From: Pseudonocardia sp. ICBG1293
GTDB taxonomy: Bacteria; Actinomycetota; Actinomycetes; Mycobacteriales; Pseudonocardiaceae
Assembly (NCBI RefSeq): GCF_020131355.1
Contig: NZ_JAHLEL010000044.1
Coordinates: 124,001-188,000 of the forward strand
Direction: 5' to 3'
Length of the DNA stretch: 64,000 nucleotides
The position numbers and the translations under genes are program-made. Of this stretch, positions 1 through 64,000 are shown piece after piece. Below the pieces are notes generated by a model. It was not told where the DNA came from. It saw only the letters and a program-made list of their open reading frames with translations, and ran no database searches. Numbering within the stretch: the stretch's first letter is position 1; each line of letters starts with the position of its first letter.

Positions 1-1
1 G

Positions 2-609
2 CGGGCGCTGCCCGCACAGATCCGGCCGGTGATGCGCAGCTACACCCCCGCCGCGGTCCGGCCGGACCGCGGCGAGGTCGACCTCGACGTGTTCGGCCAC
101 GCCCGGCCGGGGCCGGCGAGCGCGTGGGCGGCGGCGGCGCGCCCCGGCGACGCCGTGCTGCTGTCCGGTCCGGACGCACGGCGGGGGAACCCCGACCACG
201 GCGTGCAGTGGCCCCCGGGCAGGCCACCGAGCTGCTGATCACCGGCGACGAGACGGCACTGCCCGCGGTGCGCGGGATCCTGGCCTCGCTGGGGCCGCGG
301 CACCGCGGGCGGGTGCTGGTCGAGGTCGGCGACCCGGCCGATGCCGTCGGCCTCACCGCCACCCACCCGGGCCGCACCGTCGAGCTGTGCCGGCGGCCCG
401 GGCGGCCGTTGCTCGACGCCGTCGCCGACTGGACGCGGGCCCACGGTGCCGCGGCGGCCCGTCTGGGCGACCGCTTCTACGCCTGGAACGCGACCGAGAG
501 CACCCGGGTCGCACGGCTGCGCCGGATGCTGCACGACGCCGGCGTCGCGCCGGAGCGGGTGCACGCGCAGGGCTACTGGCACGACCGGCCCCGTCCCGCT
601 GCCCGCTGA
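2..609 (+). pseudogene. siderophore-interacting protein, 5' truncated by window edge and frameshifted
   Basis: C-terminal part of a SIP/ViuB-type ferric-siderophore reductase, a cytoplasmic flavoprotein that releases iron from imported siderophores using NAD(P)H. The window opens inside the gene. Frame 2 carries MRSYTPA (the flavin-contacting R-x-Y-T motif) and GPASAWAAAARPGD; from about base 220 the same family continues in frame 1 as TELLITGDETALPAV through to AQGYWHDRPRP and a stop at 607-609. One missing base in the C/G-rich stretch at about 212-221 accounts for the switch. What is seen is the frame change; whether it is a true pseudogene or a sequencing error cannot be decided here. The promoter lies outside the window. 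Confidence 0.82.
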
Positions 610-630
610 TCACCCGCGCGTCACTCCGGT

Positions 631-1638
631 GTGTCCGTGCGGCCACCCCCGGGGCGCAGCGTTGCCACCGTGGACGAGACACCGGTCGAGCCCCGGGCCG
701 ACGCCCCCGACGCCCTCCTCCCGCACCCTGCGGCCGCCGACCCCGCGACGTTCCGGGTCGACGACTCCGACGACGACGACCCCACCCTGGTCGGCCCCGA
801 AGGCAGCCCGGTCGACACCTGGCGTCAGGGCTATCCCTACGACGACCGGCTCTCCCGCGTCGAGTACGAGCGCCAGAAGCGGCTGCTGCAGATCGAGCTG
901 CTGAAGCTGCAGAACTGGGTCAAGGACACCGGGAACCGGATCGTCGTGCTGTTCGAGGGACGCGACGCCGCGGGCAAGGGCGGCACGATCAAGCGGTTCA
1001 CCGAGCACCTCAACCCGCGCGGCTGCCGGGTGGTGGCGCTGGAGAAGCCGACCGAGCGCGAGGCCGGGCAGTGGTACTTCCAGCGCTACGTCGGGCATCT
1101 CCCCTCGGCCGGCGAGATCGTGCTGTTCGACCGGTCCTGGTACAACCGGGCCGGGGTCGAGCGGGTCATGGGCTTCACCGACCCGCGCTCCTACATGGAG
1201 TTCCTGCGCGCCACCCCGGAGCTGGAGCGGATGCTCGTCCGCTCGGGGATCCAGCTGGTCAAGCTGTGGTTCTCGGTCTCGCGCGACGAGCAGCGCACCC
1301 GGTTCCTGATCCGCCAGGTCGACCCCGTGCGCCAGTGGAAGCTGTCCCCGATGGACCTCGCCTCGCTCGACAAGTGGGAGGCCTACACCGAGGCCAAGGA
1401 GGCGATGTTCTTCTACACCGACACCAAGGACGCCCCCTGGACGGTGATCAAGAGCAACGACAAGAAGCGGGCGCGCCTGGAGGCGATGCGCCACGTCCTG
1501 GGCCTGTTCGACTACCCGGGCAAGGACACCGGGGTGGCCTCCCCGCCGGACCGGCTGATCGTCGGGCCGGCCGCGGAGATGTTCGAGCAGGACGAGGGAC
1601 CGCACCGTTTCCCCCCGCTGGCCGACCGGCGCCACTGA
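631..1638 (+). CDS. ppk2: polyphosphate kinase 2 (PPK2)
   Basis: 335 aa cytoplasmic PPK2-family enzyme that transfers phosphate between polyphosphate and nucleotides. After a poorly conserved acidic N-terminus (DDSDDDD at about 45-50) comes a P-loop kinase core: Walker A GRDAAGKGG at residues 110-118, the lid-type segment RSWYNRAGVERVMGF, and a C-terminal half with WKLSPMD and YTDTKDAPW, all typical of one-domain PPK2 proteins. The start is uncertain: GTG at 631 is used because it follows the previous stop closely, but another in-frame GTG lies at 670 and neither has a clear ribosome site. It is convergent with the methyltransferase gene at 1666. Nucleotide specificity (ADP or GDP versus AMP) cannot be read from what is visible. 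Confidence 0.93.
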   Translation: MSVRPPPGRSVATVDETPVEPRADAPDALLPHPAAADPATFRVDDSDDDDPTLVGPEGSPVDTWRQGYPYDDRLSRVEYERQKRLLQIELLKLQNWVKDTGNRIVVLFEGRDAAGKGGTIKRFTEHLNPRGCRVVALEKPTEREAGQWYFQRYVGHLPSAGEIVLFDRSWYNRAGVERVMGFTDPRSYMEFLRATPELERMLVRSGIQLVKLWFSVSRDEQRTRFLIRQVDPVRQWKLSPMDLASLDKWEAYTEAKEAMFFYTDTKDAPWTVIKSNDKKRARLEAMRHVLGLFDYPGKDTGVASPPDRLIVGPAAEMFEQDEGPHRFPPLADRRH

Positions 1639-1665
1639 CCGGTCGACCCGCCGCGGGGACGGCGC

Positions 1666-2712
1666 TCAGGCGGGCTCGGCCACCAGCGTCATGGTCAGCG
1701 AGTGGCCCACACCGAGGCCGGGCCCGGCGGCACGTTCGAGGCCGAGCAGGGCGCGGGAGAGCCGCGCGGCGTCGGCACCGGCGAGCGGCCCCGCCCCCCG
1801 GTACGGCTCCAGGGCGCCGTTCCACCGGTCGGCGAAACCGCGCAGCCAGGTCAGCACCTCCGCGGGTGCCCCCTCGGTCGCCGGGGTGAAGTGCAGGTCG
1901 TCCGGGTCGACCCGGGCCGGGTCGCGGACCAGGTCGTTCACCAGGGTCCGGAAGCGCGGTACGGACGGGTGGAAGGTCCCGGTCGCGGTGTGCCGACCGA
2001 CCAGGACCGACCGGTCGACGGCGGTGCGCGACACCAGACGTGCGCCGCTGCCCGCCAGCGCGGCGTCGACGGTGGCGTCGAGCTCGGCGCGGCCGTAGAA
2101 GGTCATCGGCTCGGATATCGCCCCGCCGTCGCCGGCGAAGAAGCTCATCGCGTAGTCCCACCGCTCGGTGCCCCAGCGCGGCTGCCACTCCACCGAGTAC
2201 CGGCCGAGGACGTCGACGACGACCGCGGCCCGCCGGCCCCGGTCCGCGACCGCGGTCAGCACCGAGCCGAGCGCGGCGACGAGCTCGTCGCGGGTGAGGT
2301 GGGAGTACGGGACACCGCAGGACAGGTAGAGGTCGAACGCGCCGCCGGGCAGCGCGTCGCGCACGTCGCCGAGCACGAACGTCGCCGACGGCGAGTCGAC
2401 GGTGCCGCGTGCGGTGGCGACCATCTCCGGGTCGACGTCTAGGCCGACGTAGCGCAGCCGGTCCTCGTCGACGACCGGCGGGGCATCGCCTGCCGGGCGG
2501 GTGAGCAGTGTGAACCCGTCGGCGGTGCCGGACCCGATGTCGAGCACCGCCACGGGGTCCGACCGCCGCAGGTGCAGCGCGGCCAGCGCGCCGGCGATGA
2601 CCCGCCGGGTGACCGGCTCCTCGGACCCGATCTTGACCGGGTCCCGGCGCGACGGGGACAGGTAGTGGGCACTCGCGCCGCGATAGGACGGGGCCTGCTC
2701 GGAACGGCTCAC
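1666..2712 (-). CDS. class I SAM-dependent methyltransferase
   Basis: 348 aa protein with a Rossmann methyltransferase core: motif I VLDIGSGTADG near residues 55-65, the acidic ribose-binding LDVD, motif II-like FVLGDVRDALPG and motif III FDLYLSCGVPYS. The C-terminal 150 residues look like a substrate-binding extension. The substrate is not recognisable. GTG start at 2712 with an upstream GGAAGGG. An inverted repeat with 7-bp arms lies at 2727-2745, just upstream, and may be an operator. Convergent with ppk2 and separated from the DUF397 gene by a terminator hairpin, so probably a monocistronic unit. Confidence 0.8.
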   Translation of the reverse strand: MSRSEQAPSYRGASAHYLSPSRRDPVKIGSEEPVTRRVIAGALAALHLRRSDPVAVLDIGSGTADGFTLLTRPAGDAPPVVDEDRLRYVGLDVDPEMVATARGTVDSPSATFVLGDVRDALPGGAFDLYLSCGVPYSHLTRDELVAALGSVLTAVADRGRRAAVVVDVLGRYSVEWQPRWGTERWDYAMSFFAGDGGAISEPMTFYGRAELDATVDAALAGSGARLVSRTAVDRSVLVGRHTATGTFHPSVPRFRTLVNDLVRDPARVDPDDLHFTPATEGAPAEVLTWLRGFADRWNGALEPYRGAGPLAGADAARLSRALLGLERAAGPGLGVGHSLTMTLVAEPA

Positions 2713-2726
2713 CGTCCCTTCCTACA

Positions 2727-2745
2727 CCGAGAAGATCATTCTCGG
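2727..2745. promoter_or_regulatory. inverted repeat, possible operator of methyltransferase gene
   Basis: Arms CCGAGAA and TTCTCGG with a 5-base spacer, starting 15 bases upstream of the methyltransferase start at 2712. Position suits a repressor site or a 5' UTR hairpin. No regulator in the window is clearly matched to it. Confidence 0.4.
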
Positions 2746-2749
2746 CTCA

Positions 2750-2784
2750 CCGCGGGCGGCCGGGGTCGGGCCGGCCGCCCGCGG
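2750..2784 (-). terminator. hairpin terminator after DUF397 gene
   Basis: Perfect 14-bp GC stem (arms CCGCGGGCGGCCGG / CCGGCCGCCCGCGG) with a 7-base loop, just downstream of the DUF397 stop at 2802 on the minus strand. There is no U-tract, as is usual for actinobacterial terminators. Confidence 0.6.
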
Positions 2785-2801
2785 GAGATCGGCGGGGCGG
2801 C

Positions 2802-3032
2802 TCAGGCGAGGTCGTCCAGCTCGCCGTTCCTGATCGAGGCCAGGAAGGCGGCCATGTCGGCCGCCGGGAAGGCGAGCACGGTGCCGTGCGGGTCACGGGA
2901 GTTGCGGACGGCCACGGTCCCCGTGGTCACGACGGCGAGCTCGACGCAGTTGCCCTGGTAGCCGCTGCGCACGCTCTTGCGCCACGCCAGCGAATCGATC
3001 GCCGCGGGGCCGCTCAGGTGCATCTGTTCCAT
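2802..3032 (-). CDS. DUF397 protein
   Basis: 76 aa protein of the DUF397 family: WRKSVRSGYQGNCVELA followed by VAVRNSRDPHG and a C-terminal FPAADMAAFLASIRNGE helix. In actinomycetes these small proteins sit next to XRE/DUF5753 regulators and are thought to act as their partners or antagonists (family knowledge), as here with the gene at 3248-4141. The ATG at 3032 is preceded by GAGGAG at an 8-base spacing, which decides the start. The inverted repeat at 3061-3077 overlaps its likely promoter. Confidence 0.9.
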   Translation of the reverse strand: MEQMHLSGPAAIDSLAWRKSVRSGYQGNCVELAVVTTGTVAVRNSRDPHGTVLAFPAADMAAFLASIRNGELDDLA

Positions 3033-3060
3033 GCGAATGCTCTCCTCATCTGCACGTGCA

Positions 3061-3077
3061 TTTTCCGTTGCGGAAAA
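3061..3077. promoter_or_regulatory. 17-bp inverted repeat overlapping DUF397 promoter
   Basis: TTTTCCG-TTG-CGGAAAA, perfect 7-bp arms, 29 bases upstream of the DUF397 start. On the minus strand a TAGCTT -10-like hexamer abuts it, so a bound repressor would block initiation. The neighbouring XRE regulator is the obvious candidate ligand (inference). Confidence 0.5.
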
Positions 3078-3247
3078 GCTAGCAGGGTGAACGCGGTTCG
3101 GTCGTGCAAAACAGGACGAACGCGCCCGGCGGTCGCCCGGCCGCGCCCGAGTGCGCCGGTCGGACCGTGGGCGGTCGAGAACCGACGGTGATCCCGGTCC
3201 CGGGGGACGCCGCGCCGTTCGTCGCCCGGCAGCGACGTCGTCGCAGG

Positions 3248-4141
3248 TCAGCGCTCGGCGCGGAGCTTGCTCAGGGCCTGTTTGGTCTGCTCCGGGCTCA
3301 GCGCGTCCACGGTGAGCCGGTCCATGGACCGGCCGTACCGCTCGACGTCGGCCCGCTTGTCCAGGTAGGAGGCTCCGGTCATCTCCTCGAGATAGACCAG
3401 GTCGGGCAGCTCCGGTTCGGCGAAGCGCAGCATGGTGAAGGCGTGTTCGGCGCCGTAGCCGGACAGGTCCCAGGGCAGCAGCTGCACGATGACGTTCGGC
3501 AGCGACGACAGCTCGACGAGGTGGTCGAGCTGGGCGCGGAAGACCGCCTCGCCGCCGCCCGGGCGGTGCAGCACGGCCTCGTCGAGGACGGTCCAGAAGG
3601 TCGGCGCGTCCTTGCGGTGCAGCACGCGCTGGCGCCGCAGCCGCACCTCCAGACGCTTCTCGACGTCGGCCCGCTCGGCGGGCGGGAGGTCGGGGTGTCC
3701 GCCGCTGACGACCGCCCGGGCGTACTCCTCGGTCTGCAGCAGCCCGGGGACGAACAGCAGCTCGTAGGACGAGATCCGCGACGCCGAGGCCTCCAGCCCC
3801 ACGAAGTCCTCGAACCAGCCGGGCACGACGTCGTTGTAGCGGGCCCACCAGCCGCTGGAGTTGCTCTCCTCGGCCATCGACAGGACCTGGTCGCGCTCGG
3901 GCCCCTCGCCGATGCCGTACATCGTCAGCAGGTCGGCGACGTCGCGTTGCTTGAACCCGACCTTGCCGGACTCCAGCCTGCTCATCTTCGAGTCCGAGCC
4001 GCGGATCGCGTACGCCGCGTCGGCCCGCGAGATCCCCGCCCGCTCCCGCAGCCGGCGCAGGTGCGAGCCCAGGACGATGCGCCGCGCGATGGGGCCGCGG
4101 TCGGCTCCGGGCGGGGTGGGGCTGTTCGGGCTGGGGACCAC
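3248..4141 (-). CDS. XRE-family HTH regulator with DUF5753 domain
   Basis: 297 aa. N-terminal XRE helix-turn-helix at about residues 18-75 (LRRLRERAGISRADAAYAI ... SKMSRLESGK), then the DUF5753 ligand-like domain (WWARYNDVVPGWFEDFVGLEASA, LLFVPGLLQTEEYARA, VIVQLLPW). A longer open frame runs upstream to 4363, but GTG at 4141 is preceded by AGGAG at 9 bases and fits the usual family length. A -10-like TAGGCT lies at 4188-4193 on the minus strand. It pairs with the DUF397 gene 215 bp downstream; such pairs regulate development or antibiotic production in streptomycetes (family knowledge). Confidence 0.9.
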   Translation of the reverse strand: MVPSPNSPTPPGADRGPIARRIVLGSHLRRLRERAGISRADAAYAIRGSDSKMSRLESGKVGFKQRDVADLLTMYGIGEGPERDQVLSMAEESNSSGWWARYNDVVPGWFEDFVGLEASASRISSYELLFVPGLLQTEEYARAVVSGGHPDLPPAERADVEKRLEVRLRRQRVLHRKDAPTFWTVLDEAVLHRPGGGEAVFRAQLDHLVELSSLPNVIVQLLPWDLSGYGAEHAFTMLRFAEPELPDLVYLEEMTGASYLDKRADVERYGRSMDRLTVDALSPEQTKQALSKLRAER

Positions 4142-4381
4142 CGGGACGGGCTCCTGCAGGTTGCGGGGACTGCCGATCGGGTGACCCAGCCTACACAACG
4201 GGCGCGCGGACCGTCTGCGGTCCCGATCACGGCCCACCACCGGACGGTGACGGTGCGTGCCGGTCGGGGGCGGTCCGATACGGTGTCCGCACCGGTGATC
4301 GGCGCCACGACGGGGCGCCGCCCGGGCACCGACCGACGACCCGGCGCCACCCGCGCCGACCACGCAGTGAGGACTCCGCCG

Positions 4382-5205
4382 ATGGCCCAGCCGACCGAGG
4401 GTCCGCTCCCGCGTACATCGACACGACCAAGGCCAGCATCGCCCGGGTCTACGACTACGCGCTCGGCGGGAAGGACAACTACGAGGTCGACCGGGACACC
4501 ATCGAGCGGGTCCGCAAGGTCGCCCCCGAGGTCAACCAGCTCGCCATCGACAACCGGGCGTTCCTGATCCGGGCGGCGCGCTTCGTCGCCACCCAGACCT
4601 CGATCACCCAGTACCTGGACTGCGGCTCCGGTCTGCCGACCGCGGAGAACACCCACCAGGTGGTGCAGCGACTGCAGCCGGAGGCCCGCGTCGCCTACGT
4701 CGACAACGACCCGACCGTCATCGCGCACGGTCGGGCGCTGCTGGAGGACAACGAGTTCACCCGCTTCTCCGCCGCCGACATCCGGGAGCCGGAGACGGTG
4801 CTGGCCGACCCGTCGGTGCAGGGCTTCCTGGACCTCGACCAGCCGGTCGCGCTCTTCCAGATCGGCACCATCCACCACTTCGACGACGCCGTCGACCCGC
4901 AGGCGATCATGGCCCGCTACATCGAGCGGCTCGCCCCCGGCAGCGTCGTCGCGATCGCGCACTTCTTCGACCCGGAGAACGCCGACAGCGAGCTCGCCCG
5001 GCGGATGGAGCAGGTGTTCGTGCACAGCCCGATGGGCAGCGGCCGGTTCCGCACGCTCGCCGAGATCACCGACCTGTTCCCCGGCCTGGACCTGGTCGAT
5101 CCGGGCATCGTCCCCTGCTACCGGTGGTGGCCCGACGGCCCGCAGCTGCGTACCGAGGACCCGGTGCAGCGCTGCATCGTCGGCGGGGTCGGCATCAAGC
5201 GATGA
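4382..5205 (+). pseudogene. DUF574 SAM-dependent methyltransferase, frameshifted near N-terminus
   Basis: About 274 codons of the actinomycete DUF574 (Methyltransf_19) family. The ATG at 4382 has a GAGGA site 8 bases upstream and reads MAQPTEGPLP in frame 2; family homology then resumes in frame 1 as AYIDTTKASIARVYDYALGG followed by KDNYEVDRD, the family hallmark. Frame 1 has no start codon upstream of GTG 4660, so an intact gene requires one base missing at about 4400-4411, in a C-rich stretch. The rest is complete: YLDCGSGLPT, YVDNDPTVIAH, FQIGTIHHFDD, and a C-terminal PCYRWWPDG. Divergent from the XRE gene. Looks functional apart from the single indel. Confidence 0.82.
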
Positions 5206-5263
5206 GTTCGCGGGGCCCCCGCGGTCGGAGGGTGTGACACCCACCGAACACGGGAGGCCCACC

Positions 5264-6392
5264 GTGCCCGCCACCCTCGACCGCACCGCAGCGCTCCTGC
5301 ACGACGCCGTCGACGCCGGGCGTGTCCCTGGGGTGGTCGCGGCCGTCGACCGGCCCGGCCGCGGCACCCGCATCCACGTCCTGGGCGAGGACGGCGCCGG
5401 GCACCTGCTGCGCCGTGACACCGTCGTCCGGATCGCCTCGATCACGAAGCCGGTGGTCGCGGTCGCCGCGCTCGCACTCGTCGAGGACGGGCTGCTCGAC
5501 CTCGACGAGCCGGTCGCGGCGTGGCTGCCGGAGTTCGCCGCGCCGCGGGTGCTGCGCCACGAGGCCGCCGAGCTCGACGACACCGTGCCCGCACTCCGCC
5601 CGATCACCCTGTACGACCTGCTGACCTACCGCTGCGGGGCCGGGATGCTCCCCCGGTTCTCGTTCGACCTGCCCGTGCAGCACGCCACCGCCGGGCTGGG
5701 CAGCGACGGGCCACCGGGCAGCTATCCGTTGCCCGACCCCGACACCTGGACCGCGCGGCTGGCAGCGGTGCCGCTCGTCGCGCAGCCGGGGACGCGCTGG
5801 CTCTACCAGACCAGCGGCGACCTGCTCGGTGTCCTGCTGGCCCGCCGCTGCGGGACCGACCTGCAGACCGTGCTGGCCGAGCGGGTGTTCGGCCCGCTCG
5901 GGATGCACGACACCGGCTTCTCGGTGCCGGTCGCCGACCGCGACCGGTTCGTGCCGCTGCTGACGGCGGCCCCCGGTGGGGGCTTCGCCGTGGTCGACCC
6001 GGTCGACGGCGCGTGGGCGGCGCCGCCTGTGTTCCCCTCCGGAGCGGGCGGCCTGGTGTCCACCCTGGACGACCTGCTCGCGTTCGGCAGGGCGCTGCGC
6101 GACGGCGGCGCCCCGGTCCTGTCCCCCGGCGCGGTCGCCGGGCTGACGACCGACCGGCTCGACGCCGCCCAGCGCGCCGGTGCCGCCCCCCTTCCTCGAC
6201 GACGGCACCGGCTGGGGCCTGGGACTGGCCGTCGAGCCCGGGGGCCGCTACGGCTGGGACGGCGGCCTGGGCACCGGATGGCGCTCCGACCCGTCGACCG
6301 GGGTGATCTCCCTGCTGCTCACGCAGGTGAGGTGGGACGGGCCCGAGGGGCCGGCGCTCGTGCACTCCTTCCGCGCTGCGGCGCACTCCTGA
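5264..6392 (+). pseudogene. serine beta-lactamase-family hydrolase, frameshifted near C-terminus
   Basis: About 375 codons of the beta-lactamase/penicillin-binding-like PF00144 family (class C-like esterases and peptidases). The catalytic SxxK is S59-I-T-K62, and Y181 in LYQTSGD matches the second catalytic motif. GTG 5264 is preceded by GGGAGG at 6 bases and is preferred to GTG 5234. Frame 2 is coding to about 6183, then FLDDGTGWGLGLAVEPGG and the terminal family segment continue in frame 3 to the stop at 6390-6392. The switch falls in a run of six C at about 6185-6191, as expected for one extra C. No signal peptide is visible, so the location is probably cytoplasmic. Follows the DUF574 gene by 58 bases. 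Confidence 0.82.
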
Positions 6393-6489
6393 GGGTCGGC
6401 GGTCCTTCCCGGGCCCCGGCGACCCCGACGGCGACACCCGGGCGGTCGGAGGATCGCCGGCGACGGCCGGGTACACCCCGTCACACCGA

Positions 6490-6518
6490 TTGCGGGACCG
6501 TCCCGGGAGGCGCATACT
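6490..6518 (+). promoter_or_regulatory. promoter of FAD monooxygenase gene
   Basis: -35 TTGCGG (6490-6495), 17-base spacer, -10 CATACT (6513-6518). Initiation would fall at about 6525, immediately before the palindrome at 6527-6542. Confidence 0.5.
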
Positions 6519-6526
6519 CGCCTTAA

Positions 6527-6542
6527 TTCAACAGCAGTTGAA
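6527..6542. promoter_or_regulatory. palindromic operator TTCAACAGCAGTTGAA
   Basis: Perfect 6-bp arms TTCAAC / GTTGAA around AGCA, between the -10 box and the start at 6557. The stretch is conspicuously AT-richer than its surroundings. TetR- or MarR-type repressors often bind such sites; the only nearby regulator is the Lrp-type gene at 7830. Confidence 0.6.
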
Positions 6543-6556
6543 ATGAGGTGGGTGCG

Positions 6557-7819
6557 ATGACGGAGCGGACGACGTGCTGTGTGGTCGGGGGCGGACCGGC
6601 CGGGATGATGCTGGGCCTGCTGCTGGCCAGGGCCGGGGTCGAGGTGACCGTGCTGGAGAAGCACGGCGACTTCCTGCGGGACTTCCGCGGGGACACCGTG
6701 CACCCGACGACCCTGGACCTGCTCGACGACCTGGGGCTCGGCGAGCGGTTCGCCGCGCTGCCGCAGAGCCGGGTCGACGAGGTCGTGCTCCCCGACGAGC
6801 GGGGCGGCGCGCAGCGGATCGGGAACATGTCGCTGCTGAGCAGGGTCGGGGTGCGCCACCCCTACGTCGCGCTCGTCCCCCAGTGGGACCTGCTGGACCT
6901 GCTCGCCGACGCCGCGTCCGCCGAGCCGTCGTTCCACCTGCGGATGGACACCCGGGCGACCTCGGTCGTGCGGGAGCACGGGCGGGTCGTCGGCGTCCGG
7001 TACGCGACGACCACCGCCCCCGGGGAGGAGACCACCGGCGAGATCCGGGCCGACCTCACCGTCGCCTGCGACGGCAGGCACTCGGTCCTGCGCGAGGAGT
7101 CCGGGCTGCCGGTGACCTCCTACGACGTCCCGTTCGACACCTGGTGGTTCCGGCTGCCCCGCCGCTCCGACGAGGTGCGGGCGACGCTGCGTCCCCGGAT
7201 CGGCGCCGGGCGTTTCGCCGTGGTCATCCCGCGCGAGGGGTACTACCAGATCGGCTACCTCGCCCCGAAGGGCGCCGACGCCCGGCTGCGCGCCGCGGGT
7301 CTCGACGCGTTCCGCGCCGACGTCGCCGACCTCATGCCGGAGTTCGCCGACCGGGTGGACGCCCTCACCTCGATGGACGAGGTGAAGCACCTCGACGTGC
7401 AGCTCAACCGGCTGCGCCGGTGGAACGTCGACGGCCTGCTCTGCATCGGCGACGCCGCGCACGCGATGTCCCCGATCGGCGGGGTCGGGATCAACCTGGC
7501 GATCCAGGACGCGGTGGCGACCGCGACGCTGCTCGCCGCGCCGCTGCAGCGCGGCACCCTCACCGGACGCGCCCTCGCCCGGGTCCGCAACCGCAGGCTG
7601 CTGCCGACCGTCCTGGTCCAGGGACTGCAGCGGATCATGCACCGGAACATCGCCGGACCGGCCCTGGCGGGGCGTCTGGACGGGCCCCCGGCGCCGTTGA
7701 TGAGGCTGATGCGCGCGGTGCCCGCCGCCCAGATCGTGCCCGCCTACCTGGTCGGCGTGGGGTTCCGGCCGGAGCGGGCGCCGGACTTCGCCCGTCGCGA
7801 CCCGGTACCGGCCGCCTAG
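6557..7819 (+). CDS. FAD-dependent monooxygenase (PHBH-type)
   Basis: 420 aa flavoprotein of the p-hydroxybenzoate hydroxylase fold, likely oxidising an aromatic or related substrate with NAD(P)H and O2. Visible: Rossmann motif VVGGGPAG (about residues 9-16), DG motif CDGRHSVLRE, and the GD motif CIGDAAHAMSPIGGVGIN. ATG 6557 is chosen over GTG 6548 because an AGGTGG lies upstream and the Rossmann strand begins six residues later. It has its own promoter and operator, suggesting inducible expression. The Lrp gene begins 11 bases downstream. The substrate is not identifiable. Confidence 0.88.
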   Translation: MTERTTCCVVGGGPAGMMLGLLLARAGVEVTVLEKHGDFLRDFRGDTVHPTTLDLLDDLGLGERFAALPQSRVDEVVLPDERGGAQRIGNMSLLSRVGVRHPYVALVPQWDLLDLLADAASAEPSFHLRMDTRATSVVREHGRVVGVRYATTTAPGEETTGEIRADLTVACDGRHSVLREESGLPVTSYDVPFDTWWFRLPRRSDEVRATLRPRIGAGRFAVVIPREGYYQIGYLAPKGADARLRAAGLDAFRADVADLMPEFADRVDALTSMDEVKHLDVQLNRLRRWNVDGLLCIGDAAHAMSPIGGVGINLAIQDAVATATLLAAPLQRGTLTGRALARVRNRRLLPTVLVQGLQRIMHRNIAGPALAGRLDGPPAPLMRLMRAVPAAQIVPAYLVGVGFRPERAPDFARRDPVPAA

Positions 7820-7829
7820 ACTCCGCGCC

Positions 7830-8330
7830 GTGCTCGCCCTGGACGCCCTCGACGTCGACCTGCTCGCGGCGCTGCGCGACCGACCGCGGGCCGGGGTCCT
7901 CGAGCTGTCGAGGACCCTGGGGGTGGCCCGCGGGACGGTGCAGGCGCGGCTGGACCGGCTCGAACGCGCCGGGGTGGTCACCGGGTACGGCCCGGACGTC
8001 GACCTCCCGGCGGCCGGGTACGGCGTGCAGGCGTTCGTGACGCTGGAGATCGCGCAGGGCGAGCTGGGCGACGTCGCCGCCGAGCTCGCGGCGCTGCCCG
8101 CGGTCACCGAGGCCTACGCGACGACCGGCTCGTCGGACGTGCTGTGCCGGCTCGCGGCGTCGTCGCACGAGGACCTGCAGGACACCCTGCTCGCGCTCGG
8201 CCGCTCGCCGCTGGTCGCCCGATCCACCAGCGTGGTGGTGCTGTCCACACTCGTCCCGCCACGGTGGCGCCCGCTGCTGGAGCGCGATCACCGGGAGGGA
8301 CCGAGCCGGGCGCCCGCCTACCGGGGCTGA
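7830..8330 (+). CDS. Lrp/AsnC-family transcriptional regulator
   Basis: 166 aa. N-terminal AsnC winged HTH (LDALDVDLLAALRDRPRAGV, LGVARGTVQARLDRLERAGVV) and C-terminal RAM-like ligand-binding domain (AFVTLEIAQGELGDVAAEL, YATTGSSDVLCRLAA). GTG 7830 lies 7 bases after a TAGACT hexamer (7817-7822) that overlaps the preceding stop codon, so it could be transcribed leaderless from its own promoter as well as from the monooxygenase promoter. It may control the upstream FAD enzyme in response to an amino acid or related effector (inference from adjacency). Confidence 0.9.
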   Translation: MLALDALDVDLLAALRDRPRAGVLELSRTLGVARGTVQARLDRLERAGVVTGYGPDVDLPAAGYGVQAFVTLEIAQGELGDVAAELAALPAVTEAYATTGSSDVLCRLAASSHEDLQDTLLALGRSPLVARSTSVVVLSTLVPPRWRPLLERDHREGPSRAPAYRG

Positions 8331-8387
8331 CCGGATCCCCGTAGTTCGACGGTGCCCGCGCCGGGGCGGTCGGGGCACGATCCCTCC

Positions 8388-9458
8388 ATGTCGAGGACGG
8401 TGCTCGTGCTCCTGCTGGTCGCGGTGCTGCTGGCCGGAGCCGTGGGTCTCGGATGGTGGCTCGGCCCGGGCCGCTACGAGCGCGTGCGCGAGCTGGCCCG
8501 GCAGGCGGCCGAGCGCGAGGCGCCGGGCGCGCTGCGCGTGCTGTCCGTACGGGGGCTCGGCGCCGCGGGCGGGTACGCGGTGACCGCCGCCGTCGTCGGC
8601 GACCCCGACGCCGTCGCGTCGTTCGGCACCGGCGCGCGGGGCGCCTGTCCGCCCGGGTCGCGGTGCGCGCTCGCCATCGGGCCCGCGGTGGAGCGGGCCC
8701 GGGCCGAGGCGGCCGAGCTCCGCAGCCTGACCGGCGTGCTCGACGGGTGCGGGGCGGACGTGGTCGGGATCCGCGAGCTGCGCCGGATCGACCGTCCCGG
8801 CGGGCCGCTCCCGGGGATCGACGACGCCGCGGGCCTGGTCGCCGAGGTGACCGTCGCCGACCGTCCGGGGACGGCCGCCGACGGCGGTGCGGCGCTGCTC
8901 GCCGTCCTGGACCGCTGCGCGGTCGACGCCGCGCGGGCCCGTGCCGGTCTGGCGGGCATCGACCCGGGCGGTCCGGTCACGCTCTCGGTGCGGGTGCTGG
9001 GCCGCGTCGAGCCCGTCCCGCCCGGGCCGGCCGGTCCCGACCGCCCGCGGGCCCTGGTCCTGCGCGAGGCGGCCGAGGCCGCCGCCCCGCACGTGCGGCA
9101 CCGCACGACGGTCCGCCCTAACCGGGAGGGTGTCGTCCAGGGCGCGACGCTCGACTTCGGCCCCGCGGGCGACGCCGGTTACCGGGCGGCGGCGGAGGGC
9201 GCGGCCGTCGCCCACCTCGCGGCGACCGGCGTCCCGGCGGCGAACACCCCGGCGCTGCACGCCGCCCGTCAGTACCTGCCGGGCTCGACCGACCGGGTCC
9301 GCGCGTACGTGTCGTTCCGCTCGCCCACACGCGGCACACCGGGTGACGACCGGGTGGTCGCCGTGGACGTGGACGTGGACGGGTCCGATCCCGTGGCACG
9401 GCGGGTGCTCGACGCGCCGCAGCCCTGGCGGCTCCCGTTCGAGCCGAGCCTGCGCTGA
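8388..9458 (+). CDS. hypothetical membrane-anchored or secreted protein
   Basis: 356 aa, not recognised. An N-terminal hydrophobic segment (VLVLLLVAVLLAGAVGLGWW, about residues 5-24) is followed by a charged domain rich in Ala, Arg and Asp, with a Cys pair (ACPPGSRC) and a single later Cys in LDGCGAD and LDRCAVD. The arrangement suggests a type II membrane anchor with an extracytoplasmic domain. ATG 8388 lies 6 bases after CACGAT, a leaderless-type promoter. The following DUF3500 gene is convergent, with a GC palindrome between them. No paralogue in the window. Confidence 0.7.
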   Translation: MSRTVLVLLLVAVLLAGAVGLGWWLGPGRYERVRELARQAAEREAPGALRVLSVRGLGAAGGYAVTAAVVGDPDAVASFGTGARGACPPGSRCALAIGPAVERARAEAAELRSLTGVLDGCGADVVGIRELRRIDRPGGPLPGIDDAAGLVAEVTVADRPGTAADGGAALLAVLDRCAVDAARARAGLAGIDPGGPVTLSVRVLGRVEPVPPGPAGPDRPRALVLREAAEAAAPHVRHRTTVRPNREGVVQGATLDFGPAGDAGYRAAAEGAAVAHLAATGVPAANTPALHAARQYLPGSTDRVRAYVSFRSPTRGTPGDDRVVAVDVDVDGSDPVARRVLDAPQPWRLPFEPSLR

Positions 9459-9470
9459 CCCGCCGGCGGG
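9459..9470. terminator. short GC palindrome between convergent genes
   Basis: CCCGCCGGCGGG, a perfect 12-bp palindrome exactly between the convergent stops at 9458 and 9472. It could serve as a weak bidirectional terminator. Confidence 0.3.
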
Positions 9471-9471
9471 C

Positions 9472-10626
9472 TCAGCCCAGGTGGTGTGCGGCCCGGTGCG
9501 CCCCGAGCACGTCCAGGCCGAAGTCCGTCGACGGGTCGCGCCACACCGAGTGGGCGTGGTTGGCGTCGCGCTGGGTGTTGTCCCACTCGATGAGCAGGCG
9601 CGGGCCCTGCACCCGGTAGTAGTTCGGGGCGCCGTCCTCCAGCGGCCCCGCCCAGCCGAGGTGCACGGCGTCGAGCTCGGTGTCGTCGTCGTAGCGGGAG
9701 ATCGGCTGCAGCGGCTCGGCGACCCGCTTCAGGTAGGTGCCCAGCAACGCGCGCAGCATCTCGCGACCCCCGGCGTCCAGGTCGGACGCCGGCACGCCGG
9801 CCGGGGTGCGCGACAGCGCGACGGTCGCCTTCTGCGCGTCGGTGAACGCGGCCCGCTCCTCGATGGCCTCGCTCATGTCGTCGAGCTTGCGCTGCTGCTC
9901 GGCGTCGGCGAAGGACCCGGTGCGCCAGATCCCGGCCAGCGGGATCCAGTTGTCCCCCTCCTGCGGGTCGGTGCGGTTCGCCGCCACCAGGTCCGGCGGG
10001 GCCTTGTCCAGCAGCACCGCACGCCCGCGCAGCTCGGCGGGCAGCGAGCGGACGAGGTCGCGGGCGAGGTCCTCGACCCGGCCGAGCGGGCGGAGCACGG
10101 CGTCGCCGAGCAGCTCGGAGGTGGCCGGGTCGGCGCCCAGGAAGCACGGGGTCGAGGCGACCACGACGCCGTCGACGACGAGGATGTTGACCGACACGTG
10201 GTGCCCGCCGAACCGCCAGCCCCAGGTGCCGGTGTCCCCCGGCTCGCCGAAGACGCGCAGGTGGTACATCTGCGGGTCCCGGCCGCGGGTCCGGTCGAAC
10301 AGCGTCACGAAGCCCTCGGTGTGGTCGAGGACGTTCTCCAGCCCCATCACGGTCGCCACGGTCACGTAGGCGGCCCGCGACAGCCCGGACGCGACCAGCT
10401 TCATCGCGGCACGCTGCTGCGGCGGGAGCTGGTCGTGGAAGGTGAGCCCGCCGTGGTCGGTGGGGGTGTAGAACCAGCGACGGCGCTCGGCGTCGGCGTC
10501 GCCGTCACCGGTCGGGGCGTGACCGACGGCGACCTCCCGCTGCGCCGGGTCGAGGGTATCCAGCCAGGCCGACGCGGCCCCGGCCATCGCGTCCGCCGTC
10601 TCCCGGGTGTCCGCCGCACCGATCAT
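9472..10626 (-). CDS. DUF3500 protein, copy A
   Basis: 384 aa member of the uncharacterised DUF3500 family. Conserved blocks shared with copy B (12986-14134): RRWFYTPTDHGGLT, MGLENVLD, WGWRFGGHHVSV, and near the C-terminus LLIEWDNTQ and HAHSVWRDP. The clustered His and Asp residues could form a metal or catalytic site, but no reaction is established. No signal peptide, probably cytoplasmic. ATG 10626 is preferred over upstream GTG codons because family homology starts soon after; the ribosome site is weak. Divergent from the quinol monooxygenase-like gene across 87 bp that contain the palindrome at 10682. Confidence 0.85.
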   Translation of the reverse strand: MIGAADTRETADAMAGAASAWLDTLDPAQREVAVGHAPTGDGDADAERRRWFYTPTDHGGLTFHDQLPPQQRAAMKLVASGLSRAAYVTVATVMGLENVLDHTEGFVTLFDRTRGRDPQMYHLRVFGEPGDTGTWGWRFGGHHVSVNILVVDGVVVASTPCFLGADPATSELLGDAVLRPLGRVEDLARDLVRSLPAELRGRAVLLDKAPPDLVAANRTDPQEGDNWIPLAGIWRTGSFADAEQQRKLDDMSEAIEERAAFTDAQKATVALSRTPAGVPASDLDAGGREMLRALLGTYLKRVAEPLQPISRYDDDTELDAVHLGWAGPLEDGAPNYYRVQGPRLLIEWDNTQRDANHAHSVWRDPSTDFGLDVLGAHRAAHHLG

Positions 10627-10681
10627 TCTGCCGACGGTAGCGACTGCGGGCAGACTCCACCGGGCGAGATGCGCCATACTC

Positions 10682-10693
10682 GTTGTGCACAAC
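10682..10693. promoter_or_regulatory. 12-bp perfect palindrome GTTGTGCACAAC
   Basis: Directly after a -10-like CATACT (10675-10680) and 21 bases before the start at 10714, in the divergent gap between DUF3500 copy A and the monooxygenase gene. Typical position for a MarR-, GntR- or IclR-type repressor. Confidence 0.55.
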
Positions 10694-10713
10694 TAATCGA
10701 GCCGGAGGCAACG

Positions 10714-11031
10714 ATGCCCACTCCCACCGACGACAACCGCGACCTGCTCACCGTGATCGCCCGGATGCGGGCGAAGCCGGGCAAGGAGGAGGAGCTGAAG
10801 GCGGAGCTCGAGAAGCTGATCGAGCCGACGTCGAAGGAGGACGGCTACGTCAACTACGACCTCCACCAGGGCTGGGACGACCCCGCGGTGTTCTTCTTCT
10901 ACGAGAACTGGGAGTCCGAGGCGAAGCTCGACGCGCACCTGCAGACCCCGCACCTGGTGCACTTCGTCGGGATCATGGGCGACCTGCTCGACGGCGAGCT
11001 CGTGATCCAGAAGCTGCGCCGCATCGCCTGA
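10714..11031 (+). CDS. ABM-domain protein (putative quinol monooxygenase)
   Basis: 105 aa protein of the antibiotic biosynthesis monooxygenase (ABM/YgiN) fold: VIARMRAKPGKEEELKAELE, GYVNYDLHQGWDDP, FFFYENWESEAKLDAHLQTP and a terminal ELVIQKLRRI. These dimeric ferredoxin-like proteins oxidise quinols or similar compounds without cofactors (family knowledge). ATG 10714 has GGAGG at a 5-base spacing. Controlled by the promoter and palindrome just upstream. Ends two bases before the convergent acetyl-CoA synthetase gene. Confidence 0.9.
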   Translation: MPTPTDDNRDLLTVIARMRAKPGKEEELKAELEKLIEPTSKEDGYVNYDLHQGWDDPAVFFFYENWESEAKLDAHLQTPHLVHFVGIMGDLLDGELVIQKLRRIA

Positions 11032-11033
11032 CC

Positions 11034-12932
11034 TCAGCCCTGCCGGTACCCGGCCGCCAGCTCCGCGAACGCGGCCGGGTCCACCAGCGACGTCGTGTCG
11101 CCGGGCTCCCGCCCGGCGGTCACGTCGAGCAGCAGCCGTCGCATGATCTTGCCCGAGCGGGTCTTCGGCAGCTCCGCGACGAGCACGACCTCACGGGGAC
11201 GCGCGACCGGCCCCATCTCCCGCGCCACGTGGGTGCGCAGCTCCGCGGCGAGCCCCTCGGTCGGGCCGTCGGTGACCGTCACGAACGCGACGACGGCCTG
11301 ACCGGTCGTCGCGTCGGGCGCCCCGACCACACCGGCCTCGGCCACCCGCGGGTGCGACACCAGCGCCGACTCCAGCTCGATGGAGCCGAGCCGGTGCCCC
11401 GAGACGTTCATGACGTCGTCGATCCGGCCCTGCAGCGTCACGTACCCGTGCTCGTCGACGACGGCGCCGTCACCCGCCTTGTACCAGCCCTGCTCGGCGA
11501 AGTCGGCGAAGTAGGACGCGCGGAACCGCTCCGGGTCGCCCCAGACGGTCCGCGCCATCGAGGGCCACGGCCGGTCGATCACCAGGATGCCGCCCTCGCC
11601 GGGTTCGCAGGTCCGCCCGTCGCGGTCCACCACCCGCACCGACAGCCCCGGCAGCGGCCGGGTCGCCGAGCCCGGCACCAGCGGCGTCACCCCGGGCAGC
11701 GGGGCGCAGATCGCCGCGCCGGTCTCGGACTGCCACCAGGTGTCGACGATCGGGCAGCGGCCGCCGCCGATCTCGGTGTGGAACCACCGCCACGCCTCGG
11801 GGTTGATCGCCTCGCCGACGGTGCCGAGCAGCCGCAGCGACGACAGGTCGTGCGCCGCGGGCACCTGCGGACCCCACTTCATGTACGTCCGGACCAGGGT
11901 GGGCGCGGTGTAGTACACGGTGACGCCGTACCGGGCGATGATCTCGAAGTGCCGTCCCGGCTCCGGGGTGTCCGGGGTGCCCTCGTAGATCACCTGCGTG
12001 ACGCCGTTGGACAGGGGGCCGTAGACCTCGTAGGTGTGCGCGGTGACCCAGGCGAGGTCCGCGGTGCACCAGTAGACGTCGTCGGGCTTGTGGTCGAAGC
12101 AGGCCCACGCCGTCCAGGACGCCTGGGTCAGGTAGCCGCCCATGGTGTGCAGCAGGCCCTTGGGCGTACCGGTGGTCCCCGAGGTGTAGACGAGCATGAG
12201 CGGGCTCTCGGCCGGGTGCGCCTGCGCCTCGTGGGTGTCCGGTGCGGTGTCGACGACGTCGTGCCACCACACGTCGCGCCCGGGGGTCCAGTCCACCTCC
12301 GAGCCGGTCCGCCGGATGACCAGGACGTGGTCCAGGGAGTCCACCCCGGCGGCGGCCTCGTCGGCGTTGGCCTTCACCGGGACGGCCTTGCCGCGGCGGT
12401 ACTGGCCGTCGATGGTGACGAGCAGCTTCGCCGACCCGTCGGTGATCCGGAACCGCAACGCGGACGGGGAGAACCCACCGAAGACCAGCGAGTGGACGGC
12501 CCCGATCCGGGCGCAGGCGAGCATCACCACGACGGTCTCGACCAGCACCGGCAGGTAGACCACGACCACGTCGCCGCGGCCGACGCCGAGGGCGGTGAGC
12601 GCGTGCGCGCAGCGGGCGACCTCGCGCTGCAGGTCGGCGTAGGTGACGGTGCGCCGGTCCCCCGGCTCGCCCTCCCAGTACAGGGCGACCTTGTCCCCCG
12701 CACCGGCCTCGACGTGCCGGTCGACGCAGTTGCGCGCGACGTTCAGGGTGCCGTCGGCGAACCACGTGACCTCGGGCCAGCTGCTGCCGTCGTAGCCCTG
12801 CTCGGGCGCGCGGTCCCACTCCAGCCGCCGGGCCTGCTCGCGCCAGAACGCCTCCGGATCGGCGGCGGCCTCGTCGTAGGCCGCGGCGGTGACGTTGGCG
12901 TGCGCGGCGAGACCGGGCGGAGGTGCGTACAT
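11034..12932 (-). CDS. acsA: acetyl-CoA synthetase (AMP-forming)
   Basis: 632 aa. Makes acetyl-CoA from acetate, ATP and CoA via acetyl-AMP, in the cytoplasm. Seen: N-terminal ACAS region (YDEAAADPEAFWREQA), P-loop YTSGTTGTPKG, DTWWQSETGA (acyl pocket), GRIDDVMNVSGHRLGSIELE hinge, and C-terminal TRSGKIMRR with the lysine that is reversibly acetylated in this family. ATG 12932 with GAGGA upstream is preferred to GTG 12989, which would overlap the preceding gene. It sits between two DUF3500 genes on the same strand, with a 53-base gap from copy B, so it may be co-transcribed with it. Confidence 0.95.
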   Translation of the reverse strand: MYAPPPGLAAHANVTAAAYDEAAADPEAFWREQARRLEWDRAPEQGYDGSSWPEVTWFADGTLNVARNCVDRHVEAGAGDKVALYWEGEPGDRRTVTYADLQREVARCAHALTALGVGRGDVVVVYLPVLVETVVVMLACARIGAVHSLVFGGFSPSALRFRITDGSAKLLVTIDGQYRRGKAVPVKANADEAAAGVDSLDHVLVIRRTGSEVDWTPGRDVWWHDVVDTAPDTHEAQAHPAESPLMLVYTSGTTGTPKGLLHTMGGYLTQASWTAWACFDHKPDDVYWCTADLAWVTAHTYEVYGPLSNGVTQVIYEGTPDTPEPGRHFEIIARYGVTVYYTAPTLVRTYMKWGPQVPAAHDLSSLRLLGTVGEAINPEAWRWFHTEIGGGRCPIVDTWWQSETGAAICAPLPGVTPLVPGSATRPLPGLSVRVVDRDGRTCEPGEGGILVIDRPWPSMARTVWGDPERFRASYFADFAEQGWYKAGDGAVVDEHGYVTLQGRIDDVMNVSGHRLGSIELESALVSHPRVAEAGVVGAPDATTGQAVVAFVTVTDGPTEGLAAELRTHVAREMGPVARPREVVLVAELPKTRSGKIMRRLLLDVTAGREPGDTTSLVDPAAFAELAAGYRQG

Positions 12933-12985
12933 GCCGCCGATCCTCGCCGCAGGCGCCCCCGCGGCGCAGGCCGTCGTGAGACGAC

Positions 12986-14134
12986 TCACCGGTGGGCGAA
13001 GGCCCGGTGGTGGTCGTCGAGCAGGTCCAGGCCGAGGTCGTTCTCCGGGTCACGCCACACCGAGTGCGCGTGGTCGGCACCGTCCTGGGTGTCGTCCCAC
13101 TCCAGCAGCAGCCGGGGGCCGTGCAGCCGGTAGTAGTGCGGCTCCCCCGGCTCGACCGACCCGGCCCAGGCCAGGTGCACCTCGTCGAGGACGGCGTCGT
13201 CGTCGTAGCGGGGCATCGGGGACAGGCCGGCCGGTGCGCGGTCGAGGTAGGCCGACAGCAGCGTGCGCAGCTGCTCACGGCCGCGGTCGTCGAGGGCGGA
13301 GGCGGGGATCCCGGCGGGCGCGGCGGTCAGCGCGACGTCCTCGGTCCCGGGCACGGGGTCGCCGCCGGGCGGGCCCTCCCGGCGGATGGACGCGGTCGGC
13401 AGCGGCCGGTCCCCCGGCGCGACGAGCGGCCGGTTCGCGGTGACCAGGTCCGGCGGGGCCTGCGGGGACAGCAGCGCCCGGTCGAACAGCTCCACGGGCA
13501 GCCCGCGCACGATCGCCCGGGCCAGGTCCTCGGGCGGCCCGAGCGGACGGGACCGGGCGCCGCCGGGCAGTGCCACCGAGGCCGGGTTCGCCCCGAGGAA
13601 GTTCGGGGTGCTCGCGGCGACCCGCCCGTCGACGACGAGCAGGTGCACCGACACGTGGTGCCCGCCGAAGCGCCAGCCCCAGGTCGGCGAACCGGGGTCG
13701 CCGAACACCCGCAGGTGGTACAGACCCGGGTCGCGGAACCGCTCCCGGTACGGGCGCGTCGGCCAGCCCTGTGCCCGGTCCAGCACGTTCTCCAGCCCCA
13801 TCACCGCGGCGACGGCGGCGAACCCCGCCTCCGACAGACCGGTCGCGAGGAGCTGCATCGCCCGCTGCTGCGCGGTCGGGGACTGCGCGTGCAGGGTCAG
13901 GCCCCCGTGGTCGGTGGGGGTGTAGAACCAGCGGCGGCGCTCGGCGTCGCGGCCCGCGTCACCGGACGGCCCGGCCCCGGTCGCGACGGCGAGCGCGTCC
14001 GGGTCCAGCGAGTCCAGCCAGGCGGCGGCCGCCGCGGCGCCGGCGTCGGCGTGCCAGGAGGCCGGGCCGGACACCGGGGGGCCGGAGGCCGGGGTGCCGG
14101 ACGGGGCCGGGCCGGACGGGACGGGGTCGGTCAC
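12986..14134 (-). CDS. DUF3500 protein, copy B
   Basis: 382 aa paralogue of the protein at 9472-10626, with the same ordered blocks (RRWFYTPTDHGGLTLHAQ, MGLENVLDRAQGWP, WGWRFGGHHVSVHLLVVDG, LLLEWDDTQ, HAHSVWRDPENDLG). A Pro/Gly/Ser-rich N-terminal stretch of about 25 residues (start GTG 14134) is not conserved and may be partly untranslated. Copy B lies directly upstream of acsA on the same strand. The paired arrangement around acsA suggests duplication followed by separation. Function unknown. Confidence 0.85.
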   Translation of the reverse strand: MTDPVPSGPAPSGTPASGPPVSGPASWHADAGAAAAAAWLDSLDPDALAVATGAGPSGDAGRDAERRRWFYTPTDHGGLTLHAQSPTAQQRAMQLLATGLSEAGFAAVAAVMGLENVLDRAQGWPTRPYRERFRDPGLYHLRVFGDPGSPTWGWRFGGHHVSVHLLVVDGRVAASTPNFLGANPASVALPGGARSRPLGPPEDLARAIVRGLPVELFDRALLSPQAPPDLVTANRPLVAPGDRPLPTASIRREGPPGGDPVPGTEDVALTAAPAGIPASALDDRGREQLRTLLSAYLDRAPAGLSPMPRYDDDAVLDEVHLAWAGSVEPGEPHYYRLHGPRLLLEWDDTQDGADHAHSVWRDPENDLGLDLLDDHHRAFAHR

Positions 14135-14158
14135 GTCCGCCCACGGTAGTCCGGTCGC

Positions 14159-14848
14159 TCAGTCCCCGGCGTCGCGCACGAGCAGTGCGATCTGCACCCG
14201 GTTGTCCAGTCCGAGCTCACGCAGCAGCTTCGAGACGTAGGACTTCACCGTCGCCACCGACATGTGCAGCTCCACGGCGATGTCGGCGTTCGACCCGCCG
14301 CGCGCGACGGCGTCGGCGACGTCGCGTTCCCGCTCGGCCAGCCGGGCCAGCCGGGCGCGGGCCGCGCGACGGCGGTCGACCGGCCCGCCGCCGTCGCCGC
14401 GCACGATGCCGATCAGCCGCCGGACGATGGCCGGGGACAGCACGGCGTCGCCGTCGGCGGCGGCGCGCACCGCCTCGACGATGCGCTCCGGCGCGGCGTC
14501 CTTGAGCAGGAACCCGCTCGCACCGGCGCGCAGGGCGCGGACGACGTGGTCGTCGGCGTCGAAGGTGGTCAGCACGACGACGGTCGGGGCGTCGCGCCGC
14601 GCGGTCAGCTCCCGGGTGGCGGTGACCCCGTCGACGCGACGCATCCGCAGGTCCATCAGCACCACGTGCGGCTGCCCGGCGGCCACCGCCGCCGCGACCT
14701 CGTCGCCGTCGCAGACGTCGCCGACGACCTCGATCCGGCGCACCGGCCCGGCGTCGTCACCGGGCAGCGTGTGCCCGTCGAGCATGAGCCGCAGTCCGGA
14801 GCGGACCAGCGGGTCGTCGTCGACGAGCAGCACCCGGATCGCGGTCAC
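14159..14848 (-). CDS. NarL/LuxR-family response regulator
   Basis: 229 aa. Receiver domain with acidic pocket D10-D12, phospho-acceptor D66 in VVLMDLRM, the conserved Thr in VVVLTTFD and Lys in FLLKDA; C-terminal LuxR HTH from about residue 165 (LAERERDVADAVARGGSNADIAVEL ... VKSYVSKLLRELGL). The recognition helix has Ala-Thr-Val-Lys-Ser, as usual. Overlaps the histidine kinase gene by 4 bases, so the two are translationally coupled as one two-component system. Confidence 0.95.
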   Translation of the reverse strand: MTAIRVLLVDDDPLVRSGLRLMLDGHTLPGDDAGPVRRIEVVGDVCDGDEVAAAVAAGQPHVVLMDLRMRRVDGVTATRELTARRDAPTVVVLTTFDADDHVVRALRAGASGFLLKDAAPERIVEAVRAAADGDAVLSPAIVRRLIGIVRGDGGGPVDRRRAARARLARLAERERDVADAVARGGSNADIAVELHMSVATVKSYVSKLLRELGLDNRVQIALLVRDAGD

Positions 14849-16035
14849 GTCCGCTCCGTCGGCCAGGGCAGGACCGCCCGCAGGACGTGCCCGGACGGCG
14901 TCGTGCCGTGCGTCAGCGTGCCCCCGGTCAGGGTCTCGACCCGCTCGCGTAGCCCGACCAGGCCGGTCCTGGCGCCCCCGGACGCGGGGCCGGCGATGCT
15001 CGGCCCGCAGCGGACGGTGACCGTCAGCTCGGCACCCGGCCTTCCGTCCAGGACGACCTCGACCCGCGCGCCCGGGGCGTGCCGGGCGGCGTTGGTCAGC
15101 CCCTCGCGCACCACCCGGTGGGCGACGCCGGCCAGCGGCCGCCCCGGCGGGGCGAGGGTCAGCAGCTCGGTGGAGCGCAGCCCGACGTCGACGCCGACCC
15201 CGCGGGCCTCGACCACGAGTGCGGCCACCGCACCCAGGTCGTCCACCTCGTTCGGGACGTCACCGGCGGGTTCGTGCAGCACCTGCACGATGGTCCGCAG
15301 GTCCTCCATCGCCCGGTGCGTGGTGTCGCTCAGCACCCGGGCGGTCTCGCGGACCGTGCTGGCGGGCAGGTCCCCGCGCAGCGCGAGCGCCCCGGCGTGC
15401 ACCGACAGCAGTGACAGCCGGTGCCCGAGCCGGTCGTGCATCTCCCCCGCGATCCGGCGGCGCTCGTCGGCGCGGGCCTGGTCCTCGCGCAGCGCACGCT
15501 CGGCCTCGGCGCGGTCGAGCCGCTCGCGCAGGTCGTCGACCATCGCGCGGCGGATCCCGGTGAGCAGACCCGCGGTGACCGAGACGGCCTGGAAGGCGAC
15601 GGCGCCACCGAGCAGCACGAGCACGGTCCAGCCGTCGGGCACGTTGCGGTACAGGGTGAACGCGGCGGCGCCGACGGCGAGCGCCAGCACCGGCAGCGTC
15701 TCCACCGCGCGCCGCCGGGTGGCGATCACGAACACCCCGACCAGCGGGAGGTAGGTGGCGATCGGCGAGACCACCGGCCCGAGCACGGCGAGCACCGCGA
15801 ACACCCGGGGGAACCGGTAACGCCACGGGATGCCCGCGATCGACGCCAGTCCGGCGGCGAGCAGCGCCCACTGCAGCACCCCGGCGGTGGCCTGTGTCTC
15901 GGCGACCGTGAGACCTGCCGCGAGCACCGCGGCCACCAGCAGGGCGGAGATCACGGCGGGGCGGACCGGCACGCGTCGACCATAGGGGGCGGACCGGCGC
16001 CGTCCAGCAGGTTTCCGCTCGAACGGGACGGCCAC
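14845..16035 (-). CDS. NarL-type sensor histidine kinase
   Basis: 396 aa. Four to five hydrophobic segments in residues 28-160 with very short loops (intramembrane-sensing type), a short coiled-coil (ERLDRAEAERALREDQARAD), HisKA_3 phospho-acceptor His200 in AGEMHDRLGHRLSLL, and an ATPase domain with VREGLTNAARHA (N box) and GLVGLRERVE. GTG 16035 has GGAGG 7 bases upstream, which decides the start. First gene of a two-gene operon with the response regulator. The signal is unknown; related systems respond to cell-envelope stress. Confidence 0.93.
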   Translation of the reverse strand: MAVPFERKPAGRRRSAPYGRRVPVRPAVISALLVAAVLAAGLTVAETQATAGVLQWALLAAGLASIAGIPWRYRFPRVFAVLAVLGPVVSPIATYLPLVGVFVIATRRRAVETLPVLALAVGAAAFTLYRNVPDGWTVLVLLGGAVAFQAVSVTAGLLTGIRRAMVDDLRERLDRAEAERALREDQARADERRRIAGEMHDRLGHRLSLLSVHAGALALRGDLPASTVRETARVLSDTTHRAMEDLRTIVQVLHEPAGDVPNEVDDLGAVAALVVEARGVGVDVGLRSTELLTLAPPGRPLAGVAHRVVREGLTNAARHAPGARVEVVLDGRPGAELTVTVRCGPSIAGPASGGARTGLVGLRERVETLTGGTLTHGTTPSGHVLRAVLPWPTERT

Positions 16036-16176
16036 CGGTCCACCTCCCCGTCCCCGACCCCCCGGGGTCGACGGTCAGCCTGCCGGGCGGCCCGGCGGCC
16101 GCGCACCCGTCGAAGGTCGCGCGCTGCGCGACCGAAGTCGGCGGGCCGCGTCACCCGGAATGAGTACGATTCGGAC

Positions 16177-16428
16177 ATGCCGGAACCGCACAGTCACCGC
16201 GAGAGCGGGCAGCACGTCATCGAGCACGCGCTCGAGCTCCTCGAGGCCGCCGACCGGGCGCAGGACTACCCGGAGGCCACCGACGGGCACACCGCGGCCA
16301 CGGCGTACGCGGTCAGCGCGCTGTACCAGGAGATGCGCCACGGCGACGACCAACTGGCCGTGCTCATCTCCGCGGTGCGCGAGCAGACCGTCGTCCTGCG
16401 CGAGATCCGGGACGCGTTGCGGGGCTGA
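16177..16428 (+). CDS. hypothetical small protein
   Basis: 83 aa, not recognised. Mostly helical by composition ([41 protein letters not shown]), no membrane segment or Cys. ATG 16177 lies 6 bases after TACGAT (16165-16170), with no Shine-Dalgarno, the layout of a leaderless actinobacterial gene. Convergent with the UvrA-like gene 17 bases downstream. Confidence 0.75.
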
Positions 16429-16445
16429 TCCCGCCCGCGCCCCGC

Positions 16446-18833
16446 TCAGGCGCCGACGTAGGCCGCGAGGTGCACCCCGGTCAGCGTCGACCGGGCGACG
16501 ACCAGCTCGGCCGGGGTCCCCTCGAACACCAGGGTGCCGCCGTCGTGGCCGGCGCCGGGGCCGAGGTCGATGATCCGGTCGGCGTGCGCCATCACGGCCT
16601 GGTGGTGCTCGATGACGATCACCGAGCGGCCGCCGTCGACGATCCGGTCCAGCAGTGCGAGCAGCTGCTCGACGTCGGCGAGGTGCAGGCCGGTGGTGGG
16701 CTCGTCGAGCACGAACGTCGTCCCGGACTCCCCCAGGTGCACCGCCAGCTTCAGCCGCTGGCGCTCCCCGCCGGACAGCGTCGTCAGCGGCCGGCCGAGG
16801 GTGAGATAGCCGAGTCCGACGTCGGCCAGACGCTCCAGGATCCGGTGCGCGGCCGGGACGCGTGCCTCGCCCACCCCGAAGAACTTCTCCGCCTCGGCCA
16901 CCGGCATCGCCAGGACCTCGCTGATGTCGCGCCCGCCGAGGGTGTAGGCCAGCACCGAGGCGTCGAAGCGGCGTCCGTCGCAGACGTCGCACGTGGTGGC
17001 GACCCCGGCCATCATCGCGAGGTCGGTGTAGACGACGCCGGCCCCGTTGCAGTTCGGGCAGGCGCCCTCGCTGTTCGCACTGAACAGCGCGGGCTTGACG
17101 CCGTTGGCCTTGGCGAACGCCTTGCGGATCGGTTCCAGCAGTCCGGTGTAGGTGGCCGGGTCGCTGCGCCGCAACCCCTTGATCGCGCCCTGGTCGACGA
17201 CGACCACCCCGTCGCGCCCGGCGACCGAACCGTGGATCAGCGAGCTCTTGCCCGACCCGGCCACCCCGGTGACGACGGTGAGCACCCCGAGCGGGACGTC
17301 GACGTCGACGCCGCGCAGGTTGTGCCGGTCCGCACCGCGGATCTCCAGGTGACCCGACGGGGTCCGCACCGACGGCTTGAGCGACGCCCGGTACTCCAGG
17401 TGCCGCCCGGTCAGCGTGCCCGAGGCCCGCAGACCGGCGAGGTCGCCGGTGTAGACGACGTGTCCCCCGTCGGAGCCCGCCCGCGGCCCCAGGTCCACGA
17501 CGTGGTCGGCGATCCCGATGGTATCCGGCTTGTGCTCCACCACGAGCACGGTGTTGCCCTTGTCCCGCAGCCGCAGCAGCAGGTCGTTCATCCGGGCGAT
17601 GTCGTGCGGGTGCAGCCCGATCGTGGGCTCGTCGAAGACGTAGGTGACGTCGGTCAGCGACGACCCAAGGTGCTTGATCATCTTGGTGCGCTGGGCCTCG
17701 CCGCCGGACAGCGACCCGGACGGCCGGTCCAGCGACAGGTAGCCGAGCCCGATCTCGACGAAGGAGTCGAGCGTGTCGCGCAGCGACGCCAGCAGCGGGG
17801 CCACCGTCGTGACGGTCGCGCTCCGCTCCGCTCCGTCTCCGTCGGCCCGCTCGAGCCCCCGGACCCAGTCGGCGAGGTCGGAGATCTGCATCGCGCAGGC
17901 GTCGGCGATGGAGATGCCCCGGATCTTCGAGGAACGGGCGAGCTCGGACAGGCGCGTCCCGTCGCAGTCCGGGCAGCGCTGGAACACGATGGCCCGGTCG
18001 ACGAACGCCCGGATGTGCGGCTGCATCGCCTCCCGCTCCTTGGCCAGGAACGACTTCCGGATCCGCGGGATCAGCCCCTCGAAGGTGACGTTGACGCCGT
18101 CGACCTTGATCCGGGTGGGCTCCTTGTGGAGCAGGGCGTTCAGCTGGGGCCTCGTGAAGCTGCTGATCGGCTTGTCGCCGGGGAAGAAACCGGAGTTGGC
18201 GAAGATCCGGCCGTACCAGCCGTCCACGGAGTAGTTCGGGATCGTGAGCGCGCCCTCGACGATCGACTTCGACTCGTCGTAGAGGGCCGTGAGGTCGAAG
18301 TCGGACACCGAGCCGCGGCCCTCGCACCGCGGGCAGGCACCGCCGACGATCTCGAACTCGCGGCGTTCCTTGACCTGCTGGCCGTTCTTGCGGACGGTCA
18401 CCGCGCCGGAGCCGCTGATCGTCGCGACGTTGAAGGAGAACGCCTTCGCCGGACCGGCGTAGGGGGTGCCGAGCCGGCTGAACAGGATCCGCAGCAGCGC
18501 CCCGACGTCGGTGGCGGTGCCGACGGTGGAGCGCACGTCGCCGCCCATCCGCTCCTGGTCGACGATGATCGCGGTGGTGAGACCGTCGAGGACGTCGACG
18601 TCCGGGCGCCCGAGGGTCGGCATGAACCCCTGGACGAAGGCGGAGTAGGTCTCGTTGATCATCCGCTGGGACTCCGCGGCGATCGTGGCGAACACCAGCG
18701 AGCTCTTGCCCGACCCGGACACGCCGGTGAACACGGTGAGCCGCCGCTTGGGCAGCTCGACGGAGACGTCGCGCAGGTTGTTCTCGCGCGCGCCGTGCAC
18801 GCGGATCAGGTCGTGGCTGTCGGCTGCGTGCAT
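16446..18833 (-). CDS. UvrA-like tandem ABC ATPase (DrrC-type drug resistance family)
   Basis: 795 aa with two UvrA-type ATPase modules: Walker [10 protein letters not shown] and GVAGSGKSS; signature and Walker [12 protein letters not shown] ... [13 protein letters not shown] and [11 protein letters not shown] ... [13 protein letters not shown]. Zinc-finger CxxC pairs CPRC, CPDC, CPNC and CDVC are present. It is shorter than housekeeping UvrA (about 950 aa). Such short UvrA paralogues are linked to resistance against DNA-binding drugs (family knowledge). ATG 18833 has a G-rich ribosome site (GGGGGGAA). The upstream neighbour is a VOC-family remnant, a class that also includes antibiotic-binding proteins. 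Confidence 0.9.
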
Positions 18834-18858
18834 GTCGTTCCCCCCGGTCCGGCCCTGC

Positions 18859-19033
18859 TCAGGGCCGCTGCTGGATGCGGACCATCGTGCCCGCGGGGTC
18901 GCGGAGGGCACGGTCGCGCATCCGGTACGGCTGGTCGGCCGGCTCCCCGGACGACCTCGGCGCCACTCCCCTGGAGCCTGTCGAACGCGGCGTCGAGGTC
19001 GTTACCGGAGGGGTGGGTGCCCTCGGCCGTCAT
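18859..19033 (-). pseudogene. VOC/glyoxalase-family remnant
   Basis: Only the C-terminal half of a VOC protein remains: NDLDAAFDRLQGSGAEVV in one frame, then EPADQPYRMRDRALRDPAG and TMVRIQQRP in another, ending at the TGA at 18859-18861. The frame switch coincides with a run of four C (GGGG on the coding strand) at 18945-18948, as for one extra base. The N-terminal half of the fold is not found upstream. It ends 26 bases before the UvrA-like start. The upstream 140 bases to 19173 hold no recognisable gene. Confidence 0.7.
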
Positions 19034-19173
19034 CCCGGTTCACGCTAGTGAGGTCGACGGCGCCGTGGCTTCTCGATTCCTGACCGGTCGGGTGATCTGC
19101 TCGCGGTCGATGCGGTCGCGCGCACCGCGCGTCCGGTCGGTCGAGCTCGCGCAGGCGTCCTCGTCACGCTCGC

Positions 19174-19935
19174 TCACCCGAGGAAGTCCCCGAGCAGCGC
19201 CGCCACCTCGTCCGGGCGTTCCAGGTAGACCATGTGCCCGGCGTCGACCGGGGCGACGGTGAGGTCCGCGCCGAGCGTGGCGCGGCAGTCGTCCAGCCAG
19301 TCCTCGGAGACGAAGTCGGCCCGGACGGCGGGGACGACCAGGGTCGGCAGCCCGGCCGGTGGGACGACGGCGGGGCGCGCCATCTCCGCCCACGCCGCGA
19401 CCAGACAGGCCTGGCTGAGCCGCCAACGCCAGGCGCCGGCACGCTGTTCGAGATGCTCGTCGACCTCGGCGTCGACGAGCGCGCCGGGGACATCGGCCCA
19501 GGTCCCGGCCTTGGCCGCGCGGGCGGCGTCGCGGGTCGCGAAGGCGACCTCGCCCCGGACGTCCTCGGCCGCGGCGAGCATGTCCTGCGGGTCGAGCCCG
19601 AGCGCCGGGTCGAGGAGCGCGAGCCGGTCGACGCGCTCGGGCGCGGTGCGCGCGAGGTGCGTGGCGATGGCGCCGCCGAAGGAGTGCCCGACCACGGCGG
19701 CGCGCCCGACGCCCTCGGCGTCGAGCACCTCCACCAGGTCCGCGACGTGGCGCTCCAGGTTCCACGGCGGCGCCCACGTCGACCGTCCGTGCCCGCGGAC
19801 GTCGACGGTGATCCACCGCAGCCGGGGAAGGGCGGTGACCAGCGGCCGCCAGCGCAGACCGTGACCGGTGACGCCGTGGACCGCGAGGACCGGCGGACCG
19901 GCGGGGTCGCCCGCGTGGTGCACGTGCAGGGTCAT
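19174..19935 (-). CDS. alpha/beta hydrolase
   Basis: 253 aa. Oxyanion region VLAVHGVTGHGLRWRPL, nucleophile elbow GHSFGGA, acid and His region with VVPAVRADF and DAGHMVYLERPDEVAALLGDFL. Cytoplasmic, substrate unknown; could be an esterase, lactonase or epoxide hydrolase-like enzyme. ATG 19935 lies 6 bases after CAGAAT on the minus strand with no ribosome site, so a leaderless transcript is likely. Divergent from the flavoprotein at 20009, sharing a 73-bp promoter region with direct repeats. Confidence 0.88.
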   Translation of the reverse strand: MTLHVHHAGDPAGPPVLAVHGVTGHGLRWRPLVTALPRLRWITVDVRGHGRSTWAPPWNLERHVADLVEVLDAEGVGRAAVVGHSFGGAIATHLARTAPERVDRLALLDPALGLDPQDMLAAAEDVRGEVAFATRDAARAAKAGTWADVPGALVDAEVDEHLEQRAGAWRWRLSQACLVAAWAEMARPAVVPPAGLPTLVVPAVRADFVSEDWLDDCRATLGADLTVAPVDAGHMVYLERPDEVAALLGDFLG

Positions 19936-19941
19936 GGCACC

Positions 19942-20001
19942 ATTCTGCACTTTGCCGGAACAGCAACGATTCTTGCCGTTCTGCACGACGACGACCAGGC
20001 T
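19942..20001. promoter_or_regulatory. divergent promoter with direct repeats TTCTGCAC
   Basis: Rightward: -35 TTGCCG (19973-19978), 17-base spacer, -10 CAGGCT (19996-20001), start ATG 20009. Leftward: -10 CAGAAT (19947-19942). TTCTGCAC occurs at 19943-19950 and 19979-19986 and TTGCCG at 19952-19957 and 19973-19978; these may be binding sites for a shared regulator. Confidence 0.5.
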
Positions 20002-20008
20002 GCACGCC

Positions 20009-20974
20009 ATGGACACAGCGCTGCACACCATGGACACGGCACGGACCCACGACGTCGTCGTCGTCGGCGGTGGCCCGGCAGGCCTCAACGGCGCGATGAT
20101 GCTCGCCCGGTCCCTGCGGTCGGTGGTCGTCGTCGACTCCGGCCTGCCCCGCAACGCTCCGGCCGACGCCGCACACGGCCTGTTCGCCCGGGACGGCGTC
20201 GCCCCGGCGGAGCTGCTCGCGACCGGCCGGGAGGAGGTCCGCCGCTACGGCGGCACCGTGCTGCACGGCGAGGTCGTCGGCGCCCGCCGGAGCGGGGGCG
20301 GCTTCGCCGTGACCCTGGCCGACGGCACCGCTCTGGGGGCCCGGCGGCTGCTCGTCACGACCGGGCTCGACGACGTGCTGCCCGACGTGCCGGGGCTCGC
20401 CCAGGGGTGGGGCGCCGACGTCGTCCACTGTCCCTACTGCCACGGCTACGAGGTGCGTGACCGCCCGATCGCGGTGCTCGGCACTGCGCCCGGTTCGGCG
20501 CACCAGGCGCTGTTGTTCCGGCAGCTCAGCGCGGACGTGGTGTACGCGACCCACACGGTGGGGCCGACCCCGGAGCAACGGGAGCGCTTCGACGCGCTGG
20601 GCATCACCGTCGTCGACGGGCCGGTCGGCGAGGTGGTGCGGAGCGACGGCGCGGTCACCGGGCTCGTCACGCCGTCCGGTGTGGTGGCACGGGAGATCGT
20701 CGCGGTGGCGACCCGGATGGAGGCCCGCGCCGGGTTCCTCGCCGAGCTGGGCCTGGTGCCGGTCGAGCACCCGAGCGGGATGGGCCGCCACCTCGTCGCC
20801 GATGCGACGGGCGCCAGCACGGTGGAGGGGGTGTGGCTCGCCGGCAACGTCACCGACCCGGGCGCGCAGGTGGGCGCCGCGGCGGCCGCCGGGGCGTTCG
20901 CGGGTGCGGCGATCAATGCCGACCTCGTCGAGGCCGGGGCGCTCGCCGCGCTGCGGGAGGTGGCGCACCTCTAG
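20009..20974 (+). CDS. NAD(P)/FAD-dependent oxidoreductase, thioredoxin-reductase-like
   Basis: 321 aa. FAD Rossmann motif VVVGGGPAGLNGAMMLARS at about residues 17-35, the redox-type CPYC in VHCPYCHGYEVRDRPIAVLG, and a C-terminal FAD motif in GVWLAGNVTDPGAQVGAAAAAG. Architecture and length are those of TrxB-like low-molecular-weight disulfide or flavin reductases, but the CPYC differs from the CAxC of true thioredoxin reductase, so the partner is unknown. The start region is a 21-base imperfect tandem duplication giving two in-frame ATG codons (20009, 20030); 20009 fits the leaderless promoter. The zinc-ribbon gene follows by 9 bases. Confidence 0.88.
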   Translation: MDTALHTMDTARTHDVVVVGGGPAGLNGAMMLARSLRSVVVVDSGLPRNAPADAAHGLFARDGVAPAELLATGREEVRRYGGTVLHGEVVGARRSGGGFAVTLADGTALGARRLLVTTGLDDVLPDVPGLAQGWGADVVHCPYCHGYEVRDRPIAVLGTAPGSAHQALLFRQLSADVVYATHTVGPTPEQRERFDALGITVVDGPVGEVVRSDGAVTGLVTPSGVVAREIVAVATRMEARAGFLAELGLVPVEHPSGMGRHLVADATGASTVEGVWLAGNVTDPGAQVGAAAAAGAFAGAAINADLVEAGALAALREVAHL

Positions 20975-20983
20975 CCTGGGAGC

Positions 20984-21220
20984 GTGCTGGTCGTCTTCGG
21001 GTTGTCGCGCACGGAGCGCCCACTGGGCCTGGTCGCGCTGGGCTGCGGCACGTGCGGTCACGCGGGTCCGCAGCCCGCGGTACGGCGCAGGACCCGGTTC
21101 ACGCTGTTCTTCGTGCCGGTGCTGCCGCTGCGCAGCCGGTACGCCACGCGGTGCCCGGTCTGCGGGGCAGGGCGCACCCTGTCCCGCGACGAGGCCCGTC
21201 GCCACGGCGCGCGGATCTGA
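20984..21220 (+). CDS. zinc-ribbon domain protein
   Basis: 78 aa with two CxxC pairs, CGTC (about residues 21-24) and CPVC, joined by a hydrophobic strand region (TRFTLFFVPVLPLRSRYATR): the zinc_ribbon_15-type fold. Function unknown. GTG 20984 lies 6 bases after TAGCCT, so it may have its own leaderless transcript as well as reading through from the flavoprotein gene. A strong hairpin follows at 21321. Confidence 0.8.
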   Translation: MLVVFGLSRTERPLGLVALGCGTCGHAGPQPAVRRRTRFTLFFVPVLPLRSRYATRCPVCGAGRTLSRDEARRHGARI

Positions 21221-21535
21221 GCCGCTCCCCTGCCCCGCCCGGTCGCGGCGACCCCGGGCGAGCACGGTGGCATCCGTCGCGGCCGCAACCCCTCGGACCG
21301 TGCGCCGTGCGTGGGCGGGGGGGGTGCGTGGGAGCTCCACGCACCCCGCCGTCGCACTGTTGCCGTCGCGGTCGGCCGGCCCCGACCCCGCCTCCACCTG
21401 CATCGCCCCGCAGTCGTCCCGCCGGCGGGACGGGCGTGCGTCCTGCGCCCGTCCCCGGGCGACGCGACCTCCTCGGTCCCCGCGGCGCGCGACGACGCCT
21501 CCCTCGCCGCGCGGATCGGTCGGCGGACCTCCCGC
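21221..21535. other. intergenic, no gene seen
   Basis: 315 bases between the zinc-ribbon gene and the hexapeptide array. Long open frames here on both strands have no homology I recognise and no ribosome sites. Apart from the hairpin at 21321-21347 I see no feature. Confidence 0.5.
21321..21347. terminator. bidirectional hairpin terminator
   Basis: Perfect 11-bp stem (GGGGTGCGTGG / CCACGCACCCC) with loop GAGCT. It lies 100 bases after the zinc-ribbon gene and about 190 bases after the last hexapeptide frame on the other strand, so it could end both transcripts. Confidence 0.6.
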
Positions 21536-21556
21536 TCACCAGTTCCAGTTGCGCAC
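21536..21556 (-). CDS. hexapeptide mini-ORF 1 (MRNWNW)
   Basis: Six sense codons and TGA: GTG start, Arg, Asn, Trp, Asn, Trp. A G6 run serves as ribosome site 7 bases upstream. This copy lies 121 bases beyond copy 2 and is also in frame with a longer candidate (start ATG 21586, 16 residues ending in the same RNWNW), so it may be the tail of a slightly longer peptide. See the finding on the array for the argument that it is translated. No homologue is known to me. Confidence 0.55.
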   Translation of the reverse strand: MRNWNW

Positions 21557-21636
21557 GATGCGTCCCCCCGTCTTCCGGCCCCACTCCATATCGATCACCA
21601 TTTCCCGTAGTACCGGTCGACTCCGGCCCGCTCCCC

Positions 21637-21652
21637 GGGCCGGGACCGGCCC
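21637..21652 (-). other. short hairpin between mini-ORFs 2 and 1
   Basis: GGGCCGG / CCGGCCC arms with only 2 bases between them, directly after mini-ORF 2 on the minus strand. It may be a weak terminator, processing site or attenuator between the copies. Confidence 0.4.
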
Positions 21653-21656
21653 GTGA

Positions 21657-21677
21657 TCACCAATTCCAGTTGCGCAC
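21657..21677 (-). CDS. hexapeptide mini-ORF 2 (MRNWNW)
   Basis: GTG-started six-codon frame encoding the same peptide as its neighbours; the second Asn uses AAT instead of AAC, a synonymous difference. Ribosome-site-like GAAGG about 8 bases upstream. The 60-base unit that ends here matches the unit ending at mini-ORF 3, including a shared GGTTCGAGCG-type block. Confidence 0.65.
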   Translation of the reverse strand: MRNWNW

Positions 21678-21716
21678 AACACGCCCTTCTTCTCGCTCGA
21701 ACCCACCTCGCCGCGG

Positions 21717-21737
21717 TCACCAGTTCCAGTTGCGCAC
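21717..21737 (-). CDS. hexapeptide mini-ORF 3 (MRNWNW)
   Basis: GTG-started six-codon frame with the best ribosome site of the set, AAGGAG at 7 bases. Same peptide. Exactly 60 bases from mini-ORFs 2 and 4. Confidence 0.68.
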   Translation of the reverse strand: MRNWNW

Positions 21738-21776
21738 GACACGACTCCTTCCCCGCTCGAATCCGTCCGGAATGCG

Positions 21777-21797
21777 TCACCAGTTCCAGTTACGCAT
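21777..21797 (-). CDS. hexapeptide mini-ORF 4 (MRNWNW)
   Basis: First of the array in the direction of transcription. ATG start (others use GTG) and CGT for Arg (others CGC), so the peptide is unchanged. A purine-rich GGGAGGGGG ribosome site ends 9 bases before the ATG. About 420 bases separate it from the divergent diguanylate cyclase gene; no promoter can be assigned with confidence in that gap, which has CCGGAA/TTCCGG repeats at about 21872-21907. Confidence 0.68.
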   Translation of the reverse strand: MRNWNW

Positions 21798-22217
21798 CGA
21801 CGATCACCCCCTCCCGTGTCACCGCACGGCACCGGCGGACGTCCGGTCGACGAGCTCCGGCGATGCACACGGCCGGAATCACCGGAATCCGTGAGAACGG
21901 TTCCGGACAGCGCGACCGATTCCCGCCGTGCACGACGACCTCCACTCACGACCGGGCCACCCACTACGCCGAATGGCCTCACCGGCACGACGACGTCAGG
22001 TGACCGCACACGCGGTGCCGCCCTGCTCCGGGAGCGGCTCCGACAGGGTAGGCGAGGAACATCGGCACGTCAGCGCCTTAGTTGATCTTGAATGCCGGCC
22101 GGGGAGTCGCGCGCCGACCTCTGGAGCGGGGAGCGCGGCACGACTGAGCAGCGAGGAAGGCACCGGCGGCGACTATGCTGGGGCCGAGATCGAACGATCT
22201 ACGATTCGAGGAAATCG
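21798..22217. other. intergenic between mini-ORF array and diguanylate cyclase
   Basis: 420 bases with no recognised gene. It contains CCGGAA and TTCCGG repeats (21872-21907) and -10-like TATGCT and TACGAT hexamers shortly before 22218 that may serve the cyclase gene. Must also hold the promoter of the minus-strand mini-ORFs if these are transcribed from nearby. Confidence 0.45.
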
Positions 22218-23561
22218 GTGAACCGACCCGCCGCCCGGAGCGCTCTCCGGTCCTGGTGGGCGGAGTGGCACCTGTGGTCTCTCCCGGCGCCGGTCCGGGT
22301 GTTACTCGTCGCGGTCGAACTCGCCGCTGTGTGCCTGCTCACCGTCGATATCGCGGTCCACGGCCTTCCCCGGGACGGATCACTGTGGTGGACCGCGGGC
22401 GCGCTACTCGTCTTCAGCGGCGTGCACGCGGAGATCTCCTTGCGGGCAGAGCGATTACGGCGCCGTATCGCCGATACCCGGTACATCGATCTGAGTTCGG
22501 TCTGGACTTTCGCCGGCGCTCTCCTGCTGCCGCCGGCACTCGCCGCGTCCACCGTGATCGTCAGCTACACACATCTGTATTTCCGGGTGTTCCGACCGGC
22601 CGGCACTCCGCCGCACCGGCAGTTCTACTCGACGTCCACCGTCGTCCTGGCCGTCTACCTGGTCGCCTCGGTCCGGTACGGGTTCGAGGCCGTCGGCGCC
22701 ACCACGTCCTGGCTCGCGGTCGTGGAGGTCCTCGCCTGCCTGGTCGTGTACACCGGCACGAACATGCTGCTGGTGGTCGGCGTCATCCGGCTGACCCAGC
22801 CGCGCAGCAGGTTCCTCGCGATCCTCGCCGGCGGCGACGTCGGCCTGGAGACGGCCACCCTGTGTCTCGGCGGCCTCGTGGCCACCACCGTGGTGCCGGA
22901 CCACGTCCTGCTCGTCGGGCTGGTGCTCCCCGCGCTGGTGCTGATGGAACAGACCACGCTGATCCGGCAGCTGGAGACCCGGGCCGCGACCGATGCCAAG
23001 ACCGGTCTGCTCAACGCCGAGGGGTGGCGGTCGCGGGCCCGGCTGGTGCTCGCGACCGCGGAGCGCGACAGGTCCGGCGGCGGGGTGCTGATCCTCGACC
23101 TCGACTTCTTCAAGGAGGTCAACGACCGCTACGGCCACCTGGTCGGCGACGCGGTGCTCCGCGCCGTGGCCGAGGCCATCAGCGACGAGATCCGCGACCG
23201 CGACGCCGCGGGCCGGTTCGGCGGGGAGGAGTTCGTCGTCGCGCTGGCCGGGGTCCGCGGACGGCCCGACCGTGACGGGGGTGCGGTCCGCGAGGTGGGC
23301 GAGCGGATCCGCCGACGGATCGAGCAGCTGCACGTCCGGGTCGACGACGAGGTCCCCGTCCAGGTCGCCGGCCTGACCGTGTCGGTCGGCGCCGCCGTCC
23401 ACCCGGGGGCGGGCCGCGACCTCGACGTCCTGCTCGCGGCGGCCGACGAGGCGCTCTACGCCGCGAAGGGCGCCGGCCGCAACCGGGTCCTGGTCCGGCA
23501 CGGACCCCGCACCCCGTCGCCGCCCGGCCCGTCCGTGCCCGCGCCCCGCCCGGGGGCCTGA
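22218..23561 (+). CDS. membrane-bound diguanylate cyclase (GGDEF)
   Basis: 447 aa. Six or so transmembrane helices in residues 15-235 (VRVLLVAVELAAVCLLTVDI and following), a short linker, then a GGDEF domain with the active signature RFGGEEF and an intact RxxD inhibitory site (RDRD) exactly five residues before it. This predicts c-di-GMP synthesis from GTP with product inhibition. GTG 22218 is chosen because GAGGAAA precedes it at 6 bases; the frame is open to 22092 but without a ribosome site. The C-terminal 20 residues are Pro-rich. In actinomycetes c-di-GMP controls development through BldD (family knowledge). Confidence 0.92.
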   Translation: MNRPAARSALRSWWAEWHLWSLPAPVRVLLVAVELAAVCLLTVDIAVHGLPRDGSLWWTAGALLVFSGVHAEISLRAERLRRRIADTRYIDLSSVWTFAGALLLPPALAASTVIVSYTHLYFRVFRPAGTPPHRQFYSTSTVVLAVYLVASVRYGFEAVGATTSWLAVVEVLACLVVYTGTNMLLVVGVIRLTQPRSRFLAILAGGDVGLETATLCLGGLVATTVVPDHVLLVGLVLPALVLMEQTTLIRQLETRAATDAKTGLLNAEGWRSRARLVLATAERDRSGGGVLILDLDFFKEVNDRYGHLVGDAVLRAVAEAISDEIRDRDAAGRFGGEEFVVALAGVRGRPDRDGGAVREVGERIRRRIEQLHVRVDDEVPVQVAGLTVSVGAAVHPGAGRDLDVLLAAADEALYAAKGAGRNRVLVRHGPRTPSPPGPSVPAPRPGA

Positions 23562-23607
23562 GGGCGGTGGGTGGACCCGGCGCGGCGCCGGGCCGGATCC
23601 ACCGCCC
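23562..23607. terminator. bidirectional terminator between convergent genes
   Basis: Outer arms GGGCGGTGG / CCACCGCCC and inner arms CCCGGC / GCCGGG, immediately after the cyclase stop and before the ABC operon end at 23615. Confidence 0.6.
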
Positions 23608-23614
23608 GCGCGCC

Positions 23615-24619
23615 TCAGGTCGGGAGCAGGTACTCCTCGCTGGCGTGGTGGCAGGCGCTCGGGTGGTGCCCGCCCGGCCGGGTCACCAGCGGCGGCTCCT
23701 CGGTCGCGCAGATGTCGGTGGCCTTCCAGCAGCGCGTCCGGAACCGGCACCCGCTAGGGGGGTCCACCGGGCTCGGAACGTCACCGGTCAGCCGGATCCG
23801 GGTGCGCCCCTCCCGGACCGAGGGGTCGGGCACCGGGACCGCGGACAGCAGCGCCTGGGTGTAGGGGTGCGACGCGCGCGTGTAGATCTCGTCCTCCGTC
23901 CCCAGCTCGACCATCTTGCCCAGGTACATCACGCCGACCCGGTCCGACAGGTGCCGCACGACGGACAGGTCGTGGGCGATGAAGATGTAGGACAGGCCGA
24001 ACTCGCGCTGCAGGGTGCCCAGCAGGTTCATCACCTGCGCCTGGATGGAGACGTCCAGGGCGGACACCGGCTCGTCGCAGATGATGATCTCCGGCTTGAG
24101 CGCGAGCGCCCGGGCGATGCCGATGCGCTGACGCTGCCCGCCGGAGAACTGGTGCGGGTAGCGGTTGACGAAGTCCGGGTTGAGCCCGACGACGTCGAGC
24201 AGCTCCTGCACCTTCGCGCGCCGCTCGCCCTTCGGTGCGACCTCCGGGTGGATCTCGAACGGCTCCCCGACGATGTCGGCGACCGTCATCCGGGGGTTCA
24301 GCGACGTGTAGGGGTCCTGCAGCACGATCTGCATCTGCCGGCGCAGCGCCCGCAGCTCCGCACCGCGACGGGCGAAGATGTCCTCGCCGTGGAAGCGCAC
24401 CGAGCCCGACGTCGGCGGCTCCAGGCGCATCAGCACCTGGGCCAGGGTCGACTTGCCGCAGCCGGACTCACCGACGATGCCCAGCGTCTCGCCCTTGCCC
24501 AGGGAGAACGACACACCGTCGACGGCGCGGACGTGCCCGACGGTCCGCTTGACCACCGCCCCGACCTTGACCGGGAAGTGCTTGACGAGGTCGTCGACCT
24601 CGAGGACGGGCTCGCTCAT
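23615..24619 (-). CDS. peptide-type ABC transporter ATP-binding protein (DppF/OppF-like)
   Basis: 334 aa. ATPase with Walker [11 protein letters not shown]-loop [11 protein letters not shown], signature [16 protein letters not shown], Walker [13 protein letters not shown] and H-loop FIAHDLS, plus the C-terminal oligopeptide-transporter extension with Cys residues ([16 protein letters not shown]) that in homologues binds an Fe-S cluster or forms a structural site. Energises import by the adjacent permeases at the inner face of the membrane. Overlaps the preceding ATPase gene by 4 bases. Last gene of the operon. Confidence 0.95.
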
Positions 24620-25641
24620 ACGAGATCCTCCGCGAACAGGCAGGCCGACGCCCGCGCACCGGGCAGCGGGATCAGCGGCGGGTCGGTCTCCCGACAGCGG
24701 TCCACCGCGCGCGGGCAGCGCGGGTGGAACGGGCAGCCGTCGGGGATGGCGGTCAGCGTCGGCGGGAGGCCGGTGATCGCCCGCAGCTCGGTGCCCTTGC
24801 TGTCCAGCCGCGGGATCGAGGCCAGCAGCGCCTCGGTGTAGGGGTGGGCCGGGTTCGCGAAGAGCTGGTGCACGTCGCCCTGCTCGACGATCCGCCCCGC
24901 ATACATCACCGCGATCCGGTCGGCAACCTCGGCGACGACGCCGAGGTCGTGCGTGATGAGGACCAGCCCCATCTCCCGCTCGCGCTGGATGTCGGCCAGC
25001 AGGTCCATGATCTGGGCCTGGACGGTGACGTCGAGCGCGGTCGTCGGCTCGTCGGCGATGAGCACGTCGGGGTCCAGTGCCAGCGACATCGCGATCATGA
25101 CGCGCTGGCGCATGCCGCCGGAGAACTCGTGCGGGAAGTTCGTGACCCGCTGCTTCGCCCCCGGGATCCCGACCAGGTCGAGCAGCTCGACGGCACGGGT
25201 ACGCGCGTCGCGCTTGCTCATGCCCCGCCGGGTACGGAGCTGCTCACCGATCTGGAACCCGACGGTGAACACCGGGTTCAGCGCGGACAGCGCGTCCTGG
25301 AAGATCATCGCGACGTTCTCGCCACGCAGCTCCCGGCGCCGTTCCTCGGTCGCGGAGAGCAGGTCCTCGCCGCGGTAGCGGACGGCGCCGCCGGCGATCC
25401 GGGCGGGCGGCATCGGGAGGATGCCCATCACCGTGTTCGCGGTGACCGACTTGCCGGAGCCGGACTCGCCCAGCACGGCGAGGGTCTCCCCCGCGTGGAC
25501 GTGGTAGTCCACCCCGTTCAGCACCCGGGCGACGCCGTCGCGGGTGCGGAACTCCACGTGCAGGTCCTCCACCTCGAGCAGCGGCACACCGGCCTGCCCG
25601 GTCCCGGCCGGTGCCGGGGTCGCCTGGGTGTCGGGACTCAT
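24616..25641 (-). CDS. peptide-type ABC transporter ATP-binding protein (DppD/OppD-like)
   Basis: 341 aa. Walker [12 protein letters not shown]-loop [11 protein letters not shown], signature [16 protein letters not shown], Walker [14 protein letters not shown]-loop LITHDLG, and the C-terminal [14 protein letters not shown] extension. Partner of the ATPase downstream. ATG 25641 overlaps the permease stop by 4 bases, which fixes the start although the frame is open further upstream. Confidence 0.95.
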
Positions 25642-26576
25642 GACCGGCCCTTCGGGTCGAACGCGTCGCGCACCGCGTCGCCGAGCAGCACGAAAGCCAG
25701 CACGGTGACGACGAGGAACGCGCCGGGGAACAGCAGCAGGTGCGGCGAGGTGCGCAGGTAGCTCTGCGCCTCGCTGATCATCACGCCCCAGGACACGACG
25801 GGGTCGCGCAGGCCGACGCCGAGGAACGACAGCGTCGCCTCCGCCCCGATGAACGCACCGAGGGCGATCGTCGCGTACACCATCACCGGGGCGATCGTGT
25901 TGGGCAGCATGTGCCGCCGGATGATCCGCCACGGGCTCGCACCGAGGGCGCGGGCGGCCTTCACGTAGTCCTGGTTGCGGGCGGCGATCGCGGCGGACCG
26001 CATGATCCGCATGACGATCGGCCAGGACAGCAGCCCGATCGTGCCGATCACCAGGCCGCTGATGCCGAGCACGCTCTGCCCGACCGAGGTCCGGAAGGTG
26101 GAGAGCACGACGATCGCGCCGAGGATGAACGGCACGCCGAAGAAGACGTCGGCGATGCGGGCGAGCAGCGAGTCCACCCAGCCGCCGGCGAACCCGGCGA
26201 TCAGGCCCATGACGGCGCCGACGAGCACGACCGCGGTCGTCGCCAGCACCCCGACGACGATCGAGACCCGGGTGCCGTAGACGGTGCGGGCGAAGACGTC
26301 GCGGCCGAGGTGGTCGTAGCCGAACCAGGCCTGGGCCGACGGGTCCTGCCGAGCCCGTGACAGGTCGCCCACGGTCGGGTCGACGGAGGTGAACAGCTGC
26401 GGGAACGCGGCCATGACCAGGAGGAACGTGATGAGTCCTGCCGCGACGAGGAACAGCGGACGACGGCGCAGGTCGTGCCAGGCGTCGCCGCTGAGGCTGC
26501 GGGTGCGGGCCGACGCCTCGGCACGGCCGTCGGTGGCCACGGGCTTGTCGGCCGTGGCGGTGGTGGGGTCAGTCAA
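25638..26576 (-). CDS. peptide-type ABC transporter permease (DppC/OppC-like)
   Basis: 312 aa with an N-terminal cytoplasmic tail of about 30 residues, a first membrane helix (PLFLVAAGLITFLLVMAAF), an OppC-type periplasmic loop, and five further helices. The EAA-loop is YVKAARALGASPWRIIRRHM. Forms the channel with the DppB-like protein. Overlaps its upstream neighbour by 8 bases and its downstream ATPase by 4. Confidence 0.94.
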   Translation of the reverse strand: MTDPTTATADKPVATDGRAEASARTRSLSGDAWHDLRRRPLFLVAAGLITFLLVMAAFPQLFTSVDPTVGDLSRARQDPSAQAWFGYDHLGRDVFARTVYGTRVSIVVGVLATTAVVLVGAVMGLIAGFAGGWVDSLLARIADVFFGVPFILGAIVVLSTFRTSVGQSVLGISGLVIGTIGLLSWPIVMRIMRSAAIAARNQDYVKAARALGASPWRIIRRHMLPNTIAPVMVYATIALGAFIGAEATLSFLGVGLRDPVVSWGVMISEAQSYLRTSPHLLLFPGAFLVVTVLAFVLLGDAVRDAFDPKGRS

Positions 26577-27495
26577 GGCGGATCCTCGGGTCGAGCAGGG
26601 CGTAGGTGACGTCCACGACCAGGTTCGCGAGCAGGTAGACGATCACCAGCAGGACGACGACGCCGGTGACGACCACCCCGTCGAGCCGCTGGATGGACCC
26701 GAAGATCAGCCCACCGATGCCGCGGATGTTGAAGATGCCCTCGGTGACGATCGCGCCGCCCATGAGCGTGCCGAAGTCGGCGCCGAGGAAGGTGATCACC
26801 GGGATCGCCGAGTTGCGGGTCAGGTGGACGCCGACGACCCGACGCCGGGTCAGGCCCTTCGCGGTCGCCGTGCGGACGTAGTCGGCGCGCAGGTTCTCCG
26901 CGATCGAGGTGCGGGTCAGCCGGGCCACGTAGGCCAGTGACAGGCTGCCGAGCACGTAGCCGGGCACGATCAGGTCCAGGAACCCGGGGTCGGCCGGGAC
27001 GGTCGGCGGGATCAGGCCCAGCCGCAGCCCGAGGACCGACTGCAGCACGTAGCCGGTCACGAACACCGGCACCGCGACCAGGAACAGCGTCGCGGTGAGC
27101 ACGACGTTGTCCAGGAACCCCCCGGGCCGCAGCCCGGTGAGCACACCCGCGGTCAGGCCGATGATCGCCTGGATGACCAGCGCGACGACCGCGAGCTTGA
27201 TCGTGACCGGGTAGGCGTTCGCGATCAGCGTCGCGACCTCCTGGCCGCGGAAGTTCTCGCCGAAGTCGCCCCGCAGCAGGTTGCCGAGGTAGGTGAAGTA
27301 CTGGACGAAGATCGACTGGTCCAGCCCGTACTCCTCCCGCATGCGCTCGATGAACGCGGGCGGACAGGCCTGGTCGCCGCACTTGCCGGCGAGCGGGTCA
27401 CCGGGCAGCGCCCAGACCATGAAGTAGATGAGGAACGTGGTGCCGAGGAAGACCGGCACGAGCTGCAGGAGTCGTCGCAGGACATAGCGCCCCAC
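26569..27495 (-). CDS. peptide-type ABC transporter permease (DppB/OppB-like)
   Basis: 308 aa, six transmembrane helices starting with LLQLVPVFLGTTFLIYFMVW; the typical MxxxxGLDxS-like segment here reads MREEYGLDQS, and the EAA-loop is DYVRTATAKGLTRRRVVGVH. The extracytoplasmic loop after helix 1 has two Cys (KCGDQACPP). Separated from the binding-protein gene by 98 bases that hold a 15-bp hairpin. Confidence 0.94.
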   Translation of the reverse strand: MGRYVLRRLLQLVPVFLGTTFLIYFMVWALPGDPLAGKCGDQACPPAFIERMREEYGLDQSIFVQYFTYLGNLLRGDFGENFRGQEVATLIANAYPVTIKLAVVALVIQAIIGLTAGVLTGLRPGGFLDNVVLTATLFLVAVPVFVTGYVLQSVLGLRLGLIPPTVPADPGFLDLIVPGYVLGSLSLAYVARLTRTSIAENLRADYVRTATAKGLTRRRVVGVHLTRNSAIPVITFLGADFGTLMGGAIVTEGIFNIRGIGGLIFGSIQRLDGVVVTGVVVLLVIVYLLANLVVDVTYALLDPRIRLD

Positions 27496-27541
27496 GGGTC
27501 ACCTCCGGGTTCGGGGTCCGGCGGTTCGCGCCGGGCACGTG

Positions 27542-27575
27542 CACCGGCGGCCGGGTGGTGACCCGGCCGCCGGTG
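27542..27575 (-). terminator. intercistronic hairpin between binding protein and permease genes
   Basis: Perfect 15-bp stem (CACCGGCGGCCGGGT / its complement) with loop GGTG, 19 bases after the binding-protein stop. Its place after the first cistron suggests partial termination or 3'-end protection, giving more binding protein than membrane components. Confidence 0.65.
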
Positions 27576-27593
27576 TGTGGTGGTGGGACGGCG

Positions 27594-29204
27594 TCACTCC
27601 TGGACGGTCACGCTCTCCAGGTCCAGCTCACGGCCGAAGGTCATCTCGACGTTCTGCAGGCGCGGCGACCAGCCGAACTGCGCGGACTGGTCGTTGATCG
27701 CGACGCCCGGCATGTCCTGGATCAGGACGCGCTCGGCCTCGGCCCACAGCGCGTAGGCCTCCTCGGCGGTGGCCGCGGTCGAACCCTGGTTGACCAGGGC
27801 GTCGAAGCGCGGGTTGGTGTAGCCGCTGTTGTTGTTCGCCGCCCCCGTCGTGTACTGCGGGCGCAGCACGTACTCCATGGTCGGGGTGGAGGCGACCCAG
27901 CCGGAACGGAAGATCCCGGTCAGGTTCTCGGCGCGGCGCTGCTCCAGGAACTCCGAGAAGGTCGGCACCGGGACGAAGTTGCAGGGCACACCGAGGGTGT
28001 TGCTGATGCTGACGCAGGCGGCCTGCATCCACTCGCGGTTGATCGCCGAGTCGACGTTGGAGATCAGCTCGATCGGGCCGGTGAAGCCGGAGGCGTCGAA
28101 CTGCTGCTTGGCCCGCTCCGGGGAGAAGGTGCACAGCTCGCCGCACTGGTCGTCGACCTTGCCGGGCACACCCTCGGGGATGAACCCGGTGGCAGGCTGG
28201 ACGAGTCCGTTGTAGACGTTGTTGATGATCGCCTCGCGGTCCACGGCCATCGAGATCGCCTGCCGCAGCTGCGGGTCGGCGTAGCGCTGGTCGTAGATCG
28301 GGAAGGTCATCGTGTGGATGCCGGCGTAGGGCTGGTTGCCGTTCCGGTCGGCCAGGTCCTGCTGGTACAGGTTGTCGATCAGGAACGAGCCCGGGATGGA
28401 CTCGAGGAAGTCCAGGTTGCCGCTGACGACGTCCTGGTAGGCGGCCTCGCTGTCGGCGTAGAAGCGGAACTCGACGCCGCCGACGGAGACGGGCTGCTCA
28501 CCACCCCACTCCTCGTAGCGGGTCACGGTCACGTTCTGGTCGGGGACGCGGGCCTCGAAGCGGAACGGGCCGTTGCCGACGGGGTTCGCCTCGAAGGCCG
28601 CCGGGTCGGCGAAGAACGACTCGGGCATCGGGTAGAACGCCACGTCGCCGAGGGTGTTCACGAAGATCGGCGACGGCGCGCTCAGCGCGACGGTGAAGGT
28701 GCGGTCGTCGACGACCTGCAGACCCGACATCGTCTGCGCCGTCGGCTCCCCCTCGGCCGGGCTGACCTGGTCGAACCCGGCGATGTTGGAGAAGAAGTCC
28801 GAGCTGGACTGCGCGTTGGTCTTCAGGGCCACGTAGTTCCACGCGGCGACGAAGCTCTTCGCGGTGACGGGCGTGCCGTCGTGGAAGGTCCAGCCCTCCT
28901 TCAGGCGGATCGTCCAGTTCTGCGAGTCGGGGGACTCGATGGACTCGGCGACCTTGTTCTCCGGCTCGCCCTGCTGGTTGTAGTCGACCAGACCGGACCA
29001 CAGCGCGTCGAGGATCTTGCTGCCGCCGACCTCGCGGGTGTTGCCCGGCAGCAGTGCGTTCTCCGGCTCGGTGCCGTAGACCGAGATCGTGGGGGCGCCC
29101 TGGGCGTCGCCCGTGGTGCCGCCTCCCCCGCCGCCACAGGCGCTGAGCACCAGCGCGGAGGTCAGGGAGAGCGCGAGCAGCGCCGCGACTCGAGGTGATC
29201 GCAT
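27594..29204 (-). CDS. ABC transporter substrate-binding lipoprotein (SBP_bac_5, DppA-like)
   Basis: 536 aa. Lipoprotein signal peptide with lipobox LSAC (Cys at about residue 23) and a Gly-rich tether, then the family-5 extracellular solute-binding fold (ENKVAESIESPDSQNWTIRL, GTPVTAKSFVAAWNYV, RQAISMAVDREAIINNVYNG). Anchored on the outer face of the membrane, delivering peptides or related ligands to the permeases downstream. ATG 29204 has an AGGA site 6 bases away. A -10-like TACCGT lies at 29285-29280. The ligand is not predictable from sequence alone. Confidence 0.94.
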   Translation of the reverse strand: MRSPRVAALLALSLTSALVLSACGGGGGGTTGDAQGAPTISVYGTEPENALLPGNTREVGGSKILDALWSGLVDYNQQGEPENKVAESIESPDSQNWTIRLKEGWTFHDGTPVTAKSFVAAWNYVALKTNAQSSSDFFSNIAGFDQVSPAEGEPTAQTMSGLQVVDDRTFTVALSAPSPIFVNTLGDVAFYPMPESFFADPAAFEANPVGNGPFRFEARVPDQNVTVTRYEEWGGEQPVSVGGVEFRFYADSEAAYQDVVSGNLDFLESIPGSFLIDNLYQQDLADRNGNQPYAGIHTMTFPIYDQRYADPQLRQAISMAVDREAIINNVYNGLVQPATGFIPEGVPGKVDDQCGELCTFSPERAKQQFDASGFTGPIELISNVDSAINREWMQAACVSISNTLGVPCNFVPVPTFSEFLEQRRAENLTGIFRSGWVASTPTMEYVLRPQYTTGAANNNSGYTNPRFDALVNQGSTAATAEEAYALWAEAERVLIQDMPGVAINDQSAQFGWSPRLQNVEMTFGRELDLESVTVQE

Positions 29205-29974
29205 CAGAGTCCTGTCTGTCCGGGACGGCCGCGCCCCGCGGGGTGTGCAGGCGGCCGGTGCGGTTCGGTGGTGGGTCGCACGGTAGCCACACCATCCCCG
29301 TTCTCCGGTTACGAATCCATTGCGTCCATCGGCATTGCACTGCGCAACACAGAATGGCGCGCGACGGTCGGTGATCGAATCGCGACGTCCCGTCGGACCC
29401 GATCCTCACGAAAAACACATCAGCGCAGGTGGGACCCATTCCGAAGCATTCTTCCGTTGCGCAATGTTGCGTTGTACAACGGAACTACCGGCTGGCTCGT
29501 ATGACTAGTACCACACCACGTGCGATCGACAAGCCCGTGAGCAGCGACGGCGCGCCGGGCGGGCGCACGAGCAACCACGGGTGAACCGGCTCCGTCCCAC
29601 TCTCCGGAACGAGAACGTCACGTCGCGGAACACGCCCGCCGGAACCGATTCTGCGCCCGAATAGGGCCGGCGCCGTACTGCACGCATTTCTCGGTGAAGC
29701 CGCGTCGTCGATTCCACGGCCCCGCCGGATCACCCGCGCCGACATTTCCACACTTCTCGTCCGGCCACTCGGAGAATGGTGGAGGACCGCCCGGGCGACG
29801 ACTCGCGGGGGCCGCCGGGGTGCGCTTCACCTGCGGGACCGCGGGATCGCGCCCGGGCCGGGGCCCACCGCGCCGACCACGCCATCGGCCCATCGGACGT
29901 CAAACGCTCGACGCGAGCATTTCCGGAAGACCGCCTGAAACGGTCATTCGAGTACGGGCGTACCAATCGTGCGG
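29205..29974. other. 770-bp gene-free region upstream of transporter operon
   Basis: No convincing coding sequence; open frames here lack start sites and homology. The first 300 bases are less GC-rich and hold the palindromes at 29335-29484. The remainder to 29974, downstream of the CE15-like gene, shows nothing I can assign. Confidence 0.5.
29335..29484. promoter_or_regulatory. cluster of TTG-CAA palindromes upstream of transporter operon
   Basis: TTGCACTGCGCAA (imperfect, 29335-29347), TTGCGCAA (29457-29464), GTTGTACAAC (29471-29480), and a wider inverted repeat TTCCGTTG ... CAACGGAA (29452-29484). They resemble each other and the palindrome at 10682. Together they look like a multi-site operator for a GntR/IclR-type regulator acting on the transporter operon (inference). 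Confidence 0.45.
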
Positions 29975-31285
29975 TCAGCGCTGCGCCGAGCGGCTGAACA
30001 GATCGCCCTTGAGGTAGATGTTCCAGTCGGCGGCCTTGAGACCGTGCCCACCGGAGCGCAGGTGGTAGCTCATCGCCGGGCCGCGGAAGGCCGTGTCGGC
30101 GGCGGGCTTCCAGCCCGTCGTGCCCAGACCGTTGTCGCCGAGGCCGTACAGGTCGTAGATCCCGGTCGCGGCCTCGTAGGCGAGGAACTCGCCCTCCGGG
30201 TCGGCGTTCGAGTCGTCGGTGGCGCTGGCGACCACCAGCGTGCGCGGCGCGACCAGACCCATCAGCTCGTGCTGGTCGACGGGCAGCTCGTCGACCTTGT
30301 CCCCGTAGTCCTTGTAGGTCTGCGGGAACCAGTGCGGGAACGAGCTGTTGACCCGCGACACCGTCTCGGCGCCCACTCCCCCGTCGCCGCGGCGGGCGAG
30401 CTTCGCCCCGGTCGAGCCGGAGTTGTTGGAGATGACCGCGGCGAAGCGCGGGTCCTGGGCACCGGCCCACAGCGCGGCCTTGCCGGACCGGGAGTGCCCG
30501 ATGACAGCGATCTTCGACGGGTCGATGTCCTTGTCGGTCTGGAGGTAGTCCATCGCCCGGCTGGCGCCCCAGGCCCAGGCGGCGATGGCCCGGCCTGCGT
30601 CGTCGGGCAGGTCGCTCCCGGACGGGTAGAACAGGTTGATCATCTTGCTGCGGTAGATGCCGCTGTCGTCCGGGGCGATCTGCTCGGCGTCGATCTGGGC
30701 GAAGGCGTACCCGGCCCGGGTGATCGTCGAGACCGGCGCGTAGTCCGAGGACTGGCCGGGGTCGTCGGAGACCGAGCCCCGGTGGTCGATCATCAGGAAG
30801 GTGCCGCGCGGCGTCTGCCCCTTCGGGACGAACAGCCGCAGTGTGAACGACCCGGTGCCCTCCGGGCCGGTGATGCCGATCGTGACCTTCTTGCGGAGCA
30901 CGTCGCCGACCTCGGTGCTCTGCACGTCGGCGGTCTGCCGGGTGGGCCGGGGCAGCGGCTGCCCGTAGACGTTCTCCCGGAACGCCGCCAGCAGTTCCGC
31001 ACGCCGGGTCCCCTCCCACTGCGCCACGTCGGTGACCGCACCGCCGTCGAGCAGGCGCAGTGGGTTCGGGTACTGCGTGCCGTCGATCGTCACCGTCGCC
31101 GCGGCGGACAGGACCGCCGCGGGGGCCGAGGCGTGGGCGAGGTGGGCGACCGGTGCCGCCGTGCCCCCGCCCGCACCCACGAGCCCGGCCACGGCGACCG
31201 CGCCGACGACGAACAGCGACGTCGCCGTCCTCGTGACGGGGGGCGGGACGCGACGCCGGCTGAGCGGCGGGATCGAGGTGGGCAC
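29975..31285 (-). CDS. secreted CE15-like esterase (glucuronoyl esterase family)
   Basis: 436 aa. N-terminal signal peptide (RRR followed by a hydrophobic TSLFVVGAVAVAGLVGAGG), then an alpha/beta hydrolase domain with the CE15-type nucleophile region AVIGHSRSGKAALWAGAQD (Ser in GHSRSG), upstream RTLVVASATDD acid region and a late His in YHLRSGGHGLKAADW. CE15 enzymes cleave glucuronoyl esters in plant lignin-carbohydrate complexes (family knowledge). Here some loops differ, so activity is inferred. GTG 31285 fits the leaderless promoter at 31293-31320; an ATG at 31327 is the alternative. Confidence 0.82.
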   Translation of the reverse strand: MPTSIPPLSRRRVPPPVTRTATSLFVVGAVAVAGLVGAGGGTAAPVAHLAHASAPAAVLSAAATVTIDGTQYPNPLRLLDGGAVTDVAQWEGTRRAELLAAFRENVYGQPLPRPTRQTADVQSTEVGDVLRKKVTIGITGPEGTGSFTLRLFVPKGQTPRGTFLMIDHRGSVSDDPGQSSDYAPVSTITRAGYAFAQIDAEQIAPDDSGIYRSKMINLFYPSGSDLPDDAGRAIAAWAWGASRAMDYLQTDKDIDPSKIAVIGHSRSGKAALWAGAQDPRFAAVISNNSGSTGAKLARRGDGGVGAETVSRVNSSFPHWFPQTYKDYGDKVDELPVDQHELMGLVAPRTLVVASATDDSNADPEGEFLAYEAATGIYDLYGLGDNGLGTTGWKPAADTAFRGPAMSYHLRSGGHGLKAADWNIYLKGDLFSRSAQR

Positions 31286-31292
31286 GTCCGGG

Positions 31293-31320
31293 ACGTTACC
31301 GAGGCCGGGACTCTCTGCAA
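31293..31320 (-). promoter_or_regulatory. promoter of CE15-like esterase gene
   Basis: -35 TTGCAG (31320-31315), 16-base spacer, -10 TAACGT (31298-31293), then 7 bases to GTG 31285. A leaderless arrangement. Confidence 0.5.
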
Positions 31321-31472
31321 CCGCCATCGCCGATGTGACGCCTATCGGGGACGAGATCACACCCCTGACGTGTGACGCCCATCGGCCCCGGTGTCGCCGC
31401 AGGTGACGACGGGGTACGGCCGGGCGGGACGGCCCTCGCGCGGTGATCGGCCCGGGTTCGCAGCTGCGAACC

Positions 31473-32324
31473 TCAGGACCGCGCCACGGTGCCGAGCGGG
31501 TCGCCGACCGTCGACAACGACCGCAGCTTCTCGTGGCTCGCGCTGCCGGGGACGGCGGTGTAGACGAACAGCAGGTGCGACTGGTCGGGGTCGACCAGGG
31601 TCTGGCAGTTCAGCTCCAGCACACCGAGCACGGGATGGACGAGCCGCTTCGTGTCCGGCGGGCGGAGACCGACCTCGTGGCGGTCCCACAGGGTGCGGAA
31701 CTCCGCGCTGCGTCCGCGCAGGTCCTCGGCCAGCACGGCCGCCCGCGAGCCCGGTCCACGCAGCCCGACGATCCGGCGCAGCCCCGACGCGTACAGCCGC
31801 GAGAGGAACGGGTGGTCCTCGGCGGGGTAGAGCCCCCGCGCGGACGGGTCGGTGAACCAGCGGTAGCCGAGGCTGCGCGCCGCTCCGGTGTGGACGGTCG
31901 TGTCCCCGGTCAGCGCGACACCCGTCGGTGTCTGCCGCAGGGTCTCGCCCAGCTCGGTGACGATCTCGGCGGGGGTGTCGGCGAGCCGGTCGAGGATGCG
32001 CAGCAGGCCCGGCGCGACGTGTGCGCCGTCCGCACCCCGCGCGGGCGGTCGCTGCCCCGCGAGCCGGAACAGGTGGTCCCGCTCGTCGAGGGTCAGGTGC
32101 AGGCCCTGCGCCATCGAGACCAGCATCTGCGCCGACGGGTGCGGCCCACGCTCCTGCTCCAGGCGGGCGTAGTAGTCGGCCGACATGTGGCACAGCCCCG
32201 CGACCTCCTCGCGGCGCAGCCCCTCGGTGCGACGACGACGCCCGCGGGGCAGCCCGACGTCCTCGGGCTGCAGCACCGAGCGACGGTGCCGCAGGAACTC
32301 CGCCAGCCCGGTCCGGTCGACCAT
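31473..32324 (-). CDS. XRE-family regulator with MmyB-like ligand domain
   Basis: 283 aa. N-terminal HTH ([29 protein letters not shown]) and C-terminal MmyB-type domain ([52 protein letters not shown]). Such regulators typically repress a divergent oxidoreductase. ATG 32324 has GGAGGAGGGG upstream. Divergent from the SDR gene, with an 11-bp-arm inverted repeat between them, so autoregulation and control of the SDR are likely. Confidence 0.92.
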
Positions 32325-32375
32325 GCGCCCCTCCTCCGATCCTGCCGTCCTTCCTACCGTGCGGGCCACGGCCGC

Positions 32376-32400
32376 AGCCACGGATCGACGATCCGTGGCT
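32376..32400. promoter_or_regulatory. 25-bp operator between XRE regulator and SDR genes
   Basis: Perfect inverted repeat, arms AGCCACGGATC and GATCCGTGGCT around GAC, centred in the 106-bp divergent gap. The best operator candidate in the window. Confidence 0.7.
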
Positions 32401-32430
32401 ACCGGGCCGCTCCCCGGCCAGGCTGGGGCC

Positions 32431-33381
32431 ATGCCACGCATCCCTGACCTCACCCTCCCTGACCTGACCGGGCGCCGCGCCGTCGTCACCGGCGGCAGCG
32501 ACGGCGTCGGACTCAGCATCGCCGGCCGGCTCGCCGCCGCCGGTGCCGAGGTGGTGCTGCCCGTCCGCAACGTGGCCAAGGGCGCCGCCGCCGCCGACCG
32601 CATCCGCGACCGGCACCCCGGCGCGACCGTCTCGCTGCGCGAGCTCGACCTGTCCTCGCTGGCCTCGGTCGCCGCGCTCGGGGAGACCCTGCGGGCCGAG
32701 GGACACCCCGTCCACCTGCTGATCAACAACGCCGGTGTCATGACCCCGCCGGAGCGTCGCACCACCGCCGACGGGTTCGAGCTGCAGTTCGGCACCAACC
32801 ACCTCGGACACGTCGCGCTGGTCGCGCACCTGCTGCCGCTGCTGCGCGCGGGACGGGCCCGGGTCGTCTCCCAGATCAGCGTGGCCGCGGCCCGCGGCAC
32901 GGTCCGGTGGGACGACCCGGACTCCGAACGCTCCTACGACGGGATGGCCGCCTACCGGCACTCGAAGATCGCGTTCGGGCTGTTCGGCCTGGAGCTGGAC
33001 CGGCGCAGCCGCGCCGCGGGCTGGGGGATCACCGCGAACCTGTCCCATCCGGGCGTCGCGCCGACCAGTCTGCTCGACGCCCGCCCGGAGCTGGGCCGGG
33101 GGCGGCAGTCCCTCGGACGGCGGCTGATCGGCGCGATGTCCCGGGCCGGGCTGCTGGTCGGGACCGCCGACTCGGCGGGTCTGCCCGCGCTGCTGGCCGC
33201 GACCGCACCGGACGCCGGGCACGCCGTCCTGTACGGGCCGAAGGGGCCGGGGCGGGTGGGTGGCCCGCCCGCCGAGCAGGAGCTGTACCGGCCGCTGCGC
33301 GACGCCGATGCCGCCCGGCGGGTATGGGACCTGTCACAGGAACGGGCCGGCGTCTCGTTCGACGGCGCCGCCACCCCCTGA
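32431..33381 (+). CDS. short-chain dehydrogenase/reductase (retinol dehydrogenase-like)
   Basis: 316 aa SDR. Cofactor motif [10 protein letters not shown] (TGxxxGxG), NNAG in LLINNAGVM, catalytic Ser in QISVAA, and YRHSK (YxxxK). The length and C-terminal [11 protein letters not shown] tail match the retinol/protochlorophyllide-like SDR group common next to MmyB-type regulators. NADP preference and substrate not determined. ATG 32431 lies 6 bases after CAGGCT with no clear ribosome site. Confidence 0.92.
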
Positions 33382-33479
33382 CAGCCCCCCTCGCCGACGC
33401 CACCAGGACACCGGCGGACCCCACCGCCGCGGACCGCCCGGCCGGGGATCATGGAGGCGTCGACGTACGGAGGTGCCCA

Positions 33480-34403
33480 GTGGTGGACCGGTCCCCGCAG
33501 GAGCGCGAGATCCTGCTGCACGGACAGCGCGTGAGCTACCGCGAGACCGGCCGCGGCGAGGGCCCGACGGTCCTGCTCGTGCACGGTCTCGCCGCCAGCT
33601 CCCGGACCTGGGCGCCGGTGTTCGACGCCCTGGGCGGCGGGCTGCACGTCATCGCCCCGGACCTGCTCGGCCACGGCGCGAGCGAGGCTCCGCGCAGCGG
33701 TGACTACTCCCTCGGCGGGTACGCGACCGGTCTGCGGGACCTGCTGGCCGCGCTCGAGGTCGAGCGGGCGACGATCGTCGGGCACTCGTTCGGCGGCGGC
33801 GTCGCGATGCAGTTCGCGCACCAGTTCCCCGAGTCCACCGAGCGGGTCGTGCTCGTGTCCTCCGGTGGCCTCGGCCACGACCTGACCCTCGCGCTGCGGG
33901 CCGCGAGCCTCCCGGGCACCGAGCTGGTGCTGCGCTCGGCGGCGTCGCTGACCCCGCCGTGGATGCGCCGCGCCGCGCACCGGCTCGCCCACCGCGTCGG
34001 TCGCGTCCCGCCCTCGGACATCGACGGGGTGCACACCGCGCTGGAGACCTTCGCCGACCGCGGCACCCGCGGCGCGTTCGTCCAGACCGCGCGCGGGGCA
34101 CTCGAACCGTCCGGTCAGCGGCTCGACGGCGCACAGCGTCTGCACCTGCTGGAGGAGGTGCCGGTGCTGTTCGTCGGCGGCGACCGGGACCGGGTCATCC
34201 CGCTCGCGCACACCCTGGCCGCGCACGACCGGCTCCCCGAGAGCCGGCTGGAGGTGTTCGACGGCACGGGGCACTTCCCGCACGCCGAGCAACCGGCACG
34301 GTTCGTGGCGCTGCTGGGTGAGTTCGTCGACGGCACCGCGCCCGCCGGCGTCGACCGCGACTCGCTCCGCCGGCGGATCCTGGGAGTCCCCCGGGCCGGC
34401 TGA
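33480..34403 (+). CDS. alpha/beta hydrolase
   Basis: 307 aa. LLVHGLAASSRTW oxyanion loop, GHSFGGG nucleophile elbow, VLFVGGDRDRVIP acid and GTGHFPHAEQP His. Related to lipase/epoxide hydrolase-like enzymes; substrate unknown. The frame is open far upstream through the SDR gene, but GTG 33480 with GGAGG at 6 bases is clearly the start. Convergent with the nitroreductase gene. Confidence 0.9.
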   Translation: MVDRSPQEREILLHGQRVSYRETGRGEGPTVLLVHGLAASSRTWAPVFDALGGGLHVIAPDLLGHGASEAPRSGDYSLGGYATGLRDLLAALEVERATIVGHSFGGGVAMQFAHQFPESTERVVLVSSGGLGHDLTLALRAASLPGTELVLRSAASLTPPWMRRAAHRLAHRVGRVPPSDIDGVHTALETFADRGTRGAFVQTARGALEPSGQRLDGAQRLHLLEEVPVLFVGGDRDRVIPLAHTLAAHDRLPESRLEVFDGTGHFPHAEQPARFVALLGEFVDGTAPAGVDRDSLRRRILGVPRAG

Positions 34404-34422
34404 GACGGGGACGCCGCCGGGG

Positions 34423-35106
34423 TCACCACCGGTCCCGGTGCACGACCTCGTCCACCGGGATGCGCGGCGCCGGCCGGAAGTCCGTGCCGACGGTGTGCGC
34501 GACCGGGATCAGCCCCGCCTGCATCACCGACTCGTGGGGGATGCCGAGCAACGCCGCGACGTCGCGCTCGACGGCCATGGTGCCGGTGGTCAGGACGGTG
34601 CCGAGCCCGTGCAGACGGGCGGCGAGCATGAAGCTCCACACCGCGGGGAACAGCGACCCCCACCGCGACGCCTGCCGGTCCGCCCCCAGACCGTCGGTGC
34701 GGCCCTCGATGCACGGGATCACCAGAACCGGGACCCGGTGCAGGTTCTCGGACAGGTGCCTCAGCCCGTCCCACACCTTCTCCATCGACCCGGGGCGGAC
34801 GTGGGCGCGGCGCAGCTGCTCGTCCGACATCGGGCTGTCGCCGCGGCCGATGCCGGCCCGCCAGAGGTCGGCGAGCCGGGCGCGTACCGACGGCTCGGTG
34901 ACGACGACGAAGTGCCAGTCCTGCTGGTGTCGCCCGCTGGGTGCCTGGGTGGCGATCTCGATGCAGCGCCGCAGCAGGGCGGGGTCGACCGGCCTGTCCA
35001 GATCGAGCCGTCGCCGCACCGACCGGGTCGTGGTGAGCAGCTCCTCGGCCGACAGGTCCAGGACGGGGTGGGCGGGCGCCGTCGTGCCGGCCGTGTCGTC
35101 ATCCAT
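34423..35106 (-). CDS. nitroreductase-family protein
   Basis: 227 aa FMN-dependent nitroreductase fold: TTTRSVRRRLDLDRPVD (FMN phosphate contacts), QAPSGRHQQDWHFVVV, GSLFPAVWSFMLAARLHGLGT and the terminal IPVAHTVGTDFRP. Probably reduces nitro or quinone compounds, or an unsaturated substrate, with NAD(P)H. ATG 35106 has AGGAG at 8 bases and overlaps the MFS gene end by 8 bases. Third gene of an operon with the hydrolase and MFS exporter. Confidence 0.9.
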   Translation of the reverse strand: MDDDTAGTTAPAHPVLDLSAEELLTTTRSVRRRLDLDRPVDPALLRRCIEIATQAPSGRHQQDWHFVVVTEPSVRARLADLWRAGIGRGDSPMSDEQLRRAHVRPGSMEKVWDGLRHLSENLHRVPVLVIPCIEGRTDGLGADRQASRWGSLFPAVWSFMLAARLHGLGTVLTTGTMAVERDVAALLGIPHESVMQAGLIPVAHTVGTDFRPAPRIPVDEVVHRDRW

Positions 35107-36502
35107 GGCGGGTCTCCTGCTCGGATCGGTGGTCCCCGGCGCGGTGCCGGGTGTCGGGGGCGGTGTGCGGACGGGTCGCGCGGGCGAGGGCCACGGCGAC
35201 GGCCGCGGCGAGGACGAACACGGCGACCTGGTACGCGCCGGCGCGTCCGAACGACGGCACCGCCCCGGCGGTGTAGGCGGCGCCGCAGAGCGCCACCCCG
35301 ATCGTCCCGCCCAGCTGCTGGGCGGTGGGCAGCAGCCCGGACACCGTGCCCACCGCCCCGGCCGGGACCTCGGCCAGGACCAGGGCGAAGGCCGAGGCGG
35401 TGAACGCCCCGAACGCGATCCCGCCGAGGGCCAGTACGGCCCAGAGCGCCGGACCGGGACGGTCGACCACGACGACGGTCGCACCGCACACCGCGGCGAG
35501 CACGAACGAGGCGACGGCGAGCATCGACACGTCCCACCGCCGGGCGAGCGGCTCGGCGAGCGCACTGCCGGCGAGCGCCCCGACGGCGTACGTCGCGATC
35601 GTCCCGGCCGTGCCCAGCGGACCGAGCCCGACGGGTCCCTGCAGGTGCAGCGACAGGAGCAGGACGAAGGACGGCACCCCCGCGTTGAACACCAGCACGA
35701 CCCCGATGCCCAGGCGGGCGGTGGCGGTCCCCAGCGCCGCCGGCTGGACCAGCGGATGCGGTGCGCGACGCTGGTGGACGACCAGCGCCGACAGCAGCCC
35801 CACCGCCACCGCGAGCGAGGCCCACGTCCACACCGGCCACCCCTGCTCCCCGCCGAGCGCCAGCGGGAGCACGACGGCGGACAGTCCCGTCACGCTGAGC
35901 AGGACCCCGACCCCGTCGAGCGGGACCCGGTCGGCGGCCCCTCCCCCAGTCCGCGGGAGCACCGGCCACCCGACCAGTGCGGCCACGCCCACCGGGACGG
36001 TCACGGCCAGGGCCGCACGCCATCCGGCGCCGAACGGATCGAGCTCGAGCAGCATCCCGCCGAGCACCGGGCCGGCCAGCGAGGCGACGGCCATCGTCGC
36101 GCCGAACCAGGACATGGCCCGGGCCCGCCGACCGGGAGGCACCGACCGCTGGATGATCGACAGGACCTGGGGGGCGACCATCCCGCTGCCGATGCCCTGT
36201 ACCAGCCGTGCGACGACGAGGACGCCGGCGTCGGGGGCGAGCGCGCCGGCGGCCGCGGCCGCGGTGAACACCGCGGTCCCGACGACGAACAGGCGACGGT
36301 GCCCCCAGCGGTCGCCCAGACGTGCGGCGGTGATCAGGGTGCAGGCGAAGGTCAGGGTGTAACCGGCGGCCACCAGCTGGCCCGCTCCCGCGCCCGCGGC
36401 CAGGTCCGCGCGGACGTCGGGCACGACGATCTGCATCACCGTGACGCTCATGAGCTGCACGAACGTGCCCGAGAGCAGGACGGGGAGCGCCAGGCGCCTC
36501 AT
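35099..36502 (-). CDS. MFS transporter (DHA2/EmrB-QacA type)
   Basis: 467 aa with about 14 hydrophobic helices and the motif A region DRWGHRRLFVVG between helices 2 and 3; motif C-like GPVLGGMLLE after helix 5. Drug:H+ antiporter type, exporting small hydrophobic compounds across the membrane. ATG 36502 overlaps the hydrolase stop by 4 bases. The last 20 residues are charged and His-rich. Placed in an operon with a hydrolase and a nitroreductase and divergent from a LysR regulator, which suggests an inducible detoxification unit. Confidence 0.92.
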   Translation of the reverse strand: MRRLALPVLLSGTFVQLMSVTVMQIVVPDVRADLAAGAGAGQLVAAGYTLTFACTLITAARLGDRWGHRRLFVVGTAVFTAAAAAGALAPDAGVLVVARLVQGIGSGMVAPQVLSIIQRSVPPGRRARAMSWFGATMAVASLAGPVLGGMLLELDPFGAGWRAALAVTVPVGVAALVGWPVLPRTGGGAADRVPLDGVGVLLSVTGLSAVVLPLALGGEQGWPVWTWASLAVAVGLLSALVVHQRRAPHPLVQPAALGTATARLGIGVVLVFNAGVPSFVLLLSLHLQGPVGLGPLGTAGTIATYAVGALAGSALAEPLARRWDVSMLAVASFVLAAVCGATVVVVDRPGPALWAVLALGGIAFGAFTASAFALVLAEVPAGAVGTVSGLLPTAQQLGGTIGVALCGAAYTAGAVPSFGRAGAYQVAVFVLAAAVAVALARATRPHTAPDTRHRAGDHRSEQETRHG

Positions 36503-37377
36503 CGCCGGGTGGCGATGTCGGCGAGCAGCCCGCCGAGCTCGTCGGGACGGGTCAGGAAGGGCGAGTGACCGCCGGGAAGCGAGTGCACCGCGAACCGGCG
36601 ACCGGGCGCGGCCCGGTCGGCCTCGGCGATCATCAGGTCCTGGGTCGCGACGGGAAGGGCGCGGTCGTCGGTGAGCCGGACGTAGCTGCGCGGCACGGTG
36701 CCCCACCGTCCGGGGGTGACCGCGAACGGGTCGGACAGGACCGCCGTCGTCTCGTCGGGCTGCAGCAGCGACCGCCATGCGGGCCGCCCGGCCGGCCAGT
36801 CGTGCAGGAACGAGGAGCGGATCGCCTCGACCTCGGCCGGGTCGGCGGACAGGGGGTTGATCCGCATCGCGCCGATCCGGTCCGGGTCGCCGATCCGGGG
36901 CGCGTGCGTGGCGTGGGCGTTCTCCGGCGCGCCGACGTAGTCGGTGAACCGGGGACGGCCCGCGGGGACGAACGCCGACAGGTACACGACGTGGTCGGCG
37001 AGGCCCGGCTCCTGTTCGAGGACGGCGGAGGCGGGCCCGCCCCCGGCGCTGTGGGCGACCAGGACCAGCCGGTCGGTGCGCCGCCGGATGTCCGCGAGCT
37101 GCCCCAGCAGGTCCTTCACGACGACGTCGACGGTGAGGTCGGCCAGCCCGGACCGCTCCGTCGTGAGCCCCGGCTGTCCCGGGAGGAGGTAGCCCGACGG
37201 GTACGGGGCGTCGAGGCCGTGTCCGGGCATGTCGAGGGCGTGGCTGCTCAGCCCGTGCCGGGCCAGCACCGTCCGCACCGGCCCCCAGTGCAGTGAGGAG
37301 TGCCAGGCGCCGTGCAGGAGCACGACGGAGGTGCCGGTGGCGGAGCGACGCGGGGAGGTCTTCGGTTCTGCGGACAC
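36499..37377 (-). CDS. alpha/beta hydrolase (salicylate esterase/EstC-like)
   Basis: 292 aa. VVLLHGAWHSSLHWGPV oxyanion region, VAHSAGGG nucleophile, and PGGHSPFLTRPDEL with the catalytic His. The HGAWH start resembles plant methylesterase-like and EstC-type hydrolases. First gene of the operon running into the MFS and nitroreductase genes; its promoter would lie in the 87-bp gap to the LysR gene, under the inverted repeat at 37418-37443. Confidence 0.9.
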   Translation of the reverse strand: MSAEPKTSPRRSATGTSVVLLHGAWHSSLHWGPVRTVLARHGLSSHALDMPGHGLDAPYPSGYLLPGQPGLTTERSGLADLTVDVVVKDLLGQLADIRRRTDRLVLVAHSAGGGPASAVLEQEPGLADHVVYLSAFVPAGRPRFTDYVGAPENAHATHAPRIGDPDRIGAMRINPLSADPAEVEAIRSSFLHDWPAGRPAWRSLLQPDETTAVLSDPFAVTPGRWGTVPRSYVRLTDDRALPVATQDLMIAEADRAAPGRRFAVHSLPGGHSPFLTRPDELGGLLADIATRR

Positions 37378-37417
37378 GCTCCCACCTCACCGGTACCGGC
37401 CGGCGTCATCCACCTCC

Positions 37418-37443
37418 ATATCTCGCGCACCGCAGCGTGATAT
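37418..37443. promoter_or_regulatory. LysR-type binding site
   Basis: Imperfect inverted repeat ATATCTCGC ... GCGTGATAT in the divergent gap, an AT-rich island with the spacing expected for a LysR regulator controlling the hydrolase-MFS-nitroreductase operon and itself. Confidence 0.55.
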
Positions 37444-37464
37444 CTCCGAGCTATCGTGACGCGG

Positions 37465-38413
37465 GTGGAAGCCACGCCATCTGCGGTACGCGCAGGCCCT
37501 GGCCGAGCACCGGCACTTCGGCCGGGCGGCCGCGTCGCTGGGGATCGCGCAGCCGCCGCTGTCCTCGCAGATCGCCGCCCTGGAACGCGAGGTCGGGGAG
37601 CGGCTGTTCGACCGCACGCCGAAGGGGGTGTTCCCGACCGCGGCCGGCAGGGCGTTCCTCGCACGCGCCCGGAGCGCGCTCGACGAGATGGGCGGGGCGG
37701 TCGTCGACGCGGGGCGGGCGGCACGCGGGGAGACCGGGCGGCTCCGGCTGGGTTTCATCGGGTCGGCGCTGCTCGCACCGCTGCCCGGGGTGCTCGGCCG
37801 GTTCCAGCGCGCCCGGCCGGACGTGCGGCTCGAGGCACGCGAGACGGGGACCCCGGCCGGCATCGCGGGGCTGCTCGCGGGCGAGCTCGACGTCGCCGTC
37901 GGCCGCGGGGCTCCCCGGGGCGCGGGGGCCGAGGACCTCGTCACGGTGCCGATCGGTACCGACGACCTCGTCGCCGTCGTCGCCGTGGCGCACCCCTTCG
38001 CGGGTACGGCGTCCGTCGCCATCGGACAGCTCGCCGCCGAGCGGCTCGTCGTGTCCGGCCGGGCCGACGAACCGGGGGTCGGAGCCTGGCTGCAGACCGT
38101 CTTCGCGGACGCGCCGACGGCACTGGACGGTGCCGCGACCGCCCGTGACATCCACACGATCGTCAGCCTGGCCGCGTGCGGCGTCGGTGTGGGGCTGGGA
38201 CCCTCGCGGATGCGGCTGCTGGCCCGCGACGACGTCCGGTTCTGCGACGTCACCCCGGCGGTCCGCCTCCCCGACCTGCAGCTGTCGTTCCGTGCGTCGG
38301 ACACCTCGCCCGTCCTCGCGGCCTTCCTCGACGTCGTACGGCTGCACTGCGACGAGGTCGGCTCACGGCTGGACCGCGGCCTCGCCCACCACCCCGGCGT
38401 CGGGGTCCGCTGA
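37465..38413 (+). pseudogene. LysR-family regulator, frameshifted at the start
   Basis: About 316 codons. The body is a clear LysR protein in frame 2: HTH (HFGRAAASLGIAQPPLSSQI, LEREVGERLFDRT) and effector domain. In that frame there is a stop at 37457 and no start codon before the HTH. GTG 37465 one frame back reads Met-Glu, and removing one A at 37469-37470 gives the standard M-E-P-R-H-L-R-Y LysR beginning. So a single extra base separates start and body. It is divergent from the operon it most likely controls. Probably a sequencing error, or a recently inactivated gene. Confidence 0.8.
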
Positions 38414-38774
38414 CGACACGGCGGCGGGAGCCGCCGTCGCCCGTGCGCTCCGGACCCGGAGCGCACGGGCCCGCCGGGGTCGCGTCGCGGCCGGCCGGGC
38501 CCGGCCACGGGGGTCGTTCCGGCCGGGTCACCCGTGCGGCGGTCGCACGGGCGGGTCCGGTGGCGGCGGCGAGTGAAACCCCCCGTATTGGCGGTCGCGG
38601 CGCTCGGCGCCGATCATCTCGCGCCCCTCGCCCTACCGTTCGGACCATCGACGACGGACTCGTCCGATTCGGGTCCGGCCACGGGCACCCGGTCACCCGG
38701 ACCGGCCCCGGCGCCGACCGCGGCGCCCGTCGTGGGAGAGGACCGCGCATGCACTCGTCCGTAGGAGGTGGGCC
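38414..38774. other. intergenic ahead of secretion operon
   Basis: About 360 bases: a terminator hairpin at 38439-38470, then a possible promoter with -35 TTGGCG (38588-38593), 18-base spacer and -10 GATCAT (38612-38617). Nothing else is recognised. Confidence 0.4.
38439..38470 (+). terminator. hairpin terminator after LysR gene
   Basis: Perfect 15-bp stem (GCCCGTGCGCTCCGG and complement) with only AC between the arms, 25 bases after the LysR stop. Confidence 0.65.
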
Positions 38775-38828
38775 GTGGCACGCCAGCCACTGAGGACTCC
38801 GCACGGTGCACACCGGGGGTGGTCCTGA
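38775..38828 (+). CDS. 17-residue leader peptide coupled to secretion operon
   Basis: GTG start with AGGAGG 5-6 bases upstream, encoding VARQPLRTPHGAHRGWS; its TGA shares one base with the ATG of the next gene at 38828 (TGATG). This is the classic layout for translational coupling by a short upstream frame. The next gene has only a weak site of its own. Not a recognised family. Confidence 0.5.
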   Translation: MARQPLRTPHGAHRGWS

Positions 38829-39889
38829 TGCCCCGCAAGTCCCGCCCGGTCCCTGCCGGACCGCAGTGGCGCACCGCCCCCGGTCTGGGGTCCGGTGCGA
38901 CCGGGCTGCGGGACCGCCCGGAGACACCGGAGCCCGACGCGCGGACCGACGACCGCGAGGCCGCGGTACGCGCGGCACCGGTCCTCGAGCAGGTCCCGGC
39001 CGCCCCTGTCACCGTCACCGACGACGAGCCGGAGCTCGCGCGCCCGCAGCGACGGCTCGACGGCGAGCTCCCCCGGTTCCGTCCGGGCGACACGGTGCAC
39101 CACGGGGCAGGGACCCGCAACGGAGCATCCGCCCCGCACGGCGGCGCCGGTCCGGAGGTCGCCCCGTCCTCCCGTGACGCCGCATCGCACACCGGAGAAC
39201 CACACACCGGGACACCGCCGCAGAACGGGGCGTCGGCGCGCAACGGCACCACCCCCCGCCACGACACCTCTCCGCGCAACGGCTCCGCTCCGCGGCACGA
39301 CACGTCGCGCCACGACACCGCCCCGCACCGCGGCACCGCCGCGTACCAGGGCACCGACGACAGCCGGGCCCTCGTCCGGCGCCCGTCGGCGCGCGAGTCG
39401 TTCGCCCGGTCGGTCCGGTCCCTCGAGCCGATCTCCGACCAGGAGGCCGCCGCGTTCGCCGGCCGTTTCGCCGCCGACTTCCAGTCCTTCGACGAGGACG
39501 ACCCCTCCCACCGGGCGACCGTCCTCCGGCCGCTGCTCGCCGACCCACAGGCCAGTACCTGGGGCTGGTCGGGTCGGGGGCGGCAACGCGCCGAGTCCCC
39601 GCTGCCGGGACGCCTGTTCCGCTCCTCGGACACGGTCGTGTTCGTCGAGGTGCTCGTCCGGGCCACCACGTACGCGCGGAGCCTGTCCACGGCCGAGCCC
39701 GAGCTGCCGACCGGGGGGTACGACGAGCCGGTCGGGATCGTCGGACCCTCGAGCGTCCCGCCCGAGTCCGATCCACGGTGGGTCGCCGTCGAGGCGAACT
39801 GGTTGCGCATGACCGTCCCCATCACCCGCTCCGCCGACGACGGCCGCCTGGTCGTCGATCCCCTCCTGGTCCCCGAGCAGACCGGCTGA
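38828..39889 (+). CDS. hypothetical protein, first gene of T4SS-like operon (TcpC/VirB8-like C-terminus)
   Basis: 353 aa. Residues 1-180 are a low-complexity, disordered-looking stretch (RNGTTPRHDTSPRNGS-type repeats). The C-terminal 160 residues look like an NTF2-like domain: EAAAFAGRFAADFQSFDEDD, TWGWSGRGRQRAESPLPG, TVVFVEVLVRATTY, WVAVEANWLRMTVPI. This pattern resembles conjugation proteins of the TcpC/VirB8 group, but I see no membrane helix, so the assignment is tentative. ATG 38828 is coupled to the 17-codon frame upstream. Confidence 0.7.
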   Translation: MPRKSRPVPAGPQWRTAPGLGSGATGLRDRPETPEPDARTDDREAAVRAAPVLEQVPAAPVTVTDDEPELARPQRRLDGELPRFRPGDTVHHGAGTRNGASAPHGGAGPEVAPSSRDAASHTGEPHTGTPPQNGASARNGTTPRHDTSPRNGSAPRHDTSRHDTAPHRGTAAYQGTDDSRALVRRPSARESFARSVRSLEPISDQEAAAFAGRFAADFQSFDEDDPSHRATVLRPLLADPQASTWGWSGRGRQRAESPLPGRLFRSSDTVVFVEVLVRATTYARSLSTAEPELPTGGYDEPVGIVGPSSVPPESDPRWVAVEANWLRMTVPITRSADDGRLVVDPLLVPEQTG

Positions 39890-39911
39890 CAACCGCGAGG
39901 TAGCACCACTC

Positions 39912-41461
39912 ATGTCGTCGACACACCACACCACGCCCGGCGGGGCGCCGTCCTGGCTCTCCGACAACAACGGCACCGCACGGGCCAGCGAGCACCCGCC
40001 GGCCACGGGCGAGCAGGCCCCGGGCCCGGACGACCCGTCCGGCGGGAAGGACGAGCCGCGGGCGACCGACGCCCCGAAGGCGGCGGACCCCGCCACCGCC
40101 GCCCCGGCTGCCCCGGCTGCCCCGGCCGGAGCCTCCACCCCCGGCCGACCGGTGGCGTCCGCCGAGCCGGTCCTCGGCAGGCCGACCGGTCACACCGGTA
40201 CGGCCCCGGCCACCCGACCGGACCCCACGGCGGGCCGGGCGGCCCTGGGGCGCCCCGGCACCCCCACCCGGCCGAGCACCCCCACGCAGCCGAGCGCTCC
40301 GGCGCAGCCCGGCACGCCCGGCCGGCCCGGTACGCCGCCGGCCGCCTCCCGGCCGTCGGAGTCGTCGGCGCCGTCGGGGGCACACCGTCCGGCGGCCCCG
40401 GCGAAGGACCGCGGGCGCGCCGGGGCGGACACCGGCCCGGCGTCGGAGGCCGCACCGGCCGCCGAGACCAGGCCGGAGCAGGCCCGCACCCCGTGGGACG
40501 AGGGCGACAGCGTGCTGACCAACCTGGTGCGGGTGCGCAGCTCCCCGCCGAAGGAGGGGTGGCGCGCCATCGTCTACCGGGCGACGCGCGGCCGGTGGAA
40601 CCTGGGGCTGTCGGAGCCGGAGGCGCGGCTGCGCGAGCAGCTGCAGAAGATCCGGACGCCGCTGCCCGGTCCGCACAGCGTGGTCGTGGGGAGCATCAAG
40701 GGCGGGATCGGCAAGACCACCGTGTCCTCGTTGCTGGGACTCGCGCTGGCCGAGCACCGGGGCGACCGGGTCATCGCCGTCGACGCGAACCCCGACGCCG
40801 GCACCCTCGGCGACCGTCTCGTCGGCGAGGAGCCCGCGTCGAAGACGACCGTGCGTGACCTGCTCGACAACATCGGCCACGTCCGTTCCTCGACCCAGCT
40901 CGCCGGCTACACCCACCTGGCAGGGCGCCTGCAGGTCCTGACCAGCGAGCAGGAGCCCGAGCTGTCGGAGATGTTCTCCGCGGGCGACTACGAGTCGGTG
41001 CTCCGCCTGCTGGCCCGCTTCTTCGAGGCCATCATCACCGACTCCGGCACCGGTGTCGTGCACTCGGCCATGCAGGGCAGCCTCGCCCACGCCGACTCCC
41101 TGGTGATCGTCGGTGCCCCGACCCAGGACGGGGCGTCGCGGGCGTCGCGGACCCTGCAGTGGCTGGCGACCCACGGTTACCGCGAGCTCGCCGAGGACGC
41201 CGTCGTCGTGCTGAGCTGCGACCGGCACTCCCCCTACGTAGACGAGTCGGTCGTGCGCGACCACTTCCGTGCGCGCTGCCGCGCGGTCATCGAGCTGCCG
41301 GCCGACCAGCACCTGTCGACGGGCGGCCTGATCGACCTCGAGGCCCTGCACCCGGTCACCCGGGACGCGGCGCTGCAGCTCGCGGCCACCGTCGCGGAGG
41401 GCTTCCACACCTCACGCGCCCGTGGTCTGTCCTCACACGGGTTCCGCAGCGAGGCCCTGCG

Positions 41462-41465
<4 letters not shown>
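39912..41465 (+). CDS. MinD/ParA-family ATPase with disordered N-terminus (EspI-like)
   Basis: 517 aa. Residues 1-200 are Pro/Ala/Thr-rich and probably disordered; 200-270 hold a conserved linker (WDEGDSVLTNLVRVRSSPPKEGW, LREQLQKIRTPLPGP). Then a deviant Walker A KGGIGKTT, VIAVDANPDAGTLGDR (Walker A' region) and TDSGTGVVHSAM (Walker B). This is the layout of actinobacterial secretion-linked MinD-like ATPases such as EspI. It probably positions or powers assembly of the membrane complex encoded downstream. Its stop overlaps the next start by 4 bases. Confidence 0.87.
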
Positions 41466-45938
<4,473 letters not shown>

Positions 45939-45971
45939 CCGCCCGCCCGTCCCGTAGCCGCGGAGGACCCC

Positions 45972-46292
45972 ATGGCCCTGCTCCACCACCTGCACGACGC
46001 GCTGTCCGTGCTGCCCGCCCAGGACCCGTCGCCGTTCGACGAGGTCGCCCCGACCGCTCCGCCCGGGTTCGAGGCGATCCGCCAGGTCGTCGGCTACCTC
46101 CAGTGGATCGCCGGTGCGTCCATCGTGGGCCTGTTCTTCGGCGGCATCGTCGCGGCGACCGCCGGGCGGCTGTGGGACCACCACGGGTCCGGACGGCTCG
46201 GCGCGCGGATGATCATCGGCAGTCTCGCCCTCGCCGTCCTGTTCGGACTGGGCTACACCCTGATCTCCCAGTTCGCCGACACCACGGCCTGA
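45972..46292 (+). CDS. small two-helix membrane protein (VirB2/VirB3-like position)
   Basis: 106 aa with two predicted membrane helices (YLQWIAGASIVGLFFGGIVA and MIIGSLALAVLFGLGYTLI). Size and position match the pilin-like or VirB3-like component of Gram-positive T4SS operons, though sequence alone does not prove it. ATG 45972 has GGAGG at 5 bases. Its stop shares a base with the next start (TGATG). Confidence 0.8.
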   Translation: MALLHHLHDALSVLPAQDPSPFDEVAPTAPPGFEAIRQVVGYLQWIAGASIVGLFFGGIVAATAGRLWDHHGSGRLGARMIIGSLALAVLFGLGYTLISQFADTTA

Positions 46293-47131
46293 TGAGCGAC
46301 GCGAGCGCCACCGGCACCGTGGCGGACGACCGGGACCCGGCGCGATCCCGGCGCGGGCAGCGCCGGGCCGGGCTGGTCCTCGTCACGACCGGGCTGCTCG
46401 CGCTGCTGCTGACCGGCGGGATCGTCGCCGCCCTGGCCGACCTGGTCCTCGACGGGGGACGCGGCATCGCCGCCGACGACGACGCGCCCGACGCCGCGAC
46501 GTCCGACACGGCGGCCACCGCCCGGACCGCGCTGGCCACCGCACCGATGCTCGACCTCCCGCCGGCCGCGGCGGCACCGCACGCGCTCACGACGCGGACG
46601 GCGGGCCCCCCGGTGGCGCTGCCCGCGGCCGCCCCCGGCGACCCGCTCGCCACCCGGTTCCCGGCGACGCCGGAGGGCGCGCTCGCCCAGCTCGCCGAGC
46701 TGATGCGGGTCGGCATGGCGGGCGGTGACCCCGCGGTCTGGGAACGGACCTACGACGCGGTCGCCGAGCCGGGAGCGGCTCCGGCCGCCGGCACCTGGAC
46801 CGGCCGTGACCTGGTCGACCTGCGCCGCGGAGCGGGGATGTCCGTCTCGGGCCCGCCCCCGGAGGGCACCTCGATCTCCTGGACCCCGACGGCGGCGATG
46901 GTCAAGGGCACGCTCGACGGCGGCACCTACACGGTCGCCTGCGTGCTCGGCGAGCTCGTGGTCGAGAACCGGGGCCGGGTCGTGACCGCCGGCTGGGGCA
47001 ACTGCCTGCCGATGCACCGCACCGGTGACCGCTGGCTGGTCGCGGCCGGACCGACCGCGGCGCTCGCACCGTCGGCATGGCCGGGCAGCGCCGAGGCGGT
47101 CGACGCCGGATGGCGGGAGATCCGCCGATGA
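46292..47131 (+). CDS. hypothetical single-pass membrane protein
   Basis: 279 aa, family not recognised. Short cytoplasmic N-terminus, one membrane helix (LVLVTTGLLALLLTGGIVAAL), Ala/Thr-rich spacer and an exported domain with two Cys (YTVACVLGE and WGNCLPMHR) and a conserved-looking WERTYDAV region. May correspond to a structural subunit at the outer face of the apparatus. Coupled to the genes on both sides by TGATG and ATGA overlaps. Confidence 0.75.
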   Translation: MSDASATGTVADDRDPARSRRGQRRAGLVLVTTGLLALLLTGGIVAALADLVLDGGRGIAADDDAPDAATSDTAATARTALATAPMLDLPPAAAAPHALTTRTAGPPVALPAAAPGDPLATRFPATPEGALAQLAELMRVGMAGGDPAVWERTYDAVAEPGAAPAAGTWTGRDLVDLRRGAGMSVSGPPPEGTSISWTPTAAMVKGTLDGGTYTVACVLGELVVENRGRVVTAGWGNCLPMHRTGDRWLVAAGPTAALAPSAWPGSAEAVDAGWREIRR

Positions 47132-48480
47132 GCCCCGCGGCGCTCAGCCTGCCCGCCCAGCCGCCGCCCCCGGACGGCGACGGCGGCTCCGGCCTGGGCA
47201 GCTACCTGTCCGATCCCGTCGGCTCGATGGGCGCGTCGTCGTTCGACACCGCGATGCAGAAGGTCTGGGACGCCGGGGCGCTCCTGCTGCGCGGCGCGTT
47301 CACGCTGACCGACCACGTCGCCCGGTTCGACCCGGCCACGATGCTCGGCGGGTCGGGCGCCGACGCCGCGGAGGGCGGCTTCGTGTCACTGTGGCCGTCC
47401 ATGACGTGGCTGGCCGCGCTGATCGCGCTCGGGCTCTTCTTCCAGCAGCTGATCTCGGTCGCGCTGCGCGGGGGCCGCGGGATGTTCCGCGCGTTCACCG
47501 GACCCGCGCAGTTCGGCATCGCGATGGCACTGACCGCCGGCGCGGTCGTGACCCTGCTGACCGCCGCCGACGGGCTCACCACGATGTTCCTGAGCCGGCT
47601 CGACGACGCGGGCACCTTCACCGCCCTGCTCGACGACGGACGGTTCGGCCCGGACCCCGACCTCGGCACGGTCGAGGAGGAGACCCGGTCGATGCTGCTC
47701 GGCCTGGCCGCGTTCTTCGGCACGATCCCGGCAGGCGTCGGCCTGGCGCTGCTGACGGTGTTCCGGCAGGCGGCCGTGCTCGTCCTCGTCGCGACCATCC
47801 CGATCACCGCCGCCGCGCTGGTCTCCGACTCCACCTCCGGGATCTTCTGGCGCTCGGCGCGGTGGATCCTCGCCGCGGTCCTGATGAAGCCCGTGCTCGC
47901 GCTCGTCCTGCTCGCCGGGGTCACCGTGACCGCCGGCGCCGACGGCGTGGCCGGGCTGCTGGCCGGGACGACCGTCCTGCTGGTGTCGCTGCTCAGCCCG
48001 GTCATGCTGTTCCGGCTGCTCGCCTTCGTCGATCCCGCGACGGGCGCCGGCGAGGCGGCCCGGTCCCGCGGGCGCTCCCGGGCGTTCGCCGAGCCGGCCG
48101 GGGACGACGGCGCCAGCGAGGCGATCAACGTGGCCCGCTTCAGCAGCAGCCGGGTCCCAGGGCCCGGCGGGCACACCGCGGCCGGTGCCGACACCGGAGG
48201 GGAGCTCGGCGGGTCGACCGCCCACGACCGCCCGACCGGCGCCGTCCCGGCACTCCCGTCGCCGGTCGGGAGGCCGTCCGCGGCCTCCCCCGCACCCGGC
48301 ACGGCGGGGACCGGCGAGCGGGACACGGGCGGCGACCGCGGGGGCGCCACCCCCGCCGTCCCGACGGGCAAGGCGGGCACCGGTCGTCGTCCGCGCCGGC
48401 GGGACCCCGGATCCACACCCCGGTCGCCCGCGGGGCGACCGGCCGGCATCGAACACCGAGGGGCGGAGGGACCGCGATGA
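47128..48480 (+). CDS. polytopic membrane protein (VirB6/TrbL-like)
   Basis: 450 aa. About six to seven hydrophobic helices between residues 85 and 300 (LIALGLFFQQLISVALRG, FGIAMALTAGAVVTLLTA, VLVLVATIPITAAALV, ILAAVLMKPVLALVLLAGV), then a basic Pro/Gly/Arg-rich cytoplasmic tail of about 130 residues. This matches actinobacterial VirB6/TrbL channel components. Start ATG 47128 overlaps the previous stop by 4 bases. Confidence 0.85.
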   Translation: MSPAALSLPAQPPPPDGDGGSGLGSYLSDPVGSMGASSFDTAMQKVWDAGALLLRGAFTLTDHVARFDPATMLGGSGADAAEGGFVSLWPSMTWLAALIALGLFFQQLISVALRGGRGMFRAFTGPAQFGIAMALTAGAVVTLLTAADGLTTMFLSRLDDAGTFTALLDDGRFGPDPDLGTVEEETRSMLLGLAAFFGTIPAGVGLALLTVFRQAAVLVLVATIPITAAALVSDSTSGIFWRSARWILAAVLMKPVLALVLLAGVTVTAGADGVAGLLAGTTVLLVSLLSPVMLFRLLAFVDPATGAGEAARSRGRSRAFAEPAGDDGASEAINVARFSSSRVPGPGGHTAAGADTGGELGGSTAHDRPTGAVPALPSPVGRPSAASPAPGTAGTGERDTGGDRGGATPAVPTGKAGTGRRPRRRDPGSTPRSPAGRPAGIEHRGAEGPR

Positions 48481-50009
48481 GTGCACCCACGACGACGGAC
48501 GGCCCGCGGGTCTACCGCGGACTCGCCCACCGGGAGGGCACCGGGTGGATCGCCGGGATGACGCCGGTCCAGGCGTTCCTCGTCATCGCCGTGTGCTCCC
48601 CCGCGCTGCTGGCCATGTCGCGCAGCCGATGGAGCCAGACGCTGGGCTGGGGGGCGTTCGCCGCGGTCGTCGTGGTGCTGATCGTCGTCCCGATCCGGGG
48701 CCGCCCCGCGTTCCGCTGGCTGGCGGATCTGATCATGTTCCAGACAGGAGTGCTGATGCGCTGGTCCCCCTGGCAGTCCCGCGCCGCCGCCGGGCTGGCC
48801 GGCGACCGCACCGAGCCCGACCTGCCCGGGGTGCTCTCCCGGCTGGAGTTCCCGGACGGGCCGGAGTTCCACGGCGCGCGGATCTGCCTGATCCACGACA
48901 CCGCGGAGGGCCGGTGGGGCGCGACCGGCAGGCTCACCCACTCCGGGGTCGGCATGCTGTCCGACCAGGAGTGCGAGCGGCTCGCCGCCCGGCTGGGCTC
49001 GATGCTCGCCGGGCTCGGCCACCGGGAGGTCGTCGACCGCGTCTCGCTGCTGGTGCGCACCGTCCCCGACGACGGCAGCGAGTACGAGGTGTGGCGGTCC
49101 CGCCACGAACACCCGGACGCGCCCGACCTGGCACGCCGGGTGACCGCCGAGATCGACCGGGACGTCGCGGGGGTCTCGGTGCGGACCGAGCTGTTCGTGA
49201 CCGTGTCGGGCACCGAGGAGGCGCTGCGCAGGCCGGCCAAGGCCGCGGGCGGCGGCGTCGCGGGCCGTGCCTACGCGCTGTACCGGCTGCTCGAGGGCGT
49301 CACCGACAGCCTCCAGGGCCTCGGTGTCCGCTCGGTGACGTGGCTGACCTCGACCGGGGTCGCCGAGGCCGTCAAGACCGGCTTCAACCCGGCGACGTCG
49401 GCCTCGCTGTCCTACCGGCGCCTGGTGCGGCCCGACACCGACGGCACCGTCGGCCTGCCGATCTCCCAGGCCGGTCCGGCGCTGGCCCCGGCACCGGACG
49501 CCAGGGCCTACCACCACGACGGGTACTCCTCGGTCTCCTACGCCGTCCAGCCGCCGGAGTCCGGGACGCTCTTCGGCTCGCTCGGCCCCATGCTGGCCGT
49601 ACGCACCGCGGGCGAACGCCGCACCGTGGCGATCCACTACGAGATCCTGTCCCAGGCCGCGGGCGCCCGGGTGGTGCGCAGCGACCGGTTCCGGCACAAC
49701 GTGCTGATCGACGCCAAGGCCGCCCGCGGCTTCGCCACCACCGAGGCCGACGCCCGCGACCGGCGCGGGTCCCGCGAGCAGGAGGCCGCGGTCGCGGCGG
49801 GCCACGCCGTCGTCCGGTTCACCGTGGCCGCCTCGGTGACCGTGCCGTCGGACTGGAACGTCGAGGACCACGCCGCCCGGCTGGAGAACGACTCCTCGGG
49901 CCGGTTCCGGCTGCTGCGCCTGGAGCTGGCACAGGACTCCGCCTTCGTGGCGGCCGCGCTCCCGGTCGGGATCGGGCTGCCCCGCCAGAAGCGGGCGTTC
50001 GACTCGTGA
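48477..50009 (+). CDS. SCO6880-family protein
   Basis: 510 aa member of the SCO6880 family: two N-terminal membrane helices (residues 30-75: VQAFLVIAVCSPALLAMS, WGAFAAVVVVLIVVPI) and a large cytoplasmic domain with conserved RLTHSGVGMLSDQE, SLLVRTVPDDG, PATSASLSYRRLVRPDTDG and a SDWNVEDHAARLE C-terminus. It always sits beside the VirB4-like ATPase in these operons and may be its membrane anchor (family knowledge and inference). Coupled to both neighbours by 4-base overlaps. Confidence 0.9.
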   Translation: MSAPTTTDGPRVYRGLAHREGTGWIAGMTPVQAFLVIAVCSPALLAMSRSRWSQTLGWGAFAAVVVVLIVVPIRGRPAFRWLADLIMFQTGVLMRWSPWQSRAAAGLAGDRTEPDLPGVLSRLEFPDGPEFHGARICLIHDTAEGRWGATGRLTHSGVGMLSDQECERLAARLGSMLAGLGHREVVDRVSLLVRTVPDDGSEYEVWRSRHEHPDAPDLARRVTAEIDRDVAGVSVRTELFVTVSGTEEALRRPAKAAGGGVAGRAYALYRLLEGVTDSLQGLGVRSVTWLTSTGVAEAVKTGFNPATSASLSYRRLVRPDTDGTVGLPISQAGPALAPAPDARAYHHDGYSSVSYAVQPPESGTLFGSLGPMLAVRTAGERRTVAIHYEILSQAAGARVVRSDRFRHNVLIDAKAARGFATTEADARDRRGSREQEAAVAAGHAVVRFTVAASVTVPSDWNVEDHAARLENDSSGRFRLLRLELAQDSAFVAAALPVGIGLPRQKRAFDS

Positions 50010-51655
50010 GCCCCCTGCGCAGGAACCGGCCCGTCAGGACCCGCGACGCCGCCGAGCTGCTCTCCCAGTTCGCCGGTCGGGACGCCGCCGGGCCCGATGC
50101 CCCGGGGTCGGAGCCGGACGAGCCCGGCGGCCGCCGGCGCGAGCGCGTCAACCGGGTCGCCGCGCCGCGCCAGGGGCACCGCGAGCCCGGGCGCGGCTGG
50201 AGCGCGGTCGACGCGACCCGCCGCACACCGGTGCACACCGCGACGACCGCCGAGATCGGCGGGCTGTTCCCGCTGCTGGCCGCGAACGGCGTCCCCGCCG
50301 TCGGCGCCCGGCTCGGCTACGACACCCAGTCCGGTGGCGCGTTCTACGTCCACCCCACCGAGTGGGTGCTGCGGGGCATGGTCACCAACCCGAACCTGGC
50401 CGTGTTCGGCGAGCCGGGTCGGGGCAAGTCCTCCACCGTGGTCGCGCTGCTGCTGCGGATGATGCTCTTCGGGGTCCGGTCGCTGATCAGCGGTGACGTC
50501 AAGGGCGAGTACACCCCGCTGCTGCGGGCGTTGGGGATCACCCCGATCGCACTCGGCCGGGGCAGCCCGCACCGGCTCAACGCACTCGACCTCGGGCCCG
50601 TGCGTGCCCGCTGGACGGGCTGGAGCATCGAGCGCCAGCGCGAGGAGCTCAGCAGCGTGCTCGCCCGGTGGACCCGGATGCTCACCGCGCTGGCCGAGGC
50701 GCAGGGCTACTCCCCCACCGTCACCGACGAGCTCGTCCTGTCCACCGTGCTGACCCGGCTGGTCGGTGCCGCCGACGGCTACACGGAGCTGCGGCCGATC
50801 ACCATCCCGCAGGTGGTGGCCCGGCTCGCCGACCCCGACGACGACCTGTGGCGGGAGCTGCGCTTCGCCGACCGTCGCCAGTTCGTCGACCACACCCGCC
50901 AGATCACCGACGCCCTGTCCAACCTCGTCGTCGGGCCGCTGGCCGGGCTGTTCGACGAGCCCACCAACTTCGACCTGGACTGGGACGCCCCGGTCCAGTC
51001 GATGGACCTGTCGCTGCTGCGGTCCCGCGGGGACCAGGCGGTCGCGGTGGCGCTGACCTGCCTCGGCTCGTGGTCGTCGATGATCACCGACCTGCAGGAC
51101 GACGGCGACGTGCGGATCGTCGTCCGGGACGAGGTGTGGCGCCAGATGCGCCTGGGCCTGCGCGCCGTCCAGGCCGTCGACTCCGACCTGCGGCTGTCCC
51201 GGGCCGAGCGCAAGATCCAGCTCCTGGTGATGCACAAGCCCTCGGACCTGCTCTCGGTCGGCGCCGCCGGCTCCCAGGAGGTCTCCATCGCCAAGGACCT
51301 GCTGGCCCTGTGCTCGACCCGGATCCTGCTCGGCCAGTCCACCCGGGTCGGTGACGAGCTCGCCGACGAGCTCGGTCTGTACGAGCGTGAGCAGGCCGTG
51401 ATCACCGGGTGGGCCATGGAGGGGCCGGGGCGCGCCCTGTGGAAGCTGGAGAACTCACCCGGGATGAAGATCCAGACGGTGCTCTCGGCGACCGAGCGGG
51501 CCGTCTTCGACACCAACGCCGGCCTGCGGGACGCGCCGGCCCCGGAGCCGTCGCCCACCGGGAGCGGCGTGCGGAAGCCCCGGCTCGTGTCGGTACCGGC
51601 CGGTGGCGCGCCGGCGACCGGCGTCGAGCCGGGCGGCTCGTCCCTCCGGCGCTGA
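50006..51655 (+). CDS. VirB4/TraC-like secretion ATPase
   Basis: 549 aa. Disordered first 80 residues, then a HerA/VirB4-type motor domain: Walker [11 protein letters not shown] (135-144), [17 protein letters not shown], Walker B IVVRDEVW, and [14 protein letters not shown] plus [19 protein letters not shown] typical of conjugation ATPases. Energises assembly or substrate export at the inner membrane. GTG 50006 overlaps the SCO6880 stop by 4 bases. A longer in-frame opening upstream to 48185 is the shadow of the preceding gene. Confidence 0.92.
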
Positions 51656-51659
51656 TCCG

Positions 51660-52790
51660 GTGGCACGCCGCAGGTCGACCCTCGTGCTGGCGCTGCTGGC
51701 CGCTGCCCTGACCGTCGTCCCGGCCACGCTCGGCGTCGGGATCGCCGTGCTCGGCGCGGCCGTGGACGGCGCGCTCCCCTACGGCGGCTGCAGCGGCGAC
51801 GGCGGGATCGGGGGCGGGTCGCAGTCGATCGGTGGGACCGAGTGGAACGCCGAGCAGACCGAGAACGCCGCGACCGTCGTCGCCGGCGTCGTCGGACGGG
51901 GGCTGCCCCGGCGGGCGGCCGTGATCGCGATCTCGACGGTGATCGTCGAGTCGCGCCTGGTCAACGTCGAGTACGGCGACCGCGACTCGCTCGGGCTGTT
52001 CCAGCAGCGCCCGTCGCAGGGCTGGGGCACCCCCGAGCAGGTCCTCAACCCGGTGTACGCCACGGGCATCTTCCTCGACCGGCTCGGCGAGCTGCCGGGC
52101 TGGGCCTCGATGCCCCCCGGGGAGGCCGCCCAGGCCGTGCAGCGCTCGGCGTTCCCGGACCGCTACGGCCCGCAGGAGGAGCCCGCGGCCGCGCTCGTGG
52201 ACCGGTTCTGGACCGGGCCGGACAACCCCGTGCCCGCCCCCGGCGGGGCCGCCACGGTCCGGGCCGCGACCTTCGCCTGCCCCGACCAGGGCGGTGCCGG
52301 TCTGCCGAGCACCCCGACCGACATCGCCCCCGGGCAGCTCCCGCCCGGGTTCACCCTGCCCGCCGACCCGGCCCAGCGGGCCGCGGTCGGCTTCGCGCTG
52401 GCCCAGATCGGCAAGCCCTACGTCTGGGGGGGCAAGGGGCCCGACGGGTTCGACTGCTCCGGGCTGATGCTCGCCGCGTGGGCGTCGGCAGGCGTGGCGA
52501 TCACGGCCGGGACGGTGAACCAGAAGTCGGCAGGCACCCCGGCGTCGCTGGCCGCCCTCGCCCCCGGCGACCTGATCTTCATCCCCGGTTCGCTCGGCTC
52601 GCCGACCAACCCGCGCCACGTCGGCATGTACATCGGCAGCGGGCTGATCGTCAACGCCGTCGACTCCGCCACCGGCATCATCGCGCAGCCGCTGTCGGAC
52701 TGGGACGGCCAGGTCGTCGGCGTGCGGCACATCGCGGGGCCCGCCGAGCGGGCGGCCCCGGTGGGCGCCGGGCTCGCGGCCGCGCCCTGA
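51660..52790 (+). CDS. bifunctional lysozyme-like / NlpC-P60 peptidoglycan hydrolase
   Basis: 376 aa. Arg-rich start and membrane anchor (LVLALLAAALTVVPATLGVGIAVL), a lysozyme-type domain (AAVIAISTVIVESRLVN with catalytic Glu, DRDSLGLFQQRPSQGWG), and an NlpC/P60 endopeptidase domain (GKPYVWGGKGPDGFDCSG with catalytic Cys, PRHVGMYIG with His). This is the VirB1-type wall hydrolase usual at the end of Gram-positive T4SS operons. GTG 51660 follows the ATPase stop by four bases. Last gene of the operon. Confidence 0.92.
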   Translation: MARRRSTLVLALLAAALTVVPATLGVGIAVLGAAVDGALPYGGCSGDGGIGGGSQSIGGTEWNAEQTENAATVVAGVVGRGLPRRAAVIAISTVIVESRLVNVEYGDRDSLGLFQQRPSQGWGTPEQVLNPVYATGIFLDRLGELPGWASMPPGEAAQAVQRSAFPDRYGPQEEPAAALVDRFWTGPDNPVPAPGGAATVRAATFACPDQGGAGLPSTPTDIAPGQLPPGFTLPADPAQRAAVGFALAQIGKPYVWGGKGPDGFDCSGLMLAAWASAGVAITAGTVNQKSAGTPASLAALAPGDLIFIPGSLGSPTNPRHVGMYIGSGLIVNAVDSATGIIAQPLSDWDGQVVGVRHIAGPAERAAPVGAGLAAAP

Positions 52791-52812
52791 CCGGCCGTCG
52801 AGCGGGTCAGGG
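52785..52812. terminator. terminator between convergent operon end and LuxR gene
   Basis: CCCTGACC / GGTCAGGG arms with a 12-base loop, overlapping the NlpC/P60 stop codon. Confidence 0.45.
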
Positions 52813-52833
52813 TCGGAGGTCGGGGCTGGGAGG

Positions 52834-55502
52834 TCAGAGGGACGCGGCGCGCGCGAGGGGGTCCTCGCCGCGCAGCGGGCTCGGCCGGCCGTCGTCCTCG
52901 TCGCGCCGGGTGCCGATCCGGGCGGTGGCCAGCCCGTACCGGGTGCGGCACCCGAAGCGGACGAACAGCCGCGTCAGGTGGTTCTCCACCGTCTTCTCGC
53001 TGACCTGCAGGTCGCGGGCGATCTGCCGGTTCGTCATCCCCTGCTCGACCATCTCGACGATCCGCGTCTGGACCTCGCTCAGTCCCGGTTCCCGGGACCG
53101 GCCGAGCGGCAGACGCACCCCGTGCTCGTCGGCCAGCCTGCGCACGTGGCTGCGCAGCACCGGGGAGCCGATCTCGGACGCGACGGTGTGGGCCTCCACC
53201 CAGAGATCGGTCGGGTCGGGCACCGCCGTCCCCGCGGCCAGGAGCATCCAGCACAGCTTCGCGTGCTGCCCGTGCTCGCGTGCCGACTGCATCGACCGGT
53301 CGAGCAGGGTCCGTCGTTCCGCCTCGTCCCCGAACAGCCCCTCCGCGAAGTCCACCGCCTCGGCGACGCCGACGGCGTCGGCGCCGCGTACGAAACGCCG
53401 CCAGTCGCCCGCGGCGCTACGCAGCCGGTCGTGCCACTCCCGGAGGCCGCTGACCGCCGCGATGCCGCAGAGCCGGTTCAGCAGGAGCCTCCGGCCGAAG
53501 TCCTGCGCTCCGCCGGGCGCCTCGCACCAGACCCGGTACCCCTGCTCGAGCGCGGCCGCCGCATCTCCGCCGGCCCAGAGCCGGGTGGCCCGCACCGCCG
53601 CGTACAGGGGCCGGTGCCGGGCCTGCGCGGAGTCCGGGAGGTGCTCCTGCCACACCGCGACCATGCGTTCGTCGCCGGCCCAGGTCGCAGCCTCCACCGC
53701 GAGCAGCGTGGCGAGCTCGCGCGCCCCGGCAGCAGCCCCGTCGGGGCCGTACTCGACGAACAGGGCCCGTGTCTCGTCCGCGGCCTCCCCCCACCGCCCG
53801 GCGGCGAGTGCGGAGGCAGCCCGCTGCGCTCCGAGATGGCTGCCCCGCGAGGGGCGCCGGTAGGCCGGGCCGAGCAAGGCCTCGAGAGCTCCGACGACGT
53901 CCGGTTCAGCAGCGCGGACTCGGCGGCCCGGTGGCCGAGTGACCGCCGGTCCGGGCCCGGTGCGGCGGTCACCAGCGTCTTGGTCGCAGCCGCCAGCTCG
54001 TCGGCGCGCAGGCCGAGTCCGCACTCCCAGCGGCGGACCAGGTGCAGGGCGGAGATCGGGTTCCGGTCGTCGGCCAGTGCCTCGGACACGGGCGGGGGCG
54101 CCGACTCGTGCAGGGACAGGGCCGCGACGCCGGCGGCGGCACCGAGCAGTTCGACGTCACCGTCGACGCCCTCCTCCACGAGCCGGGTCACCAGGGCCAG
54201 CACACCGCTGTGGTCCCCGGCCCGCAGCAGCAGCCGAGCCGTCCACTCGTCGTCCTGCGGCAGGTGCTCGTGCCGTGCAGCCGCGCGCACCAGGTCCGCC
54301 GCACGCTGCGGGGCACGGCCCTCCCGCTCCCCGGCCTGCATCAGCAGCAGCTTGCCCCACGCCGGATCGGGCTCGAGCGCGTCACCGGCCGCCTCGACGT
54401 GGTCGGCGAGCACGCCCGGCTCGATCGGCGACCCGAGAGTGTCGGACGCGTGGACGACGGCGGCGTGCAGACCACGCACCCACCCCGTCCCACAGCGGGC
54501 GCGCAGCGTCGTCGCGACGGCCGGGCACCGCAGGACCAGCTCCCCCCGCTGCTCCTCCAGGACACCGTCGGTGACGAGCCGGTCGAGGGTGCGGCCGGTG
54601 TCCCGGGCGGTCCGGCCCGTCGCCGCGGCCAGCAGCGGCACGTCCCCGGCCCGGACCCGGGCGGGCCCGTCGACGAGGAGAACGAGGTCTTCGGCGACAC
54701 CACCCGGCTCGCCGACGGCCGTCATCGCCAGGGCGTCGCCCGGCAGCATCGGCGTCACCCGCGGCGCGCGCAGACACACCCGGCGGCCCACCGTGACCAG
54801 GCGGTCGGAACGGCGGAGCTCGTCGACGGCGGCGAGCACGGCGGCGGGGTTGCCCGCGAGCGAGCCGAGCGCGCGGCCGAGCGCGGCCAGCAGCGTCGTG
54901 TCCGGCCGGGCGCGCAGTGACCTGCGGACGAGCCTGCCGACCTCGTGGGGGTCCAGCGGCCCCGCGTGCACCAGCACGTCGGCCGTCCCGGCGAGCACTG
55001 CCGGTCGACCGGCCGTCACCACCACACGGTGCCCGGCCGCCCGTGCCGCGACGGTGACGTGCTCGGGACGGGGCACCCGGTCGACGTCGTCGAACAGCAC
55101 GAGTCCGGACGGGCCCAGACTGCCGAGCAACCGGCCGATCTCCGCGTACAGTGCTCCCCGTCCGTGTGTGCCGTGGTACGACTCGGGTGTGCACCGGCGA
55201 CGGAGTGCCGCGGTCCGGCCGACGAGCTCGGAGGTCGCGCGGAGCTCCTCGAACGCCCCGGTGACCGCGTCGAGCAGGGGGACGACACCGTAGAGGTCCC
55301 AGTCGGGGCGCGGACCGGCGCCGCGGACGGTCAGCACCGGCCGCCCGGCACAGCACCCGGCGGCGGCGAGCTCGTCGAGCACCGCCGTGCGCCCACTGCC
55401 CCGCTCGCCGTGCAGCACGGCCAGGACACCGCCCGGCCCGTCGGCGGCCAGCGCGGCGAGCTCGTCCTCCCGGCCGATCGGTCCCGGCGACTGGTTCGCC
55501 AC
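52834..55502 (-). pseudogene. large LuxR-family ATPase regulator, frameshifted in mid-gene
   Basis: About 890 codons of a LAL-type regulator. N-terminal AAA-like module with a poor P-loop (LHGERGSGRTAVL), Walker B LVLFDDVDRV, TPR-like helices, and a C-terminal LuxR HTH (LSEVQTRIVEMVEQGMTNRQIARDL, VSEKTVENHLTRLF). The frame is continuous from 55502 to about 53910 and again from there to 52834, with a one-base deletion indicated at about 53900-53912 (..ESALLN / EPDVVGALEALLG..). GTG 55502 has GGAGGGGG 9 bases upstream; GTG 55541 is the alternative. Convergent with the secretion operon and divergent from a paralogous regulator, so it may control either. Confidence 0.8.
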
Positions 55503-55687
55503 GGTGCTGGTCCCCCTCCGTCGAGCCGGGGCGTCGTCCACCCCTTTCCCAGATGTTAGGACGGTGATCGTCGGATCGGGACCGGATCGCCCGTCCGGGC
55601 ACCAACGGCGCCCCGGAGGACACCCGGGACGGGGCGCGCAGCGGGGCTGTTCCGTCCCGGAAGTCCCGATGCGCCATCATGATCGCC

Positions 55688-58384
55688 ATGCCGGTGGCAC
55701 GGAGCACGACCGACACGGTGCTCGAGCTGGTCGGCGCCGACGGGGGCCCGCCGGTCGTGCTGCTCACCGGTCACGCCGGATCGGGCCGCAGCACGGTACT
55801 GGCCCAGGTCGGCGCCGCGCTGCACGCGGAGGGGCGCGCGGTCATCGCGGCGCGTCTGTCCCGGGACGGCGTCACGACCGGGATGCACGACGGCTCCGGC
55901 GCTCCCCTCGCCCGCGGGGGCGGCCCGGTACCGGTCCCGCTGGGCCCGGTGGCGGGAGCGCACCGGGACCCCGGCGTGGCCCGCCGCGCCGCTGCGGCGA
56001 CGGCGGCCTGGATGACGGGCCGGGACGCCGTCGTCCTGCTGGACGACGTGCAGTGGATGGACCTCGACACGCTCGCGGTGCTCGACGCGCTCGCCCATCG
56101 GCTCGCCGGCTCGACCGTGCGATACGTGTGCGCGGTCGCCCTGCCCTTCCCGGCCCACCTGGCGGAGGCGGGCTCTGCGGCTCTGGCACGGCTGCGGGAA
56201 CAGTCCCTGCTGGCGTCGGTACGGGTCCCGGCGCTCGACGCGGGCCAGGCGGCGCAGGTCGTGCAGGAAGTCCTCGGCGCCGTCCCTTCGACGGAGCTGC
56301 TGACCTGGGTCCGGGACCACAGCCGGGGACTCGCCGCGGTGGTGGCCGCCGCGGCCGCGACCCTGCTGCACGGTGGCGGCGTCCGTCTCGTGTACGGGTA
56401 CGCCTACCTGTTGCCCGGGGCCGACCAGGACCCGCCACCGGAGACGGCCGCGGCGCTGCAGGAGCGGATCCGGCGGCTCGGGTCGCGGATGTGGTCCACC
56501 GCGCAGCTCGCCGCCGCGCTCGAACCCGCCGGGGCAGCTCTGCCCGAGCTGCTGGCCACGGCGGCGGGGACCGACCAGCAGGACGCCCTCGACGGTCTGT
56601 CGGAGCTGCGGGCGGCCGGGATCCTGCACGTCGGGGGCGACCGGAGGTGGCGGTTCGTCGTCCCGCTGCTCGGCGCGGCGCTGCGCACCACCCTCGGCCC
56701 CTACCGGCGCAGCGAGCTCGCTGCACTGCTCGTCGGCGCGGCCTGGGACGGCCGGGTCACGCCCGACCGGTTCGGGCTCGCCGACCAGGTGGTGCTGGCC
56801 GGGCGGCTGCTGCCCGCCGATCGGGCGTACGCCGAGCTCGTCTCCGCCGGGACCCACGCGCGGCCCGACCACGTACGCCGCGAGCAGCGGTGGTGGCAGG
56901 CGGCGACCGAGGCGGCGCCGACCGCCTCGGACCGGCTCCGGGCCCGGCACGAGTTCACCCGGGCCGCCGAGCAGTCCGGGGACATCGTGACCACCATCGA
57001 CTCCATCCGCGGGCTGCTCGAGGACGGTACGACGCCGCGCATCACCCGGCACGCGCTCTATCTCCGGCTCGTGCTGTGCCTGCACTCCGCCGAGGAGACC
57101 GAGGAGCTCGACGCCATCGCGAGCGGGTCGGCGCCCTCCCTGTGGAAGGCCGACGACGGCATCCGCGCGGTCTGCCAGGTGCTGGCCCGGGCGGTGCGCG
57201 GCCGCTGGGCCGACGCCTGCGCGACGCTGCGGACGACCCGGGAACTGTGGATGGGGGAACCGACCACCCACGCCGTCGGCGAGCTGACCGGGTGGAGTGC
57301 CGACCTGCTTGCCGGCCGGGCCTCCCCGGAGTCCGCGGTGGCCGTCGTCCAGAACGAGGCCGATCCGATCGGGGTGCGCTACCGGGCCACCTGGGCCATC
57401 TCGACGCTGGTGGAGATGGGTGACGTCCCCGCGGCACGGCGGGTCGCGCGCCGCGCCGGGTTCGCCGAGTACGAGCTGCTGCCGCGGCATCGAGCGGTGT
57501 TCGCCCTGCTCGAGGGCCGACCGGAAGCCCCGGAGCTGGCCCGGCGGGCGATCGCGCATCCGGGTGCGCTCAGCTTCGAGATCTCCGCCGCGGCGTTCCA
57601 CCAGCAGTTCGCCGGTCTGATGGTGATGCGCGGGCAGCTGACGGGGGCCCGGGAGATGGCGGCGGCGGCCCGCGCCGAGGTCACGGTCCTCACCCATGTC
57701 CTCGACGTCGTCGATGCGGCGGGCGACGCGGTCCTCGGCGACCTGGACGCCGCCGCGGCCAGGGCCGACCGTGCGCTCACCCGGGCGCGGGAGGAGGACC
57801 TGCTGGTCGGCACGGACCTGTTGCTCGTGCTGCTGCTGGAGACCGATCTGGTCAGGGGGGACGACGAGACCGCGCGGCGACGCAGCCGGGAGCTCGACAC
57901 GGTGGCCGAGACCCTGGGCACTCCCCGGGCGGTCCTGCACGCCACTTTCGGACGAGCGCTGGTGCACCGCGACACCGCCACGGCCGAAGAGACCCTGCAC
58001 ATCGCACGACAGACCGGACAGGCCTTCGACGGTGCGCAGCTGGGCAGGCGGTTGGCCCGGCTCGGTCTGCTGGGCGAGGAGGACCTGCTTGGCGTCTACG
58101 ACTTCTACGACAGGATCGACGCGCCCCTGGCCCGCTACTGGACGAGAGCGGCGATGGAGGCCTCCGGTGTGCCGGTGCCCGGACGCGCGATCACCAAGGC
58201 CGAGAACGAGCGCCTGCTCGGCCAGCTCCTGACCGAGGGGCTGACCAACCGGCAGATCGCGCACATCCTGGACAGCACCGAGAAGAGCGTGGAGGGACGG
58301 CTGGGACGGCTGTTCGCCCGTACCGGCTACCGCTCCCGGATCGAGCTGGCGGCGGCGCTACTGGACCGGACCTTCGAGCACTGA
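55688..58384 (+). CDS. large LuxR-type ATPase regulator
   Basis: 898 aa. AAA-like N-terminus with P-loop LTGHAGSGRSTVL and Walker B AVVLLDDVQWMD, a long TPR-like helical middle, and a C-terminal HTH (LLGQLLTEGLTNRQIAHIL, STEKSVEGRLGRLFARTGYRSRIELA). The HTH has EKSVEGRLGRLF where classical LuxR has xxTVxxHxxxI, a modest divergence. ATG 55688 lies 7 bases after CATCAT (leaderless layout); ATG 55679 is the alternative. Paired head-to-head with the frameshifted regulator across 185 bp. Possible control over the neighbouring secretion modules is inference. Confidence 0.88.
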   Translation: MPVARSTTDTVLELVGADGGPPVVLLTGHAGSGRSTVLAQVGAALHAEGRAVIAARLSRDGVTTGMHDGSGAPLARGGGPVPVPLGPVAGAHRDPGVARRAAAATAAWMTGRDAVVLLDDVQWMDLDTLAVLDALAHRLAGSTVRYVCAVALPFPAHLAEAGSAALARLREQSLLASVRVPALDAGQAAQVVQEVLGAVPSTELLTWVRDHSRGLAAVVAAAAATLLHGGGVRLVYGYAYLLPGADQDPPPETAAALQERIRRLGSRMWSTAQLAAALEPAGAALPELLATAAGTDQQDALDGLSELRAAGILHVGGDRRWRFVVPLLGAALRTTLGPYRRSELAALLVGAAWDGRVTPDRFGLADQVVLAGRLLPADRAYAELVSAGTHARPDHVRREQRWWQAATEAAPTASDRLRARHEFTRAAEQSGDIVTTIDSIRGLLEDGTTPRITRHALYLRLVLCLHSAEETEELDAIASGSAPSLWKADDGIRAVCQVLARAVRGRWADACATLRTTRELWMGEPTTHAVGELTGWSADLLAGRASPESAVAVVQNEADPIGVRYRATWAISTLVEMGDVPAARRVARRAGFAEYELLPRHRAVFALLEGRPEAPELARRAIAHPGALSFEISAAAFHQQFAGLMVMRGQLTGAREMAAAARAEVTVLTHVLDVVDAAGDAVLGDLDAAAARADRALTRAREEDLLVGTDLLLVLLLETDLVRGDDETARRRSRELDTVAETLGTPRAVLHATFGRALVHRDTATAEETLHIARQTGQAFDGAQLGRRLARLGLLGEEDLLGVYDFYDRIDAPLARYWTRAAMEASGVPVPGRAITKAENERLLGQLLTEGLTNRQIAHILDSTEKSVEGRLGRLFARTGYRSRIELAAALLDRTFEH

Positions 58385-58507
58385 GGCGTTCCGGTCCGTG
58401 CGGGCGCCGTTGCCTCCCCCGGGGCAGGAGATCGTCCGGGGCGCTCGCCCCCCGGGCCGTGCGCGCCTACCGTGCAGTGTCGGTACCGGACCAACGGAAG
58501 GCCTCAG

Positions 58508-59878
58508 GTGAACGAGTCTGCGCGCGGGCGGGGGCCGTCCGGGTCGGGGCGTCGGTCGGGTGATCCGGGTACGGGGCACCGACGGCGGACCGGCATCGCG
58601 GTCGCCGCGATCACCACGCTCGCTGCGCTCGGGGTGTCCGCGGTGGCCGTCACCGCTCCGCTGGCGGGCGCCGGTCCGACGGCCGACACGGCGCCGGCGT
58701 GGACCTCGGCGGACGGCTCCGAGCCCCCGCCCGCGGCGGCGGAGGCCGAGCCCGCCGGTCCTGGCGACGCGACGGCTCTCGACGCGGTGCCACCCGACGG
58801 TCGGGTCTCCGAGCTCCCCGCGCTGAACCCGTTCGCCCCGGGAGCGGTTCCCCCGGCGGACGCCGCTTCCCCCGGCACGCCTCCGGCCGCACCCGGCGGG
58901 TCGGGAGCGCCACCCCCCGGCCCCGCGGCCACGGGTCCGGACACGGAGCCGCCCGCCCCCGTCCCGCCTGCGGACATCCCGGCTCCCGCGCCGGTCCCGC
59001 CGCCCGGCGACCCGGCACCCGCCCCGCAGGCGGCAGCGGCACCTCCCCCGGATCCGGTCCCTGCTCCCCCGGCAGCTCCCGCCGCCCCGGCAGCTCCGGC
59101 CCCGGCGCCTCCCGCCGCCCCGGCCAGGGCGTCGGACCTGATCGCCGACCCGCCGGTGGGGCTCGCCGCCCCGCTCCCGGATCCCGTCCGGACCCCGTCC
59201 TCCGGGACACCGTCCGAGGGGTCACGGGGGGCGACACGAGAGGCGACACCGGAGGCGACCAGGGACGCGGCACCCGACGCGGTCGAGCCCACCGGGCGCC
59301 GGGCCGTTCCGCCGTCCGCGGCGTCGGAGGACGCCCGTCCCGGGACCGGACGGACCCAGCCGGACCCGGACCGCTCCCGGGCACCCGAGCCGGACCCCCC
59401 GGCGTCGCGGACCTCGGAGACCGGCACCACGGAGCCCCCGACCACGCAGCCCCCGGCCACACGGCCGCGGGCCACGGAGTCACGCGACACCGAGTCACGC
59501 GACACCGGGTCGGCCGACTCCGACGCGCGGTCCGGGTCCGGGTCCGCGTCCGCGGAGGCTCGGACCGGCAGTGGGGAGCGGGCGACGCAGGGACAGCCGG
59601 GGGCCGGAGCGCGCGCCACCCCGCGCTGCACCACGACCGGTGAGGACCTGCGTACCGCCGCCCGCAAGAACGACGACGGCGACATGACCGGCGCGACGGT
59701 CAGCGGGTTCCCCGACCCGTGCGACGACAGGCAGGTCCGGTTGCTCGTGCACCGCACGTCCGGCGACACCGTCGAGGCGACCGCGCGGGTGGACGACGAC
59801 GGGCGGGCGAACTTCACCCTGCCCGAGGCAGTCACCCCCGGCGACATCCGTGGCGTGCAGCTGGCCCTGCGCCCCTGA
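58508..59878 (+). CDS. secreted proline-rich protein with small C-terminal domain
   Basis: 456 aa. Arg-rich start, one hydrophobic helix (GIAVAAITTLAALGVSAVAV), about 300 residues of Pro/Ala/Thr/Arg low complexity (PAPVPPPGDPAPAPQ, EATPEATRD, ESRDTESRDTGS), and a 75-residue conserved-looking end (RCTTTGEDLRTAARKNDDGD, VRLLVHRTSGDTVEATARVD). The proline-rich part could span the cell wall. Family unknown. GTG 58508 has AAGG at 6 bases; -10-like TACCGT lies at 58469-58474. Confidence 0.75.
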   Translation: MNESARGRGPSGSGRRSGDPGTGHRRRTGIAVAAITTLAALGVSAVAVTAPLAGAGPTADTAPAWTSADGSEPPPAAAEAEPAGPGDATALDAVPPDGRVSELPALNPFAPGAVPPADAASPGTPPAAPGGSGAPPPGPAATGPDTEPPAPVPPADIPAPAPVPPPGDPAPAPQAAAAPPPDPVPAPPAAPAAPAAPAPAPPAAPARASDLIADPPVGLAAPLPDPVRTPSSGTPSEGSRGATREATPEATRDAAPDAVEPTGRRAVPPSAASEDARPGTGRTQPDPDRSRAPEPDPPASRTSETGTTEPPTTQPPATRPRATESRDTESRDTGSADSDARSGSGSASAEARTGSGERATQGQPGAGARATPRCTTTGEDLRTAARKNDDGDMTGATVSGFPDPCDDRQVRLLVHRTSGDTVEATARVDDDGRANFTLPEAVTPGDIRGVQLALRP

Positions 59879-59891
59879 TCGGGCGTCCGCG

Positions 59892-59928
59892 GCGACGGGG
59901 CCCTCCCCCTCCGGAAGGGCCCCGTCGC
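59892..59928. terminator. bidirectional hairpin terminator
   Basis: Perfect 13-bp stem (GCGACGGGGCCCT / AGGGCCCCGTCGC) with an 11-base loop between the convergent genes ending at 59878 and 59984. Confidence 0.7.
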
Positions 59929-59983
59929 GGCGTCCGGCGCGAGTGGCCGGTGCCCCGGTCGTCCCGCGCCGGGGCGCCGGGGA

Positions 59984-62380
59984 TCACGGCGTCGTCTCGA
60001 GGTCCTCGACGGTCAGCAGGGTCAGGTCGTCCGCCGAGTCGGGCGGGGCCATGCTGAGCCGCGACGCCTGCCGGTCGGCCATCCGCTCGAACACCCGCCG
60101 CGCGGTACGCCCGTTGCCGAACGTGCCGTCCTTCGGGATCTCGTCGAAGTAGGTCAGCAGCGCCTGGGCCGCGTCGTCGGCGAGCCGGTAGTCGTGCTTG
60201 CGGCACTGCAGCCGCACGATCGTCACCAGCTCCTCCGGCGCGTAGTTGGCGAACTCCAGGGTGCGGGAGAAGCGCGACTCCATCCCCGGGTTCGCGGCGA
60301 GGAACTGCGTCATCTCCTTCGAGTAGCCCGCGGCGATCACCACCACGTCGTCGCGGTGGTCCTCCATCAGCTTCACCAGGGTGTCGATCGCCTCCCGCCC
60401 GAAGTCCGGGCCGGTGCCACCGCGCCCGGTGGACAGCGCGTAGGCCTCGTCGATGAACAGGACGCCCCCGAGTGCGCTCTCGAACGCCTCGGTCGTCTTG
60501 ATCGCCGTGCCACCGATGATCTGCGCGACCAGATCGGCCCGCGCGACCTCGACGAGATGGCCCTTCCGGAGCACGCCGAGCTGGGCGAGGATCTCGCCGT
60601 AGAGCCGGGCGACGGTCGTCTTGCCGGTACCGGGGGCGCCGGCGAAGACCAGGTGCCGGGCCATCGGCGGTGCCGACAGCCCGGCGTCGATCCGGCGCTT
60701 GGCCATCTTGTTCAGGTTCACCATCGAGGTGACGTCGCCCTTGACGCTCTCCAGCCCGACGAGCTCCTGCAGGGCGCTGAGCGGATCGTTGCCGCGCCGT
60801 ACCGGCGGTGGGGCCGGGGCCGGGGCGGCTCCGGACGCGGCAGCTCCGGACGCGGACGTCGCCACCGCGGGCCTGTTCACCGGTCCGGTGTCGTTGCCGC
60901 TCTCGGTGAGCTCGCGGACCTCCAGGTCGGTGTCGGCCACCCGTTCGACGAGCACCGGCCCCGCACTGTCGTACACCGCGCAGTCGAGGATGCGGACCGG
61001 CTCGGTCGTCGCGACGACGATCCCCGCGGCGCCGGCGCCGGCGATCTCGGAGCCGGACACGGTGCCCGCCGACCGCTCCCCGAACCACAGACCGGATCCG
61101 GCGGGACCGCGGACGCGGCACTGCTGGGCGTTCAGCTCGGCGCCCGCGTCGACGTGCACCCCGTCCCCGCCGGGCGCCTCGATGTCGGCCTCGGCGACGA
61201 CCAGGGTGCCGCTCTCGGCGTGCAGCCCGTGCCCCCCGGGCGACCGGACGCTCACCCCCACCAGGTCGGCCCGCGCACCACCCCGGACGTGCACCCCGGA
61301 GCCGCCGGGCCGTTCGGTCTCCACGGTCTCCCAGCGGCCACGCGCACTGTCCACGAGGAGGCCGGGACCGGCGGGCGAGAGCACCCGCAGGCGGCGCACG
61401 AAGGGCTCGGAGTCGGCGTCGACGGCCATCCCGGCCGCCCCGGCACCGGACACGACCACCCGGTCGATCTCGGGACGGGCCCGTGTGGTCACCCCGATCC
61501 CCGCGCCCCCGGTGTCGACGACCTCGCAGTCCGACACGGTCCCGCCGGCCCGACCGGCGAAATGCAGGCCGCGGCCCCCGGCGCCGGTGACCCGGCAGCC
61601 GCGCAGCACCGGTGCGCACCCGGCGTCGACGTAGATCCCCTCGGTGCCGCTGCCGGGGACCGTGCAGTCGTCGAGGCTCACCGTGCCGGTGGTGGCCAGG
61701 AAGACGCCGACCCCGGCGGCGTCGCGGACCTGCACGGCGGTGGCGGTCAGACCGGCCGCGCCCTCGACGGCGACCGCCGGTTGGGCCGCCGCCTCCACCG
61801 TGCAGCCGGACAGCACGGCGGAGGCGGACCCGGCGACGAACACACCGTTGCCGCCGCTGCCGCCGATCTCGCAGTTGCGTGCGGTCAGCACACCCTTCTC
61901 GGTTGCGACGAGCGCGGAGGTCCCGATGTCGCGCAGCCGGGACGAGTCGATCACCGCACCGTCCGGGGAGGTCACGACGACCCCGGCGCCGGTCTCGTTG
62001 ACGATCTCGCAGTCGCGCAGGACGAGCTCACCGGCACCGGAGTGCACCGTCGCCCACGCCGTCGACTCGACCCGGCACTCGACGAGTTCCAGGCGCCCGG
62101 CGCTCACCCCGGCCGCCGGGTCGGAACCTCCGGCGCGCAGGGTCAGCCCGGCCACCCGGGCGGTGCCGCCGAGCACGACCAGCGCCGGGCCCTCGGGAAC
62201 GTGCACGCGGACCGACCCGGCGCCGTCCTCGGCCGCCACGGTGATGTCACGGTCCAGGACCAGCGGCCCGGTGTAGGTCCCGGCGGCGAGCACGACCGTC
62301 GAGCCGGCCGGAGCCGAGGCCACGGACCCCGCCAGCCCGCCCGCGGAGGTCGCGCTCACGGTCAGTACGGCACCGCTCAC
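59984..62380 (-). CDS. beta-helix / CbxX-type AAA ATPase fusion (EccA-like)
   Basis: 798 aa. Residues 1-500 are about 20 turns of a right-handed parallel beta-helix (repeating V-x-x-C-x-V and GxGV units such as [20 protein letters not shown]). After an Ala/Pro linker comes a CbxX/CfqX AAA domain: [17 protein letters not shown], Walker [10 protein letters not shown], Walker [12 protein letters not shown], sensor region [11 protein letters not shown]. The AAA part is like EccA, the cytosolic ATPase of type VII secretion, with the TPR half replaced by a beta-helix. GTG 62380 has GGAGGTGACGCC upstream. Follows a T7SS-associated gene on the same strand. Confidence 0.9.
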
Positions 62381-62470
62381 GGCGTCACCTCCGGGTCATG
62401 GCACGCGGGTCACGGCACGTCGGCAGGGTGGGTCGCCGACGACCCCGGAGGCCGGCCCGTCGTCGTGCCA

Positions 62471-62503
62471 TGGCAGGGCCGGGCCGCACCCGGGGCCCTG
62501 CCA
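62471..62503 (-). terminator. hairpin after T7SS-associated gene
   Basis: TGGCAGGGCC / GGCCCTGCCA arms, 13-base loop, 3 bases after the stop at 62507 on the minus strand. May limit read-through into the beta-helix/AAA gene. Confidence 0.55.
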
Positions 62504-62506
62504 CGA

Positions 62507-63112
62507 TCATGACGTCCCGGTACCCCCCGCGGAACCGGTCTCCGGGGCAGCAACGCCGCCCTCCCCGGCGGCACGCGCGGCGACCTGGCGCAGGTCGGCG
62601 GCCGAGACCCGCATCGGAGCGGGCCCGAGCGGGTTGAACAGCACGTCGATCCCCTGGGGCGGCAGGATCGCGGCCAGGTCGGCGACCGAGCACAGGCGCC
62701 ACTCCGCGACCGGCGGGTCCGCCGCCGCGGCGGCCGCGGGGCAGTGCCGCGGGGCGGTCGTCGCCAGCACACAGGGCACACCCTGCGGCCCCGGCGCCAC
62801 CGTCACCGAGCCCTGTGCGTCGTGCCCGACCGCGAGGCCGATGTCGCCGAGGGCGGCGAGCACGTCGTCGCCGTCGGTGTCGCCGCCGGCCATGCCGCGC
62901 AGGACGGCGTCCACCGGATCGGACGGCACGTCCGGGCCGGAGGGGATGTGCTCGGGGTTCGGGAGGAATCGGCCGCTCACACCGTTCTCGTCGACCTCCC
63001 ATCCGCCGATGACGAACTCGGTGGGGATGGAGCCATCGTCGTCGGGTTCGGCCGCCGGGTCGACCAGCACCATCAGGTCGCGGGCGGCGGTCCGGTCCGG
63101 GGTCTCACTCAT
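62507..63112 (-). CDS. type VII secretion-associated protein
   Basis: 201 aa. Acidic N-terminus then VDENGVSGRFLPNPEHIPSG, the signature of the T7SS-associated family (W-x-x-N-P-x-Y/H-x-P), followed by SDPVDAVLRGMAGGD and an SseB-like C-terminal half (VADLAAILPPQGIDVLFNPLGPAPM). No membrane helix; acts in the cytoplasm, function unknown. ATG 63112 has GAGGAGG at 6 bases, which fixes the start. Lies between the EccA-like gene and a truncated gene on the same strand, presumably one operon. Confidence 0.8.
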   Translation of the reverse strand: MSETPDRTAARDLMVLVDPAAEPDDDGSIPTEFVIGGWEVDENGVSGRFLPNPEHIPSGPDVPSDPVDAVLRGMAGGDTDGDDVLAALGDIGLAVGHDAQGSVTVAPGPQGVPCVLATTAPRHCPAAAAAADPPVAEWRLCSVADLAAILPPQGIDVLFNPLGPAPMRVSAADLRQVAARAAGEGGVAAPETGSAGGTGTS

Positions 63113-63173
63113 CGGGGTCCTCCTCGGGGCGGGGTCGCTGGGCGGTGGGCGGTCCGTGGTTCCGGCGGCGACG

Positions 63174-64000
63174 CTACCGGGCGTCGTCGCCACGCAGCGG
63201 GGGGTCGACGGTGGCCGGCGCCTGGTCACCACCGGGGGGCGGAGCCTCTCCCCCGGGACGCCGTCCCGGGGCCCGCCCGTGCAGTCCCAGGTCGATGACC
63301 GCCGTTGCCAGACGTGGCACGGACAGCGAAGGTGCGTGGATGTCGGGCCGCCAGCGCCGCCGGTAGGCGGCGTAGATCGCGTCCACGGCCCCGGCGGAGG
63401 GTGCGGAGCCGGCGCTCCGGCGCAGACCCCGGCTCACGGCGTGACGTAGCGCGGCCTCCATCTGCTCCGGCGGTTCGCTCCCGGGCCCGGCCGGAGTGTC
63501 GCGATCGGGCTGTCCGACGGCCCGGTCGAGCCGCACGATGTGCTCGGTGATCCGGGCCGCGGTGTCTGTCGCCGTGGCTCCCAGGCGGCGCTGCTCGCGC
63601 AGCCGGCCGTAGACCCGGGCCACCTCACCCCGGTGCACGGGCGGTCCTGCTGTCAACCCCACCTCGGTGCGGCGATACGACACCGCCCGGACGACGAACG
63701 GGTGCAGCACCGCGATCCGTAGGCGAGTCGTCTCGGCGTCGGTCGCCCGGCTCAGGACCTCGGCCGGTGTGGCGCGGCGGACCTCGTCACCGGGGACGAT
63801 CTCCACCCGGATGCGAACCTCGTGTTGCGGCTCGTCGCCCGAGCTGCCGGGCGCGCGTTCCACGACGACGCTGTCGTGAACGGACGCGTACACCACCTCG
63901 ACCGGGAAGTCGGCCGGATCGCGCAGCTCTGCCGGCCACGACGCCCGGGTGCGGATCAGCGCATGGTCGAGCCGCCGCTCGAGCTCGGCTCCGATCGCGG
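63174..64000 (-). CDS. hypothetical protein, 5' end beyond window
   Basis: At least 275 residues in an open frame running off the right edge. The visible part starts ..AELERRLDHALIRTRASW and contains VVYASVHDSVVVERAPG, RIRVEIVPGDEVRRATPAEVL, LRIAVLHPFVVRAVSYRRTE and a long charged helix region, ending in a Pro/Gly-rich tail. Not recognised. Same strand and spacing as the T7SS-associated gene, so probably part of that locus. Confidence 0.7.
   Translation of the reverse strand, partial: AIGAELERRLDHALIRTRASWPAELRDPADFPVEVVYASVHDSVVVERAPGSSGDEPQHEVRIRVEIVPGDEVRRATPAEVLSRATDAETTRLRIAVLHPFVVRAVSYRRTEVGLTAGPPVHRGEVARVYGRLREQRRLGATATDTAARITEHIVRLDRAVGQPDRDTPAGPGSEPPEQMEAALRHAVSRGLRRSAGSAPSAGAVDAIYAAYRRRWRPDIHAPSLSVPRLATAVIDLGLHGRAPGRRPGGEAPPPGGDQAPATVDPPLRGDDAR

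Follow-up and report, generated by a model that had tools for sequence, protein, structure and literature searches.

Arrays of peptide minigenes head-to-head with membrane GGDEF genes in Pseudonocardia and other actinobacteria: candidate signal-receptor modules

In the SHP/ComS-Rgg, Phr-Rap and phage arbitrium AimP-AimR systems a tiny peptide gene lies beside the gene for its receptor. Within a module the peptide hardly varies, whereas the peptides of different modules diverge, and the receptor diverges along with them. The SHP/ComS, Phr and AimP peptides are made as longer precursors, and their targets are cytoplasmic regulators. Ligands of membrane GGDEF proteins are usually unknown, and c-di-GMP governs development and antibiotic production in actinomycetes. 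Very small genes are also found among the biarylitide (byt) precursors, where bytA homologues can be multicopy, with six reported in one Lysinibacillus strain (PMC13417212, available part); that part of the text has no match for MRNW or Pseudonocardia at the start of a word.

The locus described here lies in a 64,000-nucleotide stretch of the genome of Pseudonocardia sp. ICBG1293 (the window). It consists of an array of hexapeptide minigenes and a divergent gene for a membrane GGDEF protein. The array probably makes a private peptide that serves as ligand for the membrane sensor of the adjoining diguanylate cyclase, array and enzyme forming a matched signal-receptor module. This reading is based on the linkage of the two, on selection on the peptide and on co-variation of the peptide with the membrane domain, all of which are seen in the sequences.

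The window array and its GGDEF partner

The four minus-strand MRNWNW copies at 21536-21797 that the initial annotation had reported were confirmed by reading the sequence, as were their spacing (60, 60, then 121 bases) and the statement that they differ solely in ATG/GTG, CGT/CGC and AAC/AAT. Each minigene is 21 nt long (seven codons including the stop) and has the general form [AG]TG-CG[CT]-AAC-TGG-AA[CT]-TGG-TGA. The 121-base gap is equivalent to about two 60-base steps and contains an in-frame TGG-TGA at 21595-21600, which apparently belongs to a decayed fifth copy. A Shine-Dalgarno (SD) sequence had been assigned to every copy. This holds for genes 2 and 3, but the SDs of genes 1 and 4 are weak, being G-rich stretches only (Table 1). 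A promoter consensus scan of the window intergenic region found none, and an Rfam scan of the window found no family at the gathering threshold.

Table 1. Positions of the features of the array region within the window
Feature	Position	Strand	Remarks
Peptide gene 1, first in transcription order	21777..21797	-	ATG CGT AAC TGG AAC TGG TGA = MRNWNW; weak G-rich SD (GGAGGGGGTGA) 5'
Peptide gene 2	21717..21737	-	GTG CGC AAC TGG AAC TGG TGA = MRNWNW; SD AAGGAG at 7 nt
Peptide gene 3	21657..21677	-	GTG CGC AAC TGG AAT TGG TGA = MRNWNW; SD AAGGG at 6 nt
Presumed decayed fifth unit	21595..21615	-	CGG TAC TAC GGG AAA TGG TGA, no start codon; presumed from the 60-bp register
Peptide gene 4	21536..21556	-	GTG CGC AAC TGG AAC TGG TGA = MRNWNW; weak SD GGGGGGA
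G+C-rich hairpin 3' of array, possible terminator	21418..21463	-	energy -30.6, z -0.9, alone not significant
Divergent intergenic region, array to GGDEF gene	21798..22091	.	presumed home of both promoters
Membrane GGDEF protein gene	22092..23561	+	489 aa from first ATG; true start may be further downstream
N-terminal multi-pass membrane domain, proposed peptide sensor	22266..22979	+	about 7-8 hydrophobic segments by eye; peptide tracking
GGDEF catalytic domain, GGEEF active motif and RxxD I-site	22983..23486	+	PF00990, E 3.4e-35

The gene content around the arrays was compared at 22 loci, mostly of 20 kb: the window, two others of the source genome (G000) and 19 of relatives. Only the GGDEF family is represented at every one of them; the runner-up occurs at nine. 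The GGDEF gene is directly divergent from the array and adjacent to it at 20 loci, and lies within about 4.3 kb at the remaining two (L059 and L065). The initial annotation had overlooked this divergent gene for a membrane GGDEF protein, which is the key partner of the array. Among the aligned partners the motif GGEE[FLI] is present in 66 of 66 proteins and the RxxD I-site in 62 of 66; by these motifs the partner is a diguanylate cyclase. The rule used for GGDEF open reading frames (ending near the array) left L059, L065 and L071 out of the 22-locus protein alignment, and hence out of the 66-protein set and the co-variation tests. An AlphaFold model built from two sequences had a mean pLDDT of 38.9 and was unusable.

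At L059 (G008:C1:1582880-1602879), an MRNWHW locus, the membrane and GGDEF parts of the partner are in separate reading frames with another gene between them, and the array contains the deviant copies MRNRHW and MRNWRW. L059 is possibly a degenerating module.

Elsewhere in the window, a complete-looking oligopeptide/dipeptide ABC importer operon (23615-29204, minus strand; two ATPases with oligo_HPY, two permeases and SBP_bac_5) ends beside the GGDEF gene. Gene clustering did not group this operon with genes of the other array loci. An 821-aa ABC-ATPase at 16446-18911 on the minus strand, with ABC_tran above the cut-off and a DnaJ-type Cys motif below it, looks UvrA-like.

Distribution of the arrays and selection on the peptide

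In the 7.96 Mb source genome the pattern TGCGNAAYNNNNNNTGGTRA (MRNxxW followed by a stop) matches eight times and its reversed control not at all. All eight matches adjoin four paralogous multi-pass membrane GGDEF genes, found by the membrane-domain profile. Four of the matches are the MRNWNW copies of the window; two encode MRNWGW, one MRNRGW and one MRNWDW, the MRNWGW and MRNRGW genes being situated at a two-GGDEF locus beside dxs.

The pattern search in relatives that the initial annotation had proposed was run with RTGMGNAAYNNNNNNTGGTRA, and the peptide pattern recurs. Genes of 18-27 bases are far under the usual gene-calling limits, yet 44 of the 62 genomes searched in the genus contain a total of 338 matches, compared with four for the control pattern. 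Among the genus matches listed, at least four (G004:C94, G015:C15, G016:C15 and G023:C6) are not beside a listed GGDEF match. The exact tandem MRNxxW pattern was found in none of 328 other genomes of the family and in none of 395 others in the phylum sample; outside the genus the same place is occupied by other peptide sequences. A search for RNWNW in distant genomes gave 15 stretches, two of which were checked for the GG[DE]EF motif: L013, from a Pseudonocardia MAG, was positive, and L014, from Actinomadura, was negative within its 8 kb.

At eight of the 22 loci (L023, L057, L058, L061, L063, L067, L068 and L071) the array is found immediately upstream of dxs, which was identified by NCBIfam on a 406-residue partial protein. 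A leader peptide of dxs was rejected, as the N, H and D arrays have other positions and the neighbour that the arrays share is the GGDEF gene.

The wider family was surveyed in 99 upstream regions taken solely by way of the GGDEF membrane domain. Of these, 39 are from the genus (one duplicate having been dropped), 40 from other genera of the family and 20 from a class sample, of which 19 belong to one family (f92) and one to f102. Arrays of at least two similar peptides occur in 40 of the 99 regions (15/39 in the genus, 10/40 in other genera and 15/20 in the class sample), these counts being rough because a peptide gene was scored only if it had an SD-like stretch and a length of 5-9 codons. 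A further 21 regions have one gene that fits a lenient motif, which was written after the peptides had been seen; on the opposite strand this was so in 0 of 59. The remaining 38 regions have no peptide gene by the rules used. Among them, L138, L151 and L160 hold longer reading frames with a repeated core and L109 has an MRNRDWT gene farther off. In the class sample, peptide genes are found in 19 of 20 regions by eye and in 18 by script, which misses L160.

For all 121 regions together, arrays of at least two were found on the divergent strand in 57, on the opposite strand in none and in mononucleotide shuffles in 0 of 363. Twenty-two of the 121 regions had been chosen for their peptide pattern, and 17 of these 22 count as arrays of at least two; L080, which has the same array as L059, was dropped before the counts were made. 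The reversed controls (no match in three pattern searches, and 4 against 338 genus-wide), the opposite strand and the shuffles all argue against a chance origin.

The peptides of the family are 5-8 residues long and the arrays have up to about 22 copies. The genus arrays include M[RS]NKSW (22 copies), MRNHNW (13) and MRNRTWI (7), and MRNKNW, MRNRAW, MRNRSW, MRNWGF, MRNWGI, MRGWEW and MAKNWGW are further peptides of the genus. In other genera, arrays of M[ATR]NRDN (11 copies), M[RCG]SRDN (7), MRTREH (3) and MSKDL (10, with M[RH]SKDL interspersed) were found, besides the peptides MRNKDW, MRDRGN and MRDKIW. The class-sample arrays are MRDNTWT and MRDNNWN (8 copies each), MRDTTWS (12, with one MRDTTWR), and MRANSWD and MRGNSWD (5 each). 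Reading frames with a doubled core are present at L127, L152 and L160, examples being MRDNNWRDNNWR, MADKIWRDKIW and MRDTNWVLRDTNWSW. As some frames carry the core twice, trimming of the peptide is suggested. Two GGDEF relatives from other genera, L138 and L151, have a longer upstream frame with the repeated motif GRPSEW..., two cores per frame.

It had been proposed that the product is under selection, rather than the DNA. This is borne out, the pattern of synonymous differences seen in the window being found family-wide. In 43 arrays of at least three units, the single-nucleotide codon variants comprise 49 synonymous and 14 non-synonymous changes, compared with 18.3 and 44.7 expected; non-synonymous changes are therefore not as frequent as synonymous ones. 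At core positions 3-6 three variants change the amino acid and 33 are synonymous (57 arrays, 302 units), counted by position, with the five-residue MSKDL array one position out of register. Most replacements fall at positions 2 (14) and 7 (4). Serine is encoded by both AGC and TCC inside one array at L104, L108, L110, L174 and L175, a swap that keeps the residue and changes the codon family. Since the amino acids are kept while the codons change, the peptide itself is the product; its core, NxxW in the genus, spans about four residues, and its second residue is loosely constrained. Between modules the cores differ, giving 32 modal peptides.

Co-variation of the peptide with the membrane domain

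Upon comparing the peptides with their partners in a partial Mantel test, the peptide was found to be correlated with the membrane domain given the GGDEF domain (r=0.49, p=0.0005). The correlation with the GGDEF domain given the membrane domain was r=0.06 (p=0.21). Both values are for 60 of the 66 proteins, with labels permuted and phylogeny not removed. The labels were assigned by hand and trimmed to six letters; six proteins that had no peptide label entered neither the Mantel nor the pair tests.

Pairs of proteins with different cores have extra divergence in part A of the membrane domain given GGDEF (p 0.0096 and 0.0002 at two cut-offs, phylogeny not removed). Extra divergence is found in part B too (p 0.048 and 0.0002), and that of part A exceeds that of part B (p 0.049 and 0.007). 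The GGDEF domain has no extra divergence given either part of the membrane domain (p 0.67-0.86). A few permutations in this test yielded empty groups.

The dxs-linked orthologue allows a closer comparison. Between L057 (G-type) and L067 (E-type, both copies changed), 43 of 162 positions differ in part A, 2 of 80 in part B and 17 of 188 in the GGDEF domain. The corresponding differences in the same-peptide pair L023 and L057, both G-type, are 18 of 162, 2 of 80 and 23 of 189. Exchange of a block is possible at this orthologue, because silent and replacement differences both rise. Part A is also the fastest part in several same-peptide pairs (54% in L062/L070 and 69% in L182/L183).

Six GGDEF proteins without an array were included in the tree. 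Five of them form one clade and the sixth, L067b, lies inside the MRNRGW clade, showing that a partner can lose its peptide. Some GGDEF members have lost their peptide or never had one. Overall, the core is constant inside a module, diverse among modules and co-varies with the sensor part, as in pheromone-receptor pairs, although kinship is not removed from this comparison.

Proposed mechanism, alternatives and known systems

If the array supplies the ligand of its own cyclase, it would yield a high dose of free peptide, perhaps trimmed at the N-terminus. Repeating the tiny genes would boost the dose without a longer precursor. The peptide would then bind the membrane domain of its GGDEF partner, either from within the cell or once it has left it, and binding would set c-di-GMP synthesis. 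Distinct peptides would keep several modules of one genome apart. Among the roles first suggested for the array, that of a multicopy signal peptide fares best.

The direction of control might be reversed, the c-di-GMP made by the GGDEF enzyme gating the array and the peptide acting elsewhere, on the cell surface, on neighbours or on another receptor. The BldD consensus is nTnACnC(A/T)GnGTnAn (PMC7374567, in the part available). If no more than one mismatch is allowed, BldD-box-like sequences precede 11 of 72 arrays or single units, compared with 0-3 in ten shuffles, and with two mismatches they precede 33 of 72, compared with 12-21; upstream pieces shorter than 150 nt were dropped from the scan. 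However, several of the 11 loci are orthologues, and so not independent, the window array is not preceded by any box at the one-mismatch limit, and the changes in the peptide follow the membrane domain, not the catalytic domain. Reversed control is unlikely; feedback of c-di-GMP on the array via BldD may occur at some loci.

Two other sequences recur upstream of the arrays. In 12 arrays of the class sample (regions L156-L173) GACAAT lies 64-177 nt ahead of the first peptide gene, and at 14 loci of several genera CATACT lies 65-219 nt ahead of it. Both are possibly promoter elements.

The peptide could also stay in the cell and serve, docked in the membrane domain, as a cofactor or inhibitor that is always present, not as a signal. 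It has no signal sequence, gene clustering at the 22 loci found no exporter or protease family conserved beside the arrays, and an aromatic C-terminus with an arginine would fit a membrane interface. Against this, the peptides diversify between modules and species, as signals more typically do, and the doubled cores suggest processing. Such an intracellular subunit is improbable; it is a variant of the proposal that the peptide binds its own partner, not its opposite.

The analogy with biarylitides and other P450-crosslinked peptides drawn in the initial annotation is unsupported. Minimal RiPP precursors, crosslinked by a P450 or radical SAM maturase encoded elsewhere in the genome, would account for the small size and M-R start, as in the five-residue biarylitide precursors, and for the multiple copies. 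Nevertheless, the motif FGxGxHxCxG was not found in reading frames of at least 250 aa at the 22 loci, mostly of about 20 kb, this being one strict expression that would miss atypical P450s. The expression CxxxCxxC has three matches, solely at L023 and L064. With GGDEF as the sole shared family and many arrays without an aromatic pair (MRNRDN, MSKDL, MRNKSW), this origin is very doubtful.

An RNA-level or translational device (leader attenuation, a ribosome or tRNA sink, or a non-coding repeat) would explain the repeated units of SD and short frame, and hairpins with z <= -2 are found within 120 nt 3' of 20 of 55 arrays, in a rough test in which the shuffles were scanned at coarser steps (55 of the 57 arrays were kept, downstream pieces shorter than 120 nt or containing N being dropped). 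It is hardly credible, since residues are kept as codons change, including the AGC/TCC serine swaps, and no downstream gene family is common to the 22 loci; the sensing of Trp, which had been another suggestion, fails because homologous arrays (MRNRDN, MSKDL, MRSRDN) have no Trp and no downstream family is conserved at all loci.

That each array encodes the ligand of the adjoining cyclase is the preferred reading. If it is true, the minigenes would, to our knowledge, rank with the shortest directly encoded signal genes, and their products would be the first class of peptides known as ligands of GGDEF sensors. The arrays would also provide a ligand for a class of membrane GGDEF proteins and would tie short-peptide signalling to c-di-GMP. 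More tentatively, the arrays may represent a peptide language widespread among actinobacteria, in which bare minigenes with tetrapeptide cores would provide private signals read directly by the membrane domains of matched diguanylate cyclases. Peptide signals would in this way act on the c-di-GMP control of development, with orthogonal channels within a genome and variants particular to lineages among relatives. As peptide and sensor adjoin and diversify together, the specificity of peptide for enzyme is directly testable with synthetic hexapeptides.

The family of peptide-minigene arrays head-to-head with membrane GGDEF genes is apparently previously undescribed. A literature search, the scope of which left aside most subscription papers and bioRxiv preprints, found no description of such arrays beside GGDEF genes and no peptide partner for MASE-type GGDEF proteins. 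The latter (Pfam MASE) resemble the partner in having a multi-pass N-terminal membrane domain and a GGDEF domain with GGEEF and I-site. A MASE profile scan of four partner proteins gave one match, to MASE9, at 20 bits, below the cut-off of 24.3.

The biarylitide precursors are similar in being encoded by genes of 5-6 codons, often with an M-R start, which gene callers easily miss (PMC13417212, available part). They have a dedicated P450, whereas here the neighbour is a membrane GGDEF protein and no P450 motif was found near. Their aromatic-x-aromatic core (Y/W/H) is found here just in MRNWxW and MRNHNW-like peptides, and not in MRNKSW, MRNRDN, MSKDL or MRNRAW.

The logic of the Rgg/SHP, Rap/Phr and arbitrium pheromone systems, with dedicated peptide genes beside a receptor-like gene, is shared by the modules described here. 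In the latter, however, the gene encodes little more than the bare peptide and can occur in as many as 22 copies, with a membrane GGDEF protein as the presumed receptor.
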